Assembly (NCBI GenBank): GCA_017429945.1
Contig: JAFRNY010000024.1
Location: 1-39,837, forward strand
Reading direction: 5' to 3'
Source of the DNA: Bacteroidaceae bacterium
GTDB lineage: Bacteria > Bacteroidota > Bacteroidia > Bacteroidales > Bacteroidaceae
DNA: 39,837 nucleotides
Positions 1 through 39,837 of this stretch are shown in pieces. The notes beneath the pieces were generated by a model, which saw nothing but the letters and a program-made list of their open reading frames with translations, was not told the DNA's origin and did not search any database. The first letter of the stretch is position 1, and each line of letters starts with the position of its first letter. The position numbers were made by a program, and so were the translations under genes.

Positions 1-27
1 AAGGCCCCGTCGAGACGACGGGGCCTT
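1..27. terminator. Perfect 12-bp hairpin, probable terminator
   Basis: AAGGCCCCGTCG at 1-12 pairs perfectly with 16-27 around a 3-nt loop and is followed by TATTG. The stem is symmetric, so it could stop transcripts from either side. It probably ends a + strand gene left of the window; it lies 400 nt beyond the stop of the SGNH gene. Confidence 0.7.
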
Positions 28-40
28 TATTGTGTTAGGG

Positions 41-190
41 AGTTAAGGTTTTGAGGTGTTAAGGTTTTAAGGTTTTGAGGTTTTAGGGCTTGAGGTTTTA
101 TGGTTTTGAGGTGTTTAGGTTTTGAGGTTTTAGGTTTTTAGGTTTTAGGTTTTAGGTTTTATGGTTTTGAGGTTTTAAGGAGTTAAGTAG
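41..190. repeat. G/T-rich short-period repeat
   Basis: About 150 nt built from variants of GGTTTTGAGG, GGTTTTAAGG and GGTTTTATGG with a period near 8-9 nt. No credible reading frame. On the minus strand it would be A/C-rich sequence downstream of the SGNH gene. Function unknown. Confidence 0.7.
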
Positions 191-225
191 TCTCCTAAAC
201 TCCCATCTCTTGGCTAAGGTATCGT

Positions 226-425
226 CCCTTTAACTTCCCTTTAATTTCCCTTTAACTTCCCTTTAACTTCCCTTTAACTTCCCTTTCGCTCGAGCTCTGC
301 TCGCTTCGCTCTGCGAAGAACTTCCCTTTAACTCCCCTTTACCTCCCCTTTACCTCCCCTTTACCTCCCCTTTACCTTCCCTTTACCTTTCTTTACCTCC
401 CCTTTACCTTCCCTTCAACTCCCCT
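226..425. repeat. 11-nt tandem repeat, interrupted by a GC-rich hairpin segment
   Basis: Units of CCCTTTAACTT (226 onward) and, further right, variants of CTCCCCTTTAC repeat with an 11-nt period up to the stop codon of the SGNH gene. At about 287-320 a GC-rich piece interrupts the array; it contains the small hairpin CTTCGC-TCT-GCGAAG. The repeat reaches the 3' end of the minus-strand gene and would form its 3' UTR. Confidence 0.75.
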
Positions 426-1526
426 TTACCGAATAATCTCTCCGAGCTTGCGCAGGTAGGCATCGGCATACTGTCGCATGCCGAGGTCGTTGGGGTGAAT
501 GCCCTCGACCATCGACTCCTGTGTGAACGCCAGTTCTGCGTGGCTGAGGTAGTGTAAGTTCTTCACTCCCTGTGCCACCAGCGCATCGTAAGCACGGCGC
601 TGCTCGGCATTTGAGTGCGAGTACCAATCAACCGACTGCTGCGAACTCGTGCCGTTGGCGTAGTTGTGTTCTACAAACAGAATCGGCGCATCGCTCCTCG
701 CGCGTAGGATGGCCACTCCCTGAAGGAGGCGGTCGTAGATAAGCTCTGTGCGCTCGGTGGAGAGGTTCGGCAGGCAGTCGATGACAAACAACCTTGCATC
801 AATCTCTGCCAGGAAGCGGAACACTTCAGCCTCGAGCAGGCCGTTGCCCGAGAAACCGAGGTTCACCACCGGCAGGCCGCTCTCGCGGTGTACTATGTTT
901 GTCCATGCCATGCCCGTTCGCGAGGCGCAGGCGCCCTGTGCGATGCTCGTGCCATAGACCACAACAGGTTTCTCATCGTCGGCCGGAATGAAGCGCAGCT
1001 CGTGGTCGTCGGCCACACCAATCTCCAACCACGTCACCTCATTGTAGAGCGGCAGGAAGAGCTCGAAGTCGTAGCCGCGATCTTCGCCTGTGAAATAAGT
1101 GATGTCCTTGAACTCGTAGTTGATAGTGTCTTTGAACGAAAGGTTAAACTTGCTCGCGCACCAGCGCAGGCGTCCCTCGGCATCGGTGGCATAGAGGTCG
1201 AGGCCCGACACACCGGTCGATGGCATATGGAACATACTCAGTCCGCCGCTCACCTTATAGCGCACCCGGATGCTCGGGGCATTGGTGTGAAAACAAATCG
1301 AGAGCCCTGCCGACTGCTTCGAGAGGTTCCACACGGCGGGCCGCACTATGCCCTCTGCCCGTGGCGTCAGGCGGTGGTAGTTGTCGGCCAGCTCGCTGTT
1401 CCACGCGCGCCCGTGAACATTATTCCCTCCCGCCTCCAGCGGGTTATACCATTTCACCTGTGCCATAGCAGACAGGCTCATAACCATCAGCGCTAAGCTG
1501 ATGCTCAACAGTCGAAGATACTTCAT
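426..1526 (-). CDS. Secreted SGNH/GDSL hydrolase with N-terminal GxDLY domain (probable carbohydrate esterase)
   Basis: A 366-residue exported protein. Residues 1-22 are a signal peptide ending AMAQ. An N-terminal beta domain carries the GLDLY signature at about 109-112, as in the GxDLY domain that precedes SGNH hydrolases. The hydrolase follows: block I has YGTSIAQG (191-198, nucleophile Ser194), block II GFSGNG (224-229), and block V GIHPND (342-347, catalytic Asp/His region). Such proteins usually remove acetyl or other acyl groups from polysaccharides outside the cytoplasm; the substrate cannot be read from sequence. I chose the ATG at 1526 because the signal peptide begins there; the open frame runs 49 codons further upstream, but that stretch is not signal-like. 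A promoter about 280 nt upstream implies a long leader. There is no operon partner inside the window. Confidence 0.85.
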   Translation of the reverse strand: MKYLRLLSISLALMVMSLSAMAQVKWYNPLEAGGNNVHGRAWNSELADNYHRLTPRAEGIVRPAVWNLSKQSAGLSICFHTNAPSIRVRYKVSGGLSMFHMPSTGVSGLDLYATDAEGRLRWCASKFNLSFKDTINYEFKDITYFTGEDRGYDFELFLPLYNEVTWLEIGVADDHELRFIPADDEKPVVVYGTSIAQGACASRTGMAWTNIVHRESGLPVVNLGFSGNGLLEAEVFRFLAEIDARLFVIDCLPNLSTERTELIYDRLLQGVAILRARSDAPILFVEHNYANGTSSQQSVDWYSHSNAEQRRAYDALVAQGVKNLHYLSHAELAFTQESMVEGIHPNDLGMRQYADAYLRKLGEIIR

Positions 1527-1628
1527 AATTAGCGACTTTAGTTTATGATATAACTTTCGTTTCTTTTGTCCTTTTTCTGAGAACACGGAAATACACAGAA
1601 AGATGCGGAAGTACGCGGAAAGTCTGTG

Positions 1629-1703
1629 ATGACAAACACGTATGTTAAATACGTTCCTGCAGGGATATGACAAACCAGTATGTTAAATGCGTTCCTGCAG
1701 GGA
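1629..1703. repeat. Two tandem copies of a 37-nt repeat (period 38)
   Basis: 1629-1665 and 1667-1703 are near-identical; each begins ATGACAAAC and ends GTTCCTGCAGGGA, with a few substitutions and a one-base spacer. The copies lie inside the predicted leader of the minus-strand SGNH gene. On either side are CGGAAA-type and TTTCCG-type short repeats (about 1585-1622 and 1718-1762) that are roughly complementary and could pair across the tandem copies. Confidence 0.85.
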
Positions 1704-1809
1704 GCTTATTCAGTGTCTTCCGTCATTTTCCGTTATTTTCCGTGATAATAAACATGCGGAAATCTTTTAAAGTGGAGTTCACTAACCTTGAATACTGGGT
1801 TTTCATCTG

Positions 1810-1842
1810 CAAAGTTACACTTTTCTCCTACCCGCGAGCAAA
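1810..1842 (-). promoter_or_regulatory. Bacteroidetes-type promoter for the SGNH gene
   Basis: Read on the minus strand, TTTG (1842-1839), a 21-nt spacer and TAACTTTG (1817-1810) match the TTTG / TAnnTTTG promoter of Bacteroidetes. Transcription would begin near 1803, giving a leader of about 275 nt that contains the 38-nt-period tandem repeat. Confidence 0.6.
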
Positions 1843-1884
1843 GAAACTGCCAATATTTCTTTAATTTAACATTTTCACGCTCGC

Positions 1885-2051
1885 GCGTAACTATTCAGCG
1901 AATCCGATGATGTCAACATGGAGTGCCCCTTTCGGGGCAGAAATCTTACAAATCTATATAAATCTAACAAATTATTTGAATGATTTGGATAGATTTGTAA
2001 GATTTCTCGCCGTTAGGCGACTCCTCAAAGGGATTCGCAGAATAGTTACGC
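1885..2051. repeat. Nested palindrome of about 167 bp (MITE-like)
   Basis: Outer arms 1885-1905 and 2031-2051 are inverted copies with one mismatch (20 of 21). Inner arms 1939-1956 and 1990-2007 are a perfect 18-bp inverted repeat (AGAAATCTTACAAATCTA). Between outer and inner arms each side has its own small hairpin: TGCCCC-TTTC-GGGGCA at 1924-1939 and TCGCC-GTTA-GGCGA at 2007-2020. The centre is partly self-complementary (CAAAT-T-ATTTG). No reading frame of note. The form suggests a non-autonomous mobile element or a recombination or processing site. Confidence 0.8.
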
Positions 2052-2065
2052 TCGCGCACCCGCTC

Positions 2066-2219
2066 GCATCGCCCCACGCTTGCGGTCGCATCGCTCAATT
2101 CATCAGGTTGCATCAGCCTATTCAATAGGCCGCATCGGCTTATTCGCCCAGTCGCATCGGCTCATACGATAGGGCGTATCGGCTCATTCGCCCAGTTGCA
2201 TCGGCCTATACGATAGGGC
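2066..2219. repeat. Array of seven seamless 22-nt units, two alternating types
   Basis: Units start at 2066, 2088, 2110, 2132, 2154, 2176 and 2198, with no gap. Most begin GCATCGGC. Two types alternate in the last five units: one containing CATACGATAGGGC or the hairpin forms CCTATTCAATAGG and CCTATACGATAGG, the other containing ATTCGCCCAGT. The higher-order period is thus 44 nt. It lies about 620 nt upstream of the first giant surface-protein gene. Confidence 0.85.
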
Positions 2220-2245
2220 GCCTAATAACTCTCTAAACTTTCGGG

Positions 2246-2311
2246 CGAAAGTTACGGGACTTTCGGCCAAATGTTACGGGACATTTGCTCAAAAGTCACG
2301 AGAGTTCAGAT
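2246..2311. repeat. Second 22-nt array: three hairpin units with covarying stems
   Basis: Units start at 2246, 2268 and 2290. The first two fold as GAAAGT-TACGGG-ACTTTC and AAATGT-TACGGG-ACATTT: same loop, different arms, pairing kept. The third is degenerate. The array follows the GCATCG-type array after a 26-nt linker. Confidence 0.75.
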
Positions 2312-2343
2312 CTGTATGCCCATATTGTCAGCAAAAAAACAAA

Positions 2344-2502
2344 AAGTTTTTTCAAAAAGGGTTAATCTTACATTGTAAACGCCTTATAATCAGTAAAACC
2401 TTATTTACGCCACCTCTCACAACATATTCGGGGCTCTTGTATATAGCCTCCATTGGAAATCAATAACTTGCAATGTAGGATGAACCCTTTTTTGAAAAAC
2501 AT
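2344..2502. repeat. Inverted-repeat element of about 160 bp
   Basis: Left arm 2345-2378 (containing GTTTTTTCAAAAAGGGTT and TACATTG) is the inverse of right arm 2469-2502 with one gap and three or so mismatches. No coding capacity. It resembles a MITE or the remains of a small insertion; its right part belongs to the 84-bp sequence repeated at 18922-19005. Confidence 0.65.
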
Positions 2503-2511
2503 TTCAAAAAT
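2428..2511 (+). repeat. 84-bp direct repeat, copy 1
   Basis: It matches 18922-19005 at 81 of 84 positions without gaps and in the same orientation, 16,494 bp apart. The two copies bracket both giant surface-protein genes. Conserved parts include GCCTCCATTGGAAATCAATA and TGAACCCTTTTTTGAAAAAC. Confidence 0.9.
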
Positions 2512-2537
2512 CTAATTCATATCCGCATTTGCGACAT

Positions 2538-2588
2538 TCTTAATTCTTCATCCTTCATTCTTCATTCTTCATTATTCATTCTTCATTC
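2538..2588. repeat. 7-nt tandem repeat (TTCTTCA type)
   Basis: Seven or so copies of TTCTTCA and variants (one TTATTCA) in a row. A T/C-rich stretch with CTCTGTGT and CTCTGTCT repeats and the hairpin GGCTGC-TAC-GCAGCC (2626-2640) follows. All lie between the 84-bp repeat and the promoter of the first giant gene. Confidence 0.75.
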
Positions 2589-2754
2589 CCCCCTCTGTGT
2601 CCTCTGTCTCCTCAGCGCTCTCTGTGGCTGCTACGCAGCCCTTCATTCTTTGTTCTGCGGCTCTCCACTTGTATATTCTGAACCAAAAAATGTTAAAACC
2701 ACATGCCTTAACATTCTTTAAGGAGTAGTAAACATAAGTTATGAGAATTCTTTA

Positions 2755-2762
2755 TAACTTTG
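2755..2762 (+). promoter_or_regulatory. -7 promoter element of the first BspA-like gene
   Basis: TAACTTTG fits TAnnTTTG exactly and sits 77 nt before the start codon. I see no TTTG at the expected -33 distance, so the promoter may be weak or activator-dependent. Confidence 0.45.
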
Positions 2763-2839
2763 GCAGCGAAGTTATACTATTTGTATAATATTACATATAT
2801 TCACACCTTTTTGAGAACAACATTAAATACATAAGCACA

Positions 2840-5800
2840 ATGAAAAAGTTTAGATTCTTATTGGCCTTACTGATGGCTATGACAGGTATCACAAGTGCAC
2901 AGGCACAGGAAGCGTATGCCGTAGTGACGAAGAACGCCGACAACAAACCTGTTGCGGTGACGTTCTACTACGACACGTACAAGGCTTCTTTCGAAGGTCA
3001 GCCTAATATTACTGTTTTCGACGACCTGAGCAGCGACAATGCGTATTCTGAATGGGCGTGCGCCACGCTCACCAGCGCCACCTTCGCCCCCACCTTTAAG
3101 AACTACACCGGCCTGACGACACTCAGCCGCTGGTTCTGCGATTGCTCTAACCTGACCTCCATCACAGGTTTAGAGAACCTGAACACAGCGAATGTCACCA
3201 CGATGGCAGACATGTTCAGTCGGTGCAGGGCATTGACCGAGCTTGACCTCTCGGGCTTCAACACAGCCAACGTTACCGAAATGGGTTGGATGTTCTTCCT
3301 TTGCGACAAGCTACAGACTATCTATGTAGGTGACGGTTGGACTATAGCCGATGGCGCTGTCACAACCTCTATGTTCTCGACTTGCGAGGCTCTGGTTGGC
3401 GGCCGCGGTGCTTTATACAACAGCAATAAGATTGACGGCGCGATGGCACACATCGACGGCGGCGTCGCCAATCCCGGCTACTTCTCGAGGAAAGGCGACC
3501 CAGTGGCCTATGCCGTAGTGGAGAAGAACTCCGACAACCAGCCCGTGGCCGTCAGCTTCTACTACGATACGGCCAAGGACAGTCGCGCCACAGAAAACAC
3601 TACCATTCTGACGCGGCTGAACGCAAATACAGCTGCTCCGAACTGGACCTGCGCCACGCTCACCAACGTTACCTTCGATGAGAGCTTTGGCTACTATCAT
3701 GACCTCACGAGCCTCAAGCAGTGGTTCTACTATTGCACGGTGTTGACTGGCATCACTGGGTTGGAGTATCTCAACACCGAGAACGTCACTACAATGGAAG
3801 AAATGTTCAGAGGATGCGGGGCCCTCATAGAGCTGGACCTGACGAACTTCAACGTTGCCAATGTCACTTCTACTCAAAATATGTTCAACCAGTGTACGCT
3901 CCTGGAGACCATCTTCGCAGCTACCGACTGGAACACGGCGACGAACACCAAAAGTAGCGGTATGTTCTATGGTTGTTCGAAACTGATGGGAGGGGCCATG
4001 ACTTTATATGACTCTAGCAACAATAACGACAAGACCTATGCTCATCCAGACGGCACCGCCAATCCCGGCTACTTCACAGACCCGACGCAACCGCGGCCTT
4101 ACGCCGTAGTGACGAAGAACGATGGCGGCAACCCCGTCGCGGTCAGTTTCTTCTACGACACGCAGATGGCCAGCCATAGTGCCGACAACGTCACCATTCT
4201 CAGAGCACTGAACGGCTATACTATAGCACAAGGCTGGACGGGCGCCACGCTCACCAGTGTGACCTTCGACAGCTCTTTCGGCAATTTCCATGGTCTGAAG
4301 TCATTGAGGGAGTGGTTCAAAAATTGCACCAGCCTGACGTCGATAGACCTCTCGAACCTCCACACCGAGAACGTGACGACGATGGAGAGCATGTTCTCTG
4401 GCTGTACGGGCCTCACCGAGCTCGACCTCTCGGGCTTTGACATGACGAATGTCACGAACACGGCAAGCATGTTCAACTCCTGCCAAAACCTCGAGACTAT
4501 CTATGCGGCAGCCGATGCCGACTGGACTGGCAATGCCATCACCAACAGCGCGCTGATGTTCTCTAGCTGCGATAAGTTGGTAGGCGGCAACGGTACAGAT
4601 TGCATAAACAATATTTTAGACAAGACCCGTGCCTGCATCGACGGCCTCGCCGGCAAGGCTGGCTATTTTACCGACAGGAATGCTCCGCGGGCTTACGCCG
4701 TGCTCTCGGTAGACCAAACGACGCTGAACTTCTACTACGACACGCAGTTCGCATCGCGCAAGGCTGCCGCAGAGAATGCCGGTGCAACTTTCGTGCTCAA
4801 GCTGAACAACCATAGTAACTACAACAATCCGCCTGTATGGGCAACGTCGGCGCTCACCACTGTCAACTTCGACAGCACCTTCAAGGAGTTTAAAGGCCTG
4901 ACGGGACTCAACAACTGGTTCAGAGGCAGTACGGCGCTCGCCACCATCAACGGCCTCGGGAACCTCAACACCGAGAACGTCACCACGATGTACTACACGT
5001 TCTTCAACTGTCGTTCCCTCACCTCGCTTGACCTCTCGGGCTTCAACACCGCCAAGGTCACCACGATGAGCTATATGTTCAATGGCTGTTCGGCTCTGGA
5101 ATCGATTACCTTCGGCTCCGCTTTCACCACCGCTGAGGTCACTTCAATGTCCGACATGTTCCGCAACTGCTCCGCCCTCACAGCCCTTGACCTCTCGGGC
5201 TTCAACACTGCGAAGGTCACCACGATGTACGATATGTTCGCTGGTTGCTCCTCCCTTGCCGCCATCACCTTCGGCCTGCAGTTCACTACCGCCCAGATGA
5301 CATCGATGAACAATATGTTCTATAACTGCTCTGCACTCAAGGAACTTGACCTCACCACTTTCACTGTAGAGGCGCTCACAGACGCAAGCTATATGTTCCA
5401 AAACTGCTCTATGCTTGAAACCATCTATGCAGAAGCCGATGCCGACTGGACTGGCGGTACGTTCAGCTCTTCAAGCATGTTCGCAGGCTGCCCGAAACTC
5501 GTTGGTGGCTACGGCACTGTGTTTTATAGTTCCGACAAGAGCTACGCCCGGACAGACAAGGAAGGCCAGCCCGGCTACTTCACCGACCCGGCTACCGCTC
5601 GCCCCTACGCCCTTCTCTCGGCCGACAAGACCGCCGTGACGTTCTACTACGACACCGAGCTGGCCACCCGCCGAGTCGCTGCGGAGAGCGAAGGCGCTAC
5701 ATTCGTGCTCAAGCTGAACAACAGCAGTAACGGTAGCAGCAACAAGCCAGTGTGGGCCACCGCGACGCTGAAGAACGTAACCTTCGATGCCTCGTTTGCC

Positions 5801-8800
5801 AGCTACAAAGGGCTGAAGGCGTTGAATTACTGGTTCTACTATTGCACGGGCCTCAAAGAAATCAACGTCGCGGACCTCAACATCGCGAATGTCGTCAGCG
5901 CGTACGACATGTTCTACGGCTGCTCCGCCCTCGAGACCATCTATGCACCTGCCGGCACTGATTGGAGTACATCAGAAGTTCTCACGACCAGCGACGGGAT
6001 GTTCCACTCCTGCTCGAAACTCATGGGCGGGAATGGTACGACATACAATAATACCTCCGATAAGACCCTTGCCCGCATCGATGGCCTCGTCGGTCAGGCC
6101 GGCTACTTCACCGACCCCGCGGCACCGCAACCTTACGCCCTTCTCACGGCCGACAAGACTGCAGTGACGTTCTACTACGACACGCAGCTCTCAGCTCGCA
6201 AGGCCGCCGCAGAGAATGCCGATGCCACCTTCGTGATGCTGCTCAAGAGCCGTGGCAGCGACGCTCCTGCCTGGGCAACGTCGGCGCTCACCAGTGTCAC
6301 CTTCGACGACTCGTTCGACCAGTGCCACAACCTGAAGGACCTCAGCCGCTGGTTCTCGGGCTGCTCGAGCCTCACCTCGATAGACCTTTCGAAACTCCAC
6401 ACCGAAAACGTCACCACTATGCAGAGCATGTTCTACAACTGCTCCGCCCTTATCCAAGTCGACGTCTCTGGCTTCGACATGACGAAGGTCACGAACACTA
6501 GTGCTATGTTCAACAATTGCATCAGCCTCGAGACCATCTACGCCGCCGCAGGCACAAACTGGAACAGCGAGACTATCACCAGTAGCGCTAACATGTTCTA
6601 CTGTCCGAAACTCGTCGGAGGCTACGGCACAATTTATTCGTCGGCTACAGACCAGACTCAGGACAAGAACCGTGCTTGCGTCGACACTCCCGACCACCCC
6701 GGTTACTTCACCGACCCCGCGGCAGCACGACCCTATGCCATGGTTACGCTGAACGAGGAGAGCAAACCCGTAGCTGTCAGTTTCTACTACGATACCGAGC
6801 TCGCCACCCGCAAGGCCGAGAACCCCGACGCCACCTTCGTGCTCGCACTTAGTAACAATAATACATACAACAGTCCGACCGCTTGGGCATCGGCAACACT
6901 CACCAGTGTCACCTTCGACGAGTCGTTCAAGAGTTACAAGGGCTTGACGGGACTCAACTACTGGTTCAACGGGTGCTCCTCACTCGCTTCGATAGACCTC
7001 TCGAATCTCAACACCGAGAACGTCACAATGACCCATTATATGTTCAATGGTTGTACGGCCCTCACTGAACTCGACCTCACTGGCTTCGACGTTGGTAAGC
7101 TGACCGACTCAGGCTGGATGTTCTTTAACTGCAAAAATTTGGAGACCATCTATGCCGCTACGGGTGCCAATTGGAACACCAGCACTCTTGCTGATCATTC
7201 ATCCATGTTCGGCAATTGCGATAAGCTCGTAGGTGGTAACGGTACGGCTTATAACAATAATTATAAAGACAAGACGCTCGCTTGCATCGACACAGACGAC
7301 CAAGCAGGTTACTTCACCGACCCGACAGCACCGCGCCCCTATGCCATCCTCTCGGCCGACAAGACTGCCGTCGCGTTCTACTACGATAACCTGCTGCCCA
7401 CGCGCAAGGCTGCCCCAGAGAATGCCGGCGCCACGTTCCTACTCAAGCTGAGCACCGGCTCTACACCCGTTTGGGCTACTTCGGCTCTGACGTCTGCCAC
7501 CTTCGACACAAGTTTCAAAAATTATACCGGTCTCACAAACCTCTATTATTGGTTCAATGATTGCAGTGGTCTCACCGAGCTCGACCTCACGAACCTCAGC
7601 ACCACGAAGGTGACACGCACCGATTATATGTTCTTCAATTGCAGCAACCTTGAGACCATCACCTTTGGCGAGCACTTCTCAACAGGGCTTGTCACGGTCA
7701 TGACAAGTATGTTCTACAACTGCACGAAGCTCAAGAATATCAGCTTCTCCGAGGCCTTCACCACAACCGAGGTCACCAACATGAGCTCGATGTTCAATGG
7801 ATGTAAGGCACTCACCGAACTTGACCTCTCTACCTTCAGTGCAGAGAAACTCACTAACACAGCGTCAATGTTCTATGGTTGTTCAAACCTTCATACCATT
7901 TATGCCAAGGCTGGCACCAACTGGAATACAGATGCTCTGACCGATAGTGAAAGGATGTTCGAAGGATGTTTGAAACTCGTAGGTGGTAATGGTACCATTC
8001 ACGTATCAGACTACTATTTATACAATAAGATCCGTGCCTGCATCGATGGCCTCAACGGCCAGCCCGGCTACTTCTCCGACAAGGCAGAACCACGGCCCTA
8101 CGCTATGCTCTCAGATGACAAGAAGACTGTTACGTTCTACTATGACAAGCAGGCGGCAGAGCGCAAGGCCGAAAATCCTGACGCCACACTCGTTTACAAG
8201 TTGCGCTATACAACTTACAATGCGCTTGCACCTTGGAATACAGCCAACCTCACGACGGTGAACTTCGACAGTTCCTTCTCAGGCTACCAGGGTCTCACCA
8301 GCACCGACTATTGGTTCTACAACTGCACAGGCCTCGCCACCATCAACGGCATCGCAAACCTCAAAACCGATAACGTTACGACGATGCAGTACATGTTCTA
8401 TAAATGCGAAGCCCTGGAGGAGATAGACCTCTCTAGCTTCAACACAGAGAAACTTACCAGCACATCTAATATGTTCGCCGGTTGTACAAATCTTAAGACA
8501 ATCTATGCCAAAGCAGGGACGGACTGGAACACCAGTACACTTACCTCCAGTGGTTATATGTTCCAAAACTGCTCGGCATTGGTGGGCGGTGGAGGCACAA
8601 AGTTCGATGTGAATTACATGGACAAGACCCGTGCCCGCATCGACGGTGGCACCTCTGCCCCCGGCTACTTCACCGATCCCGATGCCTTCCAGGTGGGCGA
8701 CGTAAACAAAGATGGTTCAATCACGATTGCTGACGTGACGGCCCTCGTCAACATCATCCTGGGCAAGACCACAGACTACGATGAGCAGTTGGCTGACGTA

Positions 8801-8872
8801 AACGGCGACAAGAGCGTGACCATCGCCGACGTGACAGCCCTCGTCAACATCATCCTGGGGAAGGCCCAGTGA
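2840..8872 (+). CDS. Giant BspA-like (DUF285) surface protein with C-terminal type I dockerin
   Basis: A 2010-residue exported protein. Residues 1-23 are a signal peptide ending SAQAQ; there is no lipobox Cys. The body has nine blocks, mostly about 200-300 residues. Each opens like PYAVVTKN...VSFYYDT, continues with 26-residue DUF285 leucine-rich units (LTELDLSGFNTANVT.M..MF..C) and closes with KLVGG.GT...DKT.A.IDG...GYFTDP. Residues about 1950-2010 hold two calcium-loop segments, DVNKDGSITIAD and DVNGDKSVTIAD, each followed by VTALVNIILGK: a type I dockerin. BspA relatives act as adhesins, and dockerins normally bind cohesins; no cohesin gene or catalytic domain is present here. Surface adhesion or assembly is therefore inference. 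The next gene is a larger relative 149 nt downstream and may be cotranscribed. Confidence 0.9.
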   Translation: MKKFRFLLALLMAMTGITSAQAQEAYAVVTKNADNKPVAVTFYYDTYKASFEGQPNITVFDDLSSDNAYSEWACATLTSATFAPTFKNYTGLTTLSRWFCDCSNLTSITGLENLNTANVTTMADMFSRCRALTELDLSGFNTANVTEMGWMFFLCDKLQTIYVGDGWTIADGAVTTSMFSTCEALVGGRGALYNSNKIDGAMAHIDGGVANPGYFSRKGDPVAYAVVEKNSDNQPVAVSFYYDTAKDSRATENTTILTRLNANTAAPNWTCATLTNVTFDESFGYYHDLTSLKQWFYYCTVLTGITGLEYLNTENVTTMEEMFRGCGALIELDLTNFNVANVTSTQNMFNQCTLLETIFAATDWNTATNTKSSGMFYGCSKLMGGAMTLYDSSNNNDKTYAHPDGTANPGYFTDPTQPRPYAVVTKNDGGNPVAVSFFYDTQMASHSADNVTILRALNGYTIAQGWTGATLTSVTFDSSFGNFHGLKSLREWFKNCTSLTSIDLSNLHTENVTTMESMFSGCTGLTELDLSGFDMTNVTNTASMFNSCQNLETIYAAADADWTGNAITNSALMFSSCDKLVGGNGTDCINNILDKTRACIDGLAGKAGYFTDRNAPRAYAVLSVDQTTLNFYYDTQFASRKAAAENAGATFVLKLNNHSNYNNPPVWATSALTTVNFDSTFKEFKGLTGLNNWFRGSTALATINGLGNLNTENVTTMYYTFFNCRSLTSLDLSGFNTAKVTTMSYMFNGCSALESITFGSAFTTAEVTSMSDMFRNCSALTALDLSGFNTAKVTTMYDMFAGCSSLAAITFGLQFTTAQMTSMNNMFYNCSALKELDLTTFTVEALTDASYMFQNCSMLETIYAEADADWTGGTFSSSSMFAGCPKLVGGYGTVFYSSDKSYARTDKEGQPGYFTDPATARPYALLSADKTAVTFYYDTELATRRVAAESEGATFVLKLNNSSNGSSNKPVWATATLKNVTFDASFASYKGLKALNYWFYYCTGLKEINVADLNIANVVSAYDMFYGCSALETIYAPAGTDWSTSEVLTTSDGMFHSCSKLMGGNGTTYNNTSDKTLARIDGLVGQAGYFTDPAAPQPYALLTADKTAVTFYYDTQLSARKAAAENADATFVMLLKSRGSDAPAWATSALTSVTFDDSFDQCHNLKDLSRWFSGCSSLTSIDLSKLHTENVTTMQSMFYNCSALIQVDVSGFDMTKVTNTSAMFNNCISLETIYAAAGTNWNSETITSSANMFYCPKLVGGYGTIYSSATDQTQDKNRACVDTPDHPGYFTDPAAARPYAMVTLNEESKPVAVSFYYDTELATRKAENPDATFVLALSNNNTYNSPTAWASATLTSVTFDESFKSYKGLTGLNYWFNGCSSLASIDLSNLNTENVTMTHYMFNGCTALTELDLTGFDVGKLTDSGWMFFNCKNLETIYAATGANWNTSTLADHSSMFGNCDKLVGGNGTAYNNNYKDKTLACIDTDDQAGYFTDPTAPRPYAILSADKTAVAFYYDNLLPTRKAAPENAGATFLLKLSTGSTPVWATSALTSATFDTSFKNYTGLTNLYYWFNDCSGLTELDLTNLSTTKVTRTDYMFFNCSNLETITFGEHFSTGLVTVMTSMFYNCTKLKNISFSEAFTTTEVTNMSSMFNGCKALTELDLSTFSAEKLTNTASMFYGCSNLHTIYAKAGTNWNTDALTDSERMFEGCLKLVGGNGTIHVSDYYLYNKIRACIDGLNGQPGYFSDKAEPRPYAMLSDDKKTVTFYYDKQAAERKAENPDATLVYKLRYTTYNALAPWNTANLTTVNFDSSFSGYQGLTSTDYWFYNCTGLATINGIANLKTDNVTTMQYMFYKCEALEEIDLSSFNTEKLTSTSNMFAGCTNLKTIYAKAGTDWNTSTLTSSGYMFQNCSALVGGGGTKFDVNYMDKTRARIDGGTSAPGYFTDPDAFQVGDVNKDGSITIADVTALVNIILGKTTDYDEQLADVNGDKSVTIADVTALVNIILGKAQ

Positions 8873-9021
8873 GAATGAGGAATGAATAATGAAGCGCTCG
8901 GTCCTCAGGGACGCTCCAAACTTGGAGGCTGACGAATACACAGCCTCCATTCTCTTCCCTCCTGGGCGGGAGTCTGGGGAACCGTGAAAAGAGAATAATG
9001 AACAATTAAATAACTCAGATT
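8873..9021 (+). other. Structured gap between the two giant genes
   Basis: A 149-nt spacer with two possible stem-loops: GGAGGCT (8924-8930) with AGCCTCC (8942-8948), and ATTCTCTT (8949-8956) with AAGAGAAT (8989-8996) enclosing TTCCC/GGGGA pairing. Neither has a T-run, so they look more like processing or attenuation structures than terminators. I see no TAnnTTTG promoter for the second gene, which favours cotranscription. Confidence 0.45.
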
Positions 9022-12000
9022 ATGACTAGGAGATTTTTTGTCATGTTGCTGGCTATTCTGGCAATGGGCACAGCCAGACTCTACGCTGCGGAAGCCTATG
9101 CGGTTGCCGTATGGGATAGTTATGATGCCAACAGGCGTCTTGGCTTGACGTTCTACTACGACAACAACCGTAGCAGTCACGAGAACGCCATTGGCGAGTA
9201 TGTGTTCTCGCTGAACAGCGGGAGCGACAAACCCGAATGGATCTTGGATCGTCCCGGTTTAAATCCTAACGACATCAGCTACGTGCAGTTCGACTCGTCG
9301 TTTGCCAACTACCGTCCTACATCCACGTCGCACTGGTTCGACCACCTGTATGGTCTGGAATCCTTCAGAGGGACTGCTAACCTCAACACCAGCCAGACGA
9401 CGAACATGTCGTATATGTTTTTCTGTACCCAGATAGAAGATCTCGACCTGAGATGGTTGAATGTGAGCAACGTGACTGATATGAGCTACATGCTCGCCGG
9501 CTGCAGGAGGACGCAAAGCCTGAATATTTCGGGATGGAACACCTCTAAGGTGACGAATATGAGCTACATGTTCGAAGGTTACAATCAGCCGGTCCTCAAC
9601 CTGACATTCGACACCTCGAGCGTGACGGATATGAGCTACATGTTTTACGGGGCCCACGGTCTGCAATGGCTGACGTTCGGAGGCGACTGGAGCACGGCCA
9701 ATGTGGTGAACATGGAAAGTATGTTCTCGAGTTGTGAAAGCCTGGGCACCCTAGACCTGAACAACTGGAACGTGAGCAAGGTGACGAATATGAGCGATAT
9801 GTTTGATGGGTGCGAGCTTCTGTCGACCCTCTATACGAGCGGCTGGAACACCGCCAGCGTGACCAATATGAGTGGTATGTTCTGTGGTTGCGAAGCCCTT
9901 CCCAGCCTGAACGCGCAAAGCTGGAACACCGCCAATGTGACGAATATGTCCTCGATGTTTTACGGATGCAAATCGTTGCAGACGATTACGTGGGGCAGCA
10001 ACTGGAACACGGGCAAGGTAGAGACGATGTCCAATATGTTCAGAGACTGCGAGAACCTCAAGCAAAACAGCCTAAGCAACGTGGCTAACTGGAACATAGG
10101 CAGCGCGACCAGGTTAAGCGGTATGTTCTACCACTGTAAGAAACTCACCAGCCTGAACCTGAGCAGCTGGAATACCTCTAAGGTGACCGACATGTCGGGC
10201 ATGTTCGACGGCTGCACCAGCCTGGGCAGTGTGAGTGGCCTGAACAACTGGAACACCGCCAGCGCGACCTCCATGGCCAGCATGTTCAAAGACTGTAGCA
10301 ACCTCACGACCGTGGGTGGCCTGACGAGCCTGAACACAAGCAACGTGACCGACATGAGCAATATGTTCAACGGCTGTGCGGCGCTGCAAGGCGTGAGCGA
10401 CCTGACATCGTGGAACACCTCAAACGTGACGGACATGAGCGGCATGTTCCAGGGCTGCAACTCAATCACGAGCCTGAACCTGAGCGGGTGGGACAACCAG
10501 GAGCTCACCACGGTGAAGAATATGTTCAAGGACTGCAACATCGGCAGCGTCAACCTGAGCGGATGGAATAACCCCCAGCTGACGTCGATATCCGGGCTGT
10601 TCATGGGCAGCGGTCTCGGTACCATAAACATGAGCAATTTCGTCGGCCCCGCCTTGACGGACATCAGCGACCTCTTCCGTGATTGCTTCTCACTCTCGGC
10701 CGCCGACCTGAGTTCGTGGAACACCCCCAACATCGCCAACATGAGGCGTATATTCTACGGCTGCCACAGCCTGCAGACCATCAATATGGATGGCTGGAGC
10801 ACAGACCAGACTACTGATATTGGCGGTATGTTCTATGGCTGTTACAATCTCGCCGCCCTCGACCTGAGTTCGTGGAACACGTCCAACGTCACGAATATGT
10901 CGGGCTTGTTCAATGATTGTTTCATTCTGAGCGACCCCAAGATCAGCAATTGGAATACAGATAATGTCACTTCCATGTATTCCCTGTTCTCTGATTGCAA
11001 AAGACTCACCGAAATAGACCTGAGCCCGTGGAACACCGCAAACGTCACCGACATGGGCCACATGTTCGATGGTTGCACAAACCTCACTACAATCTATGTG
11101 GGCGGGGGTTGGAGCACAGAGAAGGTGACGGACTCGTATGAGATGTTCGAAGACTGCCTGAAACTCGTCGGCGGCTGTGGCACCACCTACACCTCGTGGC
11201 ACATCGATAAGAGCTACGCCTGCATCGACGGCGGCGCTGATGGCCGTGGCTACCTCTCACCCATGCCATATGTCGTCTACGCCAACGGCGCACTCACCTT
11301 CTACGCCGACGGCAACCGCGACGCACATGCCGAGGAAACAATCTACTACCTCAACTCAGATATCCAGCCTCCCAGCTGGCTCGAGAAGAAGGATGACATC
11401 ACGACCGTAGTCTTCGACCCCTCGTTTGCCAACGTACGCCCCACAAGCGCCAACTCGTGGTTCGGAGAAATGACTCACCTGACGAGCATCGAGGGACTGG
11501 AGTACCTGCACACCGACTTCATGACGACAACGACCTTCATGTTCTATCGTTGTTCTTCCCTCAGAAGTCTCGACCTCAGCCATTTCAACACCGCTAATGT
11601 TGAAAACATGCAGGGAATGTTCGAACTATGCTTATCGATGACGCAGTTGGACCTCAGCAGCTTCAACACAAGCAAGGTGACGGACATGCGCAGCATGTTC
11701 TACAACTGCAATAATCTGACAACCATCAGCGTGGGACCGGGGTGGAACACCGACGCCGTGGAGAACTCAGCCTATATGTTTGAGAACTGCGCGGCCCTGA
11801 AGGGCAGCAACGGCACAGCTTACCAGAGCAGCAACCCCAAGGACAAGACCTATGCCCACATTGATGCCGAAGACAACCCCGGCTACCTCTCCGACCAGAC
11901 GCTGATGGGCATCTATGTGTCCTTCGTTCCTGAGACGGGCACCCTCACCTTCCGCCATGATGTGCGCCGGGGCAGCTTTGGCGACAACGCCTTCGACCTG

Positions 12001-15000
12001 AACCAGAACGACGAGAATCCTGGTTGGTATGCCAACCGCAAGGCCGTCACCAACGTGGTATTCGACTTCTCGTTCAGCGACGTGCACCCAAAGACAGCCT
12101 ACTCCTGGTTCCGTGGCATGAGCAACCTGACGGACATCGGCGGCATCGAGTACCTCTGTACCGACAGCATCACCAACATGGAGAGCATGTTCTTCAGCTG
12201 CAGCAAGCTGACAACGCTCGACCTGTCGGCCTTCAACACGTCGCTGGTGCAGAACATGGAGAATATGTTCGGCGGCTGCTCGGCGCTGACTGCCATATAC
12301 GTAGGTGCAGGTTGGAACACCGAGAACGTGACAATGTCGCTCGATATGTTTGAGGGCTGCGCATCGCTGGTGGGCGGCAACGGCACAGCCTACGACGAGA
12401 ACCACACCGACAAGGAGTATGCCTGCCTCAACGGCGGCACGGCGATACCCAGCTACCTCACCGACAACCTGCCTCAGGAGCCTTATGCTATCTATAGCGA
12501 CGGCACCCTCACCTTCTGCTACGACGGCCTGAAGACCCTGCGCGCCAACACCTACGACCTCAACACGGGCGACGAAGCCCCCGGCTGGCTCGAACACAAC
12601 GCCGACATCACCGCGGTGGTGTTCGACCCGACGTTTGTCAACGTACAGCCCACGAGCACCTACGGCTGGTTCGACAGCATGAGTCAACTCTCCGACATCA
12701 GCGGCTTGCAGTACCTCAATACCAGTCAGGTGACCAATATGGCCTCTATGTTCAACGCCTGCACAGGGCTGACGATCTTGGATTTGGGCTCGTTCGCCAC
12801 CGCCAACGTCGAGAACATGAGCGCCATGTTCAGCGGCTGCTCGGCGCTGACCACCATCTACGCAGGCACAGGCTGGAGCACCGCCTCAGTAACCGCGTCG
12901 GATGGCATGTTCGCCGGCTGCTTGCAGCTCGCAGGTGCTGCGGGCACGCAGTTCAATCCCGACAATACGAATGCCGACTACGCCGTGGTGGACGGCATCA
13001 ACGACGCTGCGGGATATCTCTCCTATATGGTCTATGCCACCATCACCCACGCCTACGGCTCGGACATGGTCTACAACTACCTCACATTCTTCTACGACGG
13101 TATGCACGCCCAGCGCTCGCTCACGGAGCCCGTCTACCGCCTGAATACAGGTACCGAAGAGCCTGAATGGCTAACCAGGGCTGCCGACTTCCACGTTGTG
13201 ATGTTCGACCGCTCATTCCAGAGCGTAAAGCCCACCACCACCTACCACTGGTTCCGCGGCATGACCGCCCTCACCACCTTCACCTGCGACTACCTCAACA
13301 CCAGCGAGGTGACGAACATGAGCGGAATGTTTGAGGGCTGCACCGCCCTCACCACCTTCATGCCAAAGGGATGGAATACGGGCAAGGTGACGGACATGAG
13401 CAGCATGTTCAAGGGCTGCACAGCACTCACCGACGTGGACATGAGCTCGCTCAACACCGCCCAAGTTGCCAATATGAGCAGTATGTTCCAGGGCTGCACA
13501 GCGTTGACAACTCTCGGCCTCAATGCCTTCGCTACTAGCCACGTCACCAATATGAGCAATATGTTCAACGGCTGCTCGGCGCTGACCACCATCTCAGTAG
13601 GCGACGACTGGAGCACCGGCGCGGTGACAAGCTCGACGGGCATGTTCACCGGCTGCACCAGCATCCAGGGCAGCTCGGGTACAACGTACAATGCCAGCTA
13701 CACCGACAAGAGTCGTGCCCGCGTGGACGACGGCACCAGCTCGCCCGGCTACCTCTCATATCTGACTTCAGAAGCCTATGCGGCCTACAATCCTACCACA
13801 CGCACACTAACCTTCTATCACGACCGCTGGCGCAGCACACGTGGCGATGCTGAGAACACATTCCCCATCACCAACGCCACTGCATGGCGAAAGGATATCG
13901 TCCATGTCGTCTTCGACCCCTCGTTTGACGACGTCCGACCCACGGAGACCGCCCAGTGGTTCTACAACCGAGGCAATTTGGAGGACATAACCGGAATAGA
14001 GTACCTACATACCGAAAGCGTTACTAACATGGCAAGCATGTTTTCCGGTTGCAGTAAACTCTCGGCCGTCGACCTGAGCCACTTCAACACCTGCAATGTG
14101 ACGAACATGCGCCATATGTTCTATCAATGCTCCAGCCTCACCACCCTCGACCTGAGCAGCTGGGAGACCGGCAATGTGACTGATATGACTGAGATGTTCA
14201 GGTTGTGTACTTCCCTGGAAACGATATATGTGGGCGAGGGTTGGAATACCGACAACGTTACGTCATCTAGCCAGATGTTCTGGGATTGCAACAATCTGCA
14301 TGGCAGCTCATACACCCGCTACAACTCGAGCAACCCCGACGACAAGACTTATGCCCGCGTTGACCAAGGCACAACACAGCCGGGCTACCTCAGCCTCAAG
14401 GCCAAGGCATACGCCTATGTTTTCGATGGTACGCTCTTCTTCCGATACGACGGGGATTATAAGCGGCTTGGCCAGGAATACACGCTCTACGACATCAGCG
14501 ATACAGGCACGACACCTCCCGGATGGGCTGAGCAAAGTGCCGAAATCACAGGGGTCAGATTCGAGATGAGTTTTAATAAGGCATACCCGACAAGCACATA
14601 TATGTGGTTCGCTAACATGCCGAACCTCACAGACATCGTCGGTATGGACGAGTATTTGGTCACCGACAGCGTCACGAACATGAGCTATATGTTCTCGGGC
14701 TGCAGTAGCCTAACCGAACTCAATTTGCTCTCGTTCAACACACAGCACGTCACCGACATGTCATATATGTTTGCCAGATGCTCAGCATTGACAGAGATAG
14801 ACCTGTCGGGCTTCGTAGTGCAGCAGGTGACGAATATGACCGGCATGTTCCAGGGCTGCAGCAAACTGCAGACCATCAATGTGCGCAGCGACTGGAATCC
14901 TTCGGGCGTGTTCAGCGGCACCTCGGCCAACATGTTCGCCGGCTGCTTCGACCTCGTGGGCGAGTACGGCACAGACTACGACGCCTCTCACACCGACATA

Positions 15001-18000
15001 GAGTATGCCCGACTCGACAGACCGTCGTCGAGCACACCGGGTTACCTCACAAGGATGCAGGGCGCCTACGCTAACCTTACGTCAAACACCCTCACCTTCT
15101 ACTGCGACGACCAGCGCTCGCTGCGCGAAGGTCTGACATTCAGCCTGAATACGGGCGATACAGAGCCCGAATGGTCTTATAGCAGCTCCGGCCTCGTCAT
15201 GCACGTCGTCTTCGACCCCTCTTTCGACAACGCCCGCCCAACGTCAACGGTCTATTGGTTCTCCTACATGCAGAACCTTGAGGACATCGTCGGGATCAAG
15301 CATCTGCATACCGACAAGGTGACAGATATGAGTCAGATGTTCGAAAACTGCAGCAAGCTGACGAGCCTTGACGTGAGCCATTTTGATACACGCAATGTCA
15401 CTAGCATGCGTAGGATGTTCTATGGCTGCCAGCGTCTCGAAACTCTGGCCACTGAGGACTGGAACACTCAAAGCCTCAGAAACGCATCTTATATGTTCAT
15501 GAACTGCACCAGCCTCACGGAACTCAACCTGAGCGGCTGGAATACCTCCAACCTGCAATACATATCCAACATGTTCTACGGCTGCTCGGCACTGAACACC
15601 ATCTATGCCGCCGATTGGAACCTGGAAAACATTACGCAACACGACACATTCCAGGGATGCATCCAGCTCGTAGGCGGTGCCAATACGACATACACAGGCT
15701 ATGAGAGCGCCACAGCCGGCTACGACCACCTCGATGGCGGCACCTCCAACCCAGGCTTCTTCACTGATCCCGCACAGCGCGAGGCCTATGCCTACTACTC
15801 CGAGGCCGACAGCACACTCACGTTCTGCTACGACACCAAACGTAGTACACACGCAGAGACATACGACGTGCTGAATACGACAAGCTACCCCGGATGGTAT
15901 AATAATCGTGCTGACATTACCAACGTGGAGTTCATGCCGTCGTTTGCTGCAGTGCAACCCAAGAGTAATTATAGCTGGTTCTCCGGCATGAAAAAACTGA
16001 AGCGTATCGACGGCCTACAATACCTCAACACCAGCCAGGTGACGTCGATGTACCAAATGTTCAAGGATTGTCAGCTACTGACAAGCCTCGATGTCAGCGG
16101 CTTCATCACCGACAATGTGGTATATATGACTGATCTATTCAGCGGCTGCTCCGCACTGACCACCCTCGACGTGAGCGGCTTCAACACCTCCAAGGTGACG
16201 AATATGAACAACATGTTCAACAATTGTCAGGCACTGACTACCCTCGCCGTGAGCCATTTTAACACGGGGAAGGTGACGAATATGAACTATATGTTCTATA
16301 ATTGCAGTAGCTTGACGATCCTCGACGTGAGCGGCTTCAACACCTCTAAGGTGACAAACATGGGCAGCATGTTCAGTGGCTGTGAGAAACTGACTTCGCT
16401 CGACGTCAGCGGTTTCAACACCTCCAAGGTGACGAACATGAGCGGTATGTTCAGCCGCTGTAAGGTTCTGACCGCCCTCGACGTGAGCGGCTTCAATACC
16501 GGCAACGCGACTGACATGAACGCTATGTTCAACGAATGTCAGGCTTTGACCAGCCTGGATGTCAGCGGTTTCATTACCGACAAAGTAACGAACATGCAGA
16601 TGATGTTCTACGGCTGTAAGGCTCTGACCGCCCTCGACGTAAGCAGCTTCAACACTGCCAACGTGATGTACATGACATGGATGTTTGGCTACTGTTCGGG
16701 GTTGACCAGCCTCGACGTGAGCAACTTCGACACCAGCAAGGTGACCACCTTTGGCTCTATGTTCAGTGGCTGCAAAGCACTCACAGAGCTCGACCTGAGC
16801 AACTTCGACACCAGCAATGCAACGAACATCAGTGCCATGTTCAGCGACTGCTACGAACTGATAAGTGTCGACGTGAGTAGCTTCGACACCAGCAAGGCCA
16901 CGAGCTTGGGCTCGATGTTCTTCGGATGCAAGAAGCTGACAGAACTCGACCTAAGCAGCTGGAACACCGCCAACGTAACAAGCTTCTACTACACGTTCTA
17001 TCAATGCTATGCGCTTAAAACCATCTACGTGGGCAACGGCTGGAACACAGATGCCGTGACGGAATCACGATTCATGTTCACCAGTTGCACCAAGCTCGTG
17101 GGAGGCAATGGCACGGTCTACAGCGACTCCCATTCCGACAAGGAGTATGCCCGCATCGACGGCGGCACAGACAACCCCGGCTACCTTACCCTCGCACCTG
17201 CACGCGAAGCCTATGCCTGCTACACTGAAGCCGACAACACACTCACCTTCTACTACGATATCAAGAAGGCGCAGCGTGAAGGCACGAAGTATGCCGTAAC
17301 TTGGACGGGAAATTATCCTGGCTGGACTAACTGGAACGATGGCAATGAGGCTGTCACAACCGTGACCTTCGATAAGTCGTTCAACAGCTATCACGGGATG
17401 ACGAAGACGGGTTATATGTTCGTTAATATGAAGAACCTCACGACGATAAACAACCTCCAGTATCTCCACACAGAGAACGTCACTAATATGGAGAATATGT
17501 TCGCTCTCTGCGGCAAGCTTACGGACATCGATGTCACTCATTTCGATACGCACAATGTCACCAACATGGGCAGCATGTTTAGGAATTGCAGCCTGCTGAC
17601 ACAAATCGACGTCTCGAATTTCAACACATCAAAGGTCACCAGCATAAGTATGATGTTCTATTCCTGCAAGGCACTGACCAGCCTTGACATAAGCCACTTC
17701 GACACAAGTAAAATTACGTCTTTGTTCTCCACATTCTCTGGATGTGAGTCGCTCACAGAACTCGATTTGTCTAACTTCAGCTCCTCGAGTCTGAGAGATA
17801 CCAATGGGACATTCGAGGGCTGCAAAGGTTTGACCCGTCTTGACATATCGAATCTTAACACCTCCAACGTGACTCGGATGAGTTCTATGTTCCAAGGCTG
17901 CAGTGCTTTGACCAGTCTCGATGTATCACACTTCGACACACAGAATGCTACAGAAATGACGTCGATGTTCGCCGGATGCCAAGTCACATCACTAGACTTG

Positions 18001-18819
18001 AGCGGATTTAACACGGCGAAGGTAACCAAAATGGCTGGTATGTTCCAGGGCTGTTCGGGACTGACTACTCTCGACGTCTCAAACTTCGATACACACAATG
18101 TCGAGTCCATGATTTCTATGTTCAACGGCTGTCGGGCACTGACCTCGCTCGATGTGAGCGGCTTCAATACCGACAAAGTGACGAATATGAGCTACATGTT
18201 CAACAATTGTCAAGCACTGACTACCCTCGACTTGAGTGGCTTCAATACTGCCAATGTGACGAGTATGAGCACTATGTTCTCAGGCTGTCGGGCACTGACC
18301 TCGCTCGATGTGAGCGGTTTCAATACCGCTAATGTGACGAGTATGTACGCGATGTTTAACTCTTGTCAGGCACTGACTACCCTCGACTTGAGTGGCTTCA
18401 ATACTGCCAATGTGACGAATATGTACGCGATGTTCGCTTCCTGCTCAAATCTCACTACTATCTACTGTAACCACGATTGGCAGAAGGACGGGCTGAACTC
18501 CGACTACATGTTCAACGCCTGCAGCAAGATCAAGGGAGGTGCAGGAACGACCTATAACAGCGGCAAAATTACGGCCGTCTACGCACACGTTGATGCTGCC
18601 GACAATCCCGGCTACTTCACCTATAAGGCAAACTTCCAGATTGGCGACGTCAACGGAGACGGCAGCATCACCATTGCCGACGTGACAGCCCTCGTCAACA
18701 TCATCCTCGGCAAGGACACCACAGGACAGTACAACCACGCAGCAGCCGACGTGAACGGCGACAATAGCATCACCATCGCCGACGTGACGGCCCTCGTCAA
18801 TATCATACTGGGGAAATAG
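9022..18819 (+). CDS. Giant BspA-like (DUF285) surface protein with C-terminal type I dockerin, 3265 residues
   Basis: The largest gene in the window. Residues 1-22 form a signal peptide (ending RLYA). Ten blocks follow the plan of the upstream gene: an opening like AYAVY...TLTFYYD, then T.VVFDPSF..VRPTST..WF, then 26-residue DUF285 units (SLDVSGFNTSKVTNMS.MF..C), then a closing GYL or GYF. Block 1 (to about residue 743) and blocks 8 and 9 (about 470 residues each) carry many extra units; the others are near 210 residues. The last 60 residues are a dockerin with DVNGDGSITIAD and DVNGDNSITIAD. No enzyme domain, transmembrane anchor or type IX sorting domain is evident. It probably works at the cell surface with the shorter upstream protein, perhaps as an alternative adhesin. 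Near-identical DNA repeats inside the gene make copy-number change by recombination likely. Confidence 0.9.
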   Translation: MTRRFFVMLLAILAMGTARLYAAEAYAVAVWDSYDANRRLGLTFYYDNNRSSHENAIGEYVFSLNSGSDKPEWILDRPGLNPNDISYVQFDSSFANYRPTSTSHWFDHLYGLESFRGTANLNTSQTTNMSYMFFCTQIEDLDLRWLNVSNVTDMSYMLAGCRRTQSLNISGWNTSKVTNMSYMFEGYNQPVLNLTFDTSSVTDMSYMFYGAHGLQWLTFGGDWSTANVVNMESMFSSCESLGTLDLNNWNVSKVTNMSDMFDGCELLSTLYTSGWNTASVTNMSGMFCGCEALPSLNAQSWNTANVTNMSSMFYGCKSLQTITWGSNWNTGKVETMSNMFRDCENLKQNSLSNVANWNIGSATRLSGMFYHCKKLTSLNLSSWNTSKVTDMSGMFDGCTSLGSVSGLNNWNTASATSMASMFKDCSNLTTVGGLTSLNTSNVTDMSNMFNGCAALQGVSDLTSWNTSNVTDMSGMFQGCNSITSLNLSGWDNQELTTVKNMFKDCNIGSVNLSGWNNPQLTSISGLFMGSGLGTINMSNFVGPALTDISDLFRDCFSLSAADLSSWNTPNIANMRRIFYGCHSLQTINMDGWSTDQTTDIGGMFYGCYNLAALDLSSWNTSNVTNMSGLFNDCFILSDPKISNWNTDNVTSMYSLFSDCKRLTEIDLSPWNTANVTDMGHMFDGCTNLTTIYVGGGWSTEKVTDSYEMFEDCLKLVGGCGTTYTSWHIDKSYACIDGGADGRGYLSPMPYVVYANGALTFYADGNRDAHAEETIYYLNSDIQPPSWLEKKDDITTVVFDPSFANVRPTSANSWFGEMTHLTSIEGLEYLHTDFMTTTTFMFYRCSSLRSLDLSHFNTANVENMQGMFELCLSMTQLDLSSFNTSKVTDMRSMFYNCNNLTTISVGPGWNTDAVENSAYMFENCAALKGSNGTAYQSSNPKDKTYAHIDAEDNPGYLSDQTLMGIYVSFVPETGTLTFRHDVRRGSFGDNAFDLNQNDENPGWYANRKAVTNVVFDFSFSDVHPKTAYSWFRGMSNLTDIGGIEYLCTDSITNMESMFFSCSKLTTLDLSAFNTSLVQNMENMFGGCSALTAIYVGAGWNTENVTMSLDMFEGCASLVGGNGTAYDENHTDKEYACLNGGTAIPSYLTDNLPQEPYAIYSDGTLTFCYDGLKTLRANTYDLNTGDEAPGWLEHNADITAVVFDPTFVNVQPTSTYGWFDSMSQLSDISGLQYLNTSQVTNMASMFNACTGLTILDLGSFATANVENMSAMFSGCSALTTIYAGTGWSTASVTASDGMFAGCLQLAGAAGTQFNPDNTNADYAVVDGINDAAGYLSYMVYATITHAYGSDMVYNYLTFFYDGMHAQRSLTEPVYRLNTGTEEPEWLTRAADFHVVMFDRSFQSVKPTTTYHWFRGMTALTTFTCDYLNTSEVTNMSGMFEGCTALTTFMPKGWNTGKVTDMSSMFKGCTALTDVDMSSLNTAQVANMSSMFQGCTALTTLGLNAFATSHVTNMSNMFNGCSALTTISVGDDWSTGAVTSSTGMFTGCTSIQGSSGTTYNASYTDKSRARVDDGTSSPGYLSYLTSEAYAAYNPTTRTLTFYHDRWRSTRGDAENTFPITNATAWRKDIVHVVFDPSFDDVRPTETAQWFYNRGNLEDITGIEYLHTESVTNMASMFSGCSKLSAVDLSHFNTCNVTNMRHMFYQCSSLTTLDLSSWETGNVTDMTEMFRLCTSLETIYVGEGWNTDNVTSSSQMFWDCNNLHGSSYTRYNSSNPDDKTYARVDQGTTQPGYLSLKAKAYAYVFDGTLFFRYDGDYKRLGQEYTLYDISDTGTTPPGWAEQSAEITGVRFEMSFNKAYPTSTYMWFANMPNLTDIVGMDEYLVTDSVTNMSYMFSGCSSLTELNLLSFNTQHVTDMSYMFARCSALTEIDLSGFVVQQVTNMTGMFQGCSKLQTINVRSDWNPSGVFSGTSANMFAGCFDLVGEYGTDYDASHTDIEYARLDRPSSSTPGYLTRMQGAYANLTSNTLTFYCDDQRSLREGLTFSLNTGDTEPEWSYSSSGLVMHVVFDPSFDNARPTSTVYWFSYMQNLEDIVGIKHLHTDKVTDMSQMFENCSKLTSLDVSHFDTRNVTSMRRMFYGCQRLETLATEDWNTQSLRNASYMFMNCTSLTELNLSGWNTSNLQYISNMFYGCSALNTIYAADWNLENITQHDTFQGCIQLVGGANTTYTGYESATAGYDHLDGGTSNPGFFTDPAQREAYAYYSEADSTLTFCYDTKRSTHAETYDVLNTTSYPGWYNNRADITNVEFMPSFAAVQPKSNYSWFSGMKKLKRIDGLQYLNTSQVTSMYQMFKDCQLLTSLDVSGFITDNVVYMTDLFSGCSALTTLDVSGFNTSKVTNMNNMFNNCQALTTLAVSHFNTGKVTNMNYMFYNCSSLTILDVSGFNTSKVTNMGSMFSGCEKLTSLDVSGFNTSKVTNMSGMFSRCKVLTALDVSGFNTGNATDMNAMFNECQALTSLDVSGFITDKVTNMQMMFYGCKALTALDVSSFNTANVMYMTWMFGYCSGLTSLDVSNFDTSKVTTFGSMFSGCKALTELDLSNFDTSNATNISAMFSDCYELISVDVSSFDTSKATSLGSMFFGCKKLTELDLSSWNTANVTSFYYTFYQCYALKTIYVGNGWNTDAVTESRFMFTSCTKLVGGNGTVYSDSHSDKEYARIDGGTDNPGYLTLAPAREAYACYTEADNTLTFYYDIKKAQREGTKYAVTWTGNYPGWTNWNDGNEAVTTVTFDKSFNSYHGMTKTGYMFVNMKNLTTINNLQYLHTENVTNMENMFALCGKLTDIDVTHFDTHNVTNMGSMFRNCSLLTQIDVSNFNTSKVTSISMMFYSCKALTSLDISHFDTSKITSLFSTFSGCESLTELDLSNFSSSSLRDTNGTFEGCKGLTRLDISNLNTSNVTRMSSMFQGCSALTSLDVSHFDTQNATEMTSMFAGCQVTSLDLSGFNTAKVTKMAGMFQGCSGLTTLDVSNFDTHNVESMISMFNGCRALTSLDVSGFNTDKVTNMSYMFNNCQALTTLDLSGFNTANVTSMSTMFSGCRALTSLDVSGFNTANVTSMYAMFNSCQALTTLDLSGFNTANVTNMYAMFASCSNLTTIYCNHDWQKDGLNSDYMFNACSKIKGGAGTTYNSGKITAVYAHVDAADNPGYFTYKANFQIGDVNGDGSITIADVTALVNIILGKDTTGQYNHAAADVNGDNSITIADVTALVNIILGK

Positions 18820-18834
18820 CGTCTGCTGAGCAGT

Positions 18835-18870
18835 CACAGAGAGCACAGAGAATACAGAGAGCACAGAGAG
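18835..18870. repeat. 9-nt tandem repeat (CACAGAGAG)
   Basis: Four copies of CACAGAGAG, two of them with single changes, directly after the stop codon of the second giant gene. The complementary kind of sequence (CTCTGTGT, CTCTGTCT) occurs upstream of the first giant gene near 2592-2626. Confidence 0.7.
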
Positions 18871-18929
18871 AGCCCCGACGGGGTGACAGAAAAGGTTCTT
18901 ACAATCTGTTTTGTCGCCTTGTCGGGGCT
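18871..18929 (+). terminator. Possible terminator after the giant-gene pair
   Basis: AGCCCCGAC (18871-18879) pairs with GTCGGGGCT (18921-18929), with extra partial pairing inside (GGTGACA.. with TTTTGTCGCC). A second hairpin, GGCTCT-TGTAT-AGAGCC, overlaps at 18926-18942. There is no clean T-run, so intrinsic termination is uncertain. Confidence 0.45.
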
Positions 18930-19005
18930 CTTGTATAGAGCCTCCATTGGAAATCAATAACTTGCAATGTAAGATGAACCCTTTTTTGAAAAACTTTTCA
19001 AAAAT
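18922..19005 (+). repeat. 84-bp direct repeat, copy 2
   Basis: Second copy of the sequence at 2428-2511, same orientation, 81 of 84 identical. The inverted left arm seen beside copy 1 (2345-2378) is not recognisable here. Confidence 0.9.
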
Positions 19006-19013
19006 TAATTCGT

Positions 19014-19041
19014 CGTTCGTCATTCGTCATTCGTCATTTCT
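19014..19041. repeat. 7-nt tandem repeat (CATTCGT type)
   Basis: CGTTCGT, CATTCGT, CATTCGT, CATTTCT: four heptamers immediately upstream of the -7 promoter element of the RlmD-type gene. Same period as the repeats at 2538 and 26699. Confidence 0.7.
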
Positions 19042-19044
19042 TTG

Positions 19045-19052
19045 TATCTTTG
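19045..19052 (+). promoter_or_regulatory. -7 promoter element of the RlmD-type gene
   Basis: TATCTTTG matches TAnnTTTG and lies 20 nt before the ATG at 19073, so the leader would be very short. Confidence 0.65.
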
Positions 19053-19072
19053 CGGCCGAAAAACAATAGTTT

Positions 19073-20524
19073 ATGGCAAGAAAGAAGAAAGCGCTGCCCT
19101 TGCTTGAGGGCGTAAGAATAGAAACAGTGGCTGCCGAGGGCAAGTCGCTGGTGAGGGTGAACGACATGGTTGTGTTCGTGCCCTTCGCCATTCCTGGCGA
19201 TGTCGTTGATCTGCAAGTGACGAAGAAGAAGCATTCGTATGCAGAGGCTGAGGTGGTGCGCCTCGTAGAGCCCAGCGCCGACCGCATAGCACCTGTATGT
19301 CCGCACTTCGGCGTATGCGGCGGCTGCAAATGGCAGATGTTGCCTTATGCGTTGCAGCTGCGGGCCAAGCAGCAGCAGGTGGTAGATGCCCTGACGCGCA
19401 TAGCCAAGGTGGAGCTGCCCGAGTGCTCGCCCATACTGGGGTCGAAGAAGACGCTGGAGTATCGCAACAAGCTAGAGTTCGGCTTCGCCAACAAGCGTTG
19501 GCTGACGAAGGAGCAGATTCGCTCGGGCGAGGTGTTTGAGCGACAGGAGAGCGTGGGCTATCATGCCAACGGCACGTTCGACAAGATACTGCCCATCGAT
19601 GAGTGCCACCTTATGGACCCCGTCAACGACCGTCTGCGCCTGGCCATCCGCGACTATGCCTACGAGCACGACCTCACCTTCTTCGACGCCCGCGAACATA
19701 CGGGATTGCTGCGTGGCATGATGATACGCCTCTCGAACACTGGCGAGCTGATGCTGCTGATGCAGTTCTGCATAACTACCGATGACGAACGTAGGCAGGC
19801 TGAAGCGTTGCTTGCGTTCGTAAAGGATAAGTTCCCGGAAATAACCTCGTTACTATACGTAAACAATACTAAGTTTAACGATACGTTTGGCGACCTGCCT
19901 GTGGAGACTTTCGCCGGCACCGACCATATCTTCCTCGAGATGGAAGGCCTGCGCTTCAAGGTCGGGCCGAAGAGTTTCTACCAGACAAACACCGAGCAGG
20001 CCTATGAGCTATATAAGGTGGCAAGGGATATGGCGTTTTGCGAAATGGACAATGGACAATTGACAACTGACAATGGGCCGTTGGTCTATGACTTGTACAC
20101 TGGCACGGGAACGATAGCAAACTTCGTGGCGCGTTGCGCGCGTAAGGTCGTAGGTATTGAGTATGTGCTCGAAGCTATCGAGGATGCCAAGGTGAACAGC
20201 CGTATAAATGGTATCGGCAACACAGAGTTTTTTGCCGGTGACATGAAAGATATCCTGACGGAGGATTTCATTCGCGAGCATGGGCGCCCCGACATCATCA
20301 TCACCGACCCGCCGCGTGCCGGCATGCATGCCGATGTCGTAGATGTGATCTTGAAGGCTGCTCCCGAGCGCATAGTGTACGTAAGCTGCAACCCAGCCAC
20401 GCAGGCACGCGACCTCGCGCTCCTCGATTCAGACTACCGGGTAGTAAAGATCCAACCGGTAGATATGTTCCCCCACACGCAGCATGTAGAGAATGTGGTG
20501 CTGCTGGAAAGGAGGGGGAGATAA
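19073..20524 (+). CDS. rlmD: 23S rRNA (uracil-5)-methyltransferase, RlmD/TrmA family
   Basis: A cytoplasmic SAM-dependent enzyme that makes 5-methyluridine in RNA, most likely at the RlmD position of 23S rRNA. The 483 residues show an N-terminal TRAM domain (about 8-68), an iron-sulfur cluster set C76, C82, C85 and probably C178, the SAM-binding motif LYTGTGTIAN (341-350), DPPRAGMH (412-419), the catalytic Cys439 in VSCNPATQ, and the general base region HVENVVLLER (E473). Family members in Bacteroidetes can act on more than one uridine, so the exact site is uncertain. Residues about 323-335, just before the SAM motif, are encoded by a 7-nt tandem repeat and are not typical of the family. The start has a promoter 20 nt upstream. 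The gene converges on glyA. Confidence 0.85.
   Translation: MARKKKALPLLEGVRIETVAAEGKSLVRVNDMVVFVPFAIPGDVVDLQVTKKKHSYAEAEVVRLVEPSADRIAPVCPHFGVCGGCKWQMLPYALQLRAKQQQVVDALTRIAKVELPECSPILGSKKTLEYRNKLEFGFANKRWLTKEQIRSGEVFERQESVGYHANGTFDKILPIDECHLMDPVNDRLRLAIRDYAYEHDLTFFDAREHTGLLRGMMIRLSNTGELMLLMQFCITTDDERRQAEALLAFVKDKFPEITSLLYVNNTKFNDTFGDLPVETFAGTDHIFLEMEGLRFKVGPKSFYQTNTEQAYELYKVARDMAFCEMDNGQLTTDNGPLVYDLYTGTGTIANFVARCARKVVGIEYVLEAIEDAKVNSRINGIGNTEFFAGDMKDILTEDFIREHGRPDIIITDPPRAGMHADVVDVILKAAPERIVYVSCNPATQARDLALLDSDYRVVKIQPVDMFPHTQHVENVVLLERRGR
20046..20073. repeat. 7-nt repeat inside the RlmD-type coding sequence
   Basis: TGGACAA, TGGACAA, TTGACAA, CTGACAA: four heptamers read in frame as part of residues 325-334. 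This type of repeat is otherwise found between genes. Confidence 0.8.
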
Positions 20525-20540
20525 TAAGAGAAATAGAGAT

Positions 20541-20700
20541 TTAGAAAATTAGAGAATTAGAAAAGGAGTTAAGGAGTTAAGACGATACTCTTTATATAAG
20601 AGTAAACTAATGTGCAGGAAACAACCTGCAAAACATTCGTCTTTAACTCCTTAACTCCTTTAACTTCTTTAACTCCTTAAAATCTAATTTTCTAATTTTT
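20541..20700. terminator. Large imperfect inverted repeat between convergent genes, probable two-way terminator
   Basis: 20563-20585 (AAGGAGTTAAGGAGTTAAG then ACGA) pairs with 20637-20660 with one bulge. Inside are two perfect small hairpins: TACTCTT-TATAT-AAGAGTA (20586-20604) and TGCAGG-AAACAA-CCTGCA (20613-20630). Further out, TTAGAAAATTAG-type and CTAATTTTCTAA-type repeats extend the pairing, ending in T-rich DNA on the right and A-rich DNA on the left. The position between stop codons of opposing genes fits bidirectional termination. Confidence 0.6.
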
Positions 20701-20706
20701 TAATTC

Positions 20707-21987
20707 TTAATACGCAAACAGGGGATAGCCCTTCATGATCTCGTTGACCTCTGCGCGAACGGCTGCGATGACGGCTTCGTTCTCGGGGTCGTTGAGCACG
20801 CGCTCGATGAGCTCGGCAATCTTCACCATGAGGTCTTCCTTGGCACCACGCGTAGTGATGGCGGGCGTGCCGAGGCGTATGCCTGAGGTCTGGAATGCGC
20901 TGCGGCTGTCGAAGGGCACCATGTTCTTGTTCACGGTGATGTCGGCTGCCACGAGGGCGTTCTCGGCTACCTTACCGGTGAGGTCGGGATACTTGGAGCG
21001 GAGATCTACGAGCATGGAGTGGTTGTCGGTGCCACCGCTTACGATGTCGAAGCCGCGCTTGATGAGTTCTGCAGCGAGGCAGGCGGCGTTCTTCTTCACC
21101 TGTGTCTGATATTCGCGGAACTCGGGTGTGAGAGCTTCGCCGAAGGCTACGGCCTTGGCTGCAATGACGTGCTCGAGCGGACCGCCCTGGATGCCGGGGA
21201 AGACGGCTGAGTTGATGAGGGCCGACATCTTCTTGACGACACCCTTCGGAGTGGTCTTGCCCCAGGGGTTGTCGAAGTCCTTGCCGATGAGGATGATGCC
21301 GCCGCGAGGACCGCGGAGGGTCTTATGCGTAGTGGAGGTGACGATGTGAGCGTACTTCAAGGGGTTGTCGAGCAAGCCTGCAGCGATGAGGCCGGCGGGG
21401 TGAGCCATATCGACCATGAAGATGGCGCCTACCTTATCGGCAATCTCGCGCATACGCTTATAGTCCCACTCACGGCTATAGGCTGAACCGCCGCCGATGA
21501 TGAGCTTAGGCTTGTGCTCGAGGGCCAGGCGCTCCATCTCGTCGTAATTGACGCGGCCTGTCTCCTTGTTGAGGTTGTAGCCTACGGGGCGATAGATGAT
21601 GCCGGAGGTATTGACGAGTGAGCCGTGAGAGAGGTGGCCGCCGTGGTCGAGGTTGAGACCCATGAATGTGTCGCCGGGATTCAGGCAAGCCAGGAATACT
21701 GCGGCGTTGGCCTGTGCTCCGGAGTGGGGCTGCACGTTGGCATACTCGGCGCCGAAGAGCTCGCAGATGCGGTCTATGGCCAGTTGCTCGACTTTATCGA
21801 CGACCTGGCAGCCGCCATAGTAGCGGTGGCCGGGGTAGCCTTCGGCATACTTGTTGGTGAGGGGTGAGCCCATGGCTTCCATAACCTGCGGGCTTACGAA
21901 GTTCTCTGAGGCGATGAGCTCAATGCCTCGCTCTTGTCGTGCCCGTTCTTCCTGAATGAGCTCGAAGATTGTGTTGTCTCGTTTCAT
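20707..21987 (-). CDS. glyA: Serine hydroxymethyltransferase
   Basis: PLP enzyme that interconverts serine and glycine while loading tetrahydrofolate with a one-carbon unit; cytoplasmic. The 426 residues match the family in length. The pyridoxal lysine is K222 in [13 protein letters not shown], with the downstream glycine-rich segment typical of [13 protein letters not shown] (22-30) and YPGHRYYGG (51-59) are family hallmarks. I start at the ATG at 21987 because the protein then begins [11 protein letters not shown] like its relatives; the open frame upstream overlaps the end of pyrI. It is the last gene of pyrB-pyrI-glyA, only 5 nt after the pyrI stop, so translational coupling is likely. 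The grouping joins pyrimidine synthesis to the one-carbon supply used by thymidylate synthase. Confidence 0.96.
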
Positions 21988-21992
21988 AAATG

Positions 21993-22523
21993 TTATACTA
22001 ATTTTACTTTTTGGATTTCTTGTTCGTGGTTGCAGTAGTGGCAACGGATGGTGCCAGCCTGCTTGTCAACGACGTGGAAGAGAGTGCGCATCGGTTCGTT
22101 GTTGGTGATGCACTTGGGGTTGTTGCAGCGCACGAGTGCGTGCAGATCATCGGGCAGGCACACCTGCTTCTTCTCAACCACTTCGTAGTCGCGGATGACG
22201 GCGAGCGTCACGTTGGGCGCCACGATGGAGAGCTGGTTGAGCTCCTCGTCGGTGAAGAAGCGGTCTGCAATCTTGATGATGCTCTTCGTGCCCATCTTGC
22301 TCGACTTGAGATTGAAGCCGATAGTCACCTTTGATGTCATTTCCTGCAGGTGGAGGAGGTTTATGACTTCGAAGAGGCGGTCGCAGGGTATGTGGTCGAT
22401 TACGGTGCCGTGGTCGAGGGCCGATACGATGAGATTCCGTTCAGGAACGCTCCCGGACTCTCCCCCCGCCCTCCCTTTGAGGGAGGGAGCTGTTTGTACT
22501 TGACTGGTAGAATAGGATGACAT
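21993..22523 (-). CDS. pyrI: Aspartate carbamoyltransferase regulatory chain with repeat-derived N-terminal extension
   Basis: Regulatory subunit that binds nucleotides and, through a zinc domain, the catalytic chains of aspartate carbamoyltransferase. The normal part starts around residue 35 ([12 protein letters not shown]) and includes IGFNL (68-72), KIADRFF (84-90) and the zinc ligands C133, C138, C161 and C164. Total length is 176 residues against roughly 150 usual. The surplus is N-terminal: residues about 12-26 ([15 protein letters not shown]) are the translation of a G-rich palindromic repeat that recurs at the end of pyrB. The ATG at 22523 is the only start I find before that region, so the repeat must be translated if this start is used. 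It lies between pyrB and glyA in one operon. Confidence 0.93.
22453..22490 (-). repeat. 38-bp palindromic G-rich element, copy A (inside pyrI)
   Basis: Read on the minus strand it begins GCTCCCTCCCT, then a short spacer and AGGGAGGGCGGGGGGAGAG. The first part is a hairpin (CTCCCT with AGGGAG). It matches copy B at 22585-22622 at 34 of 38 positions in the opposite orientation. It is translated in frame near the PyrI N-terminus. Confidence 0.85.
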
Positions 22524-22584
22524 ATTAATAAAGGGAATAAAATCAAAGAATATTCACAAAGAAGTTGATTCTTAGGAGGTAATC

Positions 22585-22622
22585 GCTCCCTCCCTTATAG
22601 GGAGTGCGGGGGGAGAGTCTGG
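22585..22622 (+). repeat. 38-bp palindromic G-rich element, copy B (end of pyrB)
   Basis: Inverted copy of the element at 22453-22490. The pyrB stop codon (22595-22597) and its last eight or so codons lie within it. The two copies form a 38-bp inverted repeat separated by 94 nt. Confidence 0.85.
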
Positions 22623-23560
22623 ATGATTGTCTTGTCCTCCTTTACTTGTTCGAGAGTGATGCCGAGGGCGTCGCAGATGAGAGCCTGGCGTGCGAAGAGT
22701 CCGTTGCGTGCCTGCTGGAAGTAGTAGGCGTGGGGGTCGTCGTCGATGGCGTATTCTATCTCGTTGACGCGTGGCAGCGGATGCAGGATGCGCATGTTGT
22801 CGCGGGCCTTGGAGAGCATGTCGAGCTTGAGAAGATAGCGGTCCTTGACGCGCTCATACTCCATGAGGTCGGTGAATCGCTCGCGTTGCACGCGCGTCAT
22901 ATATAATATGTCGGCTCCGGCGATGACGTCGGCATCGAAGTCCTGATGCTCGACGTAGCGTATGCCGTGCTGGCGGCAGTACTGCTTGTAGGTCTCGGGC
23001 ATGGCCAGTTCGTCGGGGGCTATGAAGTGGAACGTGGGGTTGAAGTGGCGCATGGCGGTGAGCAGCGAGTGTACCGTGCGGCCGTATTTGAGGTCGCCTA
23101 CGAGGTAGATGTTGAGGTTGTCGAGCGTGCCTTGCGTCTGGTAGATGGTGTAGAGGTCGAGCATCGTCTGCGAGGGATGCTGGTTGGCGCCGTCGCCGGC
23201 ATTGATGATGGGCACGGGCGAGATCTCGCTGGCATAGAGTGCAGCGCCCTCGAGGTGGTGGCGCATGACGATGACGTCGGCGTAGTTCGAGACCATCATG
23301 ATAGTGTCCTTCAGCGTCTCGCCCTTGGTGCCGCTCGTGACCTTAGGGTCGGCAAAGCCTATGACGCGTGCTCCCAGTCGGTTGGCTGCCGTCTCGAAGC
23401 TTAGGCGCGTGCGTGTGGAGGGCTCGAAGAAGAGAGTGGCTACTACGCGCCCCTGCAGCAGAAGGCGGTTGGGGTGCTCTTCAAACTCTTTAGCCATGCG
23501 GATCAGATATTCAATCTTCTCGCGCGAGTGGTTGGCAATGGTTACCAAGCTCTGATTCAT
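22595..23560 (-). CDS. pyrB: Aspartate carbamoyltransferase catalytic chain
   Basis: Catalyses carbamoyl phosphate plus aspartate to N-carbamoylaspartate, the first committed step of pyrimidine synthesis; cytoplasmic, with PyrI as partner. In 321 residues it shows the carbamoyl-phosphate loop STRTR (48-52) inside [21 protein letters not shown] (79-86), [17 protein letters not shown], the [15 protein letters not shown] segment, and [10 protein letters not shown] near the C-terminus. Start at 23560 gives the usual beginning (SLVTIANHS). The last residues, QTLPPHSL, come from the G-rich element at 22585-22622 and are unlike the family. First gene of the operon; pyrI follows after a 71-nt gap. 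Confidence 0.96.
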
Positions 23561-23594
23561 AGTAAAAGAGGTGTGTGGTTACGTATGTTTGGGG

Positions 23595-23602
23595 TAAAGA
23601 TA
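23595..23602 (-). promoter_or_regulatory. Possible -7 element for the pyrB operon
   Basis: On the minus strand TATCTTTA is one base from TAnnTTTG and lies 34 nt before the pyrB start. No good -33 element at the usual distance; tentative. Confidence 0.35.
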
Positions 23603-23705
23603 TATGTTTTCTTAGCGCAAAAATACAATTAAACTTTCGAAACTTCATCAACCGAAGGCTTAAGAAATAATAAACGAAGAAAAAAAACTCACTTTTCTGC
23701 TTTTC

Positions 23706-23739
23706 TTTGTCTCGGTTTAATATAAATGGACTATATTTG
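23706..23739 (+). promoter_or_regulatory. Promoter of the class A PBP gene
   Basis: TTTG (23706-23709), 22 nt, TATATTTG (23732-23739). Transcription would start near 23746, which excludes the in-frame ATG at 23726 and supports a downstream start for the PBP. Confidence 0.65.
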
Positions 23740-23824
23740 CAACCTAATTCGCCGTCTGCGACGATGCAAATATATTATAATAATGTATGCGCGTAGGCGC
23801 GGTTTGATTCAATGTAGTTTTCCT

Positions 23825-26164
23825 ATGAGAAAGAAAGTTATACGTACACTCTGGGTGCTCCTCTTCCTTGCCATAGCAGGCGCTGTGGCTGCCTTCTGGG
23901 CTATTGCCAAGGGCTATATCGGCTATATGCCCGACCTCCAGCAGCTGGAGAACCCGGTGAACAAATTCGCCTCGCAGGTTATTTCGGCCGATGGGCACGT
24001 GCTGGGCACGTGGAGCTACACGCGTGCCAACCGTGTCTTCGTCAGCTACAACGATATTGCCCCCAATACGATTCAGGCTCTCATCGCCACCGAGGACGTC
24101 CGATTCTACGATCATTCGGGCGTCGACCTCAGGGCGCTGATGCGTGCGGTGTTCAAGCGTGGTATATTGCGGCAGAAGAATGCCGGCGGCGGATCCACCA
24201 TCACGCAGCAGCTGGCCAAGCAGGTGTATTCGGCACAGGCCACCAGCGTGGAGGAACGTCTGTCGCAGAAACCTATTGAATGGGTAATCGCAGTTCAACT
24301 GGAGCGACTCTACACGAAGGAGGAGATTCTCACGATGTACCTCAACTACTTCGACTTCCTCCATAATGCCGTAGGACTCAAGTCGGCAGCCAAGACATAT
24401 TTCAACAAAGAACCTAAGGCGCTGACTACCAACGAGAGCGCGCTGCTCATTGGACTCTGCAAGAATCCGTCGTACTACAATCCTGTGCGCTTCCCAGAGC
24501 GTGCCCTGGCAAGGCGCAACACGGTGCTCGGACAGATGCTTAAGGCTGGCTATCTCAAGCAGGCCGAGGTTGACTCACTGTCGCAGCAGCCTATAGAACT
24601 CGATTTCCATCGCGTCGATCACAAAGAGGGCGAGGCCACCTATCTGCGCGAGCATCTGCGCACGATGCTAATGGCCAATCGGCCAGATCGGTCAAACTAC
24701 GCCTCGTGGCAGAAGCAGAAATATTATGAGGACAGCCTGGCCTGGGAGACCAATCCGCTCTATGGCTGGTGCAATAAGAACCGCAAGAAGGACGGCACGC
24801 CCTATAATATCTACACCGATGGCCTGAAGGTGTTTACGACCATCGATAGCCGTATGCAACACTATGCCGAGGAGGCCATGATAAGTCATGTCGTTGACTA
24901 CCTGCAGCCGCTCTTCAACGCCGAGCGCCGCGGTAAGGCCAACGCCCCTTACGGCTCAAACATCAGTGCCGAGAAGGCCCGGCAGGACCTCGACCGTGCC
25001 ATGCGCCAGAGCGAGCGCTACGTGATGATGAAGCGTGATGGCCTGAGCGATGCAGCGATAGAAAAGGCATTCAACACACCGACGGAAATGACGCTTTACT
25101 CGCCCAAGGGAGACGTTGACACGACGATGACGCCTCTCGACAGCATCAAATATACGAAGGGCTTCCTGCGCTCGGGCTTTGTGTGTATGGACACACAGAC
25201 GGGTGCCGTAAAAGCCTATGTCGGAGGCATCAACTTCCGTCATTTCCAATACGATATGGCAGGAGTGGGGCGCAGGCAGGTGGGCTCTACAATCAAACCC
25301 TATCTCTATACGCTCGCGATGGAGAACGGCTGGAGTCCCTGCGATGTGGCTCCCAACGTGCAGCAGACATATCAGGTAGGTGGCGGTCAGACGTGGACTC
25401 CGCGCAATGGCAGCCGTGCACGCTACGGAGAAATGGTTACGCTTAAGTGGGGCTTGGCGCAGTCCAACAACTGGATATCTGCCTATCTCATGAGCCAGCT
25501 CAGCCCGTCGGCTTTTGTCAGGCTGCTGCATGAATTTGGAATACAGAACCAAGATATTCATCCGTCGATGTCGCTCTGTCTGGGGCCCTGTGATATCTCA
25601 GTTCTGGAGATGGTGTCGGCCTACACGGCCTTCCCCAACAAGGGAATCCGTCTTGCCCCGATGTATGTGAGCCGAATCGAGGATGCCGACGGCAATGTAG
25701 TGGCTGAATTCGCTCCCAGCATGCATGAGGTCATCAGTGAGGAAAGCGCTTCGAAGATGATCGTGCTCATGCGCGGAGTCGTCGATGGAGGCACGGGCTC
25801 ACGTATGCGCAACCGCTATAGCATCACTGCTCCTATGGGCGGCAAGACGGGAACGACCAATGACAATTCCGACGGATGGTTCGTAGGTTATACACCTTCC
25901 CTGGCTTTCGGCGCATGGGTAGGCGGTGACGAGCGCGACATTCATTTCAATAGCATGGCCCATGGTCAGGGCGCATCAGCGGCCCTGCCTATCTGCGCCA
26001 AGTTCCTGCAGAAAGTCTATGCCGACCCAAGTCTGGAATACACTCAGAGCGAACAGTTTAACCTGCCTCCAGGCTTCGATCCCTGTGCCGTCACCGATGA
26101 CGTGCGCGAATACGAAGAAGTGGAAGAAGCCGTAGGCCTCGACGAACTGTTCAGCGGTGAGTAA
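23825..26164 (+). CDS. Class A penicillin-binding protein (transglycosylase/transpeptidase), PBP1A-like
   Basis: Bifunctional peptidoglycan synthase, anchored in the inner membrane and active in the periplasm. From the chosen start it has 779 residues: a short cytoplasmic tail and one membrane segment (about 9-27), then the GT51 domain with EDVRFYDHSG (catalytic Glu90) and GGGSTITQQLAK (121-132), then the transpeptidase with STIK (488-491, acylated Ser488), SNN (547-549) and KTGTT (674-678). All active-site motifs are intact. I start at 23825 because the membrane segment follows at once and the promoter lies just upstream; the frame is open to 23726 but that ATG lies inside the promoter. An alternative ATG at 23783 cannot be excluded. 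It converges on folK with 8 nt between stops. Confidence 0.93.
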   Translation: MRKKVIRTLWVLLFLAIAGAVAAFWAIAKGYIGYMPDLQQLENPVNKFASQVISADGHVLGTWSYTRANRVFVSYNDIAPNTIQALIATEDVRFYDHSGVDLRALMRAVFKRGILRQKNAGGGSTITQQLAKQVYSAQATSVEERLSQKPIEWVIAVQLERLYTKEEILTMYLNYFDFLHNAVGLKSAAKTYFNKEPKALTTNESALLIGLCKNPSYYNPVRFPERALARRNTVLGQMLKAGYLKQAEVDSLSQQPIELDFHRVDHKEGEATYLREHLRTMLMANRPDRSNYASWQKQKYYEDSLAWETNPLYGWCNKNRKKDGTPYNIYTDGLKVFTTIDSRMQHYAEEAMISHVVDYLQPLFNAERRGKANAPYGSNISAEKARQDLDRAMRQSERYVMMKRDGLSDAAIEKAFNTPTEMTLYSPKGDVDTTMTPLDSIKYTKGFLRSGFVCMDTQTGAVKAYVGGINFRHFQYDMAGVGRRQVGSTIKPYLYTLAMENGWSPCDVAPNVQQTYQVGGGQTWTPRNGSRARYGEMVTLKWGLAQSNNWISAYLMSQLSPSAFVRLLHEFGIQNQDIHPSMSLCLGPCDISVLEMVSAYTAFPNKGIRLAPMYVSRIEDADGNVVAEFAPSMHEVISEESASKMIVLMRGVVDGGTGSRMRNRYSITAPMGGKTGTTNDNSDGWFVGYTPSLAFGAWVGGDERDIHFNSMAHGQGASAALPICAKFLQKVYADPSLEYTQSEQFNLPPGFDPCAVTDDVREYEEVEEAVGLDELFSGE

Positions 26165-26172
26165 AGAATAAG

Positions 26173-26574
26173 TTAACGCTTGCGACCCGTATTGGTCGAG
26201 AGGGCTGAGATGCCGTCCTGAATATATTGGCGGCTCCAGTCATCTGGGCGAAGGACTGTCTCGCCATACGACAGAAGGTCGATGTCGATAATCCTGCGAC
26301 CTTCCCCGGCAGTGGAACGCCGCCGCATCATTTCCTCTTCCATAGCCTTGAGCAATACCTCAAGTGCTATGAGCGGACGCGCGGTGGAAAGTTGCATCAC
26401 CTGGTTGAGAAAGGGAAAAGGGTAGGGGTAGTCGATGGGTTCTGTCCATACGGGCTCACTGAACCTGCACGATGAGCCGAATGCAGCCCGTAATTTCCGT
26501 CGAGCCCACTCGAGAACACGCGGTGCAGTAATGACATTGCTCCCTAAGGCGATATATACAAGTTGGTTGTTCAT
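26173..26574 (-). CDS. folK: 6-hydroxymethyl-7,8-dihydropterin pyrophosphokinase (HPPK) family, short
   Basis: Transfers pyrophosphate from ATP to hydroxymethyl-dihydropterin in folate synthesis; cytoplasmic. In 133 residues the HPPK signatures are YIALGSN near the N-terminus, EPVWTEPIDYPYPFPFLNQV in the middle (aromatic/proline pterin-binding segment) and RRIIDIDLLSYGE (metal-binding Asp pair). The C-terminal HPR-type segment of longer family members is absent, so the enzyme is minimal. The start at 26574 gives MNNQLVYIALGSN; an ATG nine codons upstream lies beyond the promoter element at 26582-26589, which would leave only a few leader bases. Confidence 0.8.
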   Translation of the reverse strand: MNNQLVYIALGSNVITAPRVLEWARRKLRAAFGSSCRFSEPVWTEPIDYPYPFPFLNQVMQLSTARPLIALEVLLKAMEEEMMRRRSTAGEGRRIIDIDLLSYGETVLRPDDWSRQYIQDGISALSTNTGRKR

Positions 26575-26581
26575 CTCGCTG

Positions 26582-26589
26582 CAAAGGTA
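26582..26589 (-). promoter_or_regulatory. -7 promoter element of folK, near-leaderless
   Basis: On the minus strand TACCTTTG ends 7 nt before the ATG at 26574. The transcript would begin only a few bases ahead of the start codon. Confidence 0.6.
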
Positions 26590-26698
26590 GAAATAATTCA
26601 TTAAATATCACAAAATTAGATAAATATTTAACAACATTTCACTCTTTAAATATATAACCTTACAACTTTTCAGATTTCAGCTCCCAATTCCCTTCCTC

Positions 26699-26732
26699 CA
26701 TTATCCATTATCCATTCTCAATTATCAATTAT
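26699..26732. repeat. 7-nt tandem repeat reaching the dnaB start codon
   Basis: CATTATC, CATTATC, CATTCTC, AATTATC, AATTAT: heptamers that run directly into the ATG of dnaB at 26733, so they occupy the ribosome-binding region. Confidence 0.75.
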
Positions 26733-28319
26733 ATGTCTTCAGATTCCCCTCGTCGCCCTCGCACCCGCACAAAGCAGGTAAATGTTCCTACCGAAGATGC
26801 CTTCGGCCGTCAGCAGCCACAAAATATCGAGATGGAGCAAGCCGTTCTCGGCGCTTTGCTTATCGAGCAAGATGCTTTTTCCAGGATCAGCGAAGTGCTG
26901 CAGCCCGAATCGTTCTACGACCATCGCCACCAGATAATCTTCGAGGCCATTCGTTCGCTGAATGTTCAGCAACGCCCCGTTGACTTGCTTACTGTACGTG
27001 ACTATCTCGATTCGCAAGGTTCGCTCGAAGAAGCCGGTGGACCGGTATATCTCGTGCAGCTATCGTCGAACCTCACGTCGTCGGCCCACATTGAATACCA
27101 CGCACGCATCATAGCCCAGAAGTCGTTGGCACGTCAGCTCATCACGTTCTCGAGCGAGATTGCCCGCGATGCTTTCGACAATACTGTCGATGTCAACGAT
27201 CTGATGCAGTCTGCCGAGAATAAGCTCTTTGCAATCTCGCAGCAGAACCTTAAAAAAGACTTCACGCAGATTAACCCCGTCATCCATGAGGCCTATGAGG
27301 AGTTGCAGAAAGCTGCAGCTCGACAGGACGGCCTCTCGGGTCTCGCCAGCGGATTCCCGCATCTCGACAAGATAACCAGCGGCTGGCAGAATTCCGACCT
27401 CATCATCATTGCTGCTCGTCCGGCTATGGGTAAGACGGCCTTCGTCCTTTCCATGGCCAAGAAGATAGCCGTAGATATGCGCGAGCCTGTGGCTATGTTC
27501 TCGCTTGAAATGAGTAATGTGCAGCTTGTGAAACGTTTGATGGTCAACGTCTGCGAGATTACGGGCGACAAGATGAAGAGCGGACAGCTCTTGCCCTATG
27601 AATGGGGACAGCTCGGCAACCGCATACGTGCCCTCTATGATGCCCCGTTCTATGTCGATGACACGCCTTCGCTCTCTATCTTCGAGCTGCGTACAAAAGC
27701 GCGCCGACTCGTCAGGGAGCATGGTGTGAAGCTGATTCTCATCGACTATCTGCAGCTGATGAACGCCTCGGGCACCAGCTTCGGTTCGCGTCAGGAGGAG
27801 GTGTCCAATATCTCACGTTCGCTCAAGGGTCTGGCCAAGGAGCTGAACATACCTATCATAGCGCTGTCGCAGCTCAACCGTAGCGTCGAGAAGCGTGATG
27901 GCGAAGAAGGCAAGCGCCCTCAGCTCAGCGACCTGCGTGAGTCGGGTGCCATCGAGCAGGATGCCGATATGGTATGCTTCATTCACCGTCCCGAGTACTA
28001 CAAGATATGGAACGACGAGCAAGGGCGTAACATGCGTGGTATGGCAGAATTCATTATCGCTAAGCACCGTAATGGTGCCGTAGATACTGTGATTATGCGC
28101 TTCCGCAGCGAATATGCCCGCTTCCAGGATACCGATGAGGACGACTATATTCCTATGCCGGGCGAGTCGAAGGCGCTGGAGTCGCAGCTTAATTCTAATG
28201 CAACCGATAACGCTCCGAGTCCGGCCAACGAGGCTCCGCTGCCCGAGCCTCTGGGTCCTGCCACCGACAACGATTCGCCCTTCGGAGCGCCTACACCGAC
28301 GAACGATATGCCGTTTTAA
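26733..28319 (+). CDS. dnaB: Replicative DNA helicase
   Basis: Hexameric ATP-driven helicase that unwinds DNA at the replication fork. 528 residues, slightly long for DnaB because of a basic N-terminal tail (1-25) and an acidic, Pro/Asn-rich C-terminal tail (about 470-528). The N-terminal primase-interaction domain begins at NIEMEQAVLGALL (31-43). The RecA-like domain has Walker A ARPAMGKT (228-235), Walker B LILIDYLQL (334-342), and the conserved SQLNRSVEKR and LRESGAIEQDAD segments (379-412). No intein or insertion interrupts it. An A/T-rich 7-nt repeat lies just before the start and a good terminator after the stop; it is probably a single-gene unit. Confidence 0.96.
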   Translation: MSSDSPRRPRTRTKQVNVPTEDAFGRQQPQNIEMEQAVLGALLIEQDAFSRISEVLQPESFYDHRHQIIFEAIRSLNVQQRPVDLLTVRDYLDSQGSLEEAGGPVYLVQLSSNLTSSAHIEYHARIIAQKSLARQLITFSSEIARDAFDNTVDVNDLMQSAENKLFAISQQNLKKDFTQINPVIHEAYEELQKAAARQDGLSGLASGFPHLDKITSGWQNSDLIIIAARPAMGKTAFVLSMAKKIAVDMREPVAMFSLEMSNVQLVKRLMVNVCEITGDKMKSGQLLPYEWGQLGNRIRALYDAPFYVDDTPSLSIFELRTKARRLVREHGVKLILIDYLQLMNASGTSFGSRQEEVSNISRSLKGLAKELNIPIIALSQLNRSVEKRDGEEGKRPQLSDLRESGAIEQDADMVCFIHRPEYYKIWNDEQGRNMRGMAEFIIAKHRNGAVDTVIMRFRSEYARFQDTDEDDYIPMPGESKALESQLNSNATDNAPSPANEAPLPEPLGPATDNDSPFGAPTPTNDMPF

Positions 28320-28365
28320 CCGTCGTCCGATTGTTTACGCGCCTTCGATTATTCACATATCCAAG

Positions 28366-28400
28366 ACCGATCTGCAGTATTCCGCAGGTCGGTTTTTTTT
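28366..28400 (+). terminator. Rho-independent terminator of dnaB
   Basis: ACCGATCTGC (28366-28375) pairs with GCAGGTCGGT (28384-28393) with one G-U pair and is followed by a run of T. Confidence 0.85.
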
Positions 28401-28483
28401 GTAATAAAGCCTCTAGGTTGCTTTAAATCGTGTGGTTATGAAAAAAAATATGTATTATCGACTCACGTTTATGAATATTTTTG

Positions 28484-28491
28484 TACCTTTG
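28484..28491 (+). promoter_or_regulatory. -7 promoter element of the pheT operon
   Basis: TACCTTTG matches the consensus; the start codon of pheT is 45 nt further on. Confidence 0.6.
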
Positions 28492-28536
28492 CGCGCAATT
28501 ATGAGCTAAACCAAGCAAAGTTAATTTTCCAAATAT

Positions 28537-31044
28537 ATGAATATTTCCTATAAATGGCTTCGTGAGTACGTCGACACCGACCTGACGGCTCAGGAGATAG
28601 CAGCAGCCCTCACTTCAAGCGGCCTCGAAGTTGACGGCGTTGAAGAAGTTCAAACTATCAAAGGCGGTCTTCTGGGACTCGTCGTAGGCCAAGTGGTCAC
28701 GTGCGAGGCCCATCCCAACAGCGATCACATGCACGTCTGCACCGTGAATATCGGCACTGATGAGCTGCAGCAGATTGTCTGCGGCGCACCCAACGTGGCT
28801 GCCGGTCAGAAAGTGATTGTGGCTACGCTCGGCACTAAGCTCTACGACGGCGACAAGGAGTTCGTCATCAAGCGCTCCAAGCTGCGCGGCATAGAGAGCA
28901 ACGGCATGATTTGTGCCGAGGACGAGATTGGCATAGGCCAAGATCATAACGGCATCATCGTGCTGCCCGAAGACGCCGTCGTAGGGACGCCGGCGGCAGA
29001 GTATTATGGCCTCGAGAGCGACTGGCTCATCGAAGTGGACATCACGGCAAACCGCGCCGACGCCTGTTCGCACTATGGCGTGGCCCGCGACCTCTATGCA
29101 TGGCTTGTGCAGAACGGCTACAAGACGTCGCTGCACCGTCCCTCTGTTGACGATTTCCATGTAGATAACCACGACCTCGAGATTCCTATCCGTGTGGAGA
29201 ACACCGAGGCCTGCCCGCGCTATGCTGCCGTGACGGTGACAGGGTGCGAGGTGAAGGAGAGTCCGCAGTGGCTGAAGGACCACCTGACGACCATCGGCCT
29301 GCGCCCGATTAACAATATCGTAGATATCACAAACTATATTCTCATGGCTTACGGACAGCCTCTGCACTGTTTTGATGCTGACATGATAGCTGGCCGTGAA
29401 GTCATCGTAAAGACCATGCCCGAGGGCACGCCCTTCCAGACGCTCGACGGCATCGACCGTAAGCTCTCAGACCACGACCTGATGATCTGCAACGCCGTGG
29501 AGCCTATGTGCATAGGCGGCGTCTATGGCGGCAAGGGCAGCGGCACCTATGAGACCACGAAGAACGTGCTGCTCGAGAGTGCCTATTTCAACCCCACGTG
29601 GATCCGCAAGAGCGCACGTCGCCACGGTCTGCAGACCGATGCCTCGTTCCGCTTCGAGCGTGGCGTTGACCCCAACGGACAGATCTACGCCCTGAAGTTG
29701 GCTGCCAAGATGTGTCAGGAGCTGGCTGGCGGCAAGGTCTCGATGGAGATTGTCGATGTCTATCCAAATCCGATGAGCGACTTCCCCGTCGATCTCAAGT
29801 ATGATTACGTCGATAACCTCATCGGCAAGCACATCCCCGCCGAGACTGTCAAGAGCATCGTGACATCGCTGGAGATGAAAATCGTAGAGGAAACGGCTGA
29901 AGGCCTGCAGCTGCTCGTGCCTGCCTATCGTGTGGATGTGCAGCGCCCCTGCGATGTTGTGGAGGACATACTCCGTATCTACGGCTACAACAACGTGGAG
30001 ATACCATTGAGCCTTAACAGCTCGCTGTCTGTGAAGGGTGATGTGGACAAGAGCTATAAACTACAGAATATTGTATCTGAGCAACTTGTAGGCGAGGGCT
30101 TCAACGAAATCTTGAACAACTCGTTGACTAAGTCATCGTATTACGAAGACATCCAAAACTACAAGGCAGAGAACTGCGTGCGCCTGCTCAATCCCCTGTC
30201 GCAGGACCTTGCCGTGCTGCGCCAGACACTCCTCTTCGGAGGTCTTGAGAGCATCAGCCGCAACGTCAATCGTCGTCGTGCCGACCTCCAACTCTTTGAG
30301 TTCGGCAACTGCTATTATTTCCACGCAGAGAATAAGTGCTCCGACATCATTCCGGGAGTAAGCTCAAGCCGCGACCCCGAAGTCATCAAGCACGTGCTCG
30401 ATGCCTACAGCGAGGACTATCACCTCGGACTGTGGGTGACAGGCAAGCGCGTCAGCGGTTCGTGGGCCCACCCCGATGAGGACCAGACCTTCTACGTCCT
30501 GAAGGCACAGGTCATGAACATCTTCAAGCGTCTGGGCGTGCCCTTCGGCGCTCTTGTGTTCAAGGACGGCCAGAACGACATCTTCTCCAAGAGCATACTC
30601 ATCGAGACCCGCGGCGGAAAGGTCGTGGCACAGATGGGTGTCGTGGCCAAGCGCCTTCAGGCAGCTTTCGATATCCCCGGCGAAGTCTATTTCGCCGATA
30701 TCGCCTGGCAGCAGGTGATGAAGCTCATCCGCAAGGAGAAAGTAAGCTTCAGCGAGCTGCCCAAGTTCCCCGCCGTAAGCCGCGACCTGGCCCTGCTCGT
30801 TGACAAGAGCGTGGAGTTCGGTAAGATCGAGGCCATTGCTTACCAGAGCGAGCGTAAGTTGCTGAAGGAAGTTCGACTCTTTGACGTCTATGAGGGCAAG
30901 AACCTGCCTGCCGGCAAGAAGTCGTATGCCGTGAACTTCATCCTGCAGGATGAGTCCAAGACGCTCAACGACAAGGCCATTGATGCCATCATGCAGAAAA
31001 TTATTACTAACATAAAAAAAGAAATCGGAGCAGAGCTTCGATAA
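28537..31044 (+). CDS. pheT: Phenylalanine--tRNA ligase beta subunit
   Basis: Large subunit of the alpha2-beta2 enzyme that charges tRNA-Phe; cytoplasmic. 835 residues, near the usual 800-820 or slightly longer. Residues 1-40 are the B1 start (MNISYKWLREYV), 42-150 an EMAP-type tRNA-binding fold with AHPNSDHMHVC and KLRGIESNGMIC, then the B3/B4 editing region, B5, the catalytic-like core, and a C-terminal FDX-ACB anticodon-binding domain from about 739 (ELPKFPAVSRDLALLVD). The partner pheS is not in the window, so the two genes are separated in this genome. yebC follows after 6 nt, indicating cotranscription. Confidence 0.96.
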   Translation: MNISYKWLREYVDTDLTAQEIAAALTSSGLEVDGVEEVQTIKGGLLGLVVGQVVTCEAHPNSDHMHVCTVNIGTDELQQIVCGAPNVAAGQKVIVATLGTKLYDGDKEFVIKRSKLRGIESNGMICAEDEIGIGQDHNGIIVLPEDAVVGTPAAEYYGLESDWLIEVDITANRADACSHYGVARDLYAWLVQNGYKTSLHRPSVDDFHVDNHDLEIPIRVENTEACPRYAAVTVTGCEVKESPQWLKDHLTTIGLRPINNIVDITNYILMAYGQPLHCFDADMIAGREVIVKTMPEGTPFQTLDGIDRKLSDHDLMICNAVEPMCIGGVYGGKGSGTYETTKNVLLESAYFNPTWIRKSARRHGLQTDASFRFERGVDPNGQIYALKLAAKMCQELAGGKVSMEIVDVYPNPMSDFPVDLKYDYVDNLIGKHIPAETVKSIVTSLEMKIVEETAEGLQLLVPAYRVDVQRPCDVVEDILRIYGYNNVEIPLSLNSSLSVKGDVDKSYKLQNIVSEQLVGEGFNEILNNSLTKSSYYEDIQNYKAENCVRLLNPLSQDLAVLRQTLLFGGLESISRNVNRRRADLQLFEFGNCYYFHAENKCSDIIPGVSSSRDPEVIKHVLDAYSEDYHLGLWVTGKRVSGSWAHPDEDQTFYVLKAQVMNIFKRLGVPFGALVFKDGQNDIFSKSILIETRGGKVVAQMGVVAKRLQAAFDIPGEVYFADIAWQQVMKLIRKEKVSFSELPKFPAVSRDLALLVDKSVEFGKIEAIAYQSERKLLKEVRLFDVYEGKNLPAGKKSYAVNFILQDESKTLNDKAIDAIMQKIITNIKKEIGAELR

Positions 31045-31050
31045 GTACCT

Positions 31051-31779
31051 ATGGGAAGAGCATTTGAATATCGCAAGGCCGCCAAGCTGAAGCGCTGGGG
31101 CCACATGGCAAAGACATTTACTAAGCTGGGCAAGCAGATTGCCATCGCTGTAAAGGCTGGCGGTCCCGACCCCGACATGAACCCCACGCTGCGTGGTATC
31201 ATCGCCACCTGCAAGCGCGAGAACATGCCTAAGGACAACATCGACCGTGCCATCAAGAACGCAATGGGCAAGGACCAGAGCGACTACAAAGGCATGACCT
31301 ACGAGGGCTATGGCCCCCACGGCGTGGCCGTATTCGTAGATACCCTCACCGACAATCCCACGCGCACCGTGGCCGATGTTCGCTCAGTGTTCAACAAGTT
31401 TGGCGGCAACCTCGGCACGATGGGTTCGCTGGCTTTCCTCTTCGACCACAAGTGTGTGTTCACCTTTAAGAAGAAGGACGGCATCGATATGGACGAGCTT
31501 ATCCTCGACCTCATTGACTACGGAGTGGAAGATGAGTACGACGAGGATGACGAGGAAGGCACGCTCACCATCTACGGCGACCCGAAGAGCTACGGCGCCA
31601 TCCAGAAGCACCTCGAGGAGAGCGGCTTCGAGGATGTCGGCGGCGAGTTCACCTATATCCCCAACGACCTCAAGGACGTCACTGCCGAGCAGCGCGAGAC
31701 TATCGACAAGATGATCGAACGCCTCGAAGAGTTCGACGACGTGCAGACGGTCTACACAAACATGAAGCCTGAGGCTTAA
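31051..31779 (+). CDS. yebC: YebC/TACO1 family protein
   Basis: 242 residues of the YebC family, long annotated as transcription regulators and more recently linked to translation, where they help ribosomes through difficult (proline-rich) sequences. The N-terminus MGRAFEYRKAAKLKRW is the Bacteroidetes variant; AGGPDPDMNPTLRGII, NMPKDNIDRAI and YEGYGPHGVAVFV are the diagnostic segments. A strongly acidic stretch (EDEYDEDDEEG) lies near residue 165. It follows pheT by 6 nt and precedes a membrane-protein gene by 19 nt, so the three are probably one operon, which suits a translational role. Confidence 0.93.
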   Translation: MGRAFEYRKAAKLKRWGHMAKTFTKLGKQIAIAVKAGGPDPDMNPTLRGIIATCKRENMPKDNIDRAIKNAMGKDQSDYKGMTYEGYGPHGVAVFVDTLTDNPTRTVADVRSVFNKFGGNLGTMGSLAFLFDHKCVFTFKKKDGIDMDELILDLIDYGVEDEYDEDDEEGTLTIYGDPKSYGAIQKHLEESGFEDVGGEFTYIPNDLKDVTAEQRETIDKMIERLEEFDDVQTVYTNMKPEA

Positions 31780-31798
31780 ATAAAAATTCGATACAAAG

Positions 31799-32296
31799 AT
31801 GGGATTCATAGAGAACAACCTGATGCAGGATGAGCAGGTGACGTATGAAGCTCAGCTGCATCCTATCGTCTTTTGGGCGCCTATCGCCCTGTTCATCCTC
31901 GGCATAGCCTGTCTGCTGTTGCCCTTGGAACAGACCCAGAACCAATGGCTCTCGGAGCATGCCTGGGGCGTTCGCATCGGACTGATGCTGTTCTTCTGGC
32001 TGGTGGCAGTGGTTCGTGCCATCGAGGTGCATGGAGGTAAGCGTTACGTAGTAACCAACCGTCGCCTCATCTTCAAGCGTGGCATCGTGCGCCGCCACAG
32101 CCACGAGCTGTTGCTGCGTAAGTGCGAGGGCGTACAGACAGAGCAGACCATCATTGGCCGTATGCTCGGCTATGGCTCGGTCTCAGTCACAACAGGCGAG
32201 GTCACCAACACCTACGACTACATCCGCAATCCTATGCGTTTCAGCACGATGATAAATCAGACCATCGATCTCCTGAACCGCGATAAGACTGAATAG
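31799..32296 (+). CDS. PH domain-containing membrane protein (bPH2/YdbS-like)
   Basis: 165 residues. Two hydrophobic segments (about 24-41 and 59-72) precede a bacterial PH domain of the DUF304 type with the typical YVVTNRRLIFKRGIVRR segment and a following GYGSVSVTTGEV. The domain should face the cytoplasm. Members of this family are common and poorly understood; some take part in envelope or stress functions, so I give no specific role. Last gene of the pheT-yebC unit, followed by a strong terminator. Confidence 0.8.
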   Translation: MGFIENNLMQDEQVTYEAQLHPIVFWAPIALFILGIACLLLPLEQTQNQWLSEHAWGVRIGLMLFFWLVAVVRAIEVHGGKRYVVTNRRLIFKRGIVRRHSHELLLRKCEGVQTEQTIIGRMLGYGSVSVTTGEVTNTYDYIRNPMRFSTMINQTIDLLNRDKTE

Positions 32297-32348
32297 GACT
32301 CTCATCCGCTCCCTTGGCTGTGATGTAAGGAATCCCAGGAAACAATAT

Positions 32349-32400
32349 GAAGCGCTCGCTGAGCCGTAGCATTTACGGCCTTCAGTGAGCGCTTCTTTCG
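32349..32400 (+). terminator. Strong hairpin terminator of the pheT operon
   Basis: GAAGCGCTC at 32349 pairs with GAGCGCTTC ending at 32395, with an inner GCCGTA/TACGGC stem; TTTCGTT follows. Confidence 0.8.
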
Positions 32401-32494
32401 TTGTAGCTTTACGGTCATGAACAGAAGGCTTCTATTATTTTATCATTTTCTACCACTTTTCCTCTGCTTTCTTTCTCCTTTTCGGATTTTATTA

Positions 32495-32502
32495 TAATTT
32501 TG
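32495..32502 (+). promoter_or_regulatory. -7 promoter element of the alpha-galactosidase gene
   Basis: TAATTTTG fits TAnnTTTG, with TTTC (near TTTG) 19 nt upstream at 32472-32475. It overlaps an in-frame ATG at 32500, supporting the later start at 32551. Confidence 0.5.
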
Positions 32503-32550
32503 CACCAAACTTACGCTTATTCTTATCTAACTTTCATTATTCATAATCGT

Positions 32551-34722
32551 ATGAAACGACTTATCCTAACCACAACGCTCGCTGCTGCCGCACTCTTTGC
32601 GGCTTCGACCACGGCAGCTGCAAAGGACGTGTTCGTCAACACTCCCAAAACCAGTCTGATGCTCTCCGTCAACGAGGGCTCCACCCCCCGCATCCATTAC
32701 TATGGCTCGCGTGTGAAAGCTTCGCAGGCCCAGGAAATCTATGATGCCATGAGCATCAACTACGACGCTTATCCCGCCTTCGGGCGCCAGAGCTACGACG
32801 AGACGGCGCTCAGCGTGACGCACGCCGATGGCAATATGTCCACCGAACTTGCCATCACCGGTTCGCGCCAGGAGGGCGACCTCACCATTATCTCGATGAA
32901 AGACAAGAAGTACAATTTCTTCGTCGACCTCTACTATAAGGCCAACGATAAGAGCGACGTCATCGAGACTTGGACCGTTATCCGCAACGGTGAGAAGAAG
33001 CCCATACGTCTCGAGCAGTACGCCAGCGGCGTGATGACATTGCGTCAGGAAGGCGCCTGGCTTACGCATTTCCATGGCACCTGGGGTGCTGAGGGTCAGA
33101 TGACCGAGGAGCCTCTCACGGCCGGCCTTAAGAATATCGTCTGCCACGACGGCGTGCGCGCTGGAATGGACGACCGTGCCGAGGTGATGATATCGCTCGA
33201 CGGCAAGCCGAAGGAGAACAGCGGCCGCGTAATCGGTGCAGCCCTGTGCTGGACGGGCAACTACAAGCTGCGCATAGAGACGCGCGGCAAATACCGCCAC
33301 ACCCTTATCGCCGGCATCGACGACCTGCACACCGCCTACACGCTGAAACCTGGCGAGTCGTTCCAGACGCCTGAGCTCGCCCTCACCTACAGCGAAGAGG
33401 GCAAGGGTGGCGTAAGCCGTGCATTCCATTGCTGGGGACGCAATGGCAAGCTGCACAACGGCAAGGGCCTGCGCGAAATTCTGCTTAACTCATGGGAGGG
33501 CGTTTACATGAACGTCAACCAGGAGGTGTGCGAACAGATGATGGACGGCATCAAGGAACTCGGCGGCGAGCTCTTCGTGGTTGACGACGGATGGTTCGGC
33601 CGCAAATATCGTCGCACCAACGACAGTCAGGCCCTCGGCGATTGGATCACCGACACCGAGAAGTTGCCCAACGGCGTGCCCGCACTGCTCAAGGCTGCTG
33701 AGGACCGTGGCCTCAAGTTCGGTATCTGGATCGAGCCTGAGATGACGAACTCCAAGAGCGAGCTCTACGAACAGCACCCCGACTGGGTCGTGGCTCATCC
33801 CACGCGCGAGCTGGCCATGGGGCGTGGCGGCACACAGCTCGTGCTCGATATGTCGAATCCTAAGGTTCAAGACTTTGTATTCGGCGTCGTGGACAATCTC
33901 ATGAAGGAGAATCCCCGCCTGCACTACATCAAGTGGGACTGCAATATGTCGATGAACAACTACGGCAGCAGCTACCTCAGCGGCGACCGCCAGAGCCACC
34001 TCATCGTAGATTTCCATCGCGGCCTGCGTGCCACGCTGGAGCGCATCCGTGCCAAATATCCCGACCTCGTCATCCAGCTCTGCGCCAGCGGCGGCGGACG
34101 TGTCAACTGGGGCTTCATGCCTTACTTCGATGAGTTCTGGGTCTCGGATGACACCGACGCTCAGCAGCGCCTCTTCATCCAGTGGGGCACCAGCCATTTC
34201 TTCCCCACGATGGCCATGGCACAGCACGTCAGCGCTTCGCCCAACCATCAGACCGGGCGCGTCATTCCTCTCAAGTTCCGCTTTGATGTGGCTATGACAG
34301 GTCGCCTCGGCATGGAGATGAAGCCCAGCGACCTCAACGAACGCGAGCGTGAGTATGCCAAGAAGGCTGTAGCGTTCTACAAGGAGATCCGTCCTATCAT
34401 ACAGCTTGGCGACCAGTACCGCCTTCTCTCGCCCTACGAGGGCAATGGCTTCTGCAGCCAGATGTTCGTCACCGAGGACAAGAGCGAGGCCGTGTTTTTC
34501 TGCTACAAGTTTGAGAACTACGTAGATCTCCACACGCCGCGCTGGCACATGGCCGGTCTTGACCCCGACGCCACCTATCGCCTCAACGAGTTTGAGTGTG
34601 CAGAGCGCACCCACTACTTCGAAGGCAAGACCTTCAGCGGCCGCTTCCTCATGGAGACGGGCCTCGACGCCTATCTCAGCCGTCAGTTCTCGAGCCGCGT
34701 AATCCGCCTGAAGCGCATCTAA
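32551..34722 (+). CDS. Exported alpha-galactosidase, GH36 family
   Basis: Releases alpha-linked galactose from oligosaccharides such as raffinose or galactomannan side chains; probably periplasmic. 723 residues from the chosen ATG: signal peptide 1-24 (ending TAAA, no lipobox), an N-terminal beta-sandwich, then the (beta/alpha)8 domain with FVVDDGWFG (342-350), IWIEPEM (392-398), KWDCN (461-465, nucleophile Asp463) and SDDTDAQQR (532-540, probable acid/base Asp533), and a C-terminal beta domain. The frame is open 17 codons further upstream, but that ATG lies in the promoter. Transcribed alone between two terminators; no SusC/SusD pair or regulator is adjacent, so this is not a classical utilization locus. 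Confidence 0.92.
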   Translation: MKRLILTTTLAAAALFAASTTAAAKDVFVNTPKTSLMLSVNEGSTPRIHYYGSRVKASQAQEIYDAMSINYDAYPAFGRQSYDETALSVTHADGNMSTELAITGSRQEGDLTIISMKDKKYNFFVDLYYKANDKSDVIETWTVIRNGEKKPIRLEQYASGVMTLRQEGAWLTHFHGTWGAEGQMTEEPLTAGLKNIVCHDGVRAGMDDRAEVMISLDGKPKENSGRVIGAALCWTGNYKLRIETRGKYRHTLIAGIDDLHTAYTLKPGESFQTPELALTYSEEGKGGVSRAFHCWGRNGKLHNGKGLREILLNSWEGVYMNVNQEVCEQMMDGIKELGGELFVVDDGWFGRKYRRTNDSQALGDWITDTEKLPNGVPALLKAAEDRGLKFGIWIEPEMTNSKSELYEQHPDWVVAHPTRELAMGRGGTQLVLDMSNPKVQDFVFGVVDNLMKENPRLHYIKWDCNMSMNNYGSSYLSGDRQSHLIVDFHRGLRATLERIRAKYPDLVIQLCASGGGRVNWGFMPYFDEFWVSDDTDAQQRLFIQWGTSHFFPTMAMAQHVSASPNHQTGRVIPLKFRFDVAMTGRLGMEMKPSDLNEREREYAKKAVAFYKEIRPIIQLGDQYRLLSPYEGNGFCSQMFVTEDKSEAVFFCYKFENYVDLHTPRWHMAGLDPDATYRLNEFECAERTHYFEGKTFSGRFLMETGLDAYLSRQFSSRVIRLKRI

Positions 34723-34765
34723 CGCCCCTCGTCTCCTCAGGCATTTTCATCAGCCATTAAACGTT

Positions 34766-34800
34766 CTGCGGCCCCGCCTTAATGAAAGACGGGGCCGCAG
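34766..34800 (+). terminator. Hairpin terminator of the alpha-galactosidase gene
   Basis: CTGCGGCCCCG (34766-34776) pairs perfectly with CGGGGCCGCAG (34790-34800). Only a weak T-run follows (ATGTTTC). Confidence 0.75.
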
Positions 34801-34810
34801 ATGTTTCGCA

Positions 34811-34942
34811 GTCTCACCAATGAGACTGATTAGTCTCACCGGTTAGATGGATTTGTCTCACTGGTGAGACACGGTTATTCAACCGGTTGAATTAGCCAAT
34901 ACAACCGGTTGAATTAGGCAATTTAACCGGTTGAGTTTTTCG
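34811..34942. repeat. Array of six seamless 22-nt units, each a 16-nt dyad plus 6-nt linker
   Basis: Unit starts are 34811, 34833, 34855, 34877, 34899 and 34921. The 16-nt cores are GTCTCACCAATGAGAC, GTCTCACCGGTTAGAT, GTCTCACTGGTGAGAC, ATTCAACCGGTTGAAT, ATACAACCGGTTGAAT and ATTTAACCGGTTGAGT. All have their symmetry centre at the same place, and the arms change between GTCTCA/TGAGAC and ATTCAA/TTGAAT. From 34943 to 35067 (up to the GNAT stop) I see only T-rich sequence with degenerate GGTCGTTTTT/GACCGTGTTT-like repeats and no gene. Confidence 0.9.
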
Positions 34943-35067
34943 TTATTTGCAGCTATGATGGTTTTGTCGCCAGAACAGGTCGTTTTTGTAGTAGGAACTT
35001 ACAGACCGTGTTTTTTAGTCGGAATGGTCTTATATCCTAATCCGTCAGGCCTTGATGCCATACTTCC

Positions 35068-35568
35068 TTAGAGCTTTCGCTGATAAGCCAGCCGTTCGTC
35101 GCCCGAAGCAAGGTAGATAATGCCGCAGTATGCGAAGCCGTTGTGCAGCAGTAGATGCTGCATAATCTTATTGTCGCGATGAGTGTCGATGCGGATGTTT
35201 GGGTCGCGCTCGATGCAGAAATCAATGATGCTGCGGAAGATACCGTGCACCTGTGGCAGGCTGCCAATGCGGTGGATGACGTGGTAAGGCTTGGAATCAT
35301 CGAGCCATGCTCCGTCGAAGATCTCAGCATAGGTAGGTTCGGGCGATGGCAGACAGGCGAAGTAAGCCACGACGATGCCGTCGTCCTCAACGACGAAACT
35401 GCCCTGGCACTCAATGTCGGCTTCTACGGCTGCCAGCGACGGATAGTTGCCAGCCCATTGATTGAGGTTGCCGTCGGCCCTCATGATGCTTTTTGCCTGC
35501 TCGAAAACGTGCATGACAGCTGCAGCATCGGCAGGCAATGTCGTTGGGCGAATGATGCGGTGGCTCAC
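35068..35568 (-). CDS. GNAT-family N-acetyltransferase
   Basis: 166 residues of the Gcn5-related fold, which uses acetyl-CoA to acetylate an amine; the substrate is unknown. Recognisable are the N-terminal RPTTLPADAAAVMHVF, the central strand segment SFVVEDDGIVVAYFAC, and the C-terminal RIDTHRDNKIMQHLLLHNGF then CGIIYL, typical of GNAT proteins common in Bacteroidales. The start is a GTG at 35568 (reading SHRIIR next); no ATG offers a full N-terminus. It lies 26 nt behind the hydroxyproline-dehydratase-like gene and is probably cotranscribed. Confidence 0.8.
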   Translation of the reverse strand: MSHRIIRPTTLPADAAAVMHVFEQAKSIMRADGNLNQWAGNYPSLAAVEADIECQGSFVVEDDGIVVAYFACLPSPEPTYAEIFDGAWLDDSKPYHVIHRIGSLPQVHGIFRSIIDFCIERDPNIRIDTHRDNKIMQHLLLHNGFAYCGIIYLASGDERLAYQRKL

Positions 35569-35594
35569 GGGATAATGGAGTGAAGATAACAGGG

Positions 35595-37994
35595 TCAGAC
35601 CTCCTCGTTCTCGGTACGCGCTATGATTTCGTTCTGCAGCTGCTCGGTCATGTCGTTGAAGTAGTCCGAATAGCCGGCCACGCGCACGAGCAGGTCTCTG
35701 TACTGGTCGGGATGCTTCTGTGCGTCGAGTAGGGTGGCGGTGTCCACGATGTTGAACTGAATGTGGTGGCCGCCAAACTTAAAGTACGTGCGAATGAGCG
35801 ATCCGAGCTTGCGCATATCCTCCTCGCGCTTTAGCAGTGCGGGCACGAAGCGCACGTTCAGCAGCGTGCCGCCGCTCTTCGTCTGGTCGAGCTTTCCCAG
35901 CGACTTGATGACAGCCGTTGGGCCGTGAGTGTCGCTGCCGTGGGAAGGACTGGTACCGTCGCTGATGGCAAAGTGTGCGAAGCGCCCGTTGGGCGTGGCT
36001 CCGCAGACCGATCCGAAGTAGTTGTGGCAGGTAGTGGAGAGCATGTTCAGATGCGTCTCGCCGCCTCGTGTATTGGGTCGCCCTTCGATGGCATCCACGA
36101 GGTCGTTATAGACGCGCACGGCGATGTCGTCGGCATACTTGTCGTCGTTGCCGAAGAATGGCGTATGGTTGCGGATGTATTGGCGCATCACTTCGGCGCT
36201 ATCCCAGTTCTTCTCGCATGCCTCCAGTATCTCGTCCATCGTATAACGCCGGTCTTCGAAGACGTGCTTCTTCAGCGTCGTGAAGCAGTCGGTGATGGTG
36301 CCGAGGCCTGTGCACTGTATGTAGGTCGTGTTGTAGCGCGCGCCGCCGCTGTAGTAGTCCTTGCCCTTCTCGATGCAGTCGTCGATGAAGAGGCTGAGGA
36401 AGGTGGCAGGGGCGTAGAGCGAGAACATACGCTCGATGTAGTTGTTTACTGAGAGCTTCAGGTTGACGAAATACACCATCTGCTTGTGCCACGCATCGTA
36501 AAGCTCGTCAAAGGTCTGGAACGTGCGCGGGTCGCCCGTTTCGAGTCCTAACTTCTTGCCTGTCTCGGGATTGATGCCATTGTGCAGCGTGATCTCCAGG
36601 ATCTTAGGCGTGTTGAGATAGCCGGTAAGCAGGTAGGCTTCCTTGCCGAAGGCTCCCACTTCGATGCATCCAGAGCAGCCGCCTTCGCGTGCATCCTCGA
36701 GGCTCTTTCCCGCGCGCGTGAGTTCTTTAATATATGTGTCGGGATTAAATACCGAGGGATAGCCGTGGCCTTGACGTATGACCTTGATGCCGGCCAGCAG
36801 GAAGTCGTCGGGCGTGTTCTCGGCTATGTGAATGCTCAGTCCAGGCTGCAGCTCGTGCAGTTCTTCCTGTATCTCGAGAATCATATATGATATCTCGTTG
36901 GCAGCGCTTTTGCCGTTGCGGTCCACGCCGCCTATGTTGATATTGGTGAAGTCGTTGTAGGTGCCGCTCTCGAGAGCCGTCACGCCCACCTTTGGCGGTG
37001 CAGGCTGGTTGTTGAACTTAATCCACAGACATGAGATGAGCTCTTTGGCTTGGTCGCGTGTCAGCGTGCCATCTTCGATGCCTTTTTGGTAGAAGGGGAA
37101 GAGATGCTGGTCGATGTGTCCCGGGTTCATGGAGTCCCATCCGTTGAGTTCGGTGACGGTGCCGAGGTGTACGAACCAATACATCTGAATGGCTTCCCAC
37201 AGGTCGCGAGGAGCGTGGGCGGGAACATGGTGACAGACATCAGCTATCTTCTCCAACTCCTTCTTGCGCTGAGGATCAGTCTCTTTGGCGGCAAGCTGCT
37301 CTGCCAGCTCGGCGTGCCGCTCAGCAAAGAGGATGGCGGCATCGCACGAGATGGCCATAGCCTCCAGTTCCTGCTGCTTGTCGGTGGCTTCGGGATCGTA
37401 GATGAAGTCGAGGCTGTCGATCTTCTTCTGTATGCGCTCCTTCAGGTCGAGCAGCCCGATATGGTACATCTTGCCGTCCATGGCCGTATGTCCGGCAGCG
37501 CGTTGCTCCATGAATTCCGTGAAGACGCCTGCATGATAGGCCTCTTCCCACTCCTTCGAGACGTGGTTGAAGATGCGCTCGCGCTGAGTCTTTCCACTCC
37601 AATAAGGTATAACCTCGCGCTCGTAGGTGTCGATGTCGGCCTGCGAGATAGTGTAGCGTTGCAGCTCGCGCTCGTTCAGCGTGTGGAGGTCTTCGACCGA
37701 GTGACACGTCAGCTCAGGGAATGTCGGCACAGCCTTTGGCTGCGGTCCGCGCTCGCCCACGATGAGTTCGTCCTTACCTATATATATAGTCTTGCGCTTG
37801 CAGATCTCGTATAAGTTCTTGGCACGCAGCACGGCCGTGGGCATAGTGCCGTAGTTCTTCTTGTAGAACTCCGTCTCGATGAGGGCGCGCTCGATGGAGA
37901 GGGTAGTGGGCGTGTCGAAATTCTCTTGGCGCAGGCGCTTGATGCGCTCGTTCATGCCGCCTTCGTTCTCGGGGTGTGTGATGCTGAAATTCAT
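35595..37994 (-). CDS. hypD: Glycyl radical enzyme, trans-4-hydroxy-L-proline dehydratase (HypD) type
   Basis: Oxygen-sensitive radical enzyme; HypD converts trans-4-hydroxy-L-proline to pyrroline-5-carboxylate, which ProC reduces to proline. 799 residues from the ATG at 37994 (786 from the alternative ATG at 37955). The radical Gly774 lies in RVAGYSDYF and the thiyl Cys443 in GGCSGCIEVGAFGKEAY, with Glu445 two residues on. The Cys-Gly distance of 331 equals that of the Clostridioides difficile enzyme as I recall it (C434, G765). With the same offset of 9, H169, D287, S343, D348, F349, Y459 and T654 fall on the residues I remember as its active site. That argues against pyruvate formate-lyase, glycerol dehydratase or choline lyase. 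The required radical-SAM activase and proC are not in the window. Long branch variants could use another substrate. Confidence 0.8.
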   Translation of the reverse strand: MNFSITHPENEGGMNERIKRLRQENFDTPTTLSIERALIETEFYKKNYGTMPTAVLRAKNLYEICKRKTIYIGKDELIVGERGPQPKAVPTFPELTCHSVEDLHTLNERELQRYTISQADIDTYEREVIPYWSGKTQRERIFNHVSKEWEEAYHAGVFTEFMEQRAAGHTAMDGKMYHIGLLDLKERIQKKIDSLDFIYDPEATDKQQELEAMAISCDAAILFAERHAELAEQLAAKETDPQRKKELEKIADVCHHVPAHAPRDLWEAIQMYWFVHLGTVTELNGWDSMNPGHIDQHLFPFYQKGIEDGTLTRDQAKELISCLWIKFNNQPAPPKVGVTALESGTYNDFTNINIGGVDRNGKSAANEISYMILEIQEELHELQPGLSIHIAENTPDDFLLAGIKVIRQGHGYPSVFNPDTYIKELTRAGKSLEDAREGGCSGCIEVGAFGKEAYLLTGYLNTPKILEITLHNGINPETGKKLGLETGDPRTFQTFDELYDAWHKQMVYFVNLKLSVNNYIERMFSLYAPATFLSLFIDDCIEKGKDYYSGGARYNTTYIQCTGLGTITDCFTTLKKHVFEDRRYTMDEILEACEKNWDSAEVMRQYIRNHTPFFGNDDKYADDIAVRVYNDLVDAIEGRPNTRGGETHLNMLSTTCHNYFGSVCGATPNGRFAHFAISDGTSPSHGSDTHGPTAVIKSLGKLDQTKSGGTLLNVRFVPALLKREEDMRKLGSLIRTYFKFGGHHIQFNIVDTATLLDAQKHPDQYRDLLVRVAGYSDYFNDMTEQLQNEIIARTENEEV

Positions 37995-38016
37995 GTTTTC
38001 TGAGCTTAATTTGGCG

Positions 38017-38024
38017 CAAAGATA
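38017..38024 (-). promoter_or_regulatory. -7 promoter element of the hypD-like gene
   Basis: On the minus strand TATCTTTG, 22 nt before the ATG at 37994. It lies inside the upstream extension of the frame and therefore supports the shorter protein. Confidence 0.6.
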
Positions 38025-38166
38025 ATTAAAAGTTTGATGCGTAAACACTAAAGTTGCAAGTTTTTTTTGTTTGTGGCATTAATTTCTTTTCTTTCCGCTA
38101 TCTTGTGCCTTTGAGTTAAGTTAAAAGGTCAAAATGAATCGCTTGTTGAGGTTTTTTAGCAAAAAG

Positions 38167-38198
38167 TTTGGCAGTTTCCAGCAAAAATCGTACCTTTG
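38167..38198 (+). promoter_or_regulatory. Promoter of the small winged-helix gene
   Basis: TTTG (38167-38170), 20 nt, TACCTTTG (38191-38198): the closest match to the full Bacteroidetes consensus in the window. It predicts a leader of about 90 nt. Confidence 0.75.
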
Positions 38199-38296
38199 CA
38201 CCGTTTTTAAAGAAAAAGCTCGTCTGAGAGCTTATGCATAACAGCCGTTACGCTTAACCCTCAGCCTGTAGTATTAACTTTAAGGTAAAAAAGATT

Positions 38297-38497
38297 ATGT
38301 TTGCAAAAGCAGGTGAAATCGCAGGTGCAATTTGGAATGCACTCAACGAGAACGGCGCTCAGAGCGCTAAAGATCTGAAGAAGGCTGCCAAGGCCAAGAG
38401 CGAGAAGGAACTGTATCTCGGTCTGGGTTGGCTGCTCCGCGAGGACAAACTCAACGTCGAAGGCGATGAGAAGGATCCTATCTTCAGCCTCAAGTAA
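38297..38497 (+). CDS. Small winged helix-turn-helix protein (DUF2582-like)
   Basis: 66 residues: FAKAGEIAGAIWNALNENG, QSAKDLKKAAKAKSEKELYLGLGWLLREDKL and a short beta hairpin (LNVEGDEKDPIFSLK). The pattern helix-helix-recognition helix-wing matches the small winged-helix family DUF2582 found in Bacteroidetes. Most such domains bind nucleic acid, but the target is unknown. It has its own strong promoter, a leader of about 90 nt and its own terminator, so it is a single-gene unit and could be highly expressed. The upstream intergenic region is shared with the divergent hypD-like gene, though nothing shows that it regulates it. Confidence 0.8.
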   Translation: MFAKAGEIAGAIWNALNENGAQSAKDLKKAAKAKSEKELYLGLGWLLREDKLNVEGDEKDPIFSLK

Positions 38498-38520
38498 GAA
38501 TCCCCACAGACAAAAAAATG

Positions 38521-38554
38521 CCCCCGCAGCCATCAAGGCCGCAGGGGCTTTTTT
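38521..38554 (+). terminator. Rho-independent terminator of the winged-helix gene
   Basis: CCCCCGCAGCC at 38521 pairs with GGCCGCAGGGG (two mismatches) around ATCAA, followed by CTTTTTTC. Confidence 0.85.
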
Positions 38555-38750
38555 CTTACAGTTTGTTCTGTTTTGTCGTCGTAATGCTTGAACCCGCCCT
38601 CGTCTTTCGCTCAGGAGGCCAGGCTTAAAGTGTAGGCAGGGAAACGATAGCCTGATGATTGTAGCAGCAAATTGTAGCCTTTTGACGAAAAAATATGGAC
38701 TTATTGTGAAAAAGTTGTCAGCTTAATGCTACAACTTGAAAGTTTTTTCT

Positions 38751-38758
38751 TACCTTTG
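38751..38758 (+). promoter_or_regulatory. -7 promoter element of lepA, near-leaderless
   Basis: TACCTTTG ends 4 nt before the ATG at 38763. A small hairpin (GTTGTCAGC-TTAAT-GCTACAAC, 38714-38735) lies just upstream, roughly where -33 contacts would fall. Confidence 0.6.
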
Positions 38759-38762
38759 CGCC

Positions 38763-39837
38763 ATGAAAAATATTCGGAATTTCTGCATAATAGCTCATAT
38801 TGACCACGGCAAGAGCACGCTGGCCGACAGATTGCTCGAGCGCACGAATACCATTCAGGTGACTGAAGGGCAGATGCTCGACGACATGGACCTCGAGCGC
38901 GAACGTGGCATCACCATTAAGAGCCACGCTATTCAGATGGAGTATGAGCACGGAGGCGAGAAGTATATTCTGAATCTTATAGACACCCCGGGACACGTCG
39001 ATTTCAGCTATGAGGTCTCGCGCTCTATTGCAGCTTGCGAGGGCGCCCTCCTTGTAGTGGATGCCACGCAGGGCGTGCAGGCTCAGACTATCTCTAACCT
39101 GTATATGGCCATCGACCACGACCTGGAAATCATCCCGGTGGTGAACAAATGCGACATGCCTAATGCTATGCCCGAAGAGGTCGAAGACGAAATAATCGAC
39201 CTGCTCGGATGCAAGCGTGAAGAGATCATTCGTGCTAGTGGCAAGACGGGTCAGGGCGTCGAAGAGATACTCGAAGCCGTGGTCGAGCGCATACCTTGTC
39301 CTGTCGGTGATGAGCATGCACCGCTGCAAGCTCTCATCTTCGACTCGGTATTCAATTCGTTCCGTGGCATCATCGCATATTTCAAGATCGTAAACGGCAA
39401 TATCAGCAAAGGCGATAAAGTAGTATTCATAAACACCGGAAAGGAATACAGTGCCGATGAGATAGGAGTGCTGAAGATGGATATGGTGCCGCGGCAGGAG
39501 CTGCACTGCGGCGATGTAGGCTACATCGTAAGCGGCATTAAGACGGCCACAGAGGTCAAGGTGGGCGATACCATCACGCATGTCAGCTCACTCGGACAGG
39601 TAAGCGCCATCGCAGGTTTCGAGGAAGTGAAGCCGATGGTTTTCGCCGGCGTCTATCCCATCGAGACCGAGGACTACGAGAACCTGCGCGCCTCGCTCGA
39701 GAAGTTGCAGCTGAACGATGCCTCGCTGACCTTCACGCCTGAGTCCAGTGTGGCTCTCGGCTTTGGTTTCCGCTGTGGCTTCCTCGGTCTGCTCCACATG
39801 GAGATTGTGCAGGAACGACTCGACCGCGAGTTTGATA
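38763..39837 (+). CDS. lepA: Elongation factor 4 (LepA), 5' part, cut by the window end
   Basis: Translational GTPase that acts on the ribosome. The first 358 residues are present; full-length LepA has about 600. G1 is AHIDHGKST (11-19), the switch I region holds ERGITIK (47-53), G3 DTPGH (74-78), G4 NKCD (128-131). Domain II follows from about residue 190, and [19 protein letters not shown] near the cut end is diagnostic of LepA and separates it from TypA/BipA and EF-G. The start codon is firmly placed by the promoter 5 nt upstream. The gene runs off the right edge. Confidence 0.96.

Follow-up and report, generated by a model that had tools for sequence, protein, structure and literature searches.

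According to the accessible parts of two reports, REP and BIME elements with their RAYT proteins are extragenic palindromes located mainly downstream of genes, in co-directional or convergent gaps (PMC2817692, PMC3733652). In Porphyromonas gingivalis, the BrickBuilt elements consist of seamless intergenic 23-nt tandem repeats at 19 places, and 22-nt tandem repeats are mentioned for strain W83 (PMC4596501, in the portion available). For the LacI family, the available text reports that two adjacent residues of the recognition helix set two operator bases (PMC2978694). Here, we describe an array of palindromes which can be compared with all three systems. Noc, SlmA and MatP likewise each bind many palindromic sites round the chromosome. 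These are single conserved sites, whereas the sites described here form tandem lattices whose sequence shifts among the species of one genus.

The window, i.e., the whole stretch of 39,837 nucleotides that was analysed, comes from a Bacteroidaceae genome which is 82% complete and is called G000 in the following. Its array at positions 34811 to 34942 consists of six 16-nt dyads with 6-nt linkers and one common symmetry centre, and lies between two convergent genes. The features concerned are:

32500 to 34722, plus strand: GH36 alpha-galactosidase gene, ending 88 nt ahead of the array
34766 to 34800, unstranded: GC-rich inverted repeat CTGCGGCCCCGCCTT / AAGACGGGGCCGCAG, as read from the letters, upstream of the array and outside the lattice
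34811 to 34826, unstranded: unit 1, halves GTCTCACC and AATGAGAC, DUF6078-type arms, 6/8 pairs
34827 to 34832, unstranded: linker TGATTA
34833 to 34848, unstranded: unit 2, halves GTCTCACC and GGTTAGAT, left half of GTCTCA type and right half changed, 6/8 pairs
34849 to 34854, unstranded: linker GGATTT
34855 to 34870, unstranded: unit 3, halves GTCTCACT and GGTGAGAC, DUF6078-type arms, 7/8 pairs
34871 to 34876, unstranded: linker ACGGTT
34877 to 34892, unstranded: unit 4, halves ATTCAACC and GGTTGAAT, second class (ATNCRACC half-sites), 8/8 pairs
34893 to 34898, unstranded: linker TAGCCA
34899 to 34914, unstranded: unit 5, halves ATACAACC and GGTTGAAT, second class, 7/8 pairs
34915 to 34920, unstranded: linker TAGGCA
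34921 to 34936, unstranded: unit 6, halves ATTTAACC and GGTTGAGT, second class, 6/8 pairs
34937 to 34940, plus strand: TTTT straight after the last dyad
35068 to 35568, minus strand: ORF of 166 aa, the array's other, convergent neighbour
2098 to 2223, unstranded: second 22-nt array, units resembling the second class, weak dyads of 5, 3, 5, 5, 4 and 3 pairs
2237 to 2296, unstranded: third 22-nt array, units of the type ACTTTCGG and GCGAAAGT, dyads of 7, 6 and 6 pairs

The initial annotation had described six seamless 22-nt units with a fixed centre and had proposed selection on the dyad at this step; the first is confirmed and the second is supported. The dyads, starting at 34811, 34833, 34855, 34877, 34899 and 34921, have 6, 6, 7, 8, 7 and 6 complementary pairs of 8. 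The window was shuffled 100 times with its dinucleotides kept. When a dyad is defined by at least 6/8 pairs and any period from 14 to 60 is allowed, the longest dyad run is 2 in 85 of these shuffles and 3 in 15, versus 6 in the window itself. This run is reached at period 22, and other tested periods except 44 give at most 4. Taking the window together with 20 further stretches of the same genome, which were picked by similarity to the window array, runs of at least three occur at periods 22 (10), 44 (8) and 33 (1); the remaining periods from 14 to 44 yielded none, nor did one shuffle of each of the 21 stretches. CRISPR, which had already been set aside at first sight, is rejected, as the repeats are parted by 6-nt linkers only and there are no unique spacers. 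Both of the other 22-nt loci noticed earlier in the window exist, and the third array has good dyads whereas those of the second are weak. Searches of the window with Rfam (gathering score) and for tRNAs gave no match, and the 166-aa ORF has no Pfam match. In relatives, 19 loci besides the window's own match this ORF, and an array comparable to that of the window was absent from them. At one of these loci (L233), a single unconvincing triple of another family lies more than 1 kb from the gene.

A search of the genome and its relatives, as proposed in the initial annotation, uncovered a dispersed family. When the window array was used as a blastn query on 31 genomes, 47 matches were obtained in G000; 3 of 18 congeners matched as well, and none of 12 genomes of other families did. 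A covariance model built on 27 three-unit stretches has matches in 15 of 61 genomes, namely G000 and 14 of 36 congeners, and in none of 24 from other families. It counts 98 matches in G000, 60 in G016, 41 in G041 and 28 in G017, where one palindrome may count on both strands. The window and 40 stretches selected for arrays make up 41 array entries with 198 units, the G000 locus L060 being counted twice. Some 40 dispersed lattices of putative dyad sites were read in G000, and the window array is one of them. Two main unit classes occur there, one with halves GTCTCACC and GGTGAGAC, and one with ATNCRACC and GGTYGNAT. GTCTCA units are present in 10 of the 61 G000 stretches read; most units read in this genome belong to the second class (ATTCAA type) and are outside the type matched to DUF6078. 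In 5 of 7 mixed arrays (L023, L049, L053, L056 and L057; a plain count), the classes alternate, at least partly, at the exact 22-nt step.

The arms differ between congeners. At places picked by the model, they read TTCCCACC and GGTGGGAA in G016 and, at one locus, in G018, GTGCCA(N4)TGGCAC in G017, GTATCA or GTCTCA in G041, and GTCTCA in G003 and G010. Judged from these sequences, the 22-nt step and the dyad register are conserved across several congeners and the arms are species-specific. One matching gap, in which both neighbours correspond, carries different arms in two species (L026 in G000 and L030 in G016). Two further pairs of gaps flanked by similar genes (L009/L041 and L068/L038) also differ in arm class between two species. 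The genome G012 has no covariance-model match and nevertheless contains 22-nt dyad arrays with other cores, GAAAGGTTAACCATTA and ACTTAACGTGTTAAGT; in 337 kb sampled irrespective of arrays, period 22 accounts for 30 of 62 tandem-repeat rows. Its loci L242 to L261 (e.g., L248:6154, L244:17315 and L247:5735) include 22-nt dyad arrays with the cores GGTTAACC, ACGT and CCGCGG. Such arrays are not universal: 109-140 kb of G004 and G035 contain at most one 22-nt dyad array, and tandem rows of period 22 are absent from the 62-100 kb sampled in each of four genomes of other families. The general process supposed at the outset is real in so far as other species possess 22-nt dyad arrays with sequences of their own.

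We found no published description of 22-nt dyad arrays of this kind in the open-access literature, among the limited set of papers listed. With BrickBuilt, they share the occurrence in Bacteroidales, the intergenic position and the tandem build; the BrickBuilt unit is depicted as a logo (PMC4596501). BrickBuilt has a leader, a tail and IS5-type terminal repeats, whereas the arrays here are without common borders, and a partner protein is not mentioned in that part of the paper (PMC4596501). A MITE with borders was rejected for the present arrays: the 400 nt on each side of the 41 array entries share no border, and scattered matches reach at most 81 nt at few loci.

A protein partner is suggested by the genes next to the arrays. 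In G000, a GTCTCA array (L013) sits 3' of a 144-aa gene, whose homologues in G003, G016 and G017 have a 3'-end array as well, with arms of each genome's own type. Pfam assigns the G000 protein to DUF6078 (PF19555) with 114 bits versus a gathering cut-off of 27; the family was found once in this genome. The arms of unit 1 in the window equal those 3' of this gene (L013/L399), and the linker GGATTT recurs behind unit one of the arrays next to DUF6078 in L013 and L047. Registers were then located automatically, on the criteria of 6-bp arms, a spacer of 4 or 5, a linker of 6 and two or more units. This finder reports an array directly 3' of DUF6078 in 31 of 74 flanks versus 0 of 73 at the 5' side, where the background is 5/574 for 3' flanks, 2/556 for 5' flanks and 0/375 for shuffles. 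Among genes that have the main motif it scores 30 of 38, compared with 1 of 37 among the rest, and most main-subfamily DUF6078 genes bear an array of putative sites just past the stop codon. A reading of the first 32 DUF6078 loci, in which the wrong ORF was chosen for at least L401, L402 and L407, had shown a strong triple on the 3' side in 14 and on the 5' side in none. For the control gene IspD, the only array among 30 loci is that at L052 of G000, which was known beforehand; the 29 relatives are without one. Among the other subfamilies, several have larger 3' dyads by eye which the finder missed, and for the MTEQ subfamily no 3' dyads were seen by eye. One distant subfamily (L389, L390, L392, L400 and L405) has nested 3' hairpins of greater length in place of the 22-nt lattice, their arms being CCAGTACC or GAGTCCCAC. 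Clusters of array-flanking proteins derived from translated arrays or shadow ORFs were set aside.

DUF6078 is present in 79 of 139 genomes of the genus above the gathering cut-off, in 82 of 139 at E <=0.001, and in none of the 37 genomes searched from other families. It also occurs in 2 of 11 genomes reached via other loci, with a third match in Candidatus Azobacteroides at E 0.03; viral homologues were not confirmed. In all five genomes in which both could be read (G000, G003, G016, G017 and G041), the dispersed arms equal the DUF6078-adjacent arms. G010 (88% complete) and G018 (80%) have GTCTC or TTCCC arrays, and a DUF6078 gene was not detected in them. The same applies to G012 with its other cores. 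For the second class, no convincing partner was found among remote DUF6078 homologues (loci read, and 11 genomes, beyond the two known genes).

Further evidence comes from the covariation of protein and array. The C-terminal motif of DUF6078 reads FGS-x1-x2-Q[FY]YRYR-G-ITP-QQ-V, where x1 and x2 are R97 and A98 in the G000 protein, counted from Met; in the numbering of the scripts they are 98 and 99. Two of the 31 automatic arrays were left out of the comparison, L456 for its wrong register and L473 as a member of another subfamily. Although the finder requires symmetry alone, the arms follow the pattern xTnnCA in each of the 29 arrays retained. In a mutual-information scan over all alignment columns, x1 ranks top for arm base 1 (z 6.8) and x2 for arm base 4 (z 8.6), and each removes the whole entropy of its base. 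With R, K or H as x1, base 1 is G (19 arrays), with E it is C (4), and with S, Q or C it is T (6). With A or P as x2, base 4 is T (13), and with R, S or T it is C (16). Residue classes and bases thus coincide in 29/29 arrays for either pair, where the residues were grouped after sight of these arrays. Base 3 is G in all eight arrays with x2 = R; the best column for base 3 is 70 in the numbering of the script, and x2 comes fourth. When x1, x2 and four residues beside them are left out of the tree, 6 changes are counted in base 1 and 5 in base 4. If each 70% cluster is represented by a single gene (18 genes), the observed association is reached by 1 of 20000 permutations for base 1 and by 0 of 20000 for base 4; with one gene per 60% cluster (13 genes), by 147 and 14 of 20000, respectively.

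Arms and residues were also compared at the level of genomes. Four of 139 genomes (G070, G014, G017 and G139) contain CTGCCA arrays around a 5-nt centre, and they are the four with an E R gene (x1 x2) read; in G139, G017 and G014 copies lie on contigs away from the DUF6078 gene. In this 23-nt variant, CTGCCA-TACTA-TGGCAG + 6 (L393, L395, L409 and L425), the spacer has 5 nt where the others have 4, and the linker is still 6. TTACCA arrays occupy four loci in G065, where the only Q T gene of all genomes read is located. They also occur once each in G064, where no DUF6078 was found, and in G072, where x1 x2 are H A, and these two are outside the code. The rule was then applied, as fixed before reading, to 38 held-out loci, including 18 passed over by the earlier motif pattern (L407 and L408 were unused). 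Arrays are present at 15 of the 38. For the three in the main subfamily, base 4 is right in 3/3 and base 1 in 2/2, the remaining residue having no rule. For the 12 in distant subfamilies, the rule predicts base 1 correctly in 1 (2 without rule) and base 4 in 4 (5 without rule). These failures indicate that the code or the register is not transferable, and we limit the rule to the main subfamily. By eye and post hoc, three further H S genes (L485, L490 and L492) have GTTCCA arms.

This covariation between residues and arrays points to a hitherto unrecognised DNA-binding protein and its putative sites. For the GTCTCA units, it strongly supports the dimer-binding option of the initial annotation. 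Like the LacI code (PMC2978694, in the part available), it links two adjacent residues to two positions within a palindromic site. It differs in that the two bases are non-adjacent here, that DUF6078 shows neither confirmed HTH homology nor a ligand-binding domain, and that its arrays lie at 3' ends, whereas LacI operators lie at promoters. DUF6078 proteins are about 145 aa long and have four conserved cysteines; those at positions 16, 21 and 27 are invariant and that at 56 is nearly so, which suggests a zinc site. The stretch S-x1-x2-Q-[FY]-Y-R resembles by eye the segment leading into TVSR in the LacI family. An hhalign comparison of the segment just after x1/x2 with LacI-type HTHs gave P 0.0012 at a probability of only 19%, a second run P 0.0019 at 14%, and a comparison with one LacI protein P 0.063. 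Since the aligned path starts after x1/x2 and, when extended, is one position off, the LacI equivalence is a lead and no test. Sequence searches of Pfam, NCBIfam, PHROG and the PDB returned no HTH in DUF6078, and the best hit of the PDB profile search, an aldolase at E 0.058, is not meaningful. A periplasmic-binding-like ligand domain is absent, as the protein of about 145 aa matches DUF6078 alone. An open-access search retrieved no literature naming the family, for which a candidate role and a recognition code are now proposed.

We consider it probable that DUF6078 binds DNA as a dimer and has a lattice of sites of its own close to the 3' ends of genes, in an organisation like that of REP and RAYT without a transposase, and that the GTCTCA units are its sites. 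A DUF6078 dimer would bind each palindrome, with x1 and x2 placed within the helix that reads the DNA. As 22 bp correspond to about two helical turns, this step would set the dimers on one face, such that cooperative binding may occur. Units of the second class would probably be bound by another protein of similar geometry, because they share the 22-nt step and are in some arrays interleaved with GTCTCA units. Bound lattices at 3' ends, particularly between convergent genes, may act as bidirectional roadblocks or boundaries. Among 44 intergenic arrays of G000 and relatives, 22 lie in co-directional, 19 in convergent and 3 in divergent gaps, versus 71, 32 and 30 for all gaps of at least 60 nt, array gaps included. 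The counts depend on crude gene calling, 12 further arrays overlap a called ORF, and the L013 array is scored as co-directional, though its adjoining DUF6078 gene makes it convergent. Arrays thus favour convergent gaps to a moderate degree. This bias was not seen for the arrays of G012 (5 co-directional, 4 convergent and 3 divergent, plus one in an ORF).

The main rival to a roadblock or boundary role is self-spread in the manner of REP and RAYT, which we regard as rather unlikely: DUF6078, perhaps with a host enzyme, would spread its own palindromes, gene ends would be the places of least harm, and there would be no host function. The gene does adjoin its own array, arms are species-specific and cognate copies are dispersed. 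The layout parallels that of RAYT and REP (PMC2817692, as far as available). The likeness extends to a cognate protein gene beside its own repeats, a species-specific co-evolving pair and a tandem or alternating arrangement (PMC2817692, PMC3733652, both in part). In spite of this, the partner here is DUF6078 instead of a tyrosine transposase, and it has no match to a nuclease or transposase family. The lattice is seamless, with 22 or 23 nt, and is confined to the 3' flank, as opposed to flanking on both sides. Arms stay constant while linkers vary by locus, and this also speaks against the selfish pair. A search for RAYT (Y1_Tnp, PF01797) gave one match in G000 and none in G016 or G041, despite their 60 and 41 covariance-model matches; since RAYT is missing from two array-rich genomes, membership of the arrays in the REP/RAYT system was rejected. 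In the arrays read, there is no GTAG or CGTC tag beside the palindromes, and linkers vary (AAGCCA, CGGCTT, GGATTT and others).

An array of RNA hairpins in 3' untranslated regions, with DUF6078 as an RNA binder or with the hairpins as an exonuclease block, appears improbable. It would agree with the 3' position and with the GTCTCA, TTCCCA and GTGCCA arms, which are complementary around variable centres, and the cysteines could form a zinc site of RNA type (best such Pfam match E 0.072, not significant). The arm changes speak against it. The initial annotation had seen compensating changes: both arms do switch jointly from GTCTCA to ATTCAA, yet in doing so they pass from one unit class to the other, and the halves are independent within a class. 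In 135 ATNCR/ATNCR units, position 5 of the two halves reads A/A in 36, A/G in 40, G/A in 32 and G/G in 27 (Fisher p 0.49), and at position 3 of the same units 20 are complementary versus 41.3 expected. DUF6078-adjacent arrays (29 arrays, 99 units) have 29 one-sided arm changes and none compensated. Within a class, arm changes thus break pairing freely. In arrays between co-directional genes, A.C mismatches exceed G.U on the sense strand (65 to 37, p 0.007), contrary to selection on an RNA stem. From the table of arm changes made alongside this comparison, the values for G000 are excluded, as chance matches inflate them. A family-wide covariation score lies above all 500 shuffles, because of the unit-class switches. 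The 5-nt centre TACTA is self-complementary around its middle base, which would be needless for a loop. Linker symmetry in G000 is not above shuffles (160/453 versus a shuffled mean of 183.3). We dropped the RNA hairpin with stepwise compensated stems as main reading, given the independent halves, the A.C excess and the 29 changes versus none.

Still less probable are bidirectional intrinsic terminators of several hairpins between convergent genes, acting without a dedicated protein. The 19 intergenic arrays in convergent gaps would suit them, and TTTT directly follows 9 of the 41 array entries; most arrays, however, have no T-run, many units are A+T-rich with mismatches, and both the residue-base covariation and the genome-specific arms would be left without explanation. 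Neutral minisatellites grown by slippage are very improbable, for although neighbouring units often have common linkers and G000 is rich in other short tandem repeats, the step is exactly 22 nt with alternating classes, symmetry keeps one register, and arms are identical genome-wide and covary with a protein.

The dimeric DNA-binding protein remains our preferred reading. It would tie intergenic repeats of Bacteroidales to a trans-acting protein outside the known transposases, and the boundaries of convergent genes in this order offer a testable setting for its role. There is also an evolutionary puzzle, as dozens of arrays diverge jointly between species with the 22-bp geometry unchanged. Only tentatively do we extend the reading further: DUF6078 might found a class of fast-evolving DNA binders which build and occupy tandem 22-bp dyad lattices at the 3' ends of genes by means of a simple two-residue code, several unrelated binder families might share this geometry, and the lattices might be lineage-specific bidirectional transcription boundaries which switch specificity jointly over dozens of loci. 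The supposition of several binder families draws on the ATNCRACC units and on G012, with its other cores and no DUF6078 detected.

Arrays with an ACCGGT core provide further leads. They were obtained from scans of at least 105 stretches of GTDB contigs and 46 of viral contigs, many of them GC-rich and armless, from which only stretches with matching arms were used. In other Bacteroidales, such 22-nt arrays, with differing arms, occur at several loci, namely in Porphyromonas bennonis (L074, L080, L081, L104 and L134), and others in Prevotellaceae UBA711 (L098 and others) and Parabacteroides PF5-6 (L122 and L165); DUF6078 was not found in the genomes of these three. In another phylum, multi-copy ACCGGT-centred 22-nt arrays are present in Actinomyces denticolens (L072, L078, L126 and L147) and A. 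gaoshouyii (L077 and L095), with the half-sites TTTCGACC and TCGAGACC.

Further tandem repeats were observed in addition to the dyad arrays. At L030 in G016, positions 1286-1790 hold more repeats of about 22 nt near the dyad array, of the type ttcaataagtctattgcaat and with unclear dyads. The window itself has short tandem repeats of 8/16 nt at 46-187 and of 11/22 nt at 225-430 (AGGTTTTG and TCCCTTTAACT, respectively). Repeats of 78/156 nt are located at 5016-5353 and 16069-18423 within two very large ORFs of 2010 and 3265 aa, which we take to resemble leucine-rich-repeat surface proteins.
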